A DNA stretch of 64,000 nt, from assembly GCA_022565355.1 (NCBI GenBank), contig JAIUMU010000007.1:1-64000 (forward strand), in the 5' to 3' direction. Below the pieces are notes generated by a model. The model saw nothing but the letters and a program-made list of their open reading frames with translations, made no database searches and was not told where the DNA came from. This document shows positions 1 through 64,000 of the stretch, piece by piece (the stretch's first letter is position 1; each line of letters begins with the position of its first letter). This DNA comes from Idiomarina sp. (GTDB lineage Bacteria > Pseudomonadota > Gammaproteobacteria > Enterobacterales > Alteromonadaceae). The position numbers were made by a program, and so were the translations under genes.

Positions 1-94
1 CAACCTGATGCACCAAAGCTTCATTGTATTCACGTCCAAAGGTAGCTTCGGAAACTTCAAGAGCGCCTTTCGCGTCTTTTAATGCTAATTCCAT
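1..94 (-). CDS. rplD: 50S ribosomal protein L4, N-terminal fragment
   Basis: Only the first 31 codons lie in the window; the gene runs off the left edge. The reading [16 protein letters not shown], followed by a segment with [13 protein letters not shown], matches the N-terminus of bacterial L4, a 23S rRNA-binding protein near the exit tunnel. It follows rplC by 18 bases in the usual S10 operon order (rpsJ, rplC, rplD). In enterobacteria L4 also represses this operon through the rpsJ leader. A leader of suitable shape is present here, but the control itself is inferred. Confidence 0.95.
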
Positions 95-112
95 CACTAA
101 TCTCCTCAGACG

Positions 113-751
113 TTACGCTTTGACCGCAGGCTTAACGATTACGTTGCCACCGGAAGCTCCAGGGACAGCACCTTTAACCAAGATCAAGTTGCGCTCAGCG
201 TCAACACGGACAACCTCAAGGGACTGAACAGTAATCTGTTTGTTACCCATTTGGCCGGCCATCTTCTTACCTTTAAATACTTTACCAGGTGACTGGTTCT
301 GACCGATTGAACCTGGAGCACGATGCGACAACGAGTTACCATGCGTCGCGTCTTGCATGCTGAAATTCCAGCGTTTAACGGTACCAGCGAAACCTTTACC
401 TTTAGACGTACCCGTTACATCAACGAGTTTAGTGTCTGCGAAAATATCCACAGTCAGCTCAGATCCAACCTCGAAGTCCGCACCTTCATTTTCATTCAAG
501 CGGAACTCCCACAAACCACGGCCTGCTTCTACGCCAGCTTTGGCGAAGTGTCCAGCTTCAGGTTTGGTTACACGGTTAGTTTTCTTGCTGCCAGTAGTCA
601 CTTGAAGCGCTTGGTAACCATCAGTTTCCAAAGTTTTCACTTGGGTAATGCGGTTTGCCAGCACTTCGATCACAGTCACTGGAACTGATGCGCCATCTTC
701 TTGAAAGATGCGAGTCATTCCTACTTTCCGACCGACTAGACCAATAGCCAT
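113..751 (-). CDS. rplC: 50S ribosomal protein L3
   Basis: This 212-residue protein matches L3 along its whole length. L3 is an early assembly protein of the large subunit, near the peptidyl transferase centre. The long loop reaching that centre is seen at about residues 125-165, with [18 protein letters not shown] and then [17 protein letters not shown]. Gln153 aligns with the glutamine that PrmB methylates in E. coli L3 (Gln150 there). A GAGG-like ribosome site precedes the ATG. The gene is second in the S10 operon, 36 bases after rpsJ, with no terminator between them. Confidence 0.98.
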
Positions 752-787
752 TGTTAAAACCTCTTATCTTAGAATCTTGTTTCTCAC

Positions 788-1349
<562 letters not shown>

Positions 1350-1355
1350 GGCGAG

Positions 1356-1383
1356 ATTATACGGATATACAGGCAATAGTCAA
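1356..1383 (-). promoter_or_regulatory. sigma-70 promoter of the S10 operon
   Basis: On the minus strand, TTGACT (1383-1378) is followed after 16 bases by a perfect TATAAT (1361-1356). This is one of the two clearest promoters in the window. Transcription should start near 1349, giving a leader of about 250 bases before rpsJ. Confidence 0.85.
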
Positions 1384-1495
1384 CTAGAAGTGCAATAAAG
1401 GTAAGGGGTTACTTAACCGGGCGGAACGTTACCGCTCTTAACTTTACTGGGATAACCGCGCAAGATTCTAATAGGAGTAGATACAACGTCCATAA

Positions 1496-1533
1496 AAGAA
1501 AAACGCCGCCTATATTATTAGTTATAGGCGGCG
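1496..1533 (-). terminator. intrinsic terminator after the M19 dipeptidase gene
   Basis: On the minus strand, an 11-base-pair stem (CGCCGCCTATA / TATAGGCGGCG, 1533-1504) with a short AT-rich loop is followed by TTTTTCTTTT. It lies just after the dipeptidase stop and before the S10 promoter, so it separates the two units. Confidence 0.9.
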
Positions 1534-1546
1534 AAATTAAGCTCTA

Positions 1547-2755
1547 TTACTGGTTTGCTGCTGCGTAAGCCTCAACTGCTCGCCAAGCGCGAACTGTATT
1601 TGCGAACAAGATCTTATCAATATCCTCTTCGGAATATCCTCTATCCAATAACCCTTGAATCAGGTTTGGAAAAGTACGCACATCTTTTAAGCCAACCGGC
1701 AGCGTATCGCCAACACCATCGTAATCTGAACCAATACCTACGTGATTGATACCTACTAGCTCAACAATATGATCAATATGGTCGAGTACATCTTCTAAAG
1801 TAGCAAATGGATATGGGTTTTCTTCGCGCATACGTGCCACGGCAGCTTGAGCTTCCTCTGTACCTTCACCAAGCCGCTGGTTGATTTCGCGAGTTAACCG
1901 CTGAATCCGCGCCCGATGCTGATTGGCCTGCTGGGTAACAAATGTAGAGCCGAAGGTCACTTGAATAACCCCATCGTTTTCGGCCAACGCTTTAATCATG
2001 TCGTCATTCATATTGCGCTGCCATCCAGGTGTAAAACGGCGGGCTGAAGAATGAGTGGCGATTACCGGCACTTTGGTAATTTCCAATACATCGTAAAACG
2101 CTTTATCCGAGATATGCGACACATCAACCATCATACCAATGCGATTCATTTCTACCACAAGCTCTTTCCCGAACGGGCTTAAACCACCCCAGGTGCCACG
2201 AATATCATAGGAGGAATCGGAAATGTGATTGTCTTCTGAATGGGCCAGCGTAATGTAACGAACTCCTCGATCGAAAAAGTGCTGCAGTTTTTCGAAACTA
2301 CCTTCGATAGGAGCGCCGTTCTCCATGCCCATCGCTAAGGACATCAAGCCCGCTTCTTTATGGGCAAATAAATCATCAACGGAGTGTGGAATCGCGAATT
2401 TTTCCGGCGCACGATACACTAACGATTCCATAAAATCGATTAAATGATTAGCTAACGTGTAAGCACCATTGTCTTCATAGCTTGAAGGAATATAAATCGC
2501 CATGAAAGGTGCGTTTAAGCCCCCTGCTACAGCACGTTCATAATCAAAATCTCCACGCTGAGTGGCCTTACTAACATCTTCCCAATCATTGATTAAGCGA
2601 TATGGAACATCAATATGGGTATCGATGATCATCGATTCTTGGGCGATACGAATTGCCCGCTCACTCGCCGTAATGTCGGTAGCATGAGCTGAAACTGAAA
2701 AGCCAAAGATTGCCAGCGTTAATGCGGCAATCGAGGCGCGGGTTACATTTCTCAT
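1547..2755 (-). CDS. exported membrane dipeptidase (peptidase family M19)
   Basis: This is a zinc-dependent dipeptidase of the renal dipeptidase family, which splits dipeptides and often accepts D-residues. Family metal-ligand motifs are visible in order: DTHIDVPY near residue 44, MGMENGAPIEG, DVSHISDKAF, ATHSSARRF and GIGSDYDG. The chosen ATG at 2755 begins MRNVTRASIAALTLAIFGF and ends a signal peptide at SAHA, so the product is probably periplasmic. An AGGA site lies 5 bases upstream. The open frame extends 34 codons further, but that part has no signal-peptide sense. The gene is single, ending in a strong terminator. A role in peptide scavenging or cell-wall peptide turnover is inferred. 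Confidence 0.9.
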   Translation of the reverse strand: MRNVTRASIAALTLAIFGFSVSAHATDITASERAIRIAQESMIIDTHIDVPYRLINDWEDVSKATQRGDFDYERAVAGGLNAPFMAIYIPSSYEDNGAYTLANHLIDFMESLVYRAPEKFAIPHSVDDLFAHKEAGLMSLAMGMENGAPIEGSFEKLQHFFDRGVRYITLAHSEDNHISDSSYDIRGTWGGLSPFGKELVVEMNRIGMMVDVSHISDKAFYDVLEITKVPVIATHSSARRFTPGWQRNMNDDMIKALAENDGVIQVTFGSTFVTQQANQHRARIQRLTREINQRLGEGTEEAQAAVARMREENPYPFATLEDVLDHIDHIVELVGINHVGIGSDYDGVGDTLPVGLKDVRTFPNLIQGLLDRGYSEEDIDKILFANTVRAWRAVEAYAAANQ

Positions 2756-2902
2756 AATTCCTAATCCGTTTTTAATTGTTGTGTGAACATGAACTCGACA
2801 ATAGCAAAGAAGCCTTTGGGGCGCGAACTTGTTGCCGAGAAGTGCTGCTGTACCCATGCGTAACTCTGCAGAAAGAATTATCGTTATTATTAGTTTTCGA
2901 AC

Positions 2903-3322
2903 TTACCAGCTTCCCACGTTCTCCATGGACACCCATGGTTCGCTAGGCTCTAGCGCATCACCTTGCTGTAGTAACTCGATGGAAATCCCATCGGGAGAGC
3001 GCACAAACGCCATATGCCCATCACGAGGAGGCCGGTTAATTGTAATACCCATTGCTTGTAAGTGCGTACATACTTGATAAATATCATGCACTCGAAATGC
3101 TAAATGGCCAAAATTACGCCCGCCGGTGTAATTTTCTGGATCCCAGTTATAGGTAAGTTCCAGCTCTGCATCTGGGCTTTCTGGAGCGGCCAGGAAGATT
3201 AACGTAAAACGTCCTTTCGGCACCTCTTTACGGCGCACCTCTTGTAAGCCCAGCCCATCGCAATAAAAGCGTAATGAGGCATCTAAATCGCTAATTCGCA
3301 CCATCGTATGTAAGTATTTCAT
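2903..3322 (-). CDS. gloA: lactoylglutathione lyase (glyoxalase I, VOC family)
   Basis: Glyoxalase I converts the hemithioacetal of methylglyoxal and glutathione to S-lactoylglutathione in the cytosol. The 139 residues form two beta-alpha-beta-beta-beta units. The likely metal ligands can be placed by alignment to E. coli GloA: His5 (KYLHTM), Glu55 (ELELTYNW), His73 (FGHLAF) and Glu116 (DGISIELL). The ELTYNW and FGHLAF motifs are typical of GloA rather than of the wider VOC family. A GGAG ribosome site precedes the ATG. It stands between the dipeptidase and dusA, same strand, with gaps of about 70-150 bases, so a shared transcript is possible but not shown. Confidence 0.85.
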
Positions 3323-3389
3323 TTTCTCTCTCCTGATACGGCGTATGCGAGCCGCATTGTTACCGCTTAATATGCTTTACAGCGCAATT

Positions 3390-4376
3390 TTATAGCTGAG
3401 CTTCACGCTCTGCGGCGCGCGCATACTCTGCATCAATTATCGCTTTTGCTGTTAATAGTGGTGTAGCATCATCCGCTCTCGGGCCAAGCTCACTCAATGT
3501 TCTCCGCCACTGACGAGCTCCCGGGCAATTCTGATATAAACCAAGCATATGGCGGGCCACATGCCAAAAACGCCCACCCGCTCGAATATGCTCTTCAATA
3601 TAAGCATGCATTTGTGCCAACACTTCTTCCTTACTCGGGGCTCTATTCTGTAAACCGAGCAGCTCATCTACTTCGGCTAATAACCACGGGTTCGAATAGG
3701 CGGCTCTGCCGATCATCACTCCATCTACATATTGTAAATGATGTTGCGCTTCTTCTAGGCTATTAACGCCCCCATTTACATGAATCTCTAGTGTTGGGTA
3801 ATCACGTTTTGCCCGATATACGCGCTCGTAATCAAGTGGCGGTATCTCTCGATTCTCTTTTGGACTTAAGCCCTGCAACCACGCCTTTCTTGCATGCAAA
3901 ATAACACGTGGGCACCCTGCTTCGGCAAGAGGCGTAAGTAATGCTTGTAAAAATTCGTAGCTATCTTGCTCATCAATGCCAAGCCGGGTTTTTACTGTTA
4001 CCGGAACATCTGGCGCAGCATCCTGCATGGCTTTAACGCATTCAGTAACTAACATCGGTTCGGCCATTAAACAGGCTCCAAAACTACCGTTTTGCACACG
4101 ATCAGATGGGCAGCCAACATTCAAATTGATTTCATCGTAACCTCGTTCGGCGGCGAGCTTTGCGCATTTAGCCAGCGCCTCAGGGTCACTACCACCGAGC
4201 TGCAACGCAACGGGGTGCTCTGCTTCATTAAAGGCCAGGAAATCCTGTTTACCGAATAAAATGGCACCCGTAGTTATCATTTCGGTGTATAACAACGCAT
4301 GTTGGGATATTTGCCGATGGAAAAAGCGACAGTGACGGTCGGTCCAATCCAGCATAGGGGCTACAGAAATCATCAA
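3390..4376 (-). CDS. dusA: tRNA-dihydrouridine synthase A
   Basis: DusA is an FMN enzyme that reduces uridine to dihydrouridine in the D-loop of tRNA (positions 20 and 20a in E. coli). The protein starts [20 protein letters not shown], the typical DusA opening with its FMN-binding [19 protein letters not shown] carries the catalytic cysteine at about residue 89. KTRLGID and HVNGGVN, further on, contact FMN and substrate. At 328 residues it has full length. It is divergent from zur across 140 bases. The double Met start leaves one codon of uncertainty. Confidence 0.96.
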
Positions 4377-4516
4377 CTACTCCTAAAAAATCATCCCTCT
4401 ATTCTACGTGAAATCATTGGCTAGCAACAGTAATGCGAAGGTAGTGCTTTTTTGTTGTGCCAAGAAAACGTATGCTATGTATATAAAGAACACTATCACT
4501 TAGGGTTGCAGAGAAT

Positions 4517-4996
4517 ATGAAGCAACAAAGTACGCAAAAACAAAGTACCCAAAAACAAAAAACTGAGCAGCTCCTGCTTAGTGCAGAAGTATTGTGCCAG
4601 CGCAGAGGCGTAAGGTTAACGCCTACTCGCCGTGAAGTATTTTCGATTTTAACAGAGCAAGACGGTGCTGTTGGTGCCTATGATTTACTCGAGATGCTGA
4701 AAACAGAAGTGCCCAATGCCAAGCCACCAACGATTTATCGTGCGTTGGAGTTTCTGCAAAATCAGGGCTTTGTACACAAAGTATCGTCGTCAAATAGCTA
4801 TGTTTTGTGCTCACACTTTGAAAAGCAGCATCCAGTGCAAATGCTAATTTGTGGGCACTGCGGTAATGTGCAGGAAATTCATTCCAGCGGTATTCATAAA
4901 GAATTTTTAGCGCAGGCAGAGAAAGAAGGATTCACGGTGCAGCAGCAAACTGTTGAAGCGGTGGGGATTTGCGCCAATTGCCAGCAAGCAGATTGA
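4517..4996 (+). CDS. zur: zinc uptake regulator, Fur family
   Basis: This 159-residue Fur-family repressor is best assigned to Zur, which shuts off zinc import genes when zinc is bound. The winged helix covers about residues 20-95, with the recognition-helix motif PTIYRALEFLQNQGFVH at 71-87. Two CxxC pairs, Cys112/Cys115 and Cys152/Cys155, form the structural zinc site. Cys98 (YVLCSHFE) fits the regulatory site. PTIYRALEFL and CGHCG favour Zur over Fur and PerR. The N-terminus has an unusual Gln/Lys/Thr-rich tail coded by a tandem repeat. It is divergent from dusA; I found no clear Zur box in the gap. Confidence 0.88.
   Translation: MKQQSTQKQSTQKQKTEQLLLSAEVLCQRRGVRLTPTRREVFSILTEQDGAVGAYDLLEMLKTEVPNAKPPTIYRALEFLQNQGFVHKVSSSNSYVLCSHFEKQHPVQMLICGHCGNVQEIHSSGIHKEFLAQAEKEGFTVQQQTVEAVGICANCQQAD
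4526..4555 (+). repeat. 15-base tandem duplication inside the zur 5' end
   Basis: Two adjacent 15-base units, CAAAGTACGCAAAAA and CAAAGTACCCAAAAA, differ at one base, and a partial third follows. The unit is five codons, so the duplication stays in frame and gives the repeated peptide QSTQK near the start of Zur. It looks like replication slippage in a tail ahead of the folded domain. Confidence 0.9.
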
Positions 4997-5010
4997 ATAA
5001 TACTTGCTGG
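4981..5010. other. inverted repeat at the zur-alr convergent junction
   Basis: CCAGCAAG (4981-4988) pairs with CTTGCTGG (5003-5010) across a 14-base loop that includes the zur stop codon. No T-run follows on either strand, so it is only a weak terminator candidate. No better terminator was seen in this gap. Confidence 0.4.
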
Positions 5011-5090
5011 TAGTTGCATGGTTAATTTGCTGCTCGGCATAAACATACTCTGTAATCGCTAAGCTTAGCTACCGTATTATTCGCCACCCA

Positions 5091-6197
5091 TTATTCTACA
5101 TAATCCAATTGTACGCGGCGCGCCACGTTACACAGTAACTCATAGGGAATGGTTCCTACCGCCTTCGCAACAGTTTCTACCGGTAAATCTTTACCCCATA
5201 GTTGCGCTGTGTCGCCAAGCTCAACCTCAAGGTTAGCCCCAAGATCAACCGTTAGCATATCCATAGCTACTCTTCCCACTAATGGGTAACAGCGGCCATT
5301 GATGTACACTGGAGTGCCTTCTGGTGCATGACGCGGATAACCATCACCATAACCTATTGCTACAATACCAATATTCGTATCTGTTTTTGGTTGCCAAGCG
5401 GCGCCATACCCTACGGTTTCCCCTGCCGCCACTTTGCGCACCGATATAATACTGGCTTGTAAGGTCATTACCGCTTTTAGCCCATGCTGTTCGCCACACT
5501 CATTCGCAAATGGGCTAATACCATACAAGGATAACCCCGGGCGCACCCAATCAAACTGAGGAGCTATGTTACTGAGCAGTGCTGCGCTATTTGATAATGA
5601 AGTAACCACCTCACCATGCGCTGCGCTCAAATCGCTGTGCAACTGCGCGAACATCGTTATTTGGCTAGTGTTTTTAGAATGATTTGGCTCATCCGCACAA
5701 GCAAAGTGGCTCATTAATATTGGTTTGCCCTGCACTTGTGGCAACTCATATAAACGCTGATAGCAAGCACTTGCATCGTTAGGCTCCACGCCAAGCCGGT
5801 GCATACCAGTATCAACCTTCAGCCATACTTTTATACGATCGGTTAAGTTAGCAACCTCAGCTAATTGCTGGAGCTGCAGGGTACTGTGCACCACAGGCTC
5901 GATATTACTCGCGGCAAGAACTGGGATTTGGTCAGCCGAAAAGAACCCCTCGAGTAACACAATTGGCTTAGTTACGCCGGCATTACGTAACTGCAATGCT
6001 TCATCTAATCTGGCAACACCAATCGCATCGATATCAGTTAGTGCCTGCGCAATACGCGTAAGGCCATGGCCATAAGCATTCGCTTTCAAAATTGCGAGCA
6101 CCCGATTGTTACCTGCAAAGCCTCGAATTGCGCGCAGGTTATGGGCTAATGCAGGTAAATCAATACTTGCCCATGCCGGGCGCATCACTTTGTTCAT
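5091..6197 (-). CDS. alr: alanine racemase
   Basis: This PLP enzyme interconverts L- and D-alanine, supplying D-alanine for peptidoglycan. The 368 residues form a PLP barrel and a C-terminal beta domain. Lys38 in AILKANAYGHG is the PLP-binding lysine, and Tyr264 in ETVGYGAAW is the second catalytic base. RPGLSLYG and VAMDMLTVDL are also family motifs. It is the last gene of the rpsF-to-alr cluster, 60 bases after dnaB; the dnaB-alr pairing is common in Gammaproteobacteria. A second in-frame ATG four codons inside (MRPAW) is an alternative start. Confidence 0.97.
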   Translation of the reverse strand: MNKVMRPAWASIDLPALAHNLRAIRGFAGNNRVLAILKANAYGHGLTRIAQALTDIDAIGVARLDEALQLRNAGVTKPIVLLEGFFSADQIPVLAASNIEPVVHSTLQLQQLAEVANLTDRIKVWLKVDTGMHRLGVEPNDASACYQRLYELPQVQGKPILMSHFACADEPNHSKNTSQITMFAQLHSDLSAAHGEVVTSLSNSAALLSNIAPQFDWVRPGLSLYGISPFANECGEQHGLKAVMTLQASIISVRKVAAGETVGYGAAWQPKTDTNIGIVAIGYGDGYPRHAPEGTPVYINGRCYPLVGRVAMDMLTVDLGANLEVELGDTAQLWGKDLPVETVAKAVGTIPYELLCNVARRVQLDYVE

Positions 6198-6257
6198 TCG
6201 TGGGTACTACTCCAGAGGCGGTTGCACAATCCTCTATCGCCGAACACGGCAATAACC

Positions 6258-7655
6258 TTAATAATCTTCGTCATAGCTCTCGCCAGTGTAATTATCAAAG
6301 CGCGAATACTGGCCGTGGAACATCAGCTTTAATCTGCCAATTGGGCCATTCCGCTGCTTACCGATAATAATTTCGCTTAAGCCTTTATCGTCTGAATCCG
6401 GATGATAAACCTCATCGCGATAGATAAACATAATCAAATCGGCATCTTGCTCAATAGATCCAGATTCGCGTAAATCTGAGTTTACCGGCCGTTTATCAGA
6501 ACGTTGCTCCAATGAACGATTCAACTGAGAAAGTGCTACAACTGGGCACTTCAACTCTTTCGCTAACGCTTTCAATGAGCGCGAGATCTCGGCTATCTCT
6601 AAGGTACGGTTTTCCGACATGCCAGGCACTGTCATCAGCTGTAAGTAATCCACCATAATCATACTTACGCCGCCATGCTCACGCGCGATTCGCCGGGCAC
6701 GTGAGCGCACCTCGGTTGGCGTAAGGCCTGAACTATCATCAACGAAGAGTTTGCCACGTTCCTTCAGCACGATCATGGTTGAACTAATCCGATCCCAATC
6801 TTGGTCGCTAAGTTGCCCCGTACGTACTTTGGTTTGATCAACTCTACTAAGTGAGGCCAACATCCGCATCATGATTTGGTCGGCTGGCATCTCCAAACTG
6901 AACACTACTACTGGCTTTTCTTCATGCATCATGGCGTGTTCAACCAAGTTCATCGCGAAAGTGGTTTTACCCATTGATGGCCGGGCGGCAACAATGATCA
7001 AATCAGAAGGCTGCAACCCAGTTGTTTTCTTATCTAGATCCGTAAAGCCGGTTGAAACACCAGTAACACCGCTATAATTTGTTTGCTTACTGAGAAATTC
7101 AATGCGATCTAAGGTTTTATCTAGGATGCTTACCAACCCTTGTGGGCCATCGCTACTGCTACTGCGTTTTTCAGCAATACCAAACACCGTAGATTCTGCA
7201 AAATCTAGTAATTCTTTGCTATCCCGACCTTGCGGATCAAAGCCGGCTTCAGCAATCTGATTCGCAACACCAATCATTTCTCGCACCAAAGCACGCTCTC
7301 GCACAATGTCTGCGTAAGCTAAAATATTGGCCGAGCTGGGCGTATTCTTTTGAATTTCTAGCAGGTAAGCTGCACCGCCAGCCCGATCTAGCTCGTTGCT
7401 TAACTCAAGCCGCTCGGAGAGGGTTACAAAATCTATTGGCTTACCTGCTTCACTTAAGTACGCCATTGCGCCAAAAATAAAGCGGTGTGAAAGCAAATAA
7501 AAATCATCCTGAATCACCCGTTCAGCCACGTTATCCCATGCTTCGTTATCCAGCATGAGGCCACCGAGTACTGATTGTTCAGCCTCAATTGAGTGGGGTG
7601 GTGTTTTTAGCGCATCGAGCTTAGCATCTGAAGATTTTTTATTTTGAGTTGCCAC
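6258..7655 (-). CDS. dnaB: replicative DNA helicase DnaB
   Basis: DnaB is the hexameric 5'-to-3' helicase that unwinds DNA at the replication fork. It has an N-terminal primase-interacting domain with PPHSIEAEQSVLGG near residue 20, then a RecA-like domain with Walker A ARPSMGKTT and Walker B MIMVDYLQLM. The start is set at a GTG (7655), giving MATQNKKSSDAK and 465 residues. The longer frame begins with a TTG inside the upstream terminator hairpin, so it cannot be the real start. It follows rplI across that terminator, so it may have its own promoter or depend on read-through. Confidence 0.96.
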   Translation of the reverse strand: MATQNKKSSDAKLDALKTPPHSIEAEQSVLGGLMLDNEAWDNVAERVIQDDFYLLSHRFIFGAMAYLSEAGKPIDFVTLSERLELSNELDRAGGAAYLLEIQKNTPSSANILAYADIVRERALVREMIGVANQIAEAGFDPQGRDSKELLDFAESTVFGIAEKRSSSSDGPQGLVSILDKTLDRIEFLSKQTNYSGVTGVSTGFTDLDKKTTGLQPSDLIIVAARPSMGKTTFAMNLVEHAMMHEEKPVVVFSLEMPADQIMMRMLASLSRVDQTKVRTGQLSDQDWDRISSTMIVLKERGKLFVDDSSGLTPTEVRSRARRIAREHGGVSMIMVDYLQLMTVPGMSENRTLEIAEISRSLKALAKELKCPVVALSQLNRSLEQRSDKRPVNSDLRESGSIEQDADLIMFIYRDEVYHPDSDDKGLSEIIIGKQRNGPIGRLKLMFHGQYSRFDNYTGESYDEDY

Positions 7656-7705
7656 GCGAATTCCATCTGCAGTTATTTCAGAACAATTGATGATACACAG
7701 ACCGC

Positions 7706-7737
7706 AAAAAAAAAGCAGCACCAAAGGTGCTGCTTTT
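7706..7737 (-). terminator. intrinsic terminator after rplI
   Basis: On the minus strand, AAAAGCAGCACC pairs with GGTGCTGCTTTT around a 3-base loop (7737-7711), and the T-run continues to 7706. It separates the ribosomal genes rpsF-rplI from dnaB-alr. Confidence 0.92.
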
Positions 7738-7759
7738 CAATTAAAGAGAGTGTAATTGC

Positions 7760-8212
7760 TTATTCGCCAGCTTCTACTTTCAAAGTAATAGCGGCTAACA
7801 CGTCTGCGTGTACTTGCAATTCAATTTCAAATTCCCCTACTTCACGGATAGTACCGTGCGGCATAAGGATTTCACTCTTCTCAACTTCTACGCCAGCTGC
7901 AGTAACTGCATCAGCGATGTCGCGAGTACCAATTGAACCGAACAACTTACCTTCATCGCCTGCTTTAGAGGTGATAACGATAGCGTCTAGTGCATTGATT
8001 TTCTCAGCACGTTCTTGAGCGGCTTTCAGGTCAGCAGCTAATTTAGCTTCTAACTCTGCACGGCGCTGTTCAAACATTTCAACATTCGCTTTGTTTGCTG
8101 GTACGGCTTTGCCTTGTGGGAACAAGTAGTTCCGAGCGAAGCCAGATTTCACGTTAACTTGGTCACCCAAGCTACCTAAATTCGCAACTTTATCTAGAAG
8201 GATAATATTCAT
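7760..8212 (-). CDS. rplI: 50S ribosomal protein L9
   Basis: The 150-residue protein has the L9 layout. An N-terminal globular domain ([19 protein letters not shown], then [11 protein letters not shown]), a long charged connecting helix at about 45-75 and a C-terminal rRNA-binding domain are all present. L9 binds near the L1 stalk and helps keep the reading frame. It lies 14 bases after rpsR and ends before a strong terminator, so it closes the rpsF-priB-rpsR-rplI operon. Confidence 0.98.
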
Positions 8213-8226
8213 CGTTAAAGTCTCCC

Positions 8227-8463
<237 letters not shown>

Positions 8464-8466
8464 CTA

Positions 8467-8796
8467 TTAAACCTGTTTTATGTTCTGGGCGTGAAGTACT
8501 AAGCGAGGAACACCGTTAGCGTTCTCATGACGCTGAATAAATCCAGCTACTTCTATTTCACTACCCATAGTAAGTTTTGTTGACCAAGATTCGGCCCAAT
8601 CTCCGCTCACCACCACCTGAATTCGCACATAACACTGTCGTGTTAAATCTGCTTCTTGCTGCAATGAACGATGTTCAAGAGCGAGGAGTAGATGCGAAAC
8701 CCCGGCTGGGCTGCGTTTCATTCTCGGCTCTTTTACAAGAATGCCGCGAATGATGAGTTGGTTAATTGCTGAACCTTGAGCTGTAGCCGACATCAC
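8467..8796 (-). CDS. priB: primosomal replication protein N (PriB)
   Basis: PriB is a dimeric OB-fold protein that binds single-stranded DNA and joins PriA and DnaT in restarting stalled forks. The 109 residues show one OB fold, with [22 protein letters not shown] at the start and [10 protein letters not shown] in the core. The ATG overlaps the rpsF stop in an ATGA junction, so translation is probably coupled. PriB between rpsF and rpsR is the usual order in beta- and gammaproteobacteria. Confidence 0.94.
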
Positions 8797-9188
8797 TCAG
8801 CAGATGCAGTCTCTGACTCTGACTCTGATTCTGTCTCTTCAGCTCTGCTTTCACGGCGCTCTTCACGCTCTTTTGGCTTACCAAAAGGTGAAGGCTCGTT
8901 AATCGCTTCGTCCTTACGCATAACCAGGCTGCGTAATACCGCATCGTTGTAACGGAAGTTAGTTTCTAACTCTTCAATCACTTCGCCAGTTGCTTCTACG
9001 TTCAATAGTACGTAGTGAGCTTTGTGCAGCTTGTTGATTGGGTAAGCTAGTTGGCGACGGCCCCAATCTTCTAAACGGTGAATAGTGCCACCATTAGAAG
9101 TAACAGTTTCGCTGTAACGCTCAACCATTCCTGGAACCTGTTCACTCTGGTCCGGATGAACCATAAATACGATTTCATAATGACGCAT
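8793..9188 (-). CDS. rpsF: 30S ribosomal protein S6
   Basis: The 131-residue S6 starts [20 protein letters not shown] and contains the central [18 protein letters not shown] motif. The C-terminal 30 residues form a charged tail ending in repeated Glu-Ser pairs and a final glutamate. In E. coli RimK adds glutamates to the S6 C-terminus, so an acidic end is expected, though no rimK lies here. It is the first gene of its operon and has a leader hairpin (9209-9233) that may bind S6-S18. Confidence 0.98.
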
Positions 9189-9208
9189 AATTGCTCCTTA
9201 TGGATTAA

Positions 9209-9233
9209 AGCCTGAGTTCAGCTCAGCCCGGCT
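9209..9233 (-). promoter_or_regulatory. candidate S6:S18-binding leader hairpin of rpsF
   Basis: On the minus strand the rpsF 5' region reads AGCCGGGCTGAG, a loop, then CTCAGGCT. AGC pairs with GCT and CTGAG with CTCAG, leaving an unpaired CCGGG on the 5' side. A conserved CCG in a one-sided internal loop is the known hallmark of the S6:S18 mRNA structure described upstream of rpsF in many bacteria. It ends about 20 bases before the ATG. The assignment rests on shape and position only. Confidence 0.55.
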
Positions 9234-9322
9234 GACGTATAGGCAAGGAACTTGAAATTAACTTTATAACATTAACTGTAAAAGTTAGTTGGGCTGATTC
9301 AAGCCGGCGGATTGTACGTGAA

Positions 9323-9772
9323 CTAACCAGTAATGGCAAGTTCTCGCAAGCGGATATTTACTAATGAAAATAGCTTTGCAGAAAGGTTTATGGCCACTTC
9401 AGCAGGGCCTTCAACCACAATAGTTTGGTTTTCTTGGGCAGTTTGTTGCGTTTCGCTAGCTGAATTTGCTGCACGAATCGTTGCGGTTAATATAAGTTGC
9501 TCACTACTGCGGCGCACATCAACTTCCACATGCGCAGCAACCGCATCTTCCGCCGAACTAGCGATTCGATACTGATGATGGGTTTGCATACGATAAATAA
9601 CATCGTTTACCACTTGCCGCTGCACGCGATCGTTTTCACTAAAGGTAAACGAAATATCGATCCATGGCCGATATTGTGTTTGTGGGTTACTCGCAGGCCC
9701 TAGCCAAGAAAGTACCATAAACACCAAAACCGCTGCTGCAATCAGCAGCAACGGTAATATTTTCTTAATCAC
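9323..9772 (-). CDS. small membrane-anchored protein of unknown function
   Basis: I do not recognise this 149-residue protein. Residues 1-26 (MIKKILPLLLIAAAVLVFMVLSW) form one hydrophobic segment, either an anchor or an uncleaved signal, so most of the chain should face the periplasm. The rest is soluble, with alternating beta-like stretches (WIDISFTF, AHVEVDV, LILTATIRAA) and no cysteine or catalytic pattern. Its start overlaps the rlmB stop (ATGA at 9769-9772), which implies translational coupling in an rnr-rlmB-9323 operon. A link to RNA metabolism is not implied by the protein itself. Confidence 0.75.
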   Translation of the reverse strand: MIKKILPLLLIAAAVLVFMVLSWLGPASNPQTQYRPWIDISFTFSENDRVQRQVVNDVIYRMQTHHQYRIASSAEDAVAAHVEVDVRRSSEQLILTATIRAANSASETQQTAQENQTIVVEGPAEVAINLSAKLFSLVNIRLRELAITG

Positions 9773-10539
9773 TTACCGCTTCCCTTGCCAGCCTGTGCTG
9801 CGCGTTGGCGAACCACTTCGAACAAGCACACGCCTGCGGCAACGGAAACATTTAAACTACTTACCGTACCCGAGAGTGGAATCGACACTAAATCATCACA
9901 CAGCTCGCGAGTTAAGCGGCGCATACCAGTGCCTTCAGCGCCCATAACAATCGCTACTGGGCCAACAAATTTATTCTCGTAAAGGCCTACCGTTGCCTCA
10001 CCGGCCGTACCGGTAACCCAAACACCTTCATCTTTCAATATACGAAGCGCGCGCGCTAAATTCGTGGCCGTTACTAAAGGTACAATTTCCGCCGCGCCAC
10101 TCGCCACCTTGCGCACCGTAGCGTTCAAGCCAGCCGCTTTATCTTTCGGTACAATTACTGCGGTTACCGCAGCTGCATCGGCGGTACGCAAACAAGCACC
10201 TAAGTTGTGCGGATCGGTTACTTGATCGAGTATCAAAAACAGCGCTTTTTGCCCTGCTTGCTGCGCTAATTCTGGCAGGTCATTTTCTTGATATGCACGC
10301 CCAGGGGTAACCAGTAGCAGAACCCCTTGATGAGTGGAATCTTTATCCACGCGCTCATCTAGGGTTTTGCGTTGACAAAACTGCGGGCGAACACCGGCTG
10401 CGCGAGCGGCTTTTACAATTTCCTGAATGGCTGGATCATCACGATCTTTTTGCACAAACAATTCAAGTGCCCGCTCTGGGGCGTGTTGCAATACGGCTGT
10501 TACCGAATGAATACCAAATACCGCTTCGTTTTTGCTCAT
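9769..10539 (-). CDS. rlmB: 23S rRNA (guanosine-2251-2'-O)-methyltransferase
   Basis: RlmB is a SPOUT-class enzyme that methylates the ribose of G2251 in the peptidyl transferase P loop. The N-terminal substrate domain begins MSKNEAVFGIHSVTAVLQ. The knotted methyltransferase domain shows NLGACLRTADAA, VMGAEGTGMRRL and IPLSGTVSSLNVSVA, the three SpoU motifs. At 256 residues it is full length. It follows rnr by 33 bases, as in many Gammaproteobacteria. Confidence 0.97.
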   Translation of the reverse strand: MSKNEAVFGIHSVTAVLQHAPERALELFVQKDRDDPAIQEIVKAARAAGVRPQFCQRKTLDERVDKDSTHQGVLLLVTPGRAYQENDLPELAQQAGQKALFLILDQVTDPHNLGACLRTADAAAVTAVIVPKDKAAGLNATVRKVASGAAEIVPLVTATNLARALRILKDEGVWVTGTAGEATVGLYENKFVGPVAIVMGAEGTGMRRLTRELCDDLVSIPLSGTVSSLNVSVAAGVCLFEVVRQRAAQAGKGSGK

Positions 10540-10572
10540 TAACTACTACTCATTAAAATTTCAAAGGTAAGT

Positions 10573-12939
10573 TTATCGTTTCTTACTGCTGCTCGAGCGC
10601 TTTCCAGCACCCTTACTTTTTCCTTTAGCACCGCCCTTGCCCGCAGGTTTGCTTTTGCTACCTTTGTGCTTATTCGGTTTGCCTGCGCCTTGGCCAGCAC
10701 CGCCTTTACCACTTTTCCGCGAATGTTGTTGCTTCACTCTGCGTTGCGGAGCGAGTGCTTTTGATGTTTGCTCAACGTGCAGCAACTCAAAATCAATTTT
10801 ACGCTCATCAAGGCTTACTGAGGCTACTTTCACGCGGGCTTTATCACCTAAGCGATATACATTGCCGCTGCTTTCACCAATCAATAAATGGCGCTCTGCA
10901 TCAAAGTGATAGTACTCGCTGGTTAAATTCGAGATGTGCACCAAACCATCAATCATATAATCGCTTAAGCGCACAAATAAGCCAAAGTTGGTAACCGCTG
11001 AGATCACCCCTTCAAATTCATCGCCCACGTGATCGAGCATAAACTCACATTTCAACCACTCGTCTACTTGCCGCGTTGCATCATCAGCGCGGCGTTCCGT
11101 TTGCGAACAATGCGGCCCAAGCTCGGCCATTTGTTTCGCATTATAGCTATATGCACCCTCTACACCCGGCATGCTTGGCTCTTTCTCGGCCAAAATGCGT
11201 TTAATTTCACGATGTAGCACTAAATCTGGGTAGCGCCGAATGGGTGAAGTAAAGTGTGCATACGCATCTAAGGCTAAGCCAAAGTGGCCACGATTTTCCG
11301 CGCTGTAAATTGCTTGCTGCAACGAACGCAGGAGCATTGTTTGAATCAGCTCTCGATCTGGACGATCCGCTACTTGCTGCAATACCTCACCAAAATCAGC
11401 GGGTGATGGCTCATCACGCAATGGCATTGAAAGCCCCATTTCACCCAACACTAAGCGAAACGCCATTAACCGATCTTCATCGGGTAAATCATGCACGCGG
11501 AACAATGCCGAACCTTTATTCTTCTCTACAAACTGGGCTGTAGCAACGTTAGCCATGATCATACATTCTTCGATCAACATATGAGCTTGATTGCGATATA
11601 CCGGCACAATTTCAGAGATTTTGCGTTCTGCATTGAAAATGAAGCGGGTTTCTACCGTATCAAAATCGATGGCACCACGGCGTTCACGGCTAGCGCGCAG
11701 AACATGATAGAGCGCTTGCAGGTTTTCAATATGCGGCACTACCGCCTGATATTGGCTGCGCAGCTCTTTATCACCCTCTAAAATAGCGGCAACCTTGGTG
11801 TAGGTGAGGCGCGCATGCGAGTTCATTACTGCAGGATAGAACTTCGATTCAATCAGTTTTCCACGCGGGCCAATCACCATTTCCGCAACCATACACAGGC
11901 GATCTACCTGCGGGTTTAACGAACACAAGCCATTGGAAAGTGCTTCCGGCAGCATCGGGATTACATGATTTGGGAAATATACCGAATTACCGCGGCGTAC
12001 CGCTTCTCTATCCAGTTCGTTACCTGGGCGCACGTAATGGCTTACATCCGCAATCGCTACCCACAAACGGAAGCCTTTCTTATCAGGCTCGCAATATACT
12101 GCATCATCGAAATCACGCGCATCTTCACCATCAATGGTTACTAGCGGCAATTTACGTAAATCTACTCGGCCCTGTTTATCCGCTTCTGGCACTTCCGCTG
12201 GAATAGCTTGCGCTTCTTTTTCCAAAGCAGCAGGCCATTCATGAGGAATATTGTGCTCACGAATCGCCACTTCGATTTCTATACCCGGTGCCATGTGGTC
12301 ACCGAGAATTTCAATTACTTTTGCTAACGGCGATGCTCGGCGGCTTGGCCGGGAAATAATTTCAGCCGTTACTATTTGGCCATGGCGAGCACCATTCACA
12401 TGCTCTGGAGGAATAATTAAATCTTGGTTGAGGCGCGTATCATCGGGTACTACAACTGCAATACCATCTTCAAAAAAGTAACGCCCCACTATTTGCCGCA
12501 CTGCATCGTCTACCGTGCGCACAATACGAGCCTCTTTCCGGCCTCGTGCATCGGTGGAGCCAGCTTTAACTAATACACGATCACCGTGCATTACTAGCTG
12601 CATTTGGTGATATGGTAAAAATAGGTCTGGGCCACCTTCATCAAGGCGCACAAATCCGAAACCATCACGATGGCCAATTACTTCACCTTTCTTTAAATCC
12701 ATTCGCTCTGGCAAGCCATAGCTATCGTTACGGGTATATACCAACTGGCCATCCCGCTCCATGGCACGTAAGCGCCTTTTTACCCCAATATGCTGCCGTT
12801 CATCAGTTAACTTAAAGTGGCTTAAGATATCTTGATAAGCTACTGGCTTCACTGCACTTTGCACCACTTCTAACATGGCCTCTCGAGATGGGATCTCCAC
12901 ATCATGCTGCGGCTGCGCTGGGGGTGTTTTATCATTCAT
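10573..12939 (-). CDS. rnr: ribonuclease R
   Basis: RNase R is a processive 3'-to-5' exoribonuclease that degrades structured RNA, rRNA fragments and stalled mRNAs. Domain order is an N-terminal winged helix (SREAMLEVVQ...RRLRAMERDG), cold-shock domains, the RNB catalytic domain with its Asp cluster in DGEDARDFDDAVY, an S1 domain (FEGVISAVTNFGLFV) and a long basic tail rich in Lys, Gly and Ser. The start at 12939 (MNDKTPPAQP) gives 788 residues and aligns with E. coli. The open frame extends 37 codons upstream without similarity. The ribosome site is weak. No nsrR precedes it, unlike in enterobacteria. Confidence 0.95.
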   Translation of the reverse strand: MNDKTPPAQPQHDVEIPSREAMLEVVQSAVKPVAYQDILSHFKLTDERQHIGVKRRLRAMERDGQLVYTRNDSYGLPERMDLKKGEVIGHRDGFGFVRLDEGGPDLFLPYHQMQLVMHGDRVLVKAGSTDARGRKEARIVRTVDDAVRQIVGRYFFEDGIAVVVPDDTRLNQDLIIPPEHVNGARHGQIVTAEIISRPSRRASPLAKVIEILGDHMAPGIEIEVAIREHNIPHEWPAALEKEAQAIPAEVPEADKQGRVDLRKLPLVTIDGEDARDFDDAVYCEPDKKGFRLWVAIADVSHYVRPGNELDREAVRRGNSVYFPNHVIPMLPEALSNGLCSLNPQVDRLCMVAEMVIGPRGKLIESKFYPAVMNSHARLTYTKVAAILEGDKELRSQYQAVVPHIENLQALYHVLRASRERRGAIDFDTVETRFIFNAERKISEIVPVYRNQAHMLIEECMIMANVATAQFVEKNKGSALFRVHDLPDEDRLMAFRLVLGEMGLSMPLRDEPSPADFGEVLQQVADRPDRELIQTMLLRSLQQAIYSAENRGHFGLALDAYAHFTSPIRRYPDLVLHREIKRILAEKEPSMPGVEGAYSYNAKQMAELGPHCSQTERRADDATRQVDEWLKCEFMLDHVGDEFEGVISAVTNFGLFVRLSDYMIDGLVHISNLTSEYYHFDAERHLLIGESSGNVYRLGDKARVKVASVSLDERKIDFELLHVEQTSKALAPQRRVKQQHSRKSGKGGAGQGAGKPNKHKGSKSKPAGKGGAKGKSKGAGKRSSSSKKR

Positions 12940-13246
12940 TTTAGTAATAATTTTTCTCTTCTTTTGTTTTGCTGGCCTTATATGGCCGATTATTTTCCAA
13001 TGTATTCGGCAGCTAATGTTTAGCGCACCTCGATTACAAAGGTAGTACAAATTTGTTTCGTTTTGTGTACTCAGTATATCACTGAGTTGAAATTATAGAT
13101 AACCGCCAATTTCTATTCTTGCGCGGCTACGTATCTCGCTTCAGCGCTAATCTATATTTGCCGATACAGCGTAATCATTGTTATCACGATATCGCCTTGA
13201 TAACTGTTCTCTCTTGGAGAGCATTTTTTTAGAGTAACGCTAATCT
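12940..13246. promoter_or_regulatory. divergent promoter region of rnr and the DUF2805 gene
   Basis: These 307 bases hold no gene. The one clear structure is a perfect 19-base palindrome at 13069-13087 (ACTCAGT, 5 bases, ACTGAGT), of operator size and without a T-run. A small CTCTC/GAGAG hairpin followed by seven T residues lies at about 13210-13230, just before the DUF2805 start. I saw no convincing sigma-70 promoter on either strand. Confidence 0.4.
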
Positions 13247-13501
13247 ATGCAAGCATTCACAGCACACGAGCTATCCCGGATTATAGAAATGGCATGGGAG
13301 GATAGAACCCCATTTGAAGCCATTGAGGTGCAGTTTGGCCTCGCTCAAGCGCAAGTAATTCAGCTAATGCGCAAAGAATTAAAACCCAGCTCATTTCGAT
13401 CCTGGCGCAAGCGCACCCAAGGCCGCAGCAGCAAGCATTTAGCAAAACGCAACCCGGCGATCAGCCGAGGTTATTGCCCTACCCAATATAAACAACGTTA
13501 A
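13247..13501 (+). CDS. DUF2805 / TIGR03643-type small basic protein
   Basis: This 84-residue protein has a short helical N-terminal half ([18 protein letters not shown], then [17 protein letters not shown]) that reads like a helix-turn-helix. A basic second half follows, with many Arg and Lys residues and the ends SSKHLAKR and [10 protein letters not shown]. This pattern is the DUF2805 (TIGR03643) family, whose function is not known to me. Its stop codon overlaps the start of the photolyase gene (TAATG at 13499-13503), so the two are probably translated together. The basic half suggests nucleic acid binding, which is inference. Confidence 0.8.
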
Positions 13502-14958
13502 TGAATCTGGTTTGGTTAAAGCGTGATTTACGGCTTACCGACCACGCTCCGCTGCAAGCAGCTATAGCGGCTAATAAGCCTTTTATGGTTTTGTTTGTGG
13601 TAGAAGATTTCTTGCTCAACGATGCGCACTTTTCTACTCGCCATTGGCGCTTTATCTGGCAATCTCTACGGGAATTACAAATCCAGCTCAATGGTAGGTT
13701 AACCATCACTACTGGTAGGCTTTCCGATGTATTACGCACTGTGCATCAACAGCATGGTATCGAAACTATTTTTAGCCACGAAGAAATTAGCATTGCCACT
13801 ACCTTTGCTCGTGATCGCGCTCTGCGGCAATGGTGCCAGAAACATCAAATACAATGGCAGGAATTCCCTTATGGCGCCGTAGTTCGCAAACTACATAACC
13901 GCAGTACTTGGGATCAACATTGGCAACAGGTAATGCGGCAGCCCATTCGTAATGTAAGCCCAACGCAGCTTGCCGCAGCAAACATCGCCGTTCCGCAACT
14001 ACCGCAGTTCACACCACCGCCTGATTGGCTGGAGCACCAGCACCCTGAACAAATCGGCGGGCCAAAAGCCGCTTGGCGAGTTTTAAGCGAATTTTTCCAA
14101 GGCAGAGGAAAACGTTACCACTATGACATTTCCAAACCCGCGTTAAGCCGCGTTAGTTGTTCTCGTATTTCGCCCTATTTAGCCTGGGGGAATATCTCCA
14201 TTCGCGAGGTATGGCAATACAGCTTGTTGCATCGTGAAAACCTTCCTGCTCGCGCTTGGCAAGCCTTTAGTTCACGCTTGCACTGGCGTTGCCACTTTAT
14301 TCAAAAATTTGAAAGCGCCTGCAGTATGGAGTTTGCTCATTTGAACCCCGGCTATCAAAGCTTCCCATATCGGGACAACACTGAAGCAGCGGACCATTTG
14401 CATGCTTGGCAGCACGGCAACACCGGTATTCCAATGGTGGATGCCTGCATGCGCAGCTTGAACACTACTGGGTATTTAAACTTTCGTATGCGCGCCATGT
14501 TGGTAAGCTTTCTCTGCCACCATTTAAATATCGATTGGCGCCTTGGGGCGCCGCATCTTGCCCAGCAGTTTCTAGATTTCGAGCCTGGCATTCACTATCC
14601 GCAACTCAATATGCAAGCTGGTGTTACCGGTATTAATACCATTCGTATCTATAACCCCGTTCGGCAAGGTGAATTACAAGATGCCCAAGGGGATTTTGTG
14701 CGCCAATGGGTGCCTGAATTAGCCGCTTTGCCAACTAGCCTTATCCACAAACCTTGGCTACTTACCCCAATGGAAGAACTGCTGCATAACGTACAGTTAG
14801 GCCGCGATTATCCATACCCCATTTGTGATGTTGAAACCGCTGGACGAGCAGCTCGAGAGCGGCTGTGGGCTTGGCGGAAGCGAGCTGAAGTAAAGCAACA
14901 TAACGGCGCCATATTGGCACAACATGTTCGCCAGAAAGCGCATCAAACAAGGAAATAA
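13501..14958 (+). CDS. photolyase/cryptochrome superfamily flavoprotein
   Basis: The 485-residue protein has the two photolyase domains. An N-terminal antenna-binding Rossmann fold begins [18 protein letters not shown]. The C-terminal FAD-binding helical domain contains [35 protein letters not shown] and [12 protein letters not shown]. Such proteins repair UV-induced pyrimidine dimers with blue light or act as light sensors. In the stretch corresponding to the usual Asn-Trp-rich loop (about residues 357-372) the sequence is [15 protein letters not shown], so it departs from class I CPD photolyase. Dimer repair is therefore not certain. It is coupled to the DUF2805 gene. Confidence 0.85.
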
Positions 14959-15020
14959 TTATTAAATTTGGATGGTGTTGCTAATACTACGAGAGGGTTA
15001 AAACATCTGCGAACTGAAGA

Positions 15021-15107
15021 TGGTGCCCGGGGCCGGACTCGAACCGGCACACCATTTCTGGCGGCGGATTTTGAATCCGCTGCGTCTACCAATTTCGCCA
15101 CCCGGGC
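15021..15107 (-). tRNA. tRNA-Leu (anticodon CAA)
   Basis: On the minus strand the 87 bases fold as a class II tRNA. The acceptor stem is GCCCGGG with CCCGGGC, followed by A and an encoded CCA. The anticodon stem is GCGGA/TCCGC with loop TTCAAAA (anticodon CAA), followed by a long variable arm. The T arm is GCCGG-TTCGAGT-CCGGC. It reads UUG codons. Confidence 0.97.
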
Positions 15108-15147
15108 ATATTCAAGGGGCTACATCTGAATCTCTCAGACGCTGCGC

Positions 15148-15175
15148 ATTATACTCAGGCGGAAGGATGTTGCAA
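15148..15175 (-). promoter_or_regulatory. sigma-70 promoter of tRNA-Leu
   Basis: On the minus strand, TTGCAA (15175-15170) and a perfect TATAAT (15153-15148) are 16 bases apart. A GC-rich discriminator (GCGCAGCG) follows. That pattern is typical of stable-RNA promoters under stringent control. Transcription should begin about 35 bases before the tRNA. Confidence 0.85.
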
Positions 15176-15243
15176 GCATGGATGATAAAAAAGAATGCTT
15201 CATGCTATGATCTTGCAATCGTTAGCTCAGGATTTATACAAAG

Positions 15244-15807
15244 ATGCCCAAAAAAGCGACAAAACAAGCCAAAAAGCCAGTAGCGCTAGATAACCACGAA
15301 GAAACCAACAACAGCGATGTAGAAAACGAATTTGTGCCTGTGCAGCGCGCCGGTTTTGGCCGCCGCATGCTGGCTATTCTGTATGATTCACTGGTGGTAA
15401 CTGCAGTAATTATGTTTGCCTTCGCTGCCCTACTCGCCTTTATTGCGCTAGTAGTAAAAACTGGCCTTATTAGCCTGCCGGAAGGCGGCGATCATGCCAG
15501 TTTATTGCAAGGTAACCCGCTTACTACACTGTATTTAATTGCGGTGGTGCTGTGGTTTTACGTGGGCTTTTGGACCCGCGGTGGGCAAACATTAGGTATG
15601 CGCACATGGCGATTACGAGTACGCAACACTGATAATTCGCGCATCACCCGCAAGCAGGCATTTATTCGAGCGCTCACCGCCTTATTTGGTTTAGGTAATT
15701 TGTGGGTGTTGTTTGGCAACGATAAACTTGCCTTGCAAGATCGCTTAGCGAAATGCGAAGTGGTGGTGCTTAGTGCAGAAGCCAACCAGTTTAAAAATTG
15801 GAAGTAG
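15244..15807 (+). CDS. RDD family integral membrane protein
   Basis: After a basic, soluble N-terminus (about 30 residues), this 187-residue protein has FGRRMLAILYDSLVV, with the RDD family's conserved Arg and Asp. A first hydrophobic segment spans about 45-75, a second about 100-115 (LYLIAVVLWFYVGFW). Then come the motif TLGMRTWRLRVRN and a third, weaker hydrophobic stretch. It is an inner-membrane protein; the family includes proposed ion transporters, but its role here is unknown. It faces lptG and is often found beside lptFG in related bacteria. An AGGA site lies 11 bases before the ATG. Confidence 0.85.
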   Translation: MPKKATKQAKKPVALDNHEETNNSDVENEFVPVQRAGFGRRMLAILYDSLVVTAVIMFAFAALLAFIALVVKTGLISLPEGGDHASLLQGNPLTTLYLIAVVLWFYVGFWTRGGQTLGMRTWRLRVRNTDNSRITRKQAFIRALTALFGLGNLWVLFGNDKLALQDRLAKCEVVVLSAEANQFKNWK

Positions 15808-15813
15808 GCTTAA

Positions 15814-15864
15814 GCGTATCGAGAACGCTTTTCGAAAAAGTATCTCGAGAAAGTAGCGATACGC
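15814..15864. repeat. imperfect palindromic element after the RDD gene
   Basis: GCGTATCG (15814-15821) and CGATACGC (15857-15864) form outer arms. The 35 bases between them contain two smaller palindromes, CTTTTCGAAAAAG and TCTCGAGA. No T-run follows. It could be a cruciform, a processing site or a REP-like element; no second copy was noticed in the window. Confidence 0.45.
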
Positions 15865-15903
15865 CGCATAGAAAAGCCTTGGAAACACTACGAATTGTAA
15901 ATC

Positions 15904-15933
15904 AAGGGAGCAATCAACTTGCTCCCTTTTTTA
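15904..15933 (+). terminator. intrinsic terminator between convergent RDD gene and lptG
   Basis: AAGGGAGCAA (15904-15913) pairs with TTGCTCCCTT (15919-15928) over a 5-base loop. On the plus strand the T-run reaches into the lptG stop codon. The T-run favours termination of the RDD gene; the hairpin could also serve lptG on the other strand, although no T-run follows there. Confidence 0.85.
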
Positions 15934-16998
15934 TACCCTATCGCGCGTAAGAATATAGAGCGCTGCTGTTGCAAACACCATCCCCGGCAGTAGCGCTGCC
16001 AGCAAGGGCGGGATGTTGTACACCTGTGATATGGGGGCAAACACTTCATTGAATACGTGGAAACTGAAGCCCGTAATTACCCCGAGTAAAATACGCGCGC
16101 CCATAGTTGTTGAGCGTAGCGGCCCAAAAATGAATGATAAGGCCACCAACAGCATTACAGTTACGGTAAAGGGCACCACTACTTTTCGCCAAAAGGCCAG
16201 TTCATAGCGGCTAGAATCTTGCCGGTTGGCTTGCAGATAGTTCACATATGAGCGCAACCCGCTAATCGATAATGATTCTGGGCGCACCGTTACCACACCT
16301 AACTTATCGGGTGTAAGAGTTGAGCGCCAGGTCCAGCTCGCCAGTTGGTAGTTCGCCACGCGGTCTGGCGATACTTCCGTATACTGCGCATCATGTACGC
16401 GCCAGTTTGGGCTGATATAGGTGGCGCGCTCGCCATGTATCACTTTCTCTAGCTCACGGTTATTGAACTCATAAATTGTTACGTTGCGCAGGTTGCCGGT
16501 ATCTTCTACCTCACCGATATGAATAAAGTGATTACCATCTTTTGCCCACACACCATGTTCGCCAGAGATTAAACTTCCACCAGATACAGCTTGTGCACGC
16601 AGTTGTCGGGCCTGAGCTTCGGTATTCGGTGCTACCCACTCACCAATCACAAGCACGGCGAGCATCATTAATATCGCCGATTTCATCACCGACCCAATTA
16701 ACTCTAAGCGCGAGCGTCCTGCGGCCATCATTACCGTAAGCTCGCTGTTGCTTGCCAATAACCCCATACCAATTAAACCACCCAGCAAGGCCGCGATTGG
16801 GAAAAACATTTCCACATCTCGGGGCACGCTAAGAAGAATAAACGCGATAACATCCGGCATGGCATAGGTACCACGGCCAATAGCGCGAATTTGCTCTACA
16901 AAACGAATTAGCGCACTTAAGCCGGTAAGCACTACCAAGCTTAATAGCGTTGTCATCAGTACGGTTTTACCGATATATCGATCGAGGATACTAAACAT
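15931..16998 (-). CDS. lptG: LPS export ABC transporter permease LptG
   Basis: LptG is one of two inner-membrane permeases of the LptB2FGC machine that pulls lipopolysaccharide out of the inner membrane and pushes it along the LptA bridge. The 355 residues show membrane segments near the N-terminus (VLMTTLLSLVVLTGLSALI), at 50-130 and again after 265, with a periplasmic beta-jellyroll between (about 135-260). It overlaps lptF by 8 bases, the usual lptF-lptG order. LptB, LptA and LptC are not in the window. Confidence 0.96.
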   Translation of the reverse strand: MFSILDRYIGKTVLMTTLLSLVVLTGLSALIRFVEQIRAIGRGTYAMPDVIAFILLSVPRDVEMFFPIAALLGGLIGMGLLASNSELTVMMAAGRSRLELIGSVMKSAILMMLAVLVIGEWVAPNTEAQARQLRAQAVSGGSLISGEHGVWAKDGNHFIHIGEVEDTGNLRNVTIYEFNNRELEKVIHGERATYISPNWRVHDAQYTEVSPDRVANYQLASWTWRSTLTPDKLGVVTVRPESLSISGLRSYVNYLQANRQDSSRYELAFWRKVVVPFTVTVMLLVALSFIFGPLRSTTMGARILLGVITGFSFHVFNEVFAPISQVYNIPPLLAALLPGMVFATAALYILTRDRV

Positions 16999-18124
16999 TA
17001 GCAGCCTCCGTTTTCTTACCGAACTTGAACATGGCTCGCACTCTATAGCCTGCTGGCCGCTCTTTGATCAGCATAGAAATACCAATCAACGCTAAACAGC
17101 CATGAATCCACCATAGCCCAAGCCCTACTGGAACCGAGCCATCAGCCAATGCCCGTTTCGTGGCCATTAATACCATGAAGTAACCGAGGTAAATTAATAA
17201 CGCTGGCCCCATGCGGGCGAATTTCCCTTGCCGCGGATTCACTCGGCTTAGCGGCACCGCAATCAAAATAAGCAGCGGCATCGCCAATGGAATCGCAATC
17301 CGCCATTGCAACTCAGCTGCTGCAGCATGGCTATCATCATTCCATAGTTCTCGAGTAGGAATAGCCTCTTCGCGGCGGCTGCCTTCAGCTACCTCTTGTT
17401 CACGAATTTGCAATTGATATTGTTCGAAACTCATTACTTGATGTTCTAGGCTACCCAGTGATTGTGCGTAGCGGCGCCCTTCTTCAAGCACCATCATTTG
17501 CGCACCATTCGCTGCAATTTCAATGCGCCCACGAGCAGCCATTACCACACTTGCTTGGGCATCGGCTGCGGTGAGTTCGCTGCGCGCGGGTAATTGCGCC
17601 ACAAACACCTCTTCCAGCTCACCGCCTTCGCCTTGGCGCTCAATAAAGATAACCGCCCGTTGTTGCACTGCTTGCTGGAAACGCCCTGCCTGTAAAACAG
17701 ATACGCCCGATTCGCTGCGCACCCGATCGGCAATGTTTTGTTCTTGCGCCATCGCCCAAGGGCTAAGCCATAGCGTTAATACAGCAGTAAGAATTGCCAA
17801 TACGCCAGCAAATGCCAGCGTTACCCGAGTGATATACCATTCGCTTACACCACAGGCGTGAAATACAGCCATTTCATGATCGGCATATAAACGGCCTTGC
17901 GCCATTAACACCCCTAAAAATAAGCTAATCGGCAGTAGTAATGCAGCAAGGCTCGGTAATTGTAAACCGAGTACCATCATAATCAGCTGCGCTGGAAGCT
18001 GCCCCTCAGAGGCCTCTGTAAGAATCTGCACAAATTGCTGGCTGACAAAGATAACGAGCAGCACTAGGAAAATAGCCATTTGCGCTTTGAATGTTTCACG
18101 AATGATGTAACGAAATATGAGCAC
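16991..18124 (-). CDS. lptF: LPS export ABC transporter permease LptF
   Basis: LptF pairs with LptG. It begins MLIFRYIIRETFKAQM, as in other LptF proteins, and has membrane segments at about 15-35, 55-80, 100-125 and three more after 275. The periplasmic domain sits between, at about 130-265. The motif HEMAVFHACGVSEWYI at 83-98 lies in the cytosolic coupling region that meets LptB. It is divergent from pepA, with a 15-base palindrome in between. Confidence 0.96.
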   Translation of the reverse strand: MLIFRYIIRETFKAQMAIFLVLLVIFVSQQFVQILTEASEGQLPAQLIMMVLGLQLPSLAALLLPISLFLGVLMAQGRLYADHEMAVFHACGVSEWYITRVTLAFAGVLAILTAVLTLWLSPWAMAQEQNIADRVRSESGVSVLQAGRFQQAVQQRAVIFIERQGEGGELEEVFVAQLPARSELTAADAQASVVMAARGRIEIAANGAQMMVLEEGRRYAQSLGSLEHQVMSFEQYQLQIREQEVAEGSRREEAIPTRELWNDDSHAAAAELQWRIAIPLAMPLLILIAVPLSRVNPRQGKFARMGPALLIYLGYFMVLMATKRALADGSVPVGLGLWWIHGCLALIGISMLIKERPAGYRVRAMFKFGKKTEAANV

Positions 18125-18160
18125 TGCCCCAACCCTTAACTTCGCTTTTTACTGGAAATC

Positions 18161-18175
18161 ACTGAATATTTCAGT
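18161..18175. promoter_or_regulatory. operator-like palindrome between lptF and pepA
   Basis: ACTGAATATTTCAGT is a perfect 15-base palindrome (6-base arms, 3-base centre) in the divergent gap. Its place between two divergent starts fits a regulator site, but no regulator is identified. Confidence 0.4.
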
Positions 18176-18187
18176 AAACTTTGTGTT

Positions 18188-18216
18188 TTGATAAGTTATA
18201 TCTGTGATTCTAAGGT
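18188..18216 (+). promoter_or_regulatory. possible pepA promoter
   Basis: TTGATA (18188-18193) is followed after 17 bases by TAAGGT (18211-18216). The -35 is good, the -10 is poor. It lies about 130 bases before the pepA ATG. Confidence 0.3.
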
Positions 18217-18349
18217 AAATACCGCAAGTTCGCTGCAACTTTTTTGCAATCTAATTACGAGCAAGCGGGTTTTCTTATTGCGATTAACACCGTAGAATTT
18301 CACTAATAATGCCATGCCCGGCATAAATAAACCAGAAATGGGAGTATGC

Positions 18350-19855
18350 ATGGAATTCAGTGTAAAAAGTGGTAGCCCAGAGAAGCAACGTTCAGCATGT
18401 ATTGTTGTTGGCGTTTTCGAGCCCCGCAGACTATCACCTGCAGCGGAACAAATCGATAAAATCAGCGATGGCTACTTAAGTAATTTACTCCGTCGTGGTG
18501 ATATTGAAGGCAAACCGGGCCAAGTGCTGTTACTGCACAATGTTCCTAATGTGCTCAGCGAGCGCATTTTGTTAGTTGGCTGTGGTAAGGAGCGCGAACT
18601 TGATGAGCGCCAGTACCGCCAAATTATTAGCAAAACCATTGCTACGTTGAATGATACTGGCGCCATGGAAGCAGTATGCTTCTTGAGCGAGCTACACGTA
18701 AAAGGCCGCGATACCTATTGGAAGGTACGCCATGCAATTGAAGCCGCACAAGCTGGCTTATATGTATTCGATCAATTAAAAACTCACCGTGAAGAGCCTC
18801 GTCGGCCACTACGGAAAATGGTGTTTAACGTGCCTACCCGGCGCGAACTGCCGATCGGTGAGCGCGCTGTGGCGCACGGTTTAGCCGTAGCGAAAGGGGT
18901 GAAACTGGCCCGTGACGCCGCCAACATGCCACCTAATATCTGCACCCCAATTTGGCTCGCCGAACAAGCGGAAGTGGTTGCCGAGAACTACACCAACCTT
19001 AAGGTTGAGCGTATCAATGAAAGTGATATGGCTGAACTTGGTATGAATGCCTACCTCGCGGTAAGCCGTGGCTCAGATAACCCAGCTGTAATGACCTTGA
19101 TGCATTATCAAGGCGCTGGCGATGATCGCGCCCCTATTGTGTTGGTGGGTAAAGGCCTTACCTTCGATTCCGGTGGTATTTCTATTAAGCCATCAGAAGC
19201 GATGGACGAAATGAAATACGATATGGGTGGTGCTGCTGGTGTACTTGGCACCATGCAAGCACTGGCAGAATTGCAATTGCCTGTGAACGTAATTGGTATT
19301 TTAGCTGGCTGTGAAAACATGCCTGATGGCCGTGCTTACCGCCCGGGCGATATTATTAAAACCATGTCTGGGCAAACAGTGGAAGTGTTGAACACTGATG
19401 CCGAAGGCCGTTTGGTATTATGCGATACGCTTACTTACGTAGAGCGCTTTAACCCAGAATCAGTAATTGATATTGCTACGCTAACTGGCGCCTGTGTGAT
19501 TGCACTTGGTGCGCATGCTACCGGTATGATGAGTAATCATAATCCGCTAGCGCATGAACTATTGAACGTATCCAAGCAAAGTGGCGATCGTGCATGGCAA
19601 TTACCGTTATGGGATGAATATCAAGAAATGCTAGATAGCCCATTTGCCGACATGACCAACCTTGGTGGCCGCCCAGCGGGAACCATTACCGCGGCGTGTT
19701 TCTTATCCCGGTATACCAAGAAATATCACTGGGCACATCTAGATATCGCAGGAACGGCATGGAAAGGCGGCAAAGATAAAGGCGCAACTGGGCGCCCGGT
19801 ACCTATGCTTACCCAATTTTTGCTAGCGCGCGCAGGCGCAGCACAAGGCGAGTAA
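18350..19855 (+). CDS. pepA: leucyl aminopeptidase (cytosol aminopeptidase A)
   Basis: PepA is a hexameric two-metal aminopeptidase that removes N-terminal residues in the cytosol. In E. coli it also binds DNA in Xer recombination and carAB control. The 501 residues include the metal-site region [15 protein letters not shown] and the family signature [10 protein letters not shown]. The ATG at 18350 is chosen over one 12 codons upstream because GGAG lies 5 bases before it and the product then begins MEFSVKSG, as in the family. It heads a tight pepA-holC-valS operon. Confidence 0.97.
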
Positions 19856-20317
19856 GTGGCTAAAGTAACGTTTTATGTGCTCCCTAGCCCCGGAGAAGCT
19901 GCATTGGCGAAAGCGGTGGCCACAATTGTTGGCCAGCTCGCCAAGCAGCGTCGCCGCGTAGTGGTGATTGCAAGCAATCAAGCACAAGCCGAATTAATTG
20001 ATGAAGCCCTTTGGCAAATACCTGCGGAACAATTTATTCCGCACAATCTAGTAGGCGAAGGGCCAATTGCTGGAACACCGGTATTGATTGGCTGGGATCA
20101 AAGTGCTGCTGAGCTCTGCAAGCAACGTAATGTTGTTTTGAATCTGCAGCCCGTAGTACCCGAGCTCACTCGCCAAATTCAAGCAATTATAGATTTTGTT
20201 CCCGCCGATGATGCGGGTAAAGAACAAGCGCGTGAACGGTATCGACACTATCGCAGCCTTGGCATGCAGCTCGATACCCAACCCGCTCCGGAAGAAAACG
20301 AAGGACACCATGGATAA
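19856..20317 (+). CDS. holC: DNA polymerase III chi subunit
   Basis: Chi is the clamp-loader accessory subunit that binds SSB and, through psi, the loader. The 153-residue protein starts at a GTG immediately after the pepA stop (19853-19855), with no gap, so translation is probably coupled. [11 protein letters not shown] at the start, then [19 protein letters not shown] and ARERYRHYR toward the end, match chi. It overlaps valS by 8 bases. The pepA-holC-valS order is the same as in E. coli. Confidence 0.93.
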
Positions 20318-23150
20318 AACCTACTCCCCACAAAATATTGAACAACGTTTGTACGAACATTGGGAACAGGCCGGATATTTTCGTCCATCAGGCCAAGGCG
20401 AATCCTATTGCATTATGATTCCACCGCCAAATGTAACTGGCAGCTTGCATATGGGCCATGCGTTTCAACATACGCTGATGGATACCTTGGTGCGCTACAA
20501 GCGAATGGATGGTTTTAATACCCTATGGCAAGTGGGTACCGATCATGCCGGTATCGCCACACAAATGGTTGTGGAACGGAAGCTTGCTACGCAAGGCTTA
20601 GATCGGCATACACTTGGCCGAGAAAGTTTCATTGATAAAATTTGGGATTGGAAGGCTGAATCAGGCGGAACCATTACGCAGCAAATGCGGCGCTTGGGAG
20701 ATTCGGTAGATTGGGATCGTGAGCGCTTCACCATGGACGAAGGCTTGTCTACAGCCGTACAAGAAGTATTTGTGCGCCTGTATGAAGACAACCTCATTTA
20801 CCGTGGCAAGCGTTTGGTAAACTGGGATCCCAAGCTAAAAACAGCGATTTCCGATCTCGAAGTAGAAAATAAAGAAAGCAAAGGCAGCATTTGGCATCTG
20901 CGTTACCCACTTGCAGATGGCGCAACTACTACCACTGGCAAAAATTATGTAACGGTTGCTACCACTCGCCCAGAAACCATGTTGGGCGATGCTTGTGTTG
21001 CGGTGCATCCGCAAGATGAGCGTTATGCAGATCTGCATGGCAAGTTCATTGAGTTACCCCTCACTGGCCGGCGTATTCCTATCATTGCCGATGATTATGT
21101 AGACCAAGAGTTTGGCTCTGGCTGCGTAAAAATCACGCCGGCACATGATTTCAATGATTATGAGATTGGCAAACGCCACGATCTGCCGCTGATTAATATT
21201 CTTAGCGATGATGCGCATATTTTAAGTGCAGCAGAAGTATTTAACGTTAAAGGCTTGCCGCGCACTGACGTTGATACCAGCCTACCGGGCGAATTTGCCG
21301 GCTTAGAACGCTTTGCTGCACGCAAGGCAATTGTTGCCGCTCTAGATGAACTGGGCTTGTTAGAAAAAGTAGCCGAGCACGATAACAAAATCCCTTATGG
21401 CGATCGCTCCGGTGTAGTAATTGAACCCTACCTTACCGATCAATGGTATGTGCGTGTAGCGCCACTTGCAGAAACGGCCACTAAAGCTGTTGAAAATGGC
21501 GATATTCAATTTGTACCCAAGCAATACGAAAATATGTACTTCAGTTGGATGCGGGATATTCAAGATTGGTGTATCTCACGGCAACTGTGGTGGGGCCACC
21601 GTATCCCCGCTTGGTACGATGCCGAAGGCAACATATTTGTAGGCCGCGATGAAGCAGAAGTGCGAGCTAAACATAACCTTGGTGATCGTGAGCTACACCA
21701 AGATAACGATGTGCTGGATACCTGGTTCTCGTCGGCACTCTGGACCTTCTCCACCTTAGGCTGGCCGGAAGATACGGAGGCACTGAAAACCTTCCATCCT
21801 ACCGATGTATTGGTTACCGGCTTCGATATTATTTTCTTCTGGGTAGCCCGCATGATTATGATGACCATGCACTTCCTCAAAGATGAGGATGGCAAGCCAC
21901 AGGTACCGTTTAAAACCGTTTACGTAACCGGCTTAATTCGTGACGAGCAAGGCAATAAAATGTCGAAATCCAAAGGGAATGTAATTGACCCACTGGACAT
22001 GATCGACGGTATCGAGCTGCCTACCCTACTGGAGAAACGCACCAGTAATTTGATGCAAGAGAAGCTTGCCGAGCAAATTGCTAAGCGTACTCAGAAGGAG
22101 TTTCCAGAAGGTATTTCTGCGCACGGCACCGATGCATTGCGCTTTACCCTAGCGGCGCTCGCCTCTACTGGGCGTGATATCAATTGGGATATGAAACGCT
22201 TAGAAGGTTACCGTAACTTCTGTAACAAGCTTTGGAACGCCAGCCGTTATGTATTAATGAATACGGAAGATCAAGATTGTGGTGTCAACGGCGGTGAAAT
22301 GCAGCTTTCATTGGCCGATCAATGGATTATTGAACGTTTCAATGGCACCGTGCAGCAATTCCGAAGCGCACTTGATAACTATCGCTTTGATCAAGCCGCA
22401 GCAATTGCTTACGAATTTACTTGGAACCAATTCTGTGATTGGTACTTAGAGCTTACGAAGCCAGGTTTGCAACATGGTACTGCCGCCCAGCAACGTGCTA
22501 CCCGCCATACCTTGGTAAATGTACTGGAACAGCTGTTGCGCATGCTGCACCCATTGTTACCTTACATTACCGAAGAGATCTGGCAGCGAGTAGCACCACT
22601 GGCAAACAAACAAGCAGACACCATTATGCTGCAAGCTTACCCACAAGTTCAGCCGGTGCAGTATGCGGCTGCCCAAGACGACATGGAATGGTTAAAGCAA
22701 GTAATTGTTGGCATTCGTAACGTGCGCGGAGAAATGGATTTATCGCCGAATAAAGCGCTCCCCATATTGATCGCGAATGCTGATAACGTTGCCATGCGCC
22801 GCTTACAGGAAAATGAAAGCTTTCTAAGCGCGCTAGCGAAGCTTGAATCGGTAACCTTCCTTGCTGCTGGCGAAGAAGCTCCGGCAAGCGCTACGGCGCT
22901 GGTAGGCCGCATGGAAATCAATATTCCGATGGCTGGCTTAATTGATACCGCGGCAGAACTTGCGCGGCTTGATAAAGCCATTGAAAAAGCACAGAAAGAA
23001 CTGCAACGGGTTAGCGGTAAGCTCTCGAATGAAAACTTCGTTAGCAAAGCGCCAGCTGATGTAATTACGAAAGAACGTGCTAAACAGGCTGAAGCGCAAG
23101 AGCTTGTTGATCAGTTGCAGCAACAGCGCCAGCGTATTGCTGCTATCTAG
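20310..23150 (+). CDS. valS: valyl-tRNA synthetase
   Basis: This class I synthetase joins valine to tRNA-Val and edits mischarged threonine. The ATG at 20310 ([20 protein letters not shown]) gives 946 residues; the frame extends 38 codons upstream inside holC. The HIGH-type motif is [16 protein letters not shown] near residue 45, and the KMSKS loop is [13 protein letters not shown]. The editing domain lies between, with [10 protein letters not shown]. An anticodon-binding domain and a C-terminal coiled coil (after about residue 880, [14 protein letters not shown]) complete it. It overlaps holC by 8 bases and ends at a strong terminator. Confidence 0.98.
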
Positions 23151-23167
23151 CTCCAGTGCTGGATAAC

Positions 23168-23201
23168 AAAAACCCCTGATAATTGTTTATCGGGGGTTTT
23201 T
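23168..23201 (+). terminator. intrinsic terminator after valS
   Basis: AAAAACCCCTGATAA pairs with TTATCGGGGGTTTTT around a 4-base loop. The A-run and T-run at the two ends mean it could work on both strands. It closes pepA-holC-valS and faces rraB. Confidence 0.92.
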
Positions 23202-23248
23202 AATGCTTCGCTTGCGCGTACTACATTAAGTTAATGCAGCAGAGGCTT

Positions 23249-23644
23249 TCATTCTAACTCGGAATCGTCGTACTCTTCCCAGTCTACTTCACCTTCGTCA
23301 TCATCGCCTAAGAACGTTCCCCAGCCATCATATTCAACGCCACAGGCATCTGCTACTTGGGTAATTTCTCGGGTTTGCGTTGCCAAAACACTTTTATCTA
23401 GTGCTGTTTCAGTAACCGCAGCAAAGTAAAAACATGGCTTGCCATCATCTAGTTCAAACTCTTCAGCTTCATCTACGTGATAGCCTAATTTAACAATCTC
23501 TACCGCTGCTTTTTCCAATCGGCTAAAATCACTGCTTACTAAGTGATGCTCTATTTCAAGCTCATCTTCTATGGTAAGCCCTGCTTCTAGTATTGCATCA
23601 ATGGTTGCATCGCTTTGCGCCAATAAGGCTTCTAAATCGTTCAC
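23249..23644 (-). CDS. rraB: ribonuclease E inhibitor RraB
   Basis: RraB binds RNase E and reduces mRNA decay by the degradosome. The protein has the family core IEHHLVSSDFSRLEKAAVE and the signature VEYDGWGTF, then a very acidic tail (DDDEGEVDWEEYDD). The start is set at a GTG (23644) 10 bases after an AGGAG site, giving 131 residues. The TTG three codons upstream touches that site and is unlikely. It follows plsC by 20 bases on the same strand and may share its transcript. Confidence 0.92.
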   Translation of the reverse strand: MNDLEALLAQSDATIDAILEAGLTIEDELEIEHHLVSSDFSRLEKAAVEIVKLGYHVDEAEEFELDDGKPCFYFAAVTETALDKSVLATQTREITQVADACGVEYDGWGTFLGDDDEGEVDWEEYDDSELE

Positions 23645-23664
23645 GAGATTCAATCTCCTCGCTG

Positions 23665-24396
23665 CTACTCGGCAGCTTTTTCGCGGTTGAGTTCTTCGTC
23701 TAAGGCTTCAATTTTATCATGCATTAGCTGATAGGTTTCGGCAATCAACGAACGAATGCTTTCTCGCGAATACGTATCGGTAGCGATTGGCGGAAGCATC
23801 TCAATAATGATTTTACCATTATTCCAACGGTTCAGTTTAATCTTTTTGTGCGTAGAGCTCATGCACACCGGTACAATGGGCACGCCAGCTTGCACTGCCG
23901 TGTGAAATGCTCCAGTTTTGAAGGGTAATAAACCGCGGCCGTAGCTGCGTGTGCCTTCCGGGAACATCCAGATAGAAAGCTGTTTTTCATTGATCGCTTT
24001 TACCGCTGTATTAATGGTGCCATGGGCGCGCGAACTATTCGCGCGATCAATCAAAATATTACCTGAAAGCCAGTATATTTGGCCAAAGAACGGAATCCAT
24101 TTTAAGCTCTTTTTACCAATGCTCACTGTGCCTTTGCGCAATGAACGGCTCATGGTGAAAATATCCCAGCTGTTTTGGTGATTCGCTACATACACAAACG
24201 GGCCGCCTGCTTGTACACTGGCCGGCACGCGAATTTCGAGTTTAGTACCCAAGATCCGGTGCATACTTCCAAAAACACGGGCGGCAACATGGGTATTATC
24301 CCGATGAAATGGGCGCAACAGCAGTAGTAGCGAGCCAATAATGCCCACCAAAACAATAAACACACCCAGAATCAAAATACGAATTACAGCTAACAT
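23665..24396 (-). CDS. plsC: 1-acyl-sn-glycerol-3-phosphate acyltransferase
   Basis: PlsC adds the second acyl chain in phosphatidic acid synthesis at the inner membrane. A hydrophobic N-terminus (LAVIRILILGVFIVLVGIIG) anchors it. Acyltransferase motifs appear in order: NHQNSWD (HX4D) near 72, GKKSLKWIPFFGQ, FPEGTRS and VPIVPVC. The ATG at 24396 is chosen because MLAVIR aligns with known PlsC starts and GAG lies 7 bases before it. A GTG four codons upstream is the alternative. Confidence 0.95.
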   Translation of the reverse strand: MLAVIRILILGVFIVLVGIIGSLLLLLRPFHRDNTHVAARVFGSMHRILGTKLEIRVPASVQAGGPFVYVANHQNSWDIFTMSRSLRKGTVSIGKKSLKWIPFFGQIYWLSGNILIDRANSSRAHGTINTAVKAINEKQLSIWMFPEGTRSYGRGLLPFKTGAFHTAVQAGVPIVPVCMSSTHKKIKLNRWNNGKIIIEMLPPIATDTYSRESIRSLIAETYQLMHDKIEALDEELNREKAAE

Positions 24397-24454
24397 GCGT
24401 ACACTCACTTAAAAATTTAGCGCTCAGTATAACGTGCTAAAAAAGAAATTTCTC

Positions 24455-24494
24455 AAAAAATAAAGGCCTCTCTGGTAAAACCAGAGAAGCCTTT
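24455..24494 (-). terminator. intrinsic terminator after parC
   Basis: On the minus strand, AAAGGCTTCTCTGG pairs with CCAGAGAGGCCTTT around a 5-base loop, with one mismatch, and the run ATTTTTT follows. It separates parC from plsC. Confidence 0.9.
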
Positions 24495-24520
24495 GAGCGT
24501 ACAGGTGTTTATCGTAAGAG

Positions 24521-26800
24521 TTACAATTCTGGCTCTGTACCTTCTTCCGGCGCAACCACTGTTTCTTCTACTAGTAACGCATCTACACGCTGCAAACCGC
24601 GCGGTAGTTTATTGCCACGGCGGCCGCGGTCACCACGATAGTGCTCAATGTCGGCTGGTTTCAGCTGCAGTTTCCGTTTACCTGCAATTACTGTAAGCAT
24701 GCTATTTGCAGGCATTACCGCAATAGCTTGCAGATATTCCTCACGCAACTTCGCCCGGCTAGAAGGAATACTAATAATCTTATTCCCTTTACCTTTGCTT
24801 AATTGCGGTAAATCTTTTACTGGGAACACCAGCAAGCGCCCTTCATTAGACACCGCTACTACTAAATCTTCGGAGAGATTATGAATGGGTTGTGGCGGCA
24901 AAACTTTCGCAGAACTTGGCAGGCTTAATAGCGCCTTACCGTTCTTCACTCTGCTTTGCATATCACTAAAGGGTGCTACGAAACCGTAACCGGCATCAGA
25001 AGCTAATAACCACAGCTGATCATCTTTACTCATCAATACTTGGCTAATGCTCTCACCAGCTACTAGGCTAAAGCGCCCTGTAAGTGGTTCACCTTGGGTT
25101 CTAGCAGAAGGTAAGGTGTGTGCCTCGCAACTAAAGCTTCGGCCGCTGCTATCAATAAATACGACCGGCTGATTACTGCGCCCAGAAGCCTGCGCTAAAT
25201 ACCCATCACCCGCTTTGTACGCAAGCTTTTCACCTTCTACATCATGCCCTTTCGCACAACGCACCCAACCTTTCTCTGAAAGTACTACTGTTACCGCTTC
25301 TGAAGGCGTTAGTTCGCGCTCAGATAATGCTCGCGATTCTTTCCGTTCAATCAATGGCGAACGGCGATCATCACCGTATTTCTCAGCATCAGCGAGCAAT
25401 TCTTTCTTCACCAATGTTTTCAAACGACGTTCAGAATTGAGCAGCAAGTTTAAGGCATCACGCTCTTTTGCTAATTCATCTTGCTCACCGCGTAACTTCA
25501 TTTCTTCAAGCTTCGCTAAATGCCGTAGTTTTAACTCTAAAATAGCTTCTGCTTGCGTATCTGAAAGCGCAAAGCGGCTCATTAACACTGCTTTTGGATG
25601 ATCTTCCCGACGAATAATTTCGATTACTTCATCTAAATTGAGGTAGGCAACTAATAAACCTTCCAAAATATGCAAGCGCCGCTCTACCTTATCTAAACGG
25701 TATTGCAAACGGCGCGTAACAGTTTGTATTCGGTACTGTAACCACTCGTTCAAGATACGCAGCAGAGGCTTCACTTGCGGTCGGCCATCAAGGCCAAGCA
25801 TATTCAAGTTTACTCGGTAACTTTTCTCAAGATCTGTGGTAGCAAATAAGTGCGCCATAAGTTGCTCAACATCAATACGATTTGAGCGTGGCACCACTAC
25901 TAAACGTGTGGGGTTTTCATGATCTGATTCATCGCGCAAATCCGATACCATCGGCAGCTTTTTCGCTTGCATCTGCGCAGCAATCTGTTCTAAAACACGA
26001 TTCCCTGAAGCCTGATGTGGCAATGCATCAATAATCACTTCACCATCTTCAACAAAATAGCGCGCCCGCATTTTAATACTGCCGCGCCCAGTTTCGTAGA
26101 TTTTGCGAATATCTTCAGCAGGTGTAATTATTTCTGCATCCGTTGGGTAATCAGGCCCTTTTACATACTCTAGAACATCTGCGAGGGTTGCTTTCGGGCT
26201 TTCTAACAACATCGCACAAGCGTTGGTAATTTCCCGCACGTTGTGTGGCGGTATATCTGTAGCCATACCTACCGCGATGCCGGTAATACCATTCAATAAA
26301 ATATGCGGTAAACGCGCCGGTAATATTTTCGGCTCTTGCATGGTGCCATCAAAATTAGGCACCCAATCTGATGTGCCTTGGCCAAGTTCACTAAGCAGAA
26401 CTTCACTAAAACGCGATAACCGTGCTTCGGTATAACGCATGGCCGCAAACGATTTCGGATCATCAGCAGAACCCCAGTTCCCTTGGCCATCCACTAATGG
26501 ATAACGATAAGAGAATGGCTGCGCCATCAACACCATCGCTTCATAACAGGCGGAATCACCGTGCGGATGAAACTTACCTAATACATCACCCACCGTACGG
26601 GCAGATTTTTTGTATTTTGCTAATGCCGAAAGGCCTAGCTCCGACATTGCGTAAATAATTCGCCGTTGCACCGGTTTTAAGCCATCACCAATATGTGGCA
26701 ATGCCCGATCCATAATTACGTACATCGAATAATTCAGGTACGCATCTTCGGTAAACTTATGCAGTGGGAGCTGTTCGATATTCTCGATTGGTACGCTCAT
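24521..26800 (-). CDS. parC: DNA topoisomerase IV subunit A
   Basis: ParC cuts and rejoins DNA in the enzyme that unlinks daughter chromosomes. The 759 residues carry the quinolone region [13 protein letters not shown] with Ser83 and Glu87, matching the susceptible residues Ser80 and Glu84 of E. coli. The catalytic tyrosine is Tyr123 ([11 protein letters not shown]). A C-terminal beta-pinwheel follows after about residue 495, with [16 protein letters not shown] and [12 protein letters not shown]. It lies 47 bases after parE on the same strand and ends at a terminator. Confidence 0.98.
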
Positions 26801-26847
26801 CTACTATCCTGTTTATTCTTATTAAAATTTATCTGCGTTGTTGGCGG

Positions 26848-28746
<1,899 letters not shown>

Positions 28747-28814
28747 CTAATATTCTTGTTCTTTCGGCTATCCTGAAATGTTCGCTAGCAAAAGGCAAGC
28801 TTGATTGTTCGATA

Positions 28815-29267
28815 TTATCGATTTAACAAACAATTTAACGCCAAAGGCGATCTGCCACGCGCAAAGCATAGCCGCAACCACGCAGCGAGATGTTGGTTAA
28901 GTTGCAATTTTTCATCTTTACGATGGCGTATATCTCGCAAGTTTGCTGGCTGCAACGCGGTTAAGCGTTCTTGCCCCTGGCAATCAACAATCTCTGCCAT
29001 GCGCGCATCGTGATACAAACGCACCAAAAAGCGCGCTTGTAGGTATTCTGCTACATCTGGTGCCACTTGGGTAACCAGCAAATCCGTGGTGTAGCGAGCC
29101 TGAGCTGTTGGCTGTAAGGTAAACGCCATTTGCTCGCCCACTTCAATACACTTTGTTGCCGAACTCTCTGTTACTTGCGCCACACCAAATAGCTTAGCCA
29201 GCGCGGAGTAATTCCGTTCAGCCAAACTATGTAGCTCTTGTAAGTTCGGAACATAACGTTTATTCAC
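28815..29267 (-). CDS. yqiB: DUF1249 family protein (YqiB)
   Basis: The 150-residue protein matches the DUF1249 family by YVPNLQELHSLAERNY at the start, RLYHDARMAEIVDCQGQ in the middle and RHRKDEKLQLNQHLAAWL near the end. No membrane segment or catalytic motif is visible and the function is unknown. Its ATG overlaps the nudF stop (29264-29267), so the two are coupled. The nudF-yqiB pair is conserved in Gammaproteobacteria. Confidence 0.9.
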   Translation of the reverse strand: MNKRYVPNLQELHSLAERNYSALAKLFGVAQVTESSATKCIEVGEQMAFTLQPTAQARYTTDLLVTQVAPDVAEYLQARFLVRLYHDARMAEIVDCQGQERLTALQPANLRDIRHRKDEKLQLNQHLAAWLRLCFARGRSPLALNCLLNR

Positions 29268-29887
29268 GAAATCTCCTCATAGCCCCACTCGCGGCGGAAT
29301 CGATTTAAATGCAAACCAAGCCACTGCATACCAATAACAGAAGCGGCGTTATCAATGATGCCATCTTCGAGCATCTGCATCACTTCCATGCGTGGTAATC
29401 GTTCTACTTTTATATCTTCATGTTCACTGGCAAGGCCACCATAGCGATTCGCTGTACTGCTATCCACCTGCGCCAAATAAATAAAAATTCGCTCGGTCAT
29501 GCCGCCTGGGCTGGATAAGTAGCTTAACGCATAGTGCAACGATTTGGCGGTTAAGCCAGCCTCTTCCTGCAATTCACGCGCGGCAACATCAACTTGTTCT
29601 TCGCCTGGCTCAACCATTCCTGCCACTAATTCGCGTAGCCATGGTGTAGCGCTGCTAGCGATAGCACCTACTCGAAACTGCTCGAGCAACACTACTTCAT
29701 CGCGCACCGGATCATAAGGAATAACGACTACGGCATTTCCGCGGTCCATAATTTCTCTGCGCATCACTTCGCTCCACCCGCCAGCGAATAATTTATGCCG
29801 CAGGGTGGCTACTTGCACTCGAAAAAAGCCTCGATAAACCTCGTCCGTACTAATAATTTCCACGTCCTGCTGGGTAAATTCAGACAA
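29264..29887 (-). CDS. nudF: ADP-ribose pyrophosphatase (Nudix)
   Basis: NudF splits ADP-ribose to AMP and ribose 5-phosphate. The Nudix box runs from Gly90 to Leu112: GMVEPGEEQVDVAARELQEE, then AGL. FTQQDVEIISTDEVYRGFF at the start and RELVAG before the box are usual for NudF. At 207 residues it is full length. It is divergent from tolC across 263 bases, as in E. coli. Confidence 0.95.
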   Translation of the reverse strand: MSEFTQQDVEIISTDEVYRGFFRVQVATLRHKLFAGGWSEVMRREIMDRGNAVVVIPYDPVRDEVVLLEQFRVGAIASSATPWLRELVAGMVEPGEEQVDVAARELQEEAGLTAKSLHYALSYLSSPGGMTERIFIYLAQVDSSTANRYGGLASEHEDIKVERLPRMEVMQMLEDGIIDNAASVIGMQWLGLHLNRFRREWGYEEIS

Positions 29888-30150
29888 AAGACACTCCTTG
29901 ATTAAACCATGAAAGGTGTTTACTACGTATGTTGCTGCTGAATTAGATGTTTAAGCTCACACATACATGTACCGCAGGAATGCTGCATATTACCGAGTTA
30001 AGCAAAGCATAAGCAAGAATTGCCACAAACAATCTGTTACACTTCGCCGCATTCAAACATAGCCTTTAAGGCTTATCAAACGCGCAATAAGTGGCTAGAA
30101 TAAGCGCAGTTTAAGATTGCTATCAGCTGTACCTTTTATGACAAAGGAAA

Positions 30151-31512
30151 ATGACACTCATGAAAATCAAATTCTTGGCAGTTGCACTTACCATGGGATT
30201 GGGTTTAAGCACCGCGCCAGTTCAAGCAACAGACCTTTCTGATATCTATCGTTTAGCGTTAGAGAATGATCCACGATTATTGCGCGCTGCGGCCGAGCGT
30301 GATGCGGCAAAATCAGGCGTAGATGTTTCACGTGCCGATTGGTGGCCACAAATCAATTTCGGTATGAACTATTCTGATTCCAGTTCAGACAACGTTACCA
30401 CCACTGAAAGCGGCTTTATTACTGGAAAAGTAGATACCACTACATTTAGCCAAGAAGTTTCATTGTCGCAAACCGTGTTTAATCTTGGTACCTGGAAAGC
30501 AACTGCAATTACAGAGAAACAAGCGTATCAAGCCGAAGTAAACTACTTACTGGCGCGCCAGCAACTAATGCTGCGGGTAACAGATGCGTACTTCACCGTA
30601 TTGCAAGCACAAGATAGTTTAGAATTCGTGCAAGCAGAAAAACGTGCTATCGAGCGTCAGCTAGAACAAACTAAGCATCGCTTTGAAGTAGGTTTAACCG
30701 CAATCACTGATGTTCACGAAGCCCAGGCTCAGTTTGATAATGCCATCGCACGGGAAATTCAAGCTGAGAATGCGGTTGAAATCGCATTGGAAGGCTTGCG
30801 TGAAATTACTGGTCGCCAACATTATGATATCGCCCGCTTGAACACCGAGCGCTTCTCGCCTGTACGTCCAGATCCACAAGGTGTTGAGCAATGGATCCAG
30901 TTAGCTCACGATCGTAACCTACAGTTATTGATCAGCCGCACTGGCTTAGAAATTGCTGACCAACGTATCGAACTTGCTCGCACTGGCCATTATCCACGCA
31001 TTAGCTTGAACGCTAGTTATTCAAACCGCGATCAAGATACGAGCCGTGCTGGTACCTCAACCAACGTGAGTGGCTTAAACTCTCGCAACGTTGGTTTACA
31101 GTTAACATTGCCGTTGTATTCAGGTGGCAGAACGATTGCCAGTACTGAACAAGCACGTAACGATTATGTTGCCGTAAGCCAAACATTGGAAGAAAACCGC
31201 CGTATCGTAGAGCGCACCGTTCGTAGCGCTTACTTCGATGTAGTAGCAAGTATTTCCAGTATCCGCGCTTTTGAGCAAGCTGTTGTTTCAGCAGAGAGTG
31301 CGTTGAACGCAACACAAGTAGGTTTAGAAGTAGGTACTCGTACCATCGTAGATGTACTTGATAGTACGCGGAACCTCTTCAATGCGCGCCGCAATTTATC
31401 AGAGGCTCGCTATACTTATGTGAATCGTATTTTAGCGCTGTATCAAGCTGCAGGTATGATTTCTGAAAGTGATTTGCTCACCATTAATGACGGCTTAGCG
31501 CGAGTAAATTAA
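30151..31512 (+). CDS. tolC: outer membrane channel TolC
   Basis: TolC is the trimeric outer-membrane duct for drug efflux and type I secretion. A signal peptide ends at APVQA (about residue 26). The mature part begins TDLSDIYRLALENDPRL and has two structural repeats. The first contains SLSQTVFNLGTWKA and the second LQLTLPLYSGGRT. At 453 residues it is a little shorter than E. coli TolC. An AAGGA site lies 2 bases before this ATG and 11 bases before a second ATG at 30160 (MKIKFLAV); either could be used. A terminator follows. Confidence 0.95.
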   Translation: MTLMKIKFLAVALTMGLGLSTAPVQATDLSDIYRLALENDPRLLRAAAERDAAKSGVDVSRADWWPQINFGMNYSDSSSDNVTTTESGFITGKVDTTTFSQEVSLSQTVFNLGTWKATAITEKQAYQAEVNYLLARQQLMLRVTDAYFTVLQAQDSLEFVQAEKRAIERQLEQTKHRFEVGLTAITDVHEAQAQFDNAIAREIQAENAVEIALEGLREITGRQHYDIARLNTERFSPVRPDPQGVEQWIQLAHDRNLQLLISRTGLEIADQRIELARTGHYPRISLNASYSNRDQDTSRAGTSTNVSGLNSRNVGLQLTLPLYSGGRTIASTEQARNDYVAVSQTLEENRRIVERTVRSAYFDVVASISSIRAFEQAVVSAESALNATQVGLEVGTRTIVDVLDSTRNLFNARRNLSEARYTYVNRILALYQAAGMISESDLLTINDGLARVN

Positions 31513-31549
31513 TCTCGTAAAATAGCACCGTTATTTATAACGTGTTCTT

Positions 31550-31580
31550 AAAGCCGACCTTTTAGGTCGGCTTTGCTTTT
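31550..31580 (+). terminator. intrinsic terminator after tolC
   Basis: AAAGCCGACC (31550-31559) pairs with GGTCGGCTTT (31565-31574) and is followed by GCTTTTT. It lies between tolC and the lpxL-type gene. Confidence 0.92.
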
Positions 31581-31629
31581 TGTGCTAGCCCTCAGTTACA
31601 ATCAGGCGAAATTGTTTAAGGTATCACTC

Positions 31630-32595
31630 GTGCAATCGAATCATAAAAATCAACCTAAAAATCAGCACTCTGTTGCCATGCCCCGGTTCCGCTTGTACTT
31701 CTTCCACCCTAAATTTTGGGGCACTTGGTTGTTGGTTAGCGTGTTATACCTCATTTCCTGGCTACCATTCCGGCTACAACTTTTGCTCGGCAAGGGCATC
31801 GGTAAATTGCTGTATAAGCTTGTGCCAAAACGCACCAAGGTAGCACGCCGCAATCTTCAGCTGGCGTTCCCCGAAATGCCGGAACATGAGCGCGAAGCAC
31901 TCATTAAAGAAAATTATCACAACATGGGAATCGGCTTGCTAGAAACCGGTATTGCCTGGTGGTGGCCTGATTGGCGTATTCGCCGCAAGTTACAGGTAGA
32001 AGGCTGGGAGCACATCGCTAATGCGCAAGCTGAAGGCAAAGGGGTATTTCTGGTGTTATTCCACTTTCTAAACCTTGAAGTACATGCCCGCATGGTTGGC
32101 CTAGTGCAACCTGGAGTAGGTTTGTACCGCCCCCATAACAACGCATTAATGGAATACCTACAAACCAAAGGCCGTAACCGTAGCAACAAATATATGGTAC
32201 GAAAAAAGGATGTACGTGGCATGCTTAGGGCGCTCGATAACGGTGAGCTCTGTGGTTATTTGCCGGATCAAGATTATGGCCGCAGCCGTTCGGTTTTTGT
32301 GCCTTTATTTGCGGTTCCTGATGCAGCAACTACCACGGGAACAACCATCTTTGCCGCCACAGCGAACTGTACAACGCTTATTAGTACGCTCGAACGCTTG
32401 CCGGGTACACAAGGTTATAAGCTACGTATCATGCCACCGCTGAACGAAATACCCAGCGGCGATGCCACGGAAGATGCGCGGCGCATTAATAAAGAAGTTG
32501 AACGGGCAGTAAACACTATGCCCAACATGTATATGTGGGTGCATCGGCGCTTCAAAACTCGGCCCTCAGAAGATATGCCAAGCTACTACAAATAA
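31630..32595 (+). CDS. lpxL: LpxL-type lipid A lauroyl acyltransferase
   Basis: It transfers a secondary acyl chain, probably laurate, from acyl-ACP to Kdo2-lipid IVA at the inner membrane. The family HX4E motif is HFLNLE, and GLLETGIAWWWPD, YRPHNNALMEYLQTKGRNRSNK, PDQDYG and MYMWVHRRFKTRP closely follow LpxL rather than LpxM. One hydrophobic segment lies near residue 32-47. A GTG at 31630 with AAGG 8 bases upstream is chosen (321 residues). The only downstream ATG near the start, at 31678, has no ribosome site. Its stop is 4 bases from the glnE stop on the other strand. Confidence 0.88.
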   Translation: MQSNHKNQPKNQHSVAMPRFRLYFFHPKFWGTWLLVSVLYLISWLPFRLQLLLGKGIGKLLYKLVPKRTKVARRNLQLAFPEMPEHEREALIKENYHNMGIGLLETGIAWWWPDWRIRRKLQVEGWEHIANAQAEGKGVFLVLFHFLNLEVHARMVGLVQPGVGLYRPHNNALMEYLQTKGRNRSNKYMVRKKDVRGMLRALDNGELCGYLPDQDYGRSRSVFVPLFAVPDAATTTGTTIFAATANCTTLISTLERLPGTQGYKLRIMPPLNEIPSGDATEDARRINKEVERAVNTMPNMYMWVHRRFKTRPSEDMPSYYK

Positions 32596-32599
32596 GCCC

Positions 32600-35485
32600 T
32601 TAATCGCTTTCTAAAAGTTGCTGCCATACCGCTAATACCGCTTGTTGATCATCACTAAAATCATGCTCACTCAAGCGGCCAGCTTCCGCAAGCGCCAGCC
32701 GATGAATTTCCACCCGATAGCGTTGAAACGCATTAATCAGTGCTTGCGCTTGCGCTCTGCTAATTATCTGCAACTGCGCCGCTGTTTCCAGAATCCGGGT
32801 ATTATCGGTCCATACGGCAAGGTCACTGGCTTGATGGCCATGAGCGAGCACCAAAAATTGAGTGATAAACTCAATATCAGCGATACCACCAGGCATCTGT
32901 TTAATATCACTCTTACCGGCAACTTGTTGCCATAAATGATCCCGCATTTTGGCACGCATTTTTAGAATGTCTGCGCGTAGCTCAGGCAGAGATCGATGTT
33001 TACATAAAATGTTCCGCCGCACCGCAGCGAAACGTTCAAACAACTGCGTTGCCCCAAACACCATTCGGGCCCGCACTAGCGCTTGCTGCTCCCATGTCCA
33101 AGCATCAGTTTGCAGATACTCTTGGTAGGTGCCTATACGCACAACGAGCAGCCCCGCTTGCCCTGATGGCCGTAAGCGCATATCTACATCGTACAGCACC
33201 CCGCTCATGGTGCGCGTTGTGAACAGATGTAAAACACGCTGCGCCAACCTTAGGTAAAACTGCTGCACTTCAATGGGTTTCAGGCCATCCGTTTCGCCGC
33301 TTACATCATCGTCACAAAGAAACACTAAATCCAGATCGGAGCCATAGCCCAGCTCGTAGCCACCCAACTTGCCATAGGCCACTACGGCAAAACCCGTATC
33401 GCTTTCATCCCTACCCGGCGGCGCGCCATGGCGCTCGCATAATTGCCGCCACGCTAGCGTAACCACATGCTCAATCATGGCTTCCGCTAAATAAGTTAGA
33501 TGATCACTCACGCGCATTAAGTGAACGCCTTCATTTAAATCCGCAGCCGCTACTTTTAGCTGAAAAATCTGCTTCACTTGCCGCAGCGCATCCATCTGCG
33601 CCTCGGCATCATCATTGGGTAAGCGCATTAAATAATCGGCTACGCGAGAACGATACGATTCCACATCTGGAAGCTGGTATAGCTGGGTTGGATCAATTAA
33701 CTCATCTAACAATAATGGGAATTTGGCAATTAAATGGGCTATCCATGGGCTAGCGCCACATAGAAACACTAATTGTGTGCGCGCATCCGAATTTTGGCAC
33801 AGCAGCTCTAAATAGGTAGTGCGCGAACTAATCTGCGCTAGCACTTCAAAACTGCGGGCCAAGGTTAAATGGGCGTTTGGCTTCGCTAACGCCAACTCGA
33901 TAAGCGTAGGCAATAAAATAGCCTGTAATTCACGGCCTCTCGGGCCTGAAGGGCGTTTACGTAATAACAAACGAAATTCTTGAATCGCTTGCCAACACGC
34001 ATCCGGTTGCTCTGCACCCGCTTCGCTCAGCACCTCGAGCGCGGTTTCATCGGCAAGCAAATCCTGCCACAAAATAGTGTATTCACTATCTTCGCTGGCT
34101 AACATGTCTTGCTCACCGCCAATTACATCTAAGAACTCTTGGTGTACACCTTGCATTGCCTTATGGGTAGCCGCTGTAAACGCCTGCCAGCCGCTCTCCG
34201 ATTGTGGAAATCCTGCGGCCGCCAATACTCGCATTCTGGTGAGTTCATCCGCGGGTAACTGCTGGGTTTGTTCATCGTTAATTTCTTGCAAGATATGCTC
34301 TACCTTGCGCAACAGCGTATAACCATCGATAAGCGCAGCTATCGCTTGCTCAGATAGAGTTTCATGGCGTAGGCAAGCCGTTAATGCAGCGAGCAGCGAG
34401 CGGGTTTGGAATTCATGTTCACGGCCACCACGAATTAATTGAAATACCTGCGCTACGAATTCCACTTCTCGAATGCCACCCAGCCCAAGCTTAATGTTAT
34501 CTGCAACCCCTTTGCGGCGCGCTTCTTGGTTGATTAACAGCTTCATTTTCCGCAATGCATCTATGGCGCTGTAATCAAGGTAACGGCGATAAATAAAGGG
34601 CCGCAACAATTGCTGCACTTGTTGTTCCAGCTCAGCTGATGTATTCAACACCCGCGCTTTGATAAGCGCGTAACGCTCCCACATTCTACCCTGCTCATGA
34701 TAATAATCTTCGAGTGCAGCAAGGCTGGTTACCAGCGGGCCGCTCTGCCCAAATGGCCGCAAGCGCATATCAATTCGAAAAGCTCGGCCATCTACCGTAG
34801 GTTGGTCGAGTAACTTAATCAGCATTTGTGCATAGCGATTAAAATAAATCGCTACATCAGTGTTTTGGCGGCCGCCCTCGGTTTGCCCTGGTTCAGGGTA
34901 CGCAAATATTAAATCAATATCAGACGAGAAATTAAGTTCGCTACCGCCGAGCTTCCCCATCGCTAAAATAATTAATGGTTGCGAGTTCCCTTCGCTATCC
35001 AGTGCTCTGCCGAAGCGCCCAGCAAGCTGCTGTTCGGCGTACTGGGCAGCGGCCATAATTAACATATCAGCAAGTAACGAGTTTTCTTGCAGCATTCTGC
35101 CCAGGGGCAAGCTACCGAGCAGATCGAGCGCCGCTATGCGGGCCATCTCAATATGGCGAAACTGGCGAATAGCCGCCATCGCTTGCGCTTCGTTACTGGC
35201 ATCACCCAGCTGTTCTTGAATATCGATAGGCTCCGCTGCCATTGGCGCAAACATACGCCGCAGTGCAGCATCCTCATAGCGTTGCACTACCCGCGCAATA
35301 AACGGGCTCACTTGCACCAGCCACTGCAAATCTAGTTTTTGCTTAGCGCTCAAACATACATTACTGGTGGCCAGTAATTCTGCAATTTGGCTGTTTGCGC
35401 TTGCGGAATCCGCCGTAATCAACGAATGGAGTTCGCTACTTTCTAGATTAGGTTGGAAAGGAGGCAACGGTAACTGCAGCATCAA
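32600..35485 (-). CDS. glnE: glutamine synthetase adenylyltransferase/adenylyl-removing enzyme
   Basis: GlnE adds AMP to glutamine synthetase and removes it, depending on glutamine and PII. The 961 residues hold two nucleotidyltransferase domains joined by helical linkers. The N-terminal one has LGGSELNFSSDIDLIF, the C-terminal one LGGYELGYGSDLDLVF; both keep the GS...DxD signature, so both activities should work. Its ATG overlaps the stop of the CYTH gene (35482-35485), so they are probably coupled. The CYTH-glnE order matches ygiF-glnE of E. coli. Confidence 0.97.
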   Translation of the reverse strand: MMLQLPLPPFQPNLESSELHSLITADSASANSQIAELLATSNVCLSAKQKLDLQWLVQVSPFIARVVQRYEDAALRRMFAPMAAEPIDIQEQLGDASNEAQAMAAIRQFRHIEMARIAALDLLGSLPLGRMLQENSLLADMLIMAAAQYAEQQLAGRFGRALDSEGNSQPLIILAMGKLGGSELNFSSDIDLIFAYPEPGQTEGGRQNTDVAIYFNRYAQMLIKLLDQPTVDGRAFRIDMRLRPFGQSGPLVTSLAALEDYYHEQGRMWERYALIKARVLNTSAELEQQVQQLLRPFIYRRYLDYSAIDALRKMKLLINQEARRKGVADNIKLGLGGIREVEFVAQVFQLIRGGREHEFQTRSLLAALTACLRHETLSEQAIAALIDGYTLLRKVEHILQEINDEQTQQLPADELTRMRVLAAAGFPQSESGWQAFTAATHKAMQGVHQEFLDVIGGEQDMLASEDSEYTILWQDLLADETALEVLSEAGAEQPDACWQAIQEFRLLLRKRPSGPRGRELQAILLPTLIELALAKPNAHLTLARSFEVLAQISSRTTYLELLCQNSDARTQLVFLCGASPWIAHLIAKFPLLLDELIDPTQLYQLPDVESYRSRVADYLMRLPNDDAEAQMDALRQVKQIFQLKVAAADLNEGVHLMRVSDHLTYLAEAMIEHVVTLAWRQLCERHGAPPGRDESDTGFAVVAYGKLGGYELGYGSDLDLVFLCDDDVSGETDGLKPIEVQQFYLRLAQRVLHLFTTRTMSGVLYDVDMRLRPSGQAGLLVVRIGTYQEYLQTDAWTWEQQALVRARMVFGATQLFERFAAVRRNILCKHRSLPELRADILKMRAKMRDHLWQQVAGKSDIKQMPGGIADIEFITQFLVLAHGHQASDLAVWTDNTRILETAAQLQIISRAQAQALINAFQRYRVEIHRLALAEAGRLSEHDFSDDQQAVLAVWQQLLESD

Positions 35486-36153
35486 TCATTTCCTCTGCTC
35501 GTTACTACATTACCGCTCGCCGCGGCTTGCGCGGCCAGCGAAAATCCGCGCTGCGCTTTGCTCAGCGTGCCCGATGGCAGTGAAAATTGCTGCTGCAGTT
35601 CATTTGCCCAAGCTAAAAGGCCTTCAGCATCGCCATCTACTAACTCAACTTCGAGTTCGCAGATCCCTTCTTGCAACGCACCCGCTCGTATTGCGCCACT
35701 ATCAATTGCAACTTCAAAGGTGGCACCTGATGCCTGCACAAGCCAACGCTGGCGTGCAAAATCAACTTGAAACTGCTGCTGCAAGTTTGGTTGTAACTCG
35801 GCGATGGCAATACTTGCCGGCCATATATCGCTAGGAAATAGGGCTAAATCGGGTACACCGTTCAGTACATCGGATCGTTGCAAAGGAACGTTGTATTCTG
35901 GCCGAATACTCATGGCACCAATCTGCTCACCAGCGAGCTTTACAGTTTGCTCTAACTGGTCATTCCAGCGCCGGATACGTAAACCAATCTTATGGTTATG
36001 AAGTATCCCTTTAGGTGTATCAAAGTATTGATTCGTTAAGGCAAGCGTTTCATTCGCTGCTCCGCAGCGCTCAACATACGCTTTAACATCATCTATTTGT
36101 TCCTTTTTTATCAAGAACTTAAATTCAATTTCCGCTGTTTTCGCAGTGGCCAT
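35482..36153 (-). CDS. CYTH-domain protein (triphosphatase-like)
   Basis: CYTH proteins are metal-dependent phosphohydrolases acting on triphosphate groups. The ExExK signature appears as EIEFKFLI at the start, with basic and acidic tunnel residues further on (GLRIRRW, QTVKLAG, ELEVELVDGD). The ATG at 36153 follows GGAG 6 bases upstream and gives 223 residues. The E. coli neighbour YgiF has an extra C-terminal CHAD domain that is absent here. Inorganic triphosphatase activity is likely but not certain. Confidence 0.85.
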   Translation of the reverse strand: MATAKTAEIEFKFLIKKEQIDDVKAYVERCGAANETLALTNQYFDTPKGILHNHKIGLRIRRWNDQLEQTVKLAGEQIGAMSIRPEYNVPLQRSDVLNGVPDLALFPSDIWPASIAIAELQPNLQQQFQVDFARQRWLVQASGATFEVAIDSGAIRAGALQEGICELEVELVDGDAEGLLAWANELQQQFSLPSGTLSKAQRGFSLAAQAAASGNVVTSRGND

Positions 36154-36383
36154 AATTAACTCCATCAGCCAGCATGTAAGCACCTATTCTGAACACTGCA
36201 CATGGCACTGGTCAACACTCATATTCATCTGCGTAAGTATTGAACATGTAACAGCTCAGAAGAAAGTTGCAAAATCGTACTTACAAAGCTTTACGCGGCG
36301 CAAAATAACAATACAATGTCGGCCATGCCCCTTGGGGTTTTGCGGTATCGGTTATACGCCGAATAATGGTTACAGGAGACGCA

Positions 36384-39300
36384 ATGTTCAAAGCCAGCCA
36401 AGTGTTAACGCAACACTATCAGGCGAACCAGCTTCAAGAGTTACGTACAGCCATTACTGAGAACTATTCAGTAGATGAAAATGCGTATCTTGAAGAACTG
36501 ATCAAACTGGTTCCCAACGATCAGGACACCGTTAAGGCGCTTACTGAAGCGGCCCACGATTTGGTGCATCGCGTACGCGAGAAAACCCAAGGTGGAGATG
36601 GTGTAGATGCGTTTTTGCAGCAGTACAGCCTAGATACAGAAGAAGGCATTATTTTAATGTGCCTTGCTGAAGCCTTGCTGCGCATTCCCGACAGTTTTAC
36701 TGCGGATGCCTTAATCCAGGATAAGCTCAGTAAGGGTGCCTGGAAAGATTACATGAAGAAGAGCGAATCCATTCTGGTAAACACTGGAACATGGGGCTTG
36801 AACCTTGCCAATAACGTAATCAATCCACATGGCCGTGAGCGGGATACCGCAATTTCGCGTTTTCGCCGTTTGGTGAAACGTGTTGGTGAACCGGTGGTGC
36901 GCAAAGCTACTTATCAAGCAATGAAGTTGATGGGTAAGCAGTTCGTACTTGGCCGCAATATTGATGAAGCCTTGAAGAATAGTAGCAGTAAGCGTGAGAT
37001 TGGCTATACCCATTCATACGATATGCTCGGCGAAGCAGCCCTTACCAGTAAGGATGCAGAGCGCTACAAACAGGCTTACGTAAACTCAATTCAGCGTGTT
37101 GGCAAAGAGGATTTTGTAAATCCGAATGTGCCGCGCCCAACTATCTCGATCAAGCTTTCAGCATTGCATCCGCGCTATGAAGTGGCGAATAAAGAACGAG
37201 TTTTAAGTGAACTTGCGGCAACGCTTACCGATTTAATCACGTTAGCCAAGCAGGCGAACGTGGGCGTAAGCATTGATGCGGAAGAAATGGATCGCTTAGA
37301 GCTGTCTTTAGAGCTATTCGAGAAAGTTTACCGCAGCGGCGTGTGTAAAGATTGGCCATACTTCGGCATGGTAGTGCAAGCCTATTCCAAGCGTGCCCTC
37401 CCCGTGTTGTGCTGGATTAATGCACTGGCAAAAGATGGCGGCGATGAGATTCCTGTGCGGTTGGTAAAAGGCGCTTATTGGGATACTGAAATTAAACATT
37501 GCCAGCAACTGGGTACTTCCGGATATCCAGTATTCACGCGCAAAGCTAGCACCGACGTTTCCTATATGGCGTGTGCTAACTTCCTGCTAAGCGATGATAC
37601 TAAGGGCAATATTTATCCTCAGTTTGCTACCCACAACGCGCAAACCATTATGGCAGTTCAGAAACTAGCGGGCGAAAGGCGCTACGAGTTTCAACGCTTA
37701 CATGGCATGGGTAAAGATCTCTATGACGAGTTTCTTGTTAACAACCCAGGCCGCACGGTGCGCATTTACGCACCAGTAGGTGCGCACAAAGAGTTGCTGC
37801 CATACCTAGTGCGGCGGTTACTTGAAAATGGAGCAAATAGCTCTTTCGTGCACAAGTTACTTGATTTAAAAGTGCCAATTGAGAATCTAGTTGAGCATCC
37901 ATTGGTTAATCTGCGCAAAAAACCAAGCTTAGCGAACGACAAAATTCCGCTTCCTGCTGATATCTTCGGCAAGCGTAAGAATTCGATGGGGTTAAATATG
38001 AATATTGAATCACAAGGTGCTGAGTTCTTAGAAAAAGTTCGCAGCTTCCAAAACAATCAGTGGCAAGGTGGCCCAATTGTTAATGGTAAATTGGTAGAAA
38101 CTGGCCAACGCGTAGGTGTAACCTCGCCGCAGCAAAGCACTCACCAAATTGGTACGATTGGCTGGGCCGATGCCGACCTTGCAGCAGAAGCCCTACAGTT
38201 AGCCAACAGTGCATATCAACGGTGGACCGACACCGACGTAAATGTGCGTGCTGAGGCTCTAGAGAAGCTTGCCGATGCATTGGAAGAAAACCTGCATGAG
38301 CTTATCGCGCTGTGTACTTTAGAAGCCGGCAAAACCATGCAAGATGGTATCGACGAAGTACGTGAGGCTGTTGATTTTTGCCGCTACTACGCGCTGCAAG
38401 CGCGGAAGTTAATGGGTGCTGGTGATAAACTTCCTGGCCCAACTGGCGAAACCAACGAATTGTTTGTGCAAGGCCGCGGTACCTTTATTTGTATCAGCCC
38501 ATGGAACTTCCCATTGGCTATTTTCTTGGGCCAAGTGGCTGCAGCCCTTGCTACGGGTAACTGCGTAATTGCCAAGCCTGCCGAGCAAACTGGTTTGGTT
38601 GCCTATCGTGCTGTGCAGTTAGCCATTGAGGCCGGCGTTCCAGGTGATGTATTACAATTTTTACCAGGTAAAGGAGCCGAAATTGGCTCGTTCCTGGTAA
38701 GCCAAGAAGAAATTGCTGGTGTTTGTTTTACTGGTTCAACGAATACAGCGCAGGCAATTAACCGAGCGCTTGCTGCCCGAACCGGTGCATTGGTACCACT
38801 AATTGCTGAAACTGGTGGCCAGAACGCCATGCTAATCGATTCTACAGCCTTACCTGAGCAGGCTGTAACCGACATCATGGATAGTGCCTTCAAGAGCGCG
38901 GGACAGCGTTGTTCTGCTCTACGCGTATTGTATGTGCAAGACGATATCGCGGACCGGATTATCGATCTCCTCAAAGGTGCAATGCAAGAATTGTTGGTTG
39001 GCGATCCTATCGAATACAAAACCGATGTAGGCCCTGTGATCGATGGCATTGCCAAAACCAACCTTGAGCAACACATTATTGATATTCAACACGTTGGTAA
39101 ACTATTGGCAGAAGCTCCAATGCCTGAGTATACCAATGGCGGTACTTTCGTGCGCCCAACAGCCATTGAGATTGATTCCATTGGCCAGCTAGCGCGGGAA
39201 AACTTTGGCCCAATTCTGCATGTTATTCGCTTTAAACGTGAGAATTTAGATCAGGTAATCGATGATGTGAATAACACTGGCTTTGGTTTAACCTTTGGTA

Positions 39301-39548
39301 TTCATAGCCGTAATGAAACCTTTGCCTATGATGTGGCCAAGCGCATTAACGTGGGGAATGTGTACATTAATCGCAACCAAGTTGGTGCGGTAGTTGGTGT
39401 GCAGCCATTTGGTGGCAGAGGCCTATCTGGCACAGGTCCGAAAGCTGGTGGCCCGCATTACCTCTATGCGTTTATGACAGAGAAAACGTTTACCGATAAC
39501 ATTACTGCGGTAGGTGGAAACGCCACGCTGTTATCACTCGGCGATTAA
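36384..39548 (+). CDS. putA: bifunctional proline dehydrogenase / glutamate semialdehyde dehydrogenase, short form
   Basis: PutA oxidises proline to glutamate in two steps and channels the intermediate. The ATG at 36384 follows AGGAG 5 bases upstream and gives 1054 residues. The FAD-binding proline dehydrogenase barrel spans about 110-460 (RPTISIKLSALHPRYE, then RLVKGAYWDTEIK). The NAD-dependent dehydrogenase spans about 540-1030, with ISPWNFPLAIF and catalytic Cys843 (AGQRCSALR). The N-terminal ribbon-helix-helix domain of E. coli PutA is missing, so it cannot act as its own repressor. No putP or regulator lies beside it. Confidence 0.96.
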   Translation: MFKASQVLTQHYQANQLQELRTAITENYSVDENAYLEELIKLVPNDQDTVKALTEAAHDLVHRVREKTQGGDGVDAFLQQYSLDTEEGIILMCLAEALLRIPDSFTADALIQDKLSKGAWKDYMKKSESILVNTGTWGLNLANNVINPHGRERDTAISRFRRLVKRVGEPVVRKATYQAMKLMGKQFVLGRNIDEALKNSSSKREIGYTHSYDMLGEAALTSKDAERYKQAYVNSIQRVGKEDFVNPNVPRPTISIKLSALHPRYEVANKERVLSELAATLTDLITLAKQANVGVSIDAEEMDRLELSLELFEKVYRSGVCKDWPYFGMVVQAYSKRALPVLCWINALAKDGGDEIPVRLVKGAYWDTEIKHCQQLGTSGYPVFTRKASTDVSYMACANFLLSDDTKGNIYPQFATHNAQTIMAVQKLAGERRYEFQRLHGMGKDLYDEFLVNNPGRTVRIYAPVGAHKELLPYLVRRLLENGANSSFVHKLLDLKVPIENLVEHPLVNLRKKPSLANDKIPLPADIFGKRKNSMGLNMNIESQGAEFLEKVRSFQNNQWQGGPIVNGKLVETGQRVGVTSPQQSTHQIGTIGWADADLAAEALQLANSAYQRWTDTDVNVRAEALEKLADALEENLHELIALCTLEAGKTMQDGIDEVREAVDFCRYYALQARKLMGAGDKLPGPTGETNELFVQGRGTFICISPWNFPLAIFLGQVAAALATGNCVIAKPAEQTGLVAYRAVQLAIEAGVPGDVLQFLPGKGAEIGSFLVSQEEIAGVCFTGSTNTAQAINRALAARTGALVPLIAETGGQNAMLIDSTALPEQAVTDIMDSAFKSAGQRCSALRVLYVQDDIADRIIDLLKGAMQELLVGDPIEYKTDVGPVIDGIAKTNLEQHIIDIQHVGKLLAEAPMPEYTNGGTFVRPTAIEIDSIGQLARENFGPILHVIRFKRENLDQVIDDVNNTGFGLTFGIHSRNETFAYDVAKRINVGNVYINRNQVGAVVGVQPFGGRGLSGTGPKAGGPHYLYAFMTEKTFTDNITAVGGNATLLSLGD

Positions 39549-39570
39549 GCAAAACACTTAATCAATGAGC

Positions 39571-39603
39571 AAAAAACAGGGGGCGCAAGCCCCCTGTTTT
39601 TTT
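39571..39603 (+). terminator. intrinsic terminator after putA
   Basis: AAAAAACAGGGGGC pairs with GCCCCCTGTTTTTT over a 4-base loop, and further T residues follow. A-run and T-run on both sides would allow it also to end the small gene on the minus strand. Confidence 0.95.
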
Positions 39604-39614
39604 AATTATTTGCG

Positions 39615-39794
39615 TTAGGGTTTCGGCCCTAGCAAGAACCATAAAATAACACCCACGATTGGAAGCAATATTACCAATACGATCCAGAGAACTTTATTGC
39701 CTGTAGAAGCTCTGCTTTGTATCGTTTGCACAATCGCGTAGATATCAAGTATTAAAATAATCAAACCTAATAATCCAGACACTTCGACTCCCAT
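39615..39794 (-). CDS. small membrane protein with PLDc_N-type fold
   Basis: This 59-residue frame starts MGVEVSGLLGLIILILDIYA and ends FLLGPKP. It has two hydrophobic segments (about 7-23 and 36-54) joined by a short polar turn (QTIQSRASTGNK). The pattern LIxLILDIYAIxQ...KVLWIxLVILLPxxGxIxWxLLGP is that of the PLDc_N domain, found alone in small inner-membrane proteins and at the N-terminus of cardiolipin synthases. GGAG lies 7 bases before the ATG. Function unknown; a membrane role is inferred. Confidence 0.85.
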   Translation of the reverse strand: MGVEVSGLLGLIILILDIYAIVQTIQSRASTGNKVLWIVLVILLPIVGVILWFLLGPKP

Positions 39795-39922
39795 TTTTCT
39801 TCTCCATACAGATCCGTGTGAAGTTATTCCTTACTAAAGGTAGCACAGGTTCGCAGTAGTGGAAGTTAAATTAATGGTAAACTAAGCTTGGATTTCTCAT
39901 TACTAGCGGATAAATAAACGTT

Positions 39923-41305
39923 ATGGCTTCATTGTTCGATCGTTACCAGAAAGAAAAACGGCTAAAAAAACAGGTAGGGAAAAAGCCTGTGCATACCCCA
40001 AGCGCAAGTGCCAAAAGTACTGGTAACACCCTCGCTATTGAGCGATTAAGCCATGAAGGCCGCGGAGTAGCGCGCGATGCCCAAGGTAAAACTGTGTTTG
40101 TGGCAGGCGCATTGCCTGGCGAGCTAGTAACAGCCCAAATTAATCATAGTAGGAATCGCTATAACGAAGCCGAAGTGAGTACCATTCAACGCCCGAGTGC
40201 GCACCGTGTTGAGCCGCCCTGCCCACATTACCAAGAGTGTGGTGGCTGTAACTTGCAGCATTTACAGTACAGCGAGCAAGTGAACTTCAAACACACTATG
40301 ATTGCAGAGCATTTTAAACGGGAGCACGTTGTACTGCCGGCCAGTGCGGAACCAGCAATTCTGTCGAAAGAATATGGTTACCGCCGCAAAGCCCGTTTAG
40401 GTGTTACCAGTACTAAATCGCAAGGATTAGTGATCGGCTTTCGCAAACGCAATAGTAATAAACTTACCCCTATCCAGCATTGTTTAGTTTTAGAACCCGG
40501 CTTACAACCTTTACTCCCGGCATTACACGCGCTGGTTCCAACATTGCGTGGCAAAGGTAATATTGGCCACATCGAATTGTTAGCTGATGCAGCCGGAAGC
40601 CACGCCGTAATCCGTTTTACCAACGCAGTAACCGGCGAAGATAAAGAAAAGTGGCAGTTATGGGGCGAGCAAAATAACGTAACCTTATGGGCAGAAAACA
40701 ACCACGGCGATGTTGCGCCAATGTTCATGGATTCTGTAAACCTAAGCTATCAAATTGGGGCCATCAACTTTCGCTTTCTGCCTACTGATTTCTTGCAGGT
40801 AAATGCACAGGTAAACCAAGCAATGGTAGTACAAGCTTCCGAGTGGCTGGGTTTACAAGGGAACGAGCGGGTATTAGATCTGTTCTCCGGGTTTGGTAAC
40901 TTCACCCTGCCTCTCGCTCAACAGTGCAGTGAAATTATTGGTGTAGAAGGGTTGGCTAGCCAGGTTGCGCAAGCGAAACTAAACGCTACCGATAATGGCA
41001 TCCATAATGCCAGCTTCTATCAAGCAGATTTAACCAAGCCGCTAACAAGCTTTGCCTGGGCAAACGAACCGTTCGATGTTGTGGTTCTCGATCCACCGCG
41101 GGCAGGTGCCGAGCTGGTTTGTACCGCAATCGGCGAATTATCACCAAAACACATTCTGTACATCTCGTGTAACCCAGCAACATTAGCTCGTGATGCAGCT
41201 TTGCTCACCCGCTTTGGCTACCGCATTGAACGCTATGCTGTGCTGGATATGTTCCCGCAAACCGCACATGCAGAAACCATGATGCTGTTTAAGCACCCCG
41301 CATAG
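39923..41305 (+). CDS. rlmD: 23S rRNA (uracil-1939-C5)-methyltransferase
   Basis: RlmD methylates U1939 with S-adenosylmethionine. An N-terminal TRAM domain (about 35-90) is followed by iron-sulfur ligands Cys100, Cys106 and Cys109 (PPCPHYQECGGC), with a fourth in IQHCLVL. The methyltransferase domain has LDLFSGFGNFTLPLA, VLDPPRAGAE and the catalytic cysteine in YISCNPATLARD. At 460 residues it is full length. The frequent neighbour relA is not beside it; a protease gene faces it instead. Confidence 0.97.
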   Translation: MASLFDRYQKEKRLKKQVGKKPVHTPSASAKSTGNTLAIERLSHEGRGVARDAQGKTVFVAGALPGELVTAQINHSRNRYNEAEVSTIQRPSAHRVEPPCPHYQECGGCNLQHLQYSEQVNFKHTMIAEHFKREHVVLPASAEPAILSKEYGYRRKARLGVTSTKSQGLVIGFRKRNSNKLTPIQHCLVLEPGLQPLLPALHALVPTLRGKGNIGHIELLADAAGSHAVIRFTNAVTGEDKEKWQLWGEQNNVTLWAENNHGDVAPMFMDSVNLSYQIGAINFRFLPTDFLQVNAQVNQAMVVQASEWLGLQGNERVLDLFSGFGNFTLPLAQQCSEIIGVEGLASQVAQAKLNATDNGIHNASFYQADLTKPLTSFAWANEPFDVVVLDPPRAGAELVCTAIGELSPKHILYISCNPATLARDAALLTRFGYRIERYAVLDMFPQTAHAETMMLFKHPA

Positions 41306-41336
41306 TTAAGTGATTGCAAGTGATTGTATATGCAAA

Positions 41337-41361
41337 CAGCCGAACGCTCTGGGTTCGGCTG
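41337..41361 (-). terminator. hairpin between convergent rlmD and protease genes
   Basis: CAGCCGAAC (41337-41345) pairs with GTTCGGCTG (41353-41361) over a 7-base loop. On the minus strand only a short TTTGC follows and on the plus strand no T-run, so termination is likely but not strong. It sits in the middle of the convergent gap. Confidence 0.5.
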
Positions 41362-41383
41362 CTACCTGAGATTACGGCTGAAA

Positions 41384-43057
41384 TTAGGGCACTGTTACTG
41401 GAATTTCAGTGATATTTACATTCCCGGAAATCCACTCTCCTGATGTATAACTGCCTACCCATATATCGTATACACCGCTACTCGCATTGGAAAACAGTAA
41501 ACCAGGGTTCAATGTGCTACTGTTTGCATCATCGTTACAATGCCAACGGCCATCTGGCGTATTAATAAGCAGTACTGCATCACCTGTATTACTCGCTTGG
41601 AAATATACCTGCAAATCAGCCCCTGAGCCGCTCCAATGCAAACGAATATCCGGCCTGCGCGCTACAAAACCAACGCAATTCGTTAAATTAGTGGTAGCTA
41701 GGTTCACGGAACCACCTGCCGATACTGATACCCGATGCGGATCAGGTGTAAATAACGCAGCCAAGTGAACTTCCCCAGAATACGGTTCGCCAGTAAGCTC
41801 TAACTCTGCAACCGATATTGCCTCACCGCTTGCGGCACCAGCGGGGAATAGTTGTTGGTTCGAGATCGTTAGTTCACCGGCAATATAATCGCCTTCTGCA
41901 TAGCTTCCCACCCAAATATTTACTTCACCAAGCCTAACGTTAGTTAACTGTACCCCTGGATTCAAACCTTGGTAATCATCATTGCAGTGCCACTTACCAT
42001 CGGCAGTTCTAACCACTAATGTACTGTCTTCAGCAGCCTCATCGGCGCTAAAGCTAATATACAAATTAGCCGTGTTTGCATTCAGCTGTAAGCGATAATC
42101 AGGAGCACTAGCTGCATAGCCTACGCAATCGTCATCAAGATAGCGCGCATTGATTAAACCGCCAGCAGTTACTCGTTGTCTAATGCCTGCATACAAGTTC
42201 TCATTCGTGGCAATCGAACTACCAAAGTATGGTTCTTTATTAAAATCTAAGCTCTCATCTGCACTGCGTGTTTGTTCAGACCAATCCGTTAGTAACGCCT
42301 CTTCATCGGTAACAACGGCCATGGCAAACTCTGCTGAAAACAAACTCCCCAAGCGACTACCGGTTACCTGCTCATTCGCTACAAACGTTGGAATGCCGAT
42401 GAGTTCGCCGCGGCTATTAACTGCCGCACCACCACTGTTTCCTGGTGACATTTCAGCGTTGGTTCGATACCACTGCGGCAAGCGGGTGCTGTTATATTCT
42501 CCGTATTGAACCGAAGAAATAATACCGGTGGTGTACACCATTTCATTATCTACTACGCCAGGGTATCCAAAAATGCCAACATGCTCACCGCGCCGTGCTG
42601 CGCCATGTTTACTACTTTGGGAACTCGCAAATTTTAATGCTTGAAATGGCAGGCCATATCGACCAGCAGTAAAATCTGCCACCGAAACCATTGAGTTTTG
42701 ATGATCATGAGTAATTTCCAATAAGGCAATATCATGTTCATCAGAAAAACCCACCAGCCGCGCTTTAAACCTTACTTCAGCCGGTTCATTCACATCGAGT
42801 AACACTGCAATGTCTGCTTCGTAATACCCTTCTACCACATGCTTATTGGTTAATATCAATACGCGCGAATCACGCACAAACAAGGTTCCTGAACCCGTGC
42901 CCTCATCTACACGAACCTGAACTACTGCTCGGGATATTTGATCGATATCGTAGTCTTGCAAGGCATAAAGAGGCGCAATAAGAAGAGCGTTTATGGCAAC
43001 AAAAGCAATGAGGTACTTGTAAATCCAATTGCAACCTAGTTCACGGGGCGGCTTCAT
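41384..43057 (-). CDS. secreted trypsin-like serine protease with two C-terminal repeats
   Basis: The protein begins with a basic-hydrophobic signal region (about 1-33: YLIAFVAINALLIAPLYA). The protease domain (40-255) has the triad His73 (TNKHVV), Asp109 (DEHDIALLE) and Ser208 (SPGNSGGAA), all intact, so it should be active. Two related modules follow, about 275-400 and 424-552. Each opens EPYxG, contains CVGY/F, PDxRL, DGxWHCNDD and IWVGSY, and has a conserved cysteine pair (311/358; 461/507). Export by type II secretion is possible given the GspAB gene nearby, but that is inference. It faces rlmD. Confidence 0.85.
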   Translation of the reverse strand: MKPPRELGCNWIYKYLIAFVAINALLIAPLYALQDYDIDQISRAVVQVRVDEGTGSGTLFVRDSRVLILTNKHVVEGYYEADIAVLLDVNEPAEVRFKARLVGFSDEHDIALLEITHDHQNSMVSVADFTAGRYGLPFQALKFASSQSSKHGAARRGEHVGIFGYPGVVDNEMVYTTGIISSVQYGEYNSTRLPQWYRTNAEMSPGNSGGAAVNSRGELIGIPTFVANEQVTGSRLGSLFSAEFAMAVVTDEEALLTDWSEQTRSADESLDFNKEPYFGSSIATNENLYAGIRQRVTAGGLINARYLDDDCVGYAASAPDYRLQLNANTANLYISFSADEAAEDSTLVVRTADGKWHCNDDYQGLNPGVQLTNVRLGEVNIWVGSYAEGDYIAGELTISNQQLFPAGAASGEAISVAELELTGEPYSGEVHLAALFTPDPHRVSVSAGGSVNLATTNLTNCVGFVARRPDIRLHWSGSGADLQVYFQASNTGDAVLLINTPDGRWHCNDDANSSTLNPGLLFSNASSGVYDIWVGSYTSGEWISGNVNITEIPVTVP

Positions 43058-43265
43058 TTCGTTAATTCCCAGTTATTTTTCTGTATTTTTAACTCTTCCA
43101 TGGTAAAAAACAATCTAGAAGGTAATAATTATTTTCAACTACATATACAGAAAATTAGCAAAATCCGAGGTTTACGTTAATATTATTAAATGCCGCTGGC
43201 GTGAGTTTTAAAAACAAAATCAGCGCGTACATTCGCCAGTATCTAAGCTAGGAATATACATTTTC

Positions 43266-45557
43266 GTGCAGTTACTCCATCAACAGCAGTTACGCTTTTA
43301 CAAAATGGTTGCCAATATCTCGGCAAGCTTTGTTGCGGCTAAAGAAAATGAAATAGACCAGAATATTAGCTCTGCGTTGGCACAAATAGGTGCGTTTTTC
43401 CAAGCCGATCGTAGCTATGTTTTTTCCTTCAGCGAAAAAAATAAAGTAGGCGACAACACCCATGAGTGGTGCGCAGCAGGCGTTGAACCACAACTGGAAT
43501 ATCTGCAGAACATCCCTCTCGATGCTTTCAGCGAATGGGTAGATGATTGGCAGCGCGGCGAAATATCTTGCATTAGCGATGTTTCTAAAATGCCTACTGA
43601 ATCACCAATGCGCCAGTTGCTCGAGCCGCAAGGAATACAGAGCGTGATTATGCTGCCATTGCGTAATGAGCGTGGTGTTGTAGGTATGTTCGGGCTAGAT
43701 TTAGTAAAGGTTAAGATAGAGTGGAATGAGGAACACACCAGTTTACTCAGTATTGTTGCCGAAACCATCGCCAATGCCATAGCAAGAAAAGACGCAGCGC
43801 TTTCATTTCAACTACAACAATCCGTTGGCAATCTCGTTGTTTCCTTTATTAACGTGCCGTCAGCATCAATTAACAGCACCATTAACGAGGCATTTTTGCA
43901 TCTTCAGCGTGATTATGGATTTCAGTATGTTGAACTATTGAGCCCTAAAGCAAGCGCCCATAACCTAACGATCGATAGTGTTAATAGCCCTCACTATCAG
44001 CCTGCCGAACTAGTTTTTCCAGAAGTTGAAGCCAAGTATGCTCACTATTGCAGTTTAAAATTCCCCGTACAGCACGGCTCGGTGCTATATGGATTCATTG
44101 CTCTTGCACATAGCAATCAACGTATTTTTGAAAGTAAAAAGCATCGCTCCGCACTGCAGTTAATTGCGAATGCTATTGCTGGCTCATTGGCCCGCAGAGA
44201 TACCGAGCAAGAAAATAAATATCTCTCATTCCATGATGCATTAACTGGGCTAAGTAACCGCAGGTTCATCGAAAATCATATTCACCAATTGGTGAATAAC
44301 ACTGAACATCATGAAGAATCATCCCAAGAGCATCAATACATACGAGTTGCCGCTCTCATTCTCGATATCGAACGATTTAAGCATATCAACGATACCTTCA
44401 GCCGTGAGAAAGGTGATCAAGTATTACAGAGCGTTGCGGAACGGCTACAAGAACTCGCGTCGGCTAGCCCTAATATTTCCTACAATAACCTGGTAGGGCG
44501 AGTAGGCCCCGATCAGTTTGCGATTTTTATGAATGATATATCCTTTCCAACAAACATCGCCCAACACGAAATTGAGATTTTCATATCACACATAAAAATC
44601 GCTTTTGAAACACCATTTATCATCGATAACAAACCCATCATTATTTCACTATCTATCGGCGTTAGTATGGGATTATCGTGCGATACACACACCACAGAGC
44701 TGCTTAACCAAGCAGAGCTGGCAATGCTAAAAGCAAAAAGTATCGGTACTGGCACAGTTCGTTATTTCAATGAAGAAATGCAAGACATGGCAAGTAATCG
44801 CGGGCAGCTTTATGATGATTTAAAACAAGCTGTACTAAGCAATCAGTTTGTTGTGTTTTATCAACTGCAGGTAAACAACCACGGTATTGCTGAAGGGGCA
44901 GAAGCGCTAGTACGTTGGCAGCATCCTGAAAAGGGAACTATTGCCCCAAACGATTTCATTCCTTTCGCTGAAGAAACATATCTAATTCATCGAATTAGTG
45001 AGCATGTGTTATTGCAAGCATGCCAACAACTGTACCAATGGAGCTTATCTCCCGAAACAGCACATCTTGATCTATCGGTAAATATCAGTGCCAGCCATAT
45101 GTTAAGCGATGGTTTCGTTACTACAGTGAAGCGAATCTTACACAGTACCAAGGTACCTACGCACCTATTGAAATTCGAAATAACCGAAAGTGCAATGATT
45201 GCCGATGCAGATACCATTATTAAGCTCATGCATGAATTAACTGCGCTCGGAATCCGCTTTTCTTTAGATGATTTTGGTACTGGCTATTCATCACTTTCGC
45301 ACTTGAATTTACTGCCAATTAAAGAGCTCAAACTCGATATTAGTTTCGTTCGAGATATCTTACATAGTACTCGCGCTAAAGCCATTGCCTCGGCAGTTAT
45401 TGCCTTAGCGAACGATCTTCAGCTCTCGGTTGTTGCCGAAGGTATTGAAACAGAAGAGCAAAGGGATTTACTCATTGGCTTAGGCTGTAACCGATTACAA
45501 GGCTACTTATACTCCAAACCAACTCCTGCCGCCCAGTTAACCTTACGGCGCCCCTGA
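43266..45557 (+). CDS. GAF-GGDEF(degenerate)-EAL protein, likely c-di-GMP phosphodiesterase
   Basis: The 763 residues hold a GAF domain at about 20-175, a second GAF-like region at 190-310, a GGDEF-like domain at 315-500 and an EAL domain at 515-760. The active-site GGDEF is replaced by GPDQF at 414-418, so cyclase activity is unlikely. The EAL domain keeps the catalytic set: Glu546 (EALVRW), Asn607, Glu639, Asp668-Asp669 (DDFGTGYSS), Lys689, Glu725 and Gln745. It should cut c-di-GMP, perhaps tuned by the GAF domains. The start is GTG. Its last 15 bases overlap the 3' end of the facing GGDEF gene. Confidence 0.88.
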   Translation: MQLLHQQQLRFYKMVANISASFVAAKENEIDQNISSALAQIGAFFQADRSYVFSFSEKNKVGDNTHEWCAAGVEPQLEYLQNIPLDAFSEWVDDWQRGEISCISDVSKMPTESPMRQLLEPQGIQSVIMLPLRNERGVVGMFGLDLVKVKIEWNEEHTSLLSIVAETIANAIARKDAALSFQLQQSVGNLVVSFINVPSASINSTINEAFLHLQRDYGFQYVELLSPKASAHNLTIDSVNSPHYQPAELVFPEVEAKYAHYCSLKFPVQHGSVLYGFIALAHSNQRIFESKKHRSALQLIANAIAGSLARRDTEQENKYLSFHDALTGLSNRRFIENHIHQLVNNTEHHEESSQEHQYIRVAALILDIERFKHINDTFSREKGDQVLQSVAERLQELASASPNISYNNLVGRVGPDQFAIFMNDISFPTNIAQHEIEIFISHIKIAFETPFIIDNKPIIISLSIGVSMGLSCDTHTTELLNQAELAMLKAKSIGTGTVRYFNEEMQDMASNRGQLYDDLKQAVLSNQFVVFYQLQVNNHGIAEGAEALVRWQHPEKGTIAPNDFIPFAEETYLIHRISEHVLLQACQQLYQWSLSPETAHLDLSVNISASHMLSDGFVTTVKRILHSTKVPTHLLKFEITESAMIADADTIIKLMHELTALGIRFSLDDFGTGYSSLSHLNLLPIKELKLDISFVRDILHSTRAKAIASAVIALANDLQLSVVAEGIETEEQRDLLIGLGCNRLQGYLYSKPTPAAQLTLRRP

Positions 45558-46976
45558 TATCTCCTGCTGCAAGCGCGCTAGTGCTTCATCAACGGATTCA
45601 CTCTCGGCAACTTCAATCGTGGCATAGCGAACATTCAACGCTTCGGTAAACTCTTCTAGCGTAATATAGCGAAGTTGATTGCCGAGGTGCTCAACAAAAC
45701 GAGTGGCGCTATCAACATTTAAACTCGGTAAACATAAAATAAAAGCATTACCACTAAATCGCCCTAATAAATCTGATTGGCGCAATTCAATTTGAATATT
45801 ATTTGCTACTTTAACTAGCAGCTTATCGCCAATTTCATGGCCATAGGCGTTATTAATCGCTCGGAACTTACGAATATCAAATAACGCGAGGGCCACAGGA
45901 TATTTCCCTTGTCTGCTGCGCGCTAACTCTTCTTCCAATGTTTCAATAAAATAACGCCGATTCGATACGCCGGTTAAATGGTCGGTGTTCGCTTGGTATT
46001 GCAGCGTATTCGATTGGGCAAGCAACATGGGTACGGCTAAACCAAAATACACCGTGCATGCGATTACACAAATCGCAAATTGATAAATCATTGCCACTTC
46101 CGCTAACCCAAACCAAGCAACACCAAGGGCCAACGACACACTAAAGATTGCTAAGCTTAATACTGCGCGAAACGCATTCTCGGTATAGGCTATCCACATT
46201 TGTGGGATAACCAAGAAAAACACAGCGAAGGCTGCATCGGTGTTCTCAAACCACCATGCCACCACGATGAAGAGATAAAGCATCCCTAGGTTCACGCTAA
46301 GCTTGATCAAATAATGGTACATCGGTGTGGGCTGAGTGCTAATGCGCAAATGCCGAATCCAAGCCGAGTACACCGGCGTTTTCCAACTCAACAACGCGAT
46401 AAAGAGCGGCGCCAGCACCAATACACCTACCATATCGCCTACCCAGCGCATTAACCAATCTTCATATAGATTGAAAATAGATAATGAGCCGCTACTAATT
46501 TGCACTTGCACACCAAAGAATGCTGCGAGTAATGACGTGATTACACCGAGCACCAAAAAGCCAAAAATAATGCTGGGCAAACTTCGAATCACATTCATGG
46601 TAATAAACTGCCGCAAGAAAAGAGCGCCAATTGCGTAAGAAAAGGTATGTGCCATAGTTGATGAAGTAGCCGTAAATAGCCAAGATATGAACTCGCTATT
46701 CAGCCCGTACATGTGATCAATCCAATAGGCGGTTACATATGAGGCTGCTACTACCGGAATAATTCCTCGCCATCCATATAACAAGATTGCCGCAAAAGTA
46801 AGCCCCGCTGGCGGATACCAGATACTTGCAAATGGCCCATAAGCAAGTAAAAACGACGCGCGCCAAAGCACCACCCAAGCAAGAAATACCACAAATCCTT
46901 TCACCCAACCTAGTTCAGCACCGGGAAGTTGACGATCTTGCGTAAAAGCGTATTCATCATGTTCTGAGGTATGCAT
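45543..46976 (-). CDS. MASE1-GGDEF(degenerate) membrane sensor protein
   Basis: The N-terminal two thirds (about 20-320) is a MASE1 sensor with roughly eight membrane segments, including ASIWYPPAGLTFAAILLYG and WVGDMVGVLVLAPLF. A GGDEF domain (about 325-470) begins DHLTGVSNRRYFIETLE. Its signature is SGNAF (408-412) instead of GGDEF, so it lacks the catalytic acidic pair and is probably not an active cyclase. The ATG at 46976 (MHTSEHDEYAF, 477 residues) is preferred to a TTG eight codons upstream. It overlaps the facing EAL gene by 15 bases. Confidence 0.85.
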   Translation of the reverse strand: MHTSEHDEYAFTQDRQLPGAELGWVKGFVVFLAWVVLWRASFLLAYGPFASIWYPPAGLTFAAILLYGWRGIIPVVAASYVTAYWIDHMYGLNSEFISWLFTATSSTMAHTFSYAIGALFLRQFITMNVIRSLPSIIFGFLVLGVITSLLAAFFGVQVQISSGSLSIFNLYEDWLMRWVGDMVGVLVLAPLFIALLSWKTPVYSAWIRHLRISTQPTPMYHYLIKLSVNLGMLYLFIVVAWWFENTDAAFAVFFLVIPQMWIAYTENAFRAVLSLAIFSVSLALGVAWFGLAEVAMIYQFAICVIACTVYFGLAVPMLLAQSNTLQYQANTDHLTGVSNRRYFIETLEEELARSRQGKYPVALALFDIRKFRAINNAYGHEIGDKLLVKVANNIQIELRQSDLLGRFSGNAFILCLPSLNVDSATRFVEHLGNQLRYITLEEFTEALNVRYATIEVAESESVDEALARLQQEISGAP

Positions 46977-47021
46977 CGTTTTACTACTCTTTAGGTTCAA
47001 AAGCGCTGAGTTTCATGAGTA

Positions 47022-47061
47022 CAAAAAGAAAGCGCCTTGCTGAAAACTTCAACAAGGCGCT
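47022..47061 (-). terminator. intrinsic terminator after the acyl-CoA dehydrogenase gene
   Basis: On the minus strand, AGCGCCTTG and CAAGGCGCT (47061-47031) pair, and TTCTTTTTG follows. It separates the dehydrogenase from the MASE1 gene. Confidence 0.88.
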
Positions 47062-47098
47062 GCTAGTTTAACTAAAGTTAGGGAAATAGAAAACTTTG

Positions 47099-48877
47099 TT
47101 AAAACTCACTCTCTGAAAAAGCGAACATAGACCCTGAGCCTGCCTCGATAGAAGCTACAATACCCTGAGTTCTCGGTAGTATTTTAGCGAAGTAGAATTT
47201 TGCTGTTTTCACTTTGCTCGAGGAAAAATCACCAAGTTCGGGTTTTTCTTCAGCTACTTTTGCCATCCGCAGCCACAAGTAACCATAAGCTACATAACCT
47301 ACGAGATTTAAGTAATCAACTGCCACACTATTGATGAGGTTTTCATCATTTTTGCAGTTGTTAAGCACGTGTTTTGATACCCGCTCTAGTTCGGTTAATG
47401 CTGCGCCAAGCTGCTTAAATTCCTGCGCCCATACGCCAGAATCAGCGCGCAAAAACGTTTGTATTTCTGCGGCGAATGGTTGTAATAAAGCACCGCCAGA
47501 CCCAACCACTTTGCGGCCTAGAAGGTCGAGCGCTTGAATGCCGTTTGTGCCTTCATAGATTTGTGCAATGCGACAATCTCGAACCCATTGCTCTTGGCCC
47601 CATTCGCGTACAAAGCCATGACCACCAAGAATCTGCTGGCCCGCTATAGTAGTTTCAAGCCCTGTATCGGTCATAAATGCCTTGGCTACCGGTGTTAACA
47701 GCTGCACTTGTGCTTCCGCAGCTTGGCGCTGTTCTGCAGTTTCTGCATACTTTGCCCGATCTAACTGTTGGCCCACATAGCTTGAAAATGCTCTACCACC
47801 TTCAACAAAAGCCTTCATAGTAAGCAGCATGCGCCGCACATCACCATGCACAATCAACGGGTCTGCTTCAGCTGCTGTATCTTGGGTTGCTTTCGCGCCG
47901 CGGCCTTGGCGGCGATCAAGTGCATAATCCAATGCTGTACAGTAAGAACGCGCAGCGGCACCTAAGCCCTGAATTCCTACACCTAAACGCTCATAGTTCA
48001 TCATGGTAAACATCGCCGCTAAGCCACGATGGGGCTCACCCACTAACCAGCCTTGCGCCGCATCAAAATTCATAACACAAGTGGCAGAAGCATGAATACC
48101 CATTTTATGCTCTACAGAACCAGCTACTGCCGGATTGCGCGCACCCAATGAGCCATCCTCATTCACTAGAAACTTCGGTACCACAAACAGCGAGATGCCT
48201 TTTGTACCTGCAGGAGCATCAGGTAATTTTGCCAACACCAAGTGAATAATATTCTCGGTGAGATCATGCTCACCACCGGTAATAAAGATCTTCGTGCCGG
48301 TAATTGCATAACTGCCATCTGAGTTTGGTACTGCTTTGGTTCTGATAATGCCCAGATCGGTACCAGCATGCGGTTCCGTTAAACACATTGTGCCTGTCCA
48401 TTCCCCGGCAACCATATGTGGCAAATAGGTATTTTTCAGCTCTTCACTAGCGTGCAAATCCATCGACATAATGGCGCCAGCGGTAAGGCCAGAGTATAGT
48501 GAAAAGGAAATGTCGGCAGCGCACATCATTTCTTCATATTGCGCTGAAAGTGTTTTCGGCATGCCCATACCGCCAAAATCCGGGTTTGCAGTTACGCCAA
48601 CCCAGCCACCTTCTGCCAATGCTTTAAATTGTTCTTTATAGCCTTTAGGGGTAGTTACCACTCCATTATCGAAATGAATCCCCTCCTCATCGGCTGCGCG
48701 GGCATTTGGGGCAATGAGGTTCGCGGTTAACTTAGCAGCCTCATCAAGAATGGCGCGTGCTGTATCGGGATCGATTACCTCACTCATTTGCGGCATACTC
48801 GCCCAATCAGCACCAACATTTAGCACATCGTGCAGCACAAAATTCATGTCCTGCAAAGCTACGCGATAATCACTCAT
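47099..48877 (-). CDS. acyl-CoA dehydrogenase with C-terminal extension
   Basis: This FAD enzyme introduces a trans double bond into an acyl-CoA. The ATG at 48877 (MSDYRVALQDMNFVL) follows GGGAG and gives 592 residues, long for the family. The FAD-binding motif is CLTEPHAGTDLG. The C-terminal catalytic region shows YERLGVGIQGLGAAARSY, QQILGGHGFVREWGQEQWVRD and IYEGTNGIQALDLLGRKV, and an extra domain covers the last 110 residues. This length and layout is shared with DmdC-like and long-chain types. The substrate cannot be told from sequence. Confidence 0.9.
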   Translation of the reverse strand: MSDYRVALQDMNFVLHDVLNVGADWASMPQMSEVIDPDTARAILDEAAKLTANLIAPNARAADEEGIHFDNGVVTTPKGYKEQFKALAEGGWVGVTANPDFGGMGMPKTLSAQYEEMMCAADISFSLYSGLTAGAIMSMDLHASEELKNTYLPHMVAGEWTGTMCLTEPHAGTDLGIIRTKAVPNSDGSYAITGTKIFITGGEHDLTENIIHLVLAKLPDAPAGTKGISLFVVPKFLVNEDGSLGARNPAVAGSVEHKMGIHASATCVMNFDAAQGWLVGEPHRGLAAMFTMMNYERLGVGIQGLGAAARSYCTALDYALDRRQGRGAKATQDTAAEADPLIVHGDVRRMLLTMKAFVEGGRAFSSYVGQQLDRAKYAETAEQRQAAEAQVQLLTPVAKAFMTDTGLETTIAGQQILGGHGFVREWGQEQWVRDCRIAQIYEGTNGIQALDLLGRKVVGSGGALLQPFAAEIQTFLRADSGVWAQEFKQLGAALTELERVSKHVLNNCKNDENLINSVAVDYLNLVGYVAYGYLWLRMAKVAEEKPELGDFSSSKVKTAKFYFAKILPRTQGIVASIEAGSGSMFAFSESEF

Positions 48878-48951
48878 ACTTATACTCCCGTTGATTGTAG
48901 CGGCGCAGTGTGTTTGCAGCAGCGCTGCGCTTGCTATGGCGCAACGCCTGC

Positions 48952-48985
48952 AAAACCTGCAAAAAAGAAACACACCGCAGGTTTT
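48952..48985. repeat. inverted repeat flanked by direct repeats
   Basis: AAAACCTGC (48952-48960) and GCAGGTTTT (48977-48985) form an inverted repeat across a 16-base loop. ACGCCTG occurs on both outer sides. It lies downstream of gspAB and upstream of the acyl-CoA dehydrogenase. No strong T-run follows on the minus strand, so it is a poor terminator for gspAB. Confidence 0.45.
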
Positions 48986-49044
48986 TCAAACGCCTGTTTA
49001 ATTTTGCGTATCATCGCAAAGGTACAACCAGTTCGCAAGTATTT

Positions 49045-51162
49045 CTAATCAGTAAAATCTTCTAGTGCTTCTACTCTAAAGAGCATGTCGCCAAAACCGA
49101 AAATAGTATGTGCCGGCTCAATGGTAACCACGCGCAAGCCGTTTACCAAATCGCCCTCCCATAACATTCGATCATTAATACGTATCCAGCGTTCTTGCGT
49201 GCGGCTACTGTACATATGCGAGTTATAAGTAAACCGAGGTAAGCGCGCCTTTTCTGCACTGGAAAGGTCCCGTACATCGCGCAGCGGTTGGGTAGTGGTA
49301 ACTTTCTCTGGCTCTGGTGGTTGTTCAGGAATATCCGCAAGCCCCACATCGGCCACTGCATCATCAAACAACGCACGGATATGCGGTGATACTGTATCTA
49401 ACTCACTGGTTTCCACGCGCTGATGCGGATTAGTAAGCCGCGTACCTTCAGAAACTGTAACGCTTTCTGCTGGCTCTGTTTCGCTGGCAACCAACACAGC
49501 TGGCGGAATGCTTAACGATAACTGCGGAATCATTAGCTCTGCCAAGCGATTAGCAGCTCCCGGATATCGAACTATTGGTTCATCACCGGTATTAACCGCA
49601 AATTCCCTTACCGCATTATCAGTAAGGCGCGGGCCTCGTTGAAAGTATGCGGTACTCAAAATAGCCAACTCTACTGCAGCTAAATCAGCCTCATCATGCG
49701 TGCTCGGAATACGGCCAGCTTGATTCTGCCGCAGCCATTGCAACTGACGCTCAATATCACGCTGTTGTAACGAGTAGGGAACGCGCTCGGCTAGCCCTTC
49801 GCGAATAAGCTCTGCTAAATTAGAAGTAAAAGGCACTTGCCATAATATTAATGCGTTACCGGCATACAAGCGGGCAAACTGTTCATCACTTAATAACGCA
49901 ATTTGATCGCCATCCCATACTTGCCAACCACCCGATTGCTGCGCTTGATACCCTACCAGTAAATAATATTGTTGCCCTTCCTGCGCACCTTGAATAAGTG
50001 CGGGAACGTTAAACTGGCGAAGTTCAGTTGCAGTAAATGAACCCCGTAAACAAGCCAAATCCACATCTTCCAGTTGCACACACGGCTCAGGGCCTGCCGC
50101 AAAACTGGCAACATCCCACTCTCCTGCTAACGCACCCATCGCTTTATGCAGCCCCATGCCATTACTAATGTATAAGGGCTCATCTCGGGCAGCGCTGCGC
50201 TGCTCCGCAGAGGGTTCTTGTTGATGCGCATACAACCAATACACACCAGCTAAAGCACTCACTGATATGAGTACCATACAAACCGTAAGTAAGGCTGAAA
50301 CAGGCATTTTAAAGCGAGCCAACAACGTTTCAGAACGCGAGCGCTTACCTGTTGTAGTAAAGCTTAATGATTCAATAGCAGCCTGCACGTGCTTAGTTGT
50401 TACTACTTGCACCTCATCTCTTGCCGCAAGCTGCAGTGCCCTATCGCACACTAGGTTAATCAACCGCGGCGTTCCAGAAGAGAATTTCCAAATGGCTTTC
50501 ATCGTTGCGGTTGGGAAGGTATCTGCCGTGCCGCCCACACATTTTAAGCGATGTTCAATATACTCCTGCATTTCCGGCCATGTTAGCGGCAACAGATGAT
50601 AACGGGCTACAATTCGCTGCGCTACTTGCCGCAGCTCTCGGCGTTGCAGTAATTCTTGTAATTCCGGTTGCCCAATCAGTACCACGCTCAGTAACTTACG
50701 CGAATTGGTTTCAATATTCGTTAATAACCGCAGTTGTTCTAATACCGAAGGCAGCAAATGCTGTGCTTCATCAATCAACACTACAGGCTGCCGGCCTTGC
50801 GAACTGGCTTCTTGTAAAAACCGGCTAAGGTGATCGGTTAAGCGCTTTAAAGATGCTTTTTCATGTCTACCCGGAATTTTAAACTGGTCGCAAATCGTAG
50901 CTAACAGCTCTCGTTCACTTAGCATTGGGTTAATTACAAAGGCGATATCTAAGCTATCGCCAATTTGCTCAAGCACAGCCCTGCACAAGGTTGTTTTCCC
51001 CGTACCTACTTCACCGGTAAGTAACAGAAAACCGCCGCTGCCGGTTAAACCATTGCGTAAATGTTCTAAACCTTCTTTATGCCGTGGCCCAAGAAACAAA
51101 AAATCGGGGTCGGGCGCGATTGAAAATGGCACTTGTTGAAAGCCAAAAAAATCATGGTACAT
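49045..51162 (-). CDS. fused GspA-GspB type II secretion assembly protein
   Basis: In Aeromonas and Vibrio, ExeA/GspA and ExeB/GspB help insert the secretin in the outer membrane through peptidoglycan. The ATG at 51162 (MYHDFFGFQQVPFSIAPDP) matches ExeA starts and gives 705 residues. AAA ATPase: Walker A GEVGTGKTT (50-58), Walker B VVLIDEAQHL (127-136). One membrane segment follows at about 287-311, then a periplasmic C39-like region (about 330-443), a putative peptidoglycan-binding stretch (468-523) and a GspB-like C-terminal domain (636-703: LPRFTYNSHMYSS, RWIRINDRMLWEGD). Usually these are two genes. Confidence 0.82.
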   Translation of the reverse strand: MYHDFFGFQQVPFSIAPDPDFLFLGPRHKEGLEHLRNGLTGSGGFLLLTGEVGTGKTTLCRAVLEQIGDSLDIAFVINPMLSERELLATICDQFKIPGRHEKASLKRLTDHLSRFLQEASSQGRQPVVLIDEAQHLLPSVLEQLRLLTNIETNSRKLLSVVLIGQPELQELLQRRELRQVAQRIVARYHLLPLTWPEMQEYIEHRLKCVGGTADTFPTATMKAIWKFSSGTPRLINLVCDRALQLAARDEVQVVTTKHVQAAIESLSFTTTGKRSRSETLLARFKMPVSALLTVCMVLISVSALAGVYWLYAHQQEPSAEQRSAARDEPLYISNGMGLHKAMGALAGEWDVASFAAGPEPCVQLEDVDLACLRGSFTATELRQFNVPALIQGAQEGQQYYLLVGYQAQQSGGWQVWDGDQIALLSDEQFARLYAGNALILWQVPFTSNLAELIREGLAERVPYSLQQRDIERQLQWLRQNQAGRIPSTHDEADLAAVELAILSTAYFQRGPRLTDNAVREFAVNTGDEPIVRYPGAANRLAELMIPQLSLSIPPAVLVASETEPAESVTVSEGTRLTNPHQRVETSELDTVSPHIRALFDDAVADVGLADIPEQPPEPEKVTTTQPLRDVRDLSSAEKARLPRFTYNSHMYSSRTQERWIRINDRMLWEGDLVNGLRVVTIEPAHTIFGFGDMLFRVEALEDFTD

Positions 51163-51293
51163 CGTTTTTTTGCCACTCTTCATGTTGAACTCATAGTAAA
51201 AGCAAAGTAGCAGTACACAACAGTCCTTGCAATGTGTACTAACATTGGCAATCATCACTACTATTCAAATTATTAAGAGTAAACATAAATTCT

Positions 51294-52421
51294 ATGCAAG
51301 TTTATCTGGTGGGTGGCGCGGTGCGCGACGAGTTGCTTGGGTTGCCTGTGCATGAGCGCGATTATGTTGTAGTAGGCGCTCATCCAGAAGATCTATTAGC
51401 AAAAGGCTTTGTTCCTGTAGGCAACGATTTCCCCGTATTTTTGCATCCGCAAACCCATGAGGAGTACGCATTAGCTCGCACAGAACGTAAATCAGGTTCC
51501 GGATATACCGGTTTCAGCTGCTACGCTGCGCCTGATGTAACCTTAGAAGATGATTTACTGCGCCGAGACCTTACTATCAATGCAATCGCCAAAGATGAGC
51601 ATGGCGAATTTTATGACCCGTATAATGGCATTCGCGATCTCACCCATCGTGTTTTACGTCACGTTTCCCCTGCATTTTCTGAAGATCCCCTGCGCGTGCT
51701 GCGGGTAGCCCGTTTTGCGGCGCGCTTTAAACAGTTTGATTTTCATATTGCAGAGGAAACGCTGCGCCTTATGCAGCAAGTAGTTGCTAGCGGCGAAATT
51801 AGCCATCTCACTGCCGAACGCGTTTGGTTAGAAACCCGCAAAGCGCTAGCCACGGAGAATCCGGAGGTTTATTTTCAAGTACTGCATGAAGTAGGCGCGC
51901 TCGATATCATTCTCTCTGCTACAACCAGGAGTAAAGAGCTGCAGTTACCAATGCTCAAAAAACATGCTTTAGCGCAAGATTCAACGCCTGAAACACTGCT
52001 TTGGGAGCGTTTTGTGTTAGTGGCATTTGATTTGCGCAAGGAATTTACCCCACCACCCAATGTAGCTGAAGCCCTAAAAGTACCCAAGCTGTATGCCAAA
52101 GCCGCACGGGAAACAGAAAAGCTCGTAATACAGCTGAGTAACCAAGAGTTAACCGCAGCTGATATTTTAGCCATCTACCACCGGAATGATGCCTTCAGAA
52201 GGCCAGAACAATTCGAGCGCGTGTTACGTTGCACCAACGTAATACTGGCAAACACGGCTCGTGCTGAGGCGCTGGATGTGCAGATACTGCAAGTTGCTTT
52301 ACCGGAGTTACAACAAATATCCGTACACGATATTTTAGCTGCCGGTTATCAGCATCGTGAAATCACTGAGCAACTTGATAAAAAACGGCTGCATCATATC
52401 GCTTCACTTTTTCATGCCTAA
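51294..52421 (+). CDS. cca: CCA tRNA nucleotidyltransferase
   Basis: The enzyme adds or repairs the 3' CCA of tRNA. The 375 residues contain the class II N-terminal catalytic domain MQVYLVGGAVRDELLGLP with ERDYVVVGA (metal carboxylates). RRDLTINAIA and DPLRVLRVARFAARF follow, then ERVWLETRKAL, binding the incoming nucleotide and tRNA. The C-terminal HD phosphohydrolase domain of E. coli Cca is absent, so only nucleotidyl transfer is expected. It is divergent from gspAB by about 130 bases and convergent with folK. Confidence 0.94.
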   Translation: MQVYLVGGAVRDELLGLPVHERDYVVVGAHPEDLLAKGFVPVGNDFPVFLHPQTHEEYALARTERKSGSGYTGFSCYAAPDVTLEDDLLRRDLTINAIAKDEHGEFYDPYNGIRDLTHRVLRHVSPAFSEDPLRVLRVARFAARFKQFDFHIAEETLRLMQQVVASGEISHLTAERVWLETRKALATENPEVYFQVLHEVGALDIILSATTRSKELQLPMLKKHALAQDSTPETLLWERFVLVAFDLRKEFTPPPNVAEALKVPKLYAKAARETEKLVIQLSNQELTAADILAIYHRNDAFRRPEQFERVLRCTNVILANTARAEALDVQILQVALPELQQISVHDILAAGYQHREITEQLDKKRLHHIASLFHA

Positions 52422-52538
52422 TTTTTTATGCTTCAGTATTCATGCTCAGCTAATATTAGCCAGCAGTACTGGAGAGGGAGCCAGTTTTCCGAGAGCGCTC
52501 GTAAAAACGAGGCTAATATAGGGTGCCAAAAGCTGGGG

Positions 52539-53057
52539 CTACCAGCGAAAGGCTACCGTATTAAGCGCTTGCCGTTGCCCAGCTTCGCTATGTAAAAATT
52601 GTTGCCACAAGTTTTGCAGCGTTTCTTTTTCTACTGGATGCACATGTAACGGATGTAAATCCGCCAGAGGTTTTAATACAAATGCGCTGGTTAATACTTC
52701 AGCGCGTGGCAGCTCTGGTTCACCATTAGGTTTAGCCGGCTGCACAAGGTCTGCATATAACAACACGTCCAAATCTAAGGTTCTGGAACAGTATTTTTCA
52801 GTTTCGCTTGGTTTTCCAAATTGCTGTTCAATCTCTTTGCAGTGTTCTTGCACAGTTAACAGCGAATCATTAGTTAAAAAGCTCACCACTAAATTAAAAA
52901 ATGGCGGGCCAGAAAAACCAAGCGCTTCCGATTCATAAACCGGTGAAACTTTAATCTGCTGGTAAAATTTAGTGAGATATTGAACCGCTTTACGAATATT
53001 CTGCTCGCGATTAATATTACTACCGATACCGATACTTACCTGCTGCAATTTTTCCAT
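52539..53057 (-). CDS. folK: 2-amino-4-hydroxy-6-hydroxymethyldihydropteridine diphosphokinase
   Basis: FolK transfers pyrophosphate to the pterin alcohol in folate synthesis. The 172 residues include IGIGSNINREQNI at the start and the signature CSRTLDLDVLLYAD (Asp pair binding magnesium). VLTSAFVLKPLADL follows. It lies 25 bases after folB on the same strand, so two steps in the same pathway share an operon; folK is more often elsewhere, beside panB or pcnB. Confidence 0.93.
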   Translation of the reverse strand: MEKLQQVSIGIGSNINREQNIRKAVQYLTKFYQQIKVSPVYESEALGFSGPPFFNLVVSFLTNDSLLTVQEHCKEIEQQFGKPSETEKYCSRTLDLDVLLYADLVQPAKPNGEPELPRAEVLTSAFVLKPLADLHPLHVHPVEKETLQNLWQQFLHSEAGQRQALNTVAFRW

Positions 53058-53082
53058 TGCTCCACCTAACCTTACTCGTTAA

Positions 53083-53448
53083 CTACTCAGTTTCAGTTTG
53101 CGTTCGTACTATTTTAACTGCAACCGTTCGCGCTGCCTTCACCGCAGTTGGTTTGGCAACACGCACTTTAATTGTAGCAACTGAATACATATCGATAATG
53201 CGAGCAGCGAGCATTTCCGCTACTTCCTCAATCAATCCCCAAGGTTTTTCATTAATCCACTGCACAACACTGCGCTGCACTGCATCATAATCAAGTGCAT
53301 CGGCAATATCGCCACTTTGTGCAGCCGGTTGGTTATCCCACGCCATTTCTAAATCAATCACTAAAGGCTGCTGAATGGTTTGTTCCCAATCGAAAATACC
53401 AATCACGGCAGGAACTTCCAAGCCTTCAATGCTTACAAAATCATTCAT
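53083..53448 (-). CDS. folB: dihydroneopterin aldolase
   Basis: FolB cleaves dihydroneopterin to the substrate of FolK. It starts MNDFVSIEGLEVPAVIGIFDWEQ, the typical opening, with the ALDYDAVQRSV and EEVAEMLAARI motifs (the Glu of the latter is catalytic region). The C-terminus holds VRVAKPTAVKAARTVAV. At 121 residues it is full length. It is divergent from plsY across 159 bases, an arrangement common in Gammaproteobacteria. Confidence 0.95.
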   Translation of the reverse strand: MNDFVSIEGLEVPAVIGIFDWEQTIQQPLVIDLEMAWDNQPAAQSGDIADALDYDAVQRSVVQWINEKPWGLIEEVAEMLAARIIDMYSVATIKVRVAKPTAVKAARTVAVKIVRTQTETE

Positions 53449-53607
53449 GCCTATGCCCTTTAGTTTTTATCTTGTTACAATTTCGGTTATCAAACTGTAC
53501 ATTTAGTAAGCAAAAAACACGCTGGTCGGATAGCTTTTAATCAGAAAAGCACGTATTCTGCCTCGCTACCAACCATATTAACGCAACCGGAAGCCGCAAA
53601 AAAGCTA

Positions 53608-54240
53608 ATGTCTGCTCTCGCTATATTAATGATTGTTATTGCCTATCTAATTGGCTCTATTAGTAGTGCAGTTTTAATTTGTAGGGCTTTCCGATTAGAC
53701 GATCCGCGGCTTCGAGGGTCTGGTAATCCAGGTGCTACCAATGTTTACCGGCTCGGTGGCCCAGTTCCAGCTGGGCTAACGCTCTTTGCTGATGTGCTGA
53801 AAGGTATGTTGCCAGTGTGGGTTGCCTATTACTTAGCGATACCGCCAATCGCGCTTGGTCTGGTTGCAGTTGCTGCTTGCCTTGGCCATATCTATCCGCT
53901 GTACTTTAAGTTTCAAGGCGGAAAAGCAGTAGCTACAGCACTTGGCGCAATGTTTCCAGTAGCATCGGAAATGGCAATATTGTTGATTGTAACTTGGCTT
54001 TTAGTATTCTGGGTGAGCCGCGTTTCGTCACTAGCCGCATTGATCACGGTAGCCTTATCACCGGTTTATGCCTGGTTTATCAAACCGCAGTATACGATTC
54101 CTGCACTTATGCTCGCAGCGCTGATTATTTGGCGGCACCGAGCGAACATTGTGCGGTTATGGAAAGGAACTGAAGTTGGATTTTCGGGTGCCAAGCGCGG
54201 TACTAAAAAACCCAAACCCAATAAAGCCCCCCCCGAGTAA
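53608..54240 (+). CDS. plsY: glycerol-3-phosphate acyltransferase PlsY
   Basis: PlsY moves an acyl group from acyl-phosphate to glycerol 3-phosphate, the first step of phospholipid synthesis. The 210 residues have five hydrophobic segments and the three cytosolic motifs: [16 protein letters not shown] near 36-51, [18 protein letters not shown] near 97-114, and a last loop before the polar tail. The tail (about 20 residues) is rich in Lys and Pro. The ribosome site is weak. Confidence 0.96.
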
Positions 54241-54275
54241 AGGTAGTAACTACGTTGCTTCTGCCTGTACTGAAC

Positions 54276-55289
54276 TTATAACGGGCTGAGCTCAGTAAGA
54301 GGCCAGCGCGGCCGAACTTTCACTGATAGATCCACACTTTGCTGCGCTGCTAACCGCTGCGCACCAGCGAACGCTATCATCGCACCATTATCGGTACAAA
54401 ATTCTGAACGTGGGTAAAATACTTCGCCACCCAATGCCAACATCGTTTCTTGCAAGGCTTCTCGCAAACGCACGTTAGCACTTACACCGCCCGCCACCAC
54501 TAAACGCTTCATGCCGGTTTGTTTTAGGGCCCGCTGGCACTTAATAATCAGGGTATCTACTACCGCATCTTGAAATGCCCGCGCGATATCAGCTTGGGTT
54601 TGTGCATCTTTACCATTACTGGCAATGGCTTGGGCGGCGGCAGTTTTTAAGCCACTAAAAGAGAAATTCAGCCCTGGTTTATCGGTCATTGGCCGCGGAA
54701 ACTGGAAGCGCCCCGCCACCCCAGAGTTTGCTAGCGCAGCTAAGCGCGGGCCACCTGGGTAATCTAAGCCCAGCAATTTAGCTGTTTTATCGAATGCTTC
54801 ACCAGCCGCATCATCAACCGATTCACCGAGTAACTGATACTCACCAATACCATTTACCTGCACCAGTTGGGTATGGCCGCCAGACACCAGTAACGCGATA
54901 AATGGGAATTGCGGCTGGGTTTCCTCAAGCATGGGCGCTAACAGATGCCCCTCCATATGATGCACGCCAACAGCTGGAATATTCCAGCCAAAGGCCAAAC
55001 TTCTACCAATGGTTGCGCCCACCAGCAAGGCACCGATTAAACCGGGGCCAGCAGTGTATGCTATGCCATCAATATCTGCGGCAGTTAGGTTTGCATCAAG
55101 TAATGCTTGTTTGATGAGGGGTAATGTTTTGCGTACATGATCGCGGGATGCCAACTCGGGAACTACGCCGCCGTAATCGGCGTGTAATTTAACTTGGCTA
55201 TATAAGGCGTGGGCTAACAACCCTTGCTCGGTATCATAAATCGCGATACCGGTTTCATCACAAGAGGTTTCAATTCCAAGAACACGCAT
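54276..55289 (-). CDS. tsaD: tRNA N6-threonylcarbamoyladenosine transferase subunit
   Basis: TsaD transfers threonylcarbamoyl to A37 of tRNAs reading ANN codons, with TsaB and TsaE. It begins [19 protein letters not shown]. The metal-binding His pair is in [11 protein letters not shown], and [12 protein letters not shown] and [12 protein letters not shown] follow. At 337 residues it is normal. The usual divergent partner rpsU-dnaG-rpoD is absent; upstream is pilT. Confidence 0.97.
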
Positions 55290-55355
55290 AATACCCGCCT
55301 AGCTCGTTAATTCATTTGCAGAGGCGGGTATTCTATCGAAAGAATGCGTTTATAA

Positions 55356-56384
55356 CTAGCTGATTTGGCCTAGCTTACTCCGCACCTGTTCGCTAGAGAT
55401 CTCGCCGCGTTCGGCTAGTTTATTCAACGATTGTTCCATCGTTTGCATGCCCATAGATGCACCCGTTTGAATCGAAGAATACATCTGCGCTACTTTGTCT
55501 TCACGAATCAAGTTCTTAATCGCAGAAGTTGCCAACATAATTTCATGCGCAGCTACACGACCACCACCAAGTTTCTTGATGAGGATTTGTGAGATTACTG
55601 CCCGCAATGATTCCGAAAGCATTGAGCGCACCATCGATTTTTCATCACCTGGGAACACATCTACAATCCGATCTATGGTTTTCGGCGCGGAGGTTGTGTG
55701 TAACGTAGCGAATACTAAATGCCCTGTTTCAGCAGCAGTGAGTGCTAAGCGAATGGTTTCTAAATCCCGTAGTTCGCCCACCAGAATTACATCAGGATCT
55801 TCCCGTAAGGCTACCCGCAACGCATTTTTAAAACTGAGCGTATCGCGGAACACTTCACGTTGGTTAATCAAGCATTTGTTATTTTGGTGCACGAATTCGA
55901 TAGGATCTTCGATAGTAAGTACGTGGTATGGAAAAACAGAGTTAATATAATCAACCATTGCCGCAAGGGTTGTTGATTTACCAGAGCCTGTTGGTCCGGT
56001 TACCAACACCAAACCACGCGGATATTCAGCAATGCGCCGCAAAATCTCGGGGGCGTTTAAATCTTCTAGGGTTTGGATAGTATCCGGAATGGTTCGAAAT
56101 GCAGCTGCAGGCCCGTTCATTTGCATGAATACGTTCGCACGAAAACGCGCCAACCCTTCAATAGCAAACGAGAAATCAACTTCCAGATGTTCTTTAAACT
56201 GTTCTTGCTGACGTTCGTTCATCAGCGAGTTAACCATTAGTTCAACATCTCGAGAGTTGAGCTTCTGTGTGTTAACCTTAACAAGGTCACCGTCGATTCG
56301 CACTAACGCCGGAGAACCAGAAGATAAATGTAGATCAGAGGCTTCACTTTGTACGCTATATTCTAGTAGTTGTTTGATATCCAT
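55356..56384 (-). CDS. pilT: type IV pilus retraction ATPase PilT
   Basis: PilT powers retraction of type IV pili, for twitching motility and DNA uptake. The 342 residues include an N-terminal PAS-like domain (MDIKQLLEYSVQSEASDLHL) and a RecA-like core. Walker A is TGPTGSGKSTTL, the Asp box IEDPIEFVH, Walker B DVILVGELRDLETI; then GHLVFATLHT and the C-terminal AIKNLIREDK, which is the PilT-type retraction motif region. No pilU follows. It is divergent from yggS, as in E. coli and relatives. Confidence 0.96.
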   Translation of the reverse strand: MDIKQLLEYSVQSEASDLHLSSGSPALVRIDGDLVKVNTQKLNSRDVELMVNSLMNERQQEQFKEHLEVDFSFAIEGLARFRANVFMQMNGPAAAFRTIPDTIQTLEDLNAPEILRRIAEYPRGLVLVTGPTGSGKSTTLAAMVDYINSVFPYHVLTIEDPIEFVHQNNKCLINQREVFRDTLSFKNALRVALREDPDVILVGELRDLETIRLALTAAETGHLVFATLHTTSAPKTIDRIVDVFPGDEKSMVRSMLSESLRAVISQILIKKLGGGRVAAHEIMLATSAIKNLIREDKVAQMYSSIQTGASMGMQTMEQSLNKLAERGEISSEQVRSKLGQIS

Positions 56385-56429
56385 ATAAAACTCTTAAGCT
56401 ATTGAACTGGAAGAAGACACCCAAGCGCT

Positions 56430-57131
56430 ATGCAAAAATCATTCGATCTTGCTACAACAGCAAACCGTTACCGCGAAGTACTACAGCGTATTGAGCATGC
56501 TGCTACGGCTGTACAACGCATTCCTAACACTATAGCACTTCTGGCAGTGAGTAAAACGAAACCTGCAGAAGCAATTGCTGCGCTTTATGCAGCAGGGCAG
56601 CGTGATTTTGGTGAAAACTATGTGCAAGAAGGTATCGATAAAATTCATGAGTTAGAAGAACTTACCGATATCACTTGGCACTTCATTGGCGCTTTACAAT
56701 CGAACAAAACCAAAGATGTAGCTACGCATTTTGATTGGGTGCACAGCATTGATCGCGTTAAAATTGTTAACCGATTAAATGAACAACGCCCCAAGCACTT
56801 ACCACCCCTACAGTGTTTAGTGCAGGTTAATATTGATTATGAGCCAACCAAAGCTGGGGTGCAACTAAGCGAACTTGGCGAAATTGCTGAGCAAATCGAT
56901 AAGGCTAGCCACTTAACTTTGCGTGGTATTATGGCCATTCCAAATCCTGATGTTTCAGAGCAAGAAAAGCATAACAGTTTCCAACGGTTAGAAAATGTAA
57001 TGCAGGAGCTAAAGGCGAAATACCCAAGTGTTGATACACTTTCATTAGGGATGAGTAATGATTTGGAAGCGGCGATAGCCCATGGTTCAACCATGGTGCG
57101 TATTGGTACTGCCTTGTTTGGAAAGCGATAG
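56430..57131 (+). CDS. yggS: PLP homeostasis protein YggS
   Basis: This PLP-binding, one-domain barrel protein keeps vitamin B6 and amino acid pools balanced; no catalytic reaction is known. Lys42 in VSKTKP binds PLP. GENYVQE, WHFIGALQSNK, VQVNIDYEPTKAG and LSLGMSNDLEAAI-HGSTMVRIGTALFG are family motifs. At 233 residues it is full length. The last codons (GKR, stop) form the first unit of a tandem repeat that runs into the gap before proC. Confidence 0.95.
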   Translation: MQKSFDLATTANRYREVLQRIEHAATAVQRIPNTIALLAVSKTKPAEAIAALYAAGQRDFGENYVQEGIDKIHELEELTDITWHFIGALQSNKTKDVATHFDWVHSIDRVKIVNRLNEQRPKHLPPLQCLVQVNIDYEPTKAGVQLSELGEIAEQIDKASHLTLRGIMAIPNPDVSEQEKHNSFQRLENVMQELKAKYPSVDTLSLGMSNDLEAAIAHGSTMVRIGTALFGKR

Positions 57132-57195
57132 GTTGGAAAGCGATAGGTTGGCGAACGATAGATCGGCAAACGATAGATCGGCAAACGATAGATTG
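57121..57195 (+). repeat. five-copy 15-base tandem repeat at the yggS stop
   Basis: Five units of exactly 15 bases run from 57121 to 57195: GAAAGCGATAGGTTG twice, then GCGAACGATAGATCG, GCAAACGATAGATCG and GCAAACGATAGATTG. The shared CGATA recurs at 57126, 57141, 57156, 57171 and 57186. The yggS stop codon (57129-57131) lies in the first unit. The array seems to have grown by slippage from the yggS 3' end, since that sequence codes the last residues. Confidence 0.93.
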
Positions 57196-57258
57196 GCGAG
57201 CACGAAAATAAGTAGCTCCGCCCACACACAATTCAGGTAATAAAAGGAACTATGATTT

Positions 57259-58086
57259 ATGAGCAACGATATCCGCACAATTGGTTTTATCGGTGCCGGA
57301 AATATGCCGCAAAGCATTCTCGGCGGAATGATTAAAGGAGGCTACCCAGCCAGCTCCATTATCGTGAGTAACCCTAGCCGCCCAAAACTAGATATGCTGG
57401 AAGAGAAATACGGTATTTATACCAGCCAAGATAATCACGAAATTGCTCGTAAAGCCGATGTAATAGTACTCTCCGTAAAGCCACAGTTAATGCGCGAAGT
57501 ATGTGAAGATTTAAAGGCGAATGTGCAAGGTTGGGAAGATAAATTAATTATCACCATTGCTGCCGGCTTACGCATGGATAGCTATTACGAATACTTTGGT
57601 AACAACATCGCTTTGGTGCGGGTAATGCCAAACACACCATCATTGGTAGGTGAAGGCGTTTCCGGTTTAGTTGCCGATGCCAATGTAAGTACAACTGATC
57701 GTGATTTTGTAACCCGCGTATTTGATTTTGTAGGTATTACCATTTGGCTCGAAGAAGAAGATGCTATTGATGTACTTGGCGCCGTAGCGGGAAGTGGGCC
57801 TGCATATTTTTTTGAATTTATGCATACTCTACAGCGTGCGGCAGAAGAGCTCGGCATTGATAGCGAGCAAGCCCGAGCAATGGTGCAGCAAACCTGCTTA
57901 GGTGCTGCAAAAATGGCATCCGAAAGCGATTTTTCGTTAATTGATTTGCGCAAACAAGTTACCAGTAAAGGCGGTTCTACTGCCAAAGGCGTTGAGGTGT
58001 ATCAACAAGCCGAACTTGGTAAAATATCCCAACGCGCAGTGAACGCAGCGGTAGCTCGCAATCAAGAAATGGCGAAATTGTTTTAA
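57259..58086 (+). CDS. proC: pyrroline-5-carboxylate reductase
   Basis: ProC reduces pyrroline-5-carboxylate to proline with NAD(P)H. The Rossmann nucleotide-binding motif is GFIGAGNMPQSILGGM near residues 9-24. RVMPNTPSLVGEGVSG lines the active site, and GAVAGSGPAYFFEFM and QVTSKGGSTAKGVE belong to the C-terminal helical domain. At 275 residues it is full length. AAGGA lies 10 bases before the ATG. The yggS-proC-yggT order is conserved. Confidence 0.97.
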   Translation: MSNDIRTIGFIGAGNMPQSILGGMIKGGYPASSIIVSNPSRPKLDMLEEKYGIYTSQDNHEIARKADVIVLSVKPQLMREVCEDLKANVQGWEDKLIITIAAGLRMDSYYEYFGNNIALVRVMPNTPSLVGEGVSGLVADANVSTTDRDFVTRVFDFVGITIWLEEEDAIDVLGAVAGSGPAYFFEFMHTLQRAAEELGIDSEQARAMVQQTCLGAAKMASESDFSLIDLRKQVTSKGGSTAKGVEVYQQAELGKISQRAVNAAVARNQEMAKLF

Positions 58087-58156
58087 ATTTAGCTTTCATC
58101 TACATAACCATAGCGCTGCGCACTACAAAGCAGCTAATTACGATTAAGGAAAAGAA

Positions 58157-58687
58157 ATGGGGAATGGCGCGCAATTTTTAATCACTACCGCGTTTGGGTT
58201 TTATATCATGGCGGTAATTCTTCGTTTATGGATGCAATTGGCTCAAGTAGATTACTTTAATCCGTTTTCGCAGTTTATCGTAAAAATAACTGGGCCAGTG
58301 CTAGATCCGCTGCGCAGAGTATTCCCTACCCTTGGTCGCTTTGATATAGCGGCAGCTTTTTTGGCGGCAGCTCTATCGGCGTTGAAAATATACTTAATTG
58401 TGCGCTTACAAGTTGGTGGCTTTCCGTATGGTGTAATGGAGCTATTAATTGCTGCAGTGCATGATGTGGTGGTAACCACTCTCAGTATTATTTTCTGGGT
58501 GTTATTGATTCGCGCCATCATGAGTTGGTTCAGCCAAGGGCGCCATCCACTGGAGTTTGTGTTAGCACAGCTTACGGAACCGATGCTAGCGCCAATACGC
58601 CGAATCATCCCACCCATCGGTGGCCTTGATTTATCTGTTCTCGTACTGATTCTGATTGTGCGCTTCATACAAATCAGCATTAGTTAA
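58157..58687 (+). CDS. yggT: YggT family membrane protein
   Basis: The 176 residues make two YggT repeats. Each has one or two membrane segments and the motif pattern NPFSQFIVKITGPVLDPLRRV, then a matching HPLEFVLAQLTEPMLAPIRRI. They suggest four membrane spans in all. The family is linked to cation uptake or osmotic stress, but this is not settled. AAGGA lies 6 bases before the ATG. It follows proC by 70 bases in the conserved order. Confidence 0.93.
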   Translation: MGNGAQFLITTAFGFYIMAVILRLWMQLAQVDYFNPFSQFIVKITGPVLDPLRRVFPTLGRFDIAAAFLAAALSALKIYLIVRLQVGGFPYGVMELLIAAVHDVVVTTLSIIFWVLLIRAIMSWFSQGRHPLEFVLAQLTEPMLAPIRRIIPPIGGLDLSVLVLILIVRFIQISIS

Positions 58688-58703
58688 TCACAGGAGTTTA
58701 GCA

Positions 58704-59192
58704 ATGCGATTCAGCAAACTTATCGGCGCGAGTATCGTAGTAGTAGCCAGTGTTCTGGCCTCTGGTTTCACGGTGGCAAGTGCAGCGAATGCCGCGCAAA
58801 CTGGGCAAGCAGAAGAAGTACAGGGTGGCCAGTTCACCCGTTTCGATAATTGGGAAGTACACTACATTGCGTTTCCAAGCACGATGCTACAACCTGAAAT
58901 TGCCAGCCGCTACAATATTCGGCGCTCGGGTGCGCGTGGCTTAATCAATATTTCCGTGCTGGATACCGCGCGGGAAGATAAGCCAGCACAGCGCGTAGCG
59001 TTGCAAGGTTATGCACTAAATAGCGTGGGCCAACGAATTAATCTCCAGTTTCGGCGTTTTGTAGAAGAGCCTGCAATTTACTACATCGCAGAAGTTGGCC
59101 ATGAAAACGAAGATCGACTGCGCTTCTTTATCACTATTACCCAAGGCAATCGCAGCGAAGAATTGCGTTTTACCCATACATTTTATCGCTAA
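58704..59192 (+). CDS. exported DUF4426 protein
   Basis: The ATG at 58704 has AGGAG 6 bases upstream and begins MRFSKLIGASIVVVASVLAS; a signal peptide ends near SAANA. The mature part, about 135 residues, starts with a Gln/Glu-rich linker. It has DNWEVHYIAFPSTMLQPEIA and ends in a beta-rich region (LRFFITITQGNRSEELRFTHTF). The pattern fits DUF4426, found beside yggT and rdgB in Vibrio and Shewanella-type genomes. Function unknown, probably periplasmic. It overlaps no neighbour in this reading. Confidence 0.88.
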   Translation: MRFSKLIGASIVVVASVLASGFTVASAANAAQTGQAEEVQGGQFTRFDNWEVHYIAFPSTMLQPEIASRYNIRRSGARGLINISVLDTAREDKPAQRVALQGYALNSVGQRINLQFRRFVEEPAIYYIAEVGHENEDRLRFFITITQGNRSEELRFTHTFYR

Positions 59193-59197
59193 AAAGA

Positions 59198-59264
59198 ATG
59201 CCGCTGTTCTTACTTTAAGTAACTTTAAGCAACTTTAAGCAACTTAAAGTAAGAACAGCGGCAT
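59198..59264. terminator. 67-base perfect-arm palindrome, likely two-way terminator
   Basis: Two 23-base arms (59198-59220 and 59242-59264) are exact reverse complements. Both flanks are A/T-rich (AAAAAGA and CTTTAA), so it could terminate the DUF4426 gene and the antiporter gene that meet here. The 21-base centre together with the inner arm ends consists of four tandem decamers of the type ACTTTAAGCA. Confidence 0.85.
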
Positions 59265-59308
59265 CTTTAATTTCCCGGGAACATTCCCCATAACTTCATC
59301 AATTCGGC

Positions 59309-61033
59309 TTACTGGGGTTTCACGCCCACTTTCAAAATTGTCCCGTCATCGGCTACTTCTCGAGCAGTAAACATTAAATTCCCCATTACCACGTGATCAC
59401 CAACCACTACTCGGCGATGGAAACGGCGCAGGAAGATATCACTCACCTTAGTATTGAGATCCTCACCGCCTTCTTCTGGCAATACATAGAAGCCTGCCAA
59501 ATCACCCAAGGTTACATCCGCATTCAACACGAAATCACCAAAGAAGGATTTCCGATTGATGCGCTTGCTGGTGCCGGTGGAAGCAAGCACTTCACTAATC
59601 CTACTCACATCATCTGCAGCCGCTAACACCATCAGCGAATCGCCGGCCTGCAGTTTTGGATTCGTATTTGCGCGCAGCCAAACGCCATCGCGAATCAGCC
59701 CCACAAAATCGGCCGGCTGGGATAAGTTAATTTCACTCCAATGATGATCGGCAGCTGCTGAATCATCGGTAATTTCATACACCACAACTTCCAGCACTTG
59801 TTTCGAATGAATACTATCAAGCGGCATGCGGTACTCTGGCTCTGGCTCCGGTGGGATTTCTAAACCCAGCTTACGCGCTATCCAAGTAATGCTCCACCCT
59901 TGCACCACAAGCGATACCAATACCACTACAAAAGCAATTTCAAAATACAGCTGTTGGTTCTCTAAGCCTGCAATCCATGGGAACAACGCCAGCACGATAG
60001 GCACTGCGCCACGCAGCCCCACCCAACTAATAAAGATTTGATCACGCCACGGAAAACGGAATGGCGCTAAGCTGATGAACACGGCGAGCGGGCGGGCAAC
60101 AAAAATTAGCACTACCGCAAGAATTAATGCAGGCACCAAAATATCTAGGGTGGAAGAAGGTGTCATTAACAAACCGAGCATTAAGAACATCACGATTTGC
60201 GAAAGCCAAGCAAGCCCATCATGTACGCGCAAAATATGCATCACTTGTGGCAAACGCGCATTGCCCACTACATAACCCATTAAGTAAACCGCTAAGAAAC
60301 CACTACCGCCCAGTTGCGCTGTTAAGCCGAATACCAAAACCGCACCAGCTACTGCCAACAGCGGAAAGAATGAAACGTGCAACTCTAAGCGCTTACAGCC
60401 CCACACGAAAATTCGGCCACTTAACCAACCCACAATGCCACCAACAAGGGCTTGCTGCACGAATAGCAATATCACCCCAGCATTCGTGGGCACATCAGGC
60501 TGAGCAAGAACACTTACCAGCGTAACGGTAAGCATAACGGCCATCGGATCATTACTACCCGATTCAATTTCTAAGGTAGCGGCTACCCGCTCTTTAATTC
60601 TTAGTTTTTGTGATTGGAAAATAGAAAATACGGCAGCCGCATCGGTAGAGCCTAGAATGGCACCGAGGAGCAAGCCCTCAATCCAGGAGAAGCCAAATAG
60701 ATACGCCGCACTGATACCGGTAATCAAACAAGTAATAAGCACCCCAAGCGAAGACAACATAGCTGCTGGGCCAAGAGCCACTCGAAAGCGCTCGGGATGG
60801 GTGCGTAAACCACCATCAAAGAGGATAATTACTAGCGCCACAGAGCCAATCAGCAGGGCGGCATCCGGATTATCAAACTGCAAACCTAGTAAACCTTCAT
60901 CGCCAGCGAGCATACCAACGCTTAAAAACACCAGTAGCAAGGGCGCGCCAATACGCACTGAGAACTGCACAGCAAGAATACTGATCACTAATAATGCGCC
61001 AGCGATTAGAATAAGTAGGTTTACAGCTTCCAT
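59309..61033 (-). CDS. nhaP2: NhaP2/CvrA-type potassium-proton antiporter
   Basis: This CPA1 antiporter exchanges K+ (and perhaps Na+) for protons in the inner membrane. About 12 membrane segments fill residues 1-390, with GLGLQFDNPD-like loops, IILFDGGLRT, LLLGAILGSTDAAAVF (Asp in the ion site) and SWVGLRGAVPIVLAL. After residue 400 a TrkA-C domain and a CorC/HlyC-type C-terminal domain (about 490-570) regulate it, as in NhaP2. At 574 residues it is full length. It interrupts the usual DUF4426-rdgB order on the other strand. Confidence 0.92.
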   Translation of the reverse strand: MEAVNLLILIAGALLVISILAVQFSVRIGAPLLLVFLSVGMLAGDEGLLGLQFDNPDAALLIGSVALVIILFDGGLRTHPERFRVALGPAAMLSSLGVLITCLITGISAAYLFGFSWIEGLLLGAILGSTDAAAVFSIFQSQKLRIKERVAATLEIESGSNDPMAVMLTVTLVSVLAQPDVPTNAGVILLFVQQALVGGIVGWLSGRIFVWGCKRLELHVSFFPLLAVAGAVLVFGLTAQLGGSGFLAVYLMGYVVGNARLPQVMHILRVHDGLAWLSQIVMFLMLGLLMTPSSTLDILVPALILAVVLIFVARPLAVFISLAPFRFPWRDQIFISWVGLRGAVPIVLALFPWIAGLENQQLYFEIAFVVVLVSLVVQGWSITWIARKLGLEIPPEPEPEYRMPLDSIHSKQVLEVVVYEITDDSAAADHHWSEINLSQPADFVGLIRDGVWLRANTNPKLQAGDSLMVLAAADDVSRISEVLASTGTSKRINRKSFFGDFVLNADVTLGDLAGFYVLPEEGGEDLNTKVSDIFLRRFHRRVVVGDHVVMGNLMFTAREVADDGTILKVGVKPQ

Positions 61034-61158
61034 TGGAAAGAACGAACTCCTTTGCAGTTTTCAGCTTTCGATAATAGCACAGCGAATGAAGTGCGCTATA
61101 ATGCGGTTTCGCTTTTACTCGTTCTCCGCACTCTCTGCACAAACATAAAGGTTGATGT

Positions 61159-61815
61159 ATGGTTACCCCTTCTGCACAGCAAATCATTCTTGCCACCGGT
61201 AACCCCGGTAAAGTGAAAGAACTCAGTGGGTTATTGGCCCCTCGTGGGTGGCAAATCACGCCGCAAACTGAGCTGGGCGTAAGTGATGCAGATGAAACGG
61301 GCCTTACCTTTATTGAAAATGCCATTCTGAAAGCGCGCCACGCGTGCGCCAGCACCGGTAAGCCTGCGTTAGCCGATGATTCTGGCTTAGCCGTGGATAT
61401 TCTAGGTGGCGCGCCAGGTATTTACTCAGCCCGCTATGCCGATATCGATGATGGGATAGCCTATAATCGCAGCAACAGCGCAGGTGAGGCACTAAGCAAA
61501 GATAGCGCCAATATTGCCAAGTTATTAGCAGCGTTAGCCGGTGTGCCCATGGAACAACGTGGAGCTGAGTTTCATTGCGTATTGGTATTGATGCAATCCG
61601 CTAACGATCCTACCCCACTTATTTGCCATGGCCGTTGGCGCGGCTTTATCACCGAACAACCTGCTGGCACTGCAGGTTTTGGTTACGATCCTATTTTTTG
61701 GGTACCAGAACGCAACTGCACTTCAGCAGAACTGAGTAAGGCTGATAAACAACAACTTAGCCATCGCGCCCAAGCATTACAGTTATTAGTACAGCAACTG
61801 GCAGGCGCTGCATGA
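61159..61815 (+). CDS. rdgB: XTP/dITP diphosphatase
   Basis: RdgB removes non-canonical purine triphosphates before they enter DNA. The 218 residues contain [17 protein letters not shown] at the start, [37 protein letters not shown], and [13 protein letters not shown], all family signatures for nucleotide and metal binding. AAGG lies 7 bases before the ATG. Its stop overlaps the hemW start (ATGA), so they are coupled. Confidence 0.97.
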
Positions 61816-63005
61816 GTAATAGCCACCTCTCAAGCTCGCACGCAGCAGAAACAGCAGCATTGCAGTTGCCGCCGTTAAGCCTATATGTGCATATCCCTTG
61901 GTGCGTTCAGAAGTGTCCGTATTGCGATTTCAATTCCCATGCCCAGCCCGAGGTAATTCCTGAACAACAATATATTGCCTGCTTACTAGATGACCTTGAT
62001 GCGGATTTGCACTTTGTACAGGGCCGTAAGCTGGTGTCTATCTTTATTGGTGGCGGCACGCCTAGCTTATTCTCTGCCGCTGGTATCCGGCGGCTATTAC
62101 AAGAAATTGAACAACGCATTCCATTTCACGAAACGATTGAAATTACCTTAGAAGCGAATCCTGGCACGTTCGAAACAGAGCGCTTCGCCGGCTTTGCCGC
62201 TGCAGGCGTAAATCGCTTATCTATTGGGGTGCAAAGTTTACAAGCGCAGCAACTGCAACGCTTAGGGCGCATTCATAACCCACAGCAGGCACAAACGGCC
62301 GCGGAGCATGCGAGTACCCTGCCGTTAACGAGTTTTAACCTGGATTTAATGCACGGCTTGCCGCAACAAACGTTAGCCAGCGCCATGGCTGATTTAGAAG
62401 GAATTATTGCGCTTAAACCACCGCATATTTCTTGGTATCAACTTACCATTGAACCGAACACCATGTTCGCCAGCAAACCGCCCGTATTACCGAATGACGA
62501 TGTGCTCTGGGAAATATACGAACAGGGGCATTTGCGCCTTGCGGCGGCTGGTTACGAGCAATATGAAGTAAGTGCGTATGGCCAGCCCGGCCATCGCGGT
62601 CAGCACAATTTAAACTATTGGCGATTCGGTGATTATCTCGGCATTGGCTGTGGAGCACACGGCAAAATAACCTTACCCGAGCAGGCGCAGATTGTGCGTA
62701 CAGAAAAGGTGAAGCACCCGCGTGGCTATCTTGATTTAACGCGCAGTTATACCAACCGGCAATGGCAAGTATCAGCTAGTGAGCGCACCTTCGAATACTT
62801 CATGAATCGATTGCGCTTGCTTGAGCCCGTGCCGAAGCATGAGTTCTCCGCCTATACAGGGTTGCCGCTCGAGCGGGCTGAAACCGCGCTTGCAGATGCC
62901 ATTACCAAAGGCTTTATTACCAGTACCAGTAGCCACTGGCAAACTAGCGCCACTGGCCGCTTATATCTGAACCAAGTACTTGCTGATTTGCTCGAAGATG
63001 AATAA
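61812..63005 (+). CDS. hemW: radical SAM heme chaperone HemW
   Basis: HemW binds heme and a [4Fe-4S] cluster and is thought to hand heme to target enzymes; it is not the coproporphyrinogen oxidase it was once named. The radical-SAM motif is [17 protein letters not shown] (CxxxCxxC), about residues 28-44. [10 protein letters not shown] and LSIGVQSL follow, and a C-terminal domain has [17 protein letters not shown]. At 397 residues it is normal. The ATG overlaps the rdgB stop, as in related bacteria. Confidence 0.96.
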
Positions 63006-63008
63006 AAA

Positions 63009-63050
63009 AACGGCACCGCTAAACAACCTAAATGTTGCTGCGATGCCGTT
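63009..63050 (-). terminator. intrinsic terminator after trmB
   Basis: On the minus strand, AACGGCA and TGCCGTT (63050-63009) pair, with inner pairing between GTTG and CAAC, and seven T residues follow. It lies 3 bases after the hemW stop on the other strand and so may end both genes. Confidence 0.88.
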
Positions 63051-63084
63051 GCTTATTATTCTGTTAAATTGCTAGCAAGCACTA

Positions 63085-63831
63085 CTAAATCGCAGTGTAC
63101 TTCATATCCCATACACCGTGGCCAAGGCGCTGGCCGCGCTGTTCAAATTTAGTAAGTGGCCGCTCTTCTGGGCGAGGAATATAGCTGCCATCTGCGGCTT
63201 GATTTGCATAACCAGGCGCCACATTCATTACTTCCAGCATATGTTCAGCGTAATTTTCCCAATCCGTAGCTAGGTGCAACACGCCGCCCTCTTTAAGTTT
63301 GCTGCGTAATAAAGCTACAAAATCTGGTTGAATTAAGCGGCGTTTATGGTGGCGCTTTTTATGCCAAGGATCTGGAAAGAAAATTTGCACGCCATCTAAA
63401 CTGTGCTCTGCAATCCATTCTTTCAACACCACCACTGCATCATGCTCAATTACGCGCAAGTTCGTTACATCTTGTTGCTCGGCTTCAAGTAAGCAAGCAC
63501 CCACTCCGGGCGTATGTACTTCCACACCAATAAAATTCGTTTCGGGGGCCGCTTTGGCCATTGCCACTAACGATTTACCCATGCCAAAGCCGATTTCCAG
63601 AACTACAGGATTCGTGTTGCCAAAAATAGCCGCAAAATCGAGCTGCTCGCCATGAAACTCGATGCCCATGGTTGGCCATTGCCGCTCTAACGCCCCCGCT
63701 TGGCCCTTTGTTAGCCGCCCTTCGCGGCGCACAAAGCTGCGCACTTGGCGCATATATCTACCTTCGCTCGTTCGCGGTTCATTTGCTTGCGCAGAATCAG
63801 CTGCGTTATCTTGATCTGGTGCCTTGCTCAT
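63085..63831 (-). CDS. trmB: tRNA (guanine-N7)-methyltransferase
   Basis: TrmB makes m7G46 in the variable loop of tRNAs. The 248 residues have an acidic N-terminal tail (about 25 residues), then [14 protein letters not shown]. The SAM-binding motif is [11 protein letters not shown], and [19 protein letters not shown] is the catalytic signature with its [18 protein letters not shown] and [18 protein letters not shown] close it. It is divergent from mutY, as in E. coli. Confidence 0.97.
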
Positions 63832-63936
63832 TTATACCTCGCATATCTATTGGCGCATAGTATACAATTATTTCGCTCATTTAAGCAGCCCAATTCCCAT
63901 TCACTAATACCAATAAGTAAGCATTTGTAACCGCCC

Positions 63937-64000
63937 ATGCAAAACACCCATATGCAGCATATTGCGCCGGAAGATTTTGCCGCCACCGTATTAAAGTGGC
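63937..64000 (+). CDS. mutY: start of adenine DNA glycosylase
   Basis: Only 21 codons are in the window. The reading MQNTHMQHIAPEDFAATVLKW fits the N-terminus of MutY before its conserved DLPWR-type motif, and the place opposite trmB matches MutY in many Gammaproteobacteria. A second ATG at 63952 is in frame. The rest of the gene is beyond the edge, so the call rests largely on context. Confidence 0.65.
   Translation, partial: MQNTHMQHIAPEDFAATVLKW

Follow-up and report, generated by a model that had tools for sequence, protein, structure and literature searches.

Background

PPC domains are found in exported proteins and are often removed after secretion. Proteins with the layouts trypsin-PPC-PPC and trypsin-PPC-SCP were listed for Hahella chejuensis in 2008 (YP_437990.1, YP_434226.1; PMC2605481). 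In the subtilisin-fold proteases Tk-SP, KP-43 and SubHal, the C-terminal accessory domain is a jelly roll; that of Tk-SP binds two calcium ions, aiding maximal stability, and Tk-SP folds without a requirement for calcium (PMC3599501). The halolysin SptA has a disulfide-bonded tail, modelled as a jelly roll, which makes it more stable and assists the binding of protein substrates (PMC3158780), and the collagenase tail that includes a PPC domain binds triple-helical collagen (PMC6168687). The N-terminal domain NTD1 of the ion channel DeCLIC is also a jelly roll, interrupted by helices between its strands D and E. The channel's calcium site 1, which overlaps one of the calcium sites of Tk-SP, is made of Asp76 (strand D), Asp123 and Asp124 together with the carbonyls of Pro77, Asp123 and Tyr129 (PMC12664993); another DeCLIC calcium site is given in PMC9897478.

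The gene considered here lies in a window of 64,000 nucleotides from Idiomarina sp. (contig JAIUMU010000007.1, positions 1 to 64,000). In its product, as in the Hahella Tryp-PPC-PPC protein, a trypsin domain comes first and two domains of the PPC type come after it. The jelly rolls of the three subtilisin-fold proteases named above are among the best structural matches to the second of these, whereas the enzyme here has the trypsin fold.

The gene and its protease domain

The gene is read on the minus strand as an uninterrupted frame of 557 codons, and the plus-strand reading of the same interval contains 26 stops. The initial annotation had placed the interval correctly, and its strand is corrected here to minus. 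The features of the gene are as follows.

41384..43057, minus strand: whole gene, 557 aa (open reading frame and translation)
42959..43057, minus strand: hydrophobic N-terminus, probably a Sec signal peptide, residues 1-33 (read by eye)
42392..42892, minus strand: trypsin-like peptidase domain (Trypsin_2), residues 56-222 (PF13365)
42839..42841, minus strand: catalytic His73 (residue check)
42731..42733, minus strand: catalytic Asp109, in DEHDIALL (residue check)
42434..42436, minus strand: catalytic Ser208, in GNSGG (residue check)
41843..42238, minus strand: module 1, residues 274-405, predicted PPC-type jelly roll; PDP motif and the family's C-terminal Glu lost (profile match, model)
42125..42127, minus strand: Cys311 of module 1, predicted partner of Cys358 (alignment)
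42026..42028, minus strand: Asp344 of module 1, predicted calcium ligand (inference)
41984..41986, minus strand: Cys358 of module 1 (alignment)
41975..41980, minus strand: Asp360-Asp361 of module 1, predicted calcium ligands (inference)
41792..41842, minus strand: inter-module linker, residues 406-422; confidence below 50 over residues 405-414 (tandem model)
41390..41791, minus strand: module 2, residues 423-556, predicted PPC-type jelly roll (profile match, model)
41675..41677, minus strand: Cys461 of module 2, predicted partner of Cys507 (alignment)
41579..41581, minus strand: Asp493 of module 2, predicted calcium ligand (inference)
41537..41539, minus strand: Cys507 of module 2 (alignment)
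41528..41533, minus strand: Asp509-Asp510 of module 2, predicted calcium ligands (inference)

The protease domain and its triad are directly established. In a Pfam scan the domain matches PF13365 (Trypsin_2) with an E-value of 4.4e-22 and 79.8 bits against a cut-off of 27.6, and the His, Asp and Ser of the triad, as first read from the sequence, are all at their positions. The nearest NCBIfam model is TIGR02037 (HtrA/DegP, Do family; E 1.1e-20), of which the domain reaches 74 bits against a cut-off of 416.2 and so stays outside the Do family. The trypsin fold with His-Asp-Ser is shared with HtrA/DegP, but a PDZ domain is not among the Pfam families matched by the whole protein at E <= 1. Besides the four cysteines of the modules there is a fifth, Cys9, ahead of the N-terminal hydrophobic stretch, and no membrane anchor was noticed in the 557 residues. 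From the N-terminal stretch, the protease is probably exported.

Two modules with one predicted fold

Behind the protease domain the protein continues with one module and then the other. The two are related far beyond chance, with 41% identity over 110 residues (E 3e-28 in a single comparison). Each has the motifs that were first noticed by eye (EPYFG and EPYSG, CVGY and CVGF, PDYRL and PDIRL, DGKWHCNDD and DGRWHCNDD, and IWVGSY twice), and the cysteines 311, 358, 461 and 507 are found as initially reported, one pair per module. A profile of the module run against its own genome recovers the two with E-values of 1.2e-59 and 8.9e-51, which are not independent evidence, since both modules are rows of that profile; the genome has no modules beyond these two.

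The model of module 2, built with 100 aligned sequences, has nine strands, a pLDDT of 92.7 and a pTM of 0.88. The three best Foldseek matches of this model are SubHal (2.8e-4), PliG (4.5e-4) and KP-43 (6.3e-4), all with low TM-scores of 0.41-0.45 over the model and rmsd values of 5.9-9.1. In the structural comparison the best solved matches are the C-terminal jelly rolls of proteases: Tk-SP with Z 9.4 (2.8 A over 95), the collagen-binding domain 3b of ColG (1nqj) with Z 9.1 (3.0 A over 94), KP-43 with Z 8.6, SubHal with Z 8.5 and the PPC domain of Bacillus anthracis collagenase (5sv5) with Z 8.1 (3.0 A over 98). The C-terminal domain of Clostridium perfringens enterotoxin follows with Z up to 8.2, PliG with 7.8 and DeCLIC with 7.3 to 6.3. 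Values within 1 of each other are to be taken as tied, and models that have no clear match typically top out at Z 7-8. We therefore put the weight jointly on the protease jelly rolls, on the passing of the PF04151 cut-off by some members and on the profile test given below. A sequence search of solved structures with the module profiles returns nothing significant, the best E-values being 0.095 for DeCLIC and 0.4 for KP-43, and the searches of this kind included chance-like rows such as NSD2.

With its matches to 5sv5 and 1nqj, the predicted module has the PPC/collagen-binding jelly-roll fold, and a novel fold is ruled out by the module 2 model and these matches. A model of both modules in tandem (residues 268-557) has a mean pLDDT of 89.2 and a pTM of 0.54, with low confidence over linker residues 405-414, so that the modules appear in it as two beads whose mutual arrangement carries no confidence. 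Module 1 has in it the same nine strands in the same order as module 2, and matches Tk-SP with Z 9.7. The structure prediction proposed in the initial annotation thus gives one shared fold, a jelly roll, for both modules; two different folds, which it had named as evidence against its reading, are ruled out by the identity between the modules, their common strands and the match to Tk-SP. Because the scores of the enterotoxin domain and PliG come close to those of the protease jelly rolls, the role of the modules cannot be read from the fold alone.

Relation to the PPC family

The gathering cut-off of PF04151 (PPC) is 25.9 bits. In the whole-protein Pfam scan the sole PPC stretch is residues 442-534 of module 2, at E 0.3, and module 1 is uncovered; module 2 alone reaches 17.3 bits (E 0.009). 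Searching 38 related genomes with PF04151, we find module 1 of the orthologue in genome G008 above the cut-off with 28.4 bits; in the six remaining orthologues, our own included, no module is matched at E <= 0.001. Single stretches in two further loci, L092 (28.2 bits) and L217 (32.1 bits), also pass, while L081 and L232 reach 47.5 and 33.3 bits only as sums across several modules. PPC is matched by 5 of 16 family members at E <= 10 in a first scan and by 63 of 100 diverse members at E <= 1, with a best value of 1.8e-6. NCBIfam has no model for the module, and gives two weak matches among the 16 members scanned.

When the module profile is aligned by hhalign with 22 ordinary PPC domains, the probability is 45.6 (E 2.1e-4, score 28.4), while 40 column-shuffled PPC alignments used as controls reach a probability of at most 2.4 and a score of at most 18.0. 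The HMM cross-searches are thin: the module profile reports 1 of the 22 PPC domains, and the PPC profile 6 of 217 modules at E <= 0.1. Given the PF04151 scores and the hhalign result against its controls, and yet these thin cross-searches, the link to PPC is likely but distant.

The module shares with PPC the predicted jelly roll, the C-terminal placement in a peptidase and, by eye, a D-x-x-L strand motif. It differs in length (about 130 residues against the 70 positions of the PF04151 model), in its CNDD and IWVG motifs and in its cysteines, which stand far apart at module positions 39 and 85, whereas the PPC rows have, by eye, a C-RPY...C pair. Since module 1 of the G008 orthologue and some other members pass PF04151, and both modules are modelled as PPC-type jelly rolls, the module is most aptly regarded as a remote branch of this named group. 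The description of the module as unnamed therefore holds for the protein itself, in which no library names it at its cut-off, and fails for the family, whose members include some that pass PF04151 and whose predicted fold is of the PPC type. The outcome that would have spoken against that description, both modules matching PPC clearly, is not obtained in this protein, where module 2 reaches 17.3 of the 25.9 bits and the PPC match leaves module 1 uncovered.

Cysteine and aspartate signature

We count the signature residues over 234 distinct modules with a domain E-value of at most 1e-8, related sequences being counted more than once. Both cysteines are present in 225 modules, neither in 4 and the second only in 5. 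Aspartate occupies the positions of residues 493, 509 and 510 in 231, 229 and 227 modules respectively, and all three in 226. A second acidic pair, Asp439 (of the PDP motif) and Glu551, is complete in 206 modules and wholly missing from 15; of the remaining 13 modules, 9 keep just the Glu and 4 just the Asp (a gap is scored as absence). The PDP Asp is thus present in 210 and the C-terminal Glu in 215. In every one of the seven orthologous proteases, module 1 has neither of these two residues, with gaps in two of the proteases, and the second module of L010 also has no PDP Asp.

HMMER aligns the NDD of the module with positions 122-124 (DDD) of a DeCLIC chain, in the weak match already mentioned (E 0.095), which places the module NDD on the Asp loop of the NTD1 jelly roll. 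The numbering appears to agree with that of calcium site 1, because the next residues of the chain give Gly126, Gly128 and Tyr129, as in PMC12664993. This alignment covers two of the three module acids, and the third is placed by strand order: Asp493 is module position 71, just ahead of strand 72-77 in the module 2 model, and strand 83-86 leads into the NDD. The two strands should pair antiparallel, so that the three aspartates could meet. Each module probably has a disulfide and a putative calcium site. Among calcium, a sugar and a substrate, the ligands that had been guessed initially, calcium is the best-supported, by way of this weak alignment to known ligands.

Distribution and partner domains

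Within the genus, the full protease is present in 7 of 17 genomes (our own included) and at least one module in 10; single-module proteins that look exported occur in four genus genomes, and a fusion to DUF945 in one. At E <= 0.001 the module is found in 25 of 398 genomes of the phylum, our own included, and in 16 of 289 genomes of the class of genome G361, that genome included, with up to 12 matches per genome. A scan of species genomes gives at least 546 confirmed module stretches. The 79 loci kept include some from Aliidiomarina, Halomonas, Billgrantia, Roseomonas, Maricaulis and Phormidium, and from metagenome bins labelled Gemmatimonadetes, Rhodothermaceae and Anaerolineae (taxonomy as labelled). 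The proteins range from single modules of about 160 aa to arrays of up to five modules (L081, L110), where the starts were assigned mechanically and the N-termini may be too long. In Maricaulis and its relatives (L061, L067, L110) several module genes follow one another and encode arrays that reach four or five modules, which suggests local gene expansion.

Partner domains were scanned in 30 proteins chosen for long non-module stretches, a selection from all such proteins. In 14 of these a named partner is above its cut-off; the other 16 have none, PPC alone or sub-cut-off matches. A trypsin domain stands before or after the module in L127, L128, L129 (incomplete), L130, L145 and L213, and all of these except L213 come from one family of genomes. 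The other partners are DUF945 (L011, L107), CAP (L075), TPR (L097) and Sel1/OmpA (L233); the CAP fusion resembles the SCP/CAP link of the Hahella Tryp-PPC-SCP protein. Weak module matches underlie two further kinds of fusion, to RTX repeats in L141 and L217 and to a caspase-like domain, next to an ordinary PPC, in L227. The genome search that had been suggested with the first description of the repeat thus finds one fold joined to trypsin, DUF945, CAP, TPR and Sel1/OmpA, and the view of the repeat as a small beta module of an accessory nature proves right, on the duplication, the shared predicted fold and the varied partners.

None of the viral contigs matches the peptide patterns of the protein and none of the phage records matches module 2; with matches to PHROGs limited to the protease domain, a phage origin was rejected. 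The protein is matched by 356 plasmid records, none over 80% of its length and, among those listed, mostly through the protease domain. One record matches a single module.

Genomic neighbourhoods

The neighbours of the gene in the window are putA, rlmD and GGDEF-type genes (named by eye). The protease gene keeps its place among these neighbours in genomes G003 and G006, where it is followed by the next GGDEF-type gene; the adjoining 763-aa GGDEF-EAL-like gene of the window (43266-45557, by eye) finds no counterpart at E <= 1e-15 in the syntenic stretch of either genome. None of the window neighbours was found in the stretches around the four other orthologues. The surroundings of the gene give no functional hint, and the neighbour genes looked at suggest no ligand or substrate.

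Elsewhere, the single-module gene of L040 (4899-5393) lies in a co-directional run between argininosuccinate lyase and cytochrome bd genes, an order that L038 and L201 share as judged by gene length; the guess of a MoxR-type operon proved wrong. On plasmid pTM1 of Tistrella mobilis (L238), a 163-aa 'peptidase S1' (2911-3402) has one module (match 3001-3393) and is encoded within a type VI secretion cluster, where hcp and tssA flank its gene. In a comparison of shared neighbours over up to 85 loci, the 18 clusters listed are mostly of single lineages or small groups. The exception is a cluster of 20 loci whose representative is a 902-aa frame (L110, 5374-8082, minus strand); because this representative is antisense to the module array, the cluster, judged from it, looks false.

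Role of the modules

The explanation that we favour, and regard as fairly probable, is that of an exported trypsin-fold protease with two accessory PPC-type modules that stabilise and place the enzyme. Two independent C-terminal jelly rolls would replace the PDZ domains of the DegP-type proteases, each with one disulfide staple and one calcium ion held by the Asp triad. They would stabilise the protease outside the cytoplasm, and may hold it on a protein substrate or a surface while the trypsin domain cuts. We infer this double role by analogy, because SptA, Tk-SP and the collagenase tail provide the precedents for it.

Other roles have to be weighed against this one. The modules may only stabilise, calcium and disulfide making protease-resistant beads that guard the tail and bind no substrate. 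The title of Foophow 2010 ascribes hyperstability to the Tk-SP jelly roll, and the residues conserved most strongly are Cys, Asp and Gly, which are structural; but single exported-looking proteins that have no enzyme, and arrays of up to five, are left unexplained, and we hold stabilisation alone to be unlikely. Arrays of two to five modules, together with fusions to OmpA-type domains and to RTX repeats (the latter from weak module matches), would also suit a surface-adhesion or glycan-binding domain that anchors the protease to the cell surface or a biofilm and not to a substrate, and jelly rolls of similar shape include receptor-binding domains. Since the conserved Trp505 and Trp533 may be core residues and the protein has no membrane anchor that was noticed, such anchoring seems quite improbable.

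A role as inhibitor, possibly of its own or of another enzyme, is brought up by the lysozyme inhibitor PliG, which is the second Foldseek match (E 4.5e-4, Z 7.8) and close in size to the single-module proteins of about 160 aa. Yet the identity is 14%, the C-terminal jelly rolls of proteases score higher, and the module is fused here to a protease with an intact triad, and we give this role hardly any credence. It is also very unlikely that the module is a separate family of similar fold and no common descent with PPC. The modules of this protein do fall below the PF04151 cut-off, and the hhalign probability against the 22 PPC domains is 45.6 and not higher; against this, the G008 module and the stretches in L092 and L217 pass PF04151, and the shuffled alignments stay at or below 2.4.

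Implications

The trypsin-PPC-PPC layout is already in print. The CNDD/IWVG branch, with its disulfide-plus-Asp signature, its single proteins and its arrays, was not found described in limited literature searches. On a further reading, possible though doubtful, this module would be a family of its own, sister to PPC: a mobile, disulfide-stapled calcium bead that many bacteria export, as a single protein or in arrays of as many as five, a genome having up to a dozen copies, and that forms a calcium-dependent extracellular toolkit from which proteases and other enzymes have borrowed. In the lineage of the window, module 1 would then have diverged functionally from module 2 through the loss of the second acidic pair, PDP Asp and C-terminal Glu.

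A domain that is common yet has gone unlabelled gains in this way a description and a testable putative calcium site. At least one single-module protein, the Tistrella 'peptidase S1', is named in databases after a protease domain for which it has no space, about 131 of its 163 residues being taken up by the module. It probably inherited this name from fusions like the protease described here, so the module is likely the source of a wrong annotation. A curated model of the module would correct this misannotation and show which enzymes use the module.
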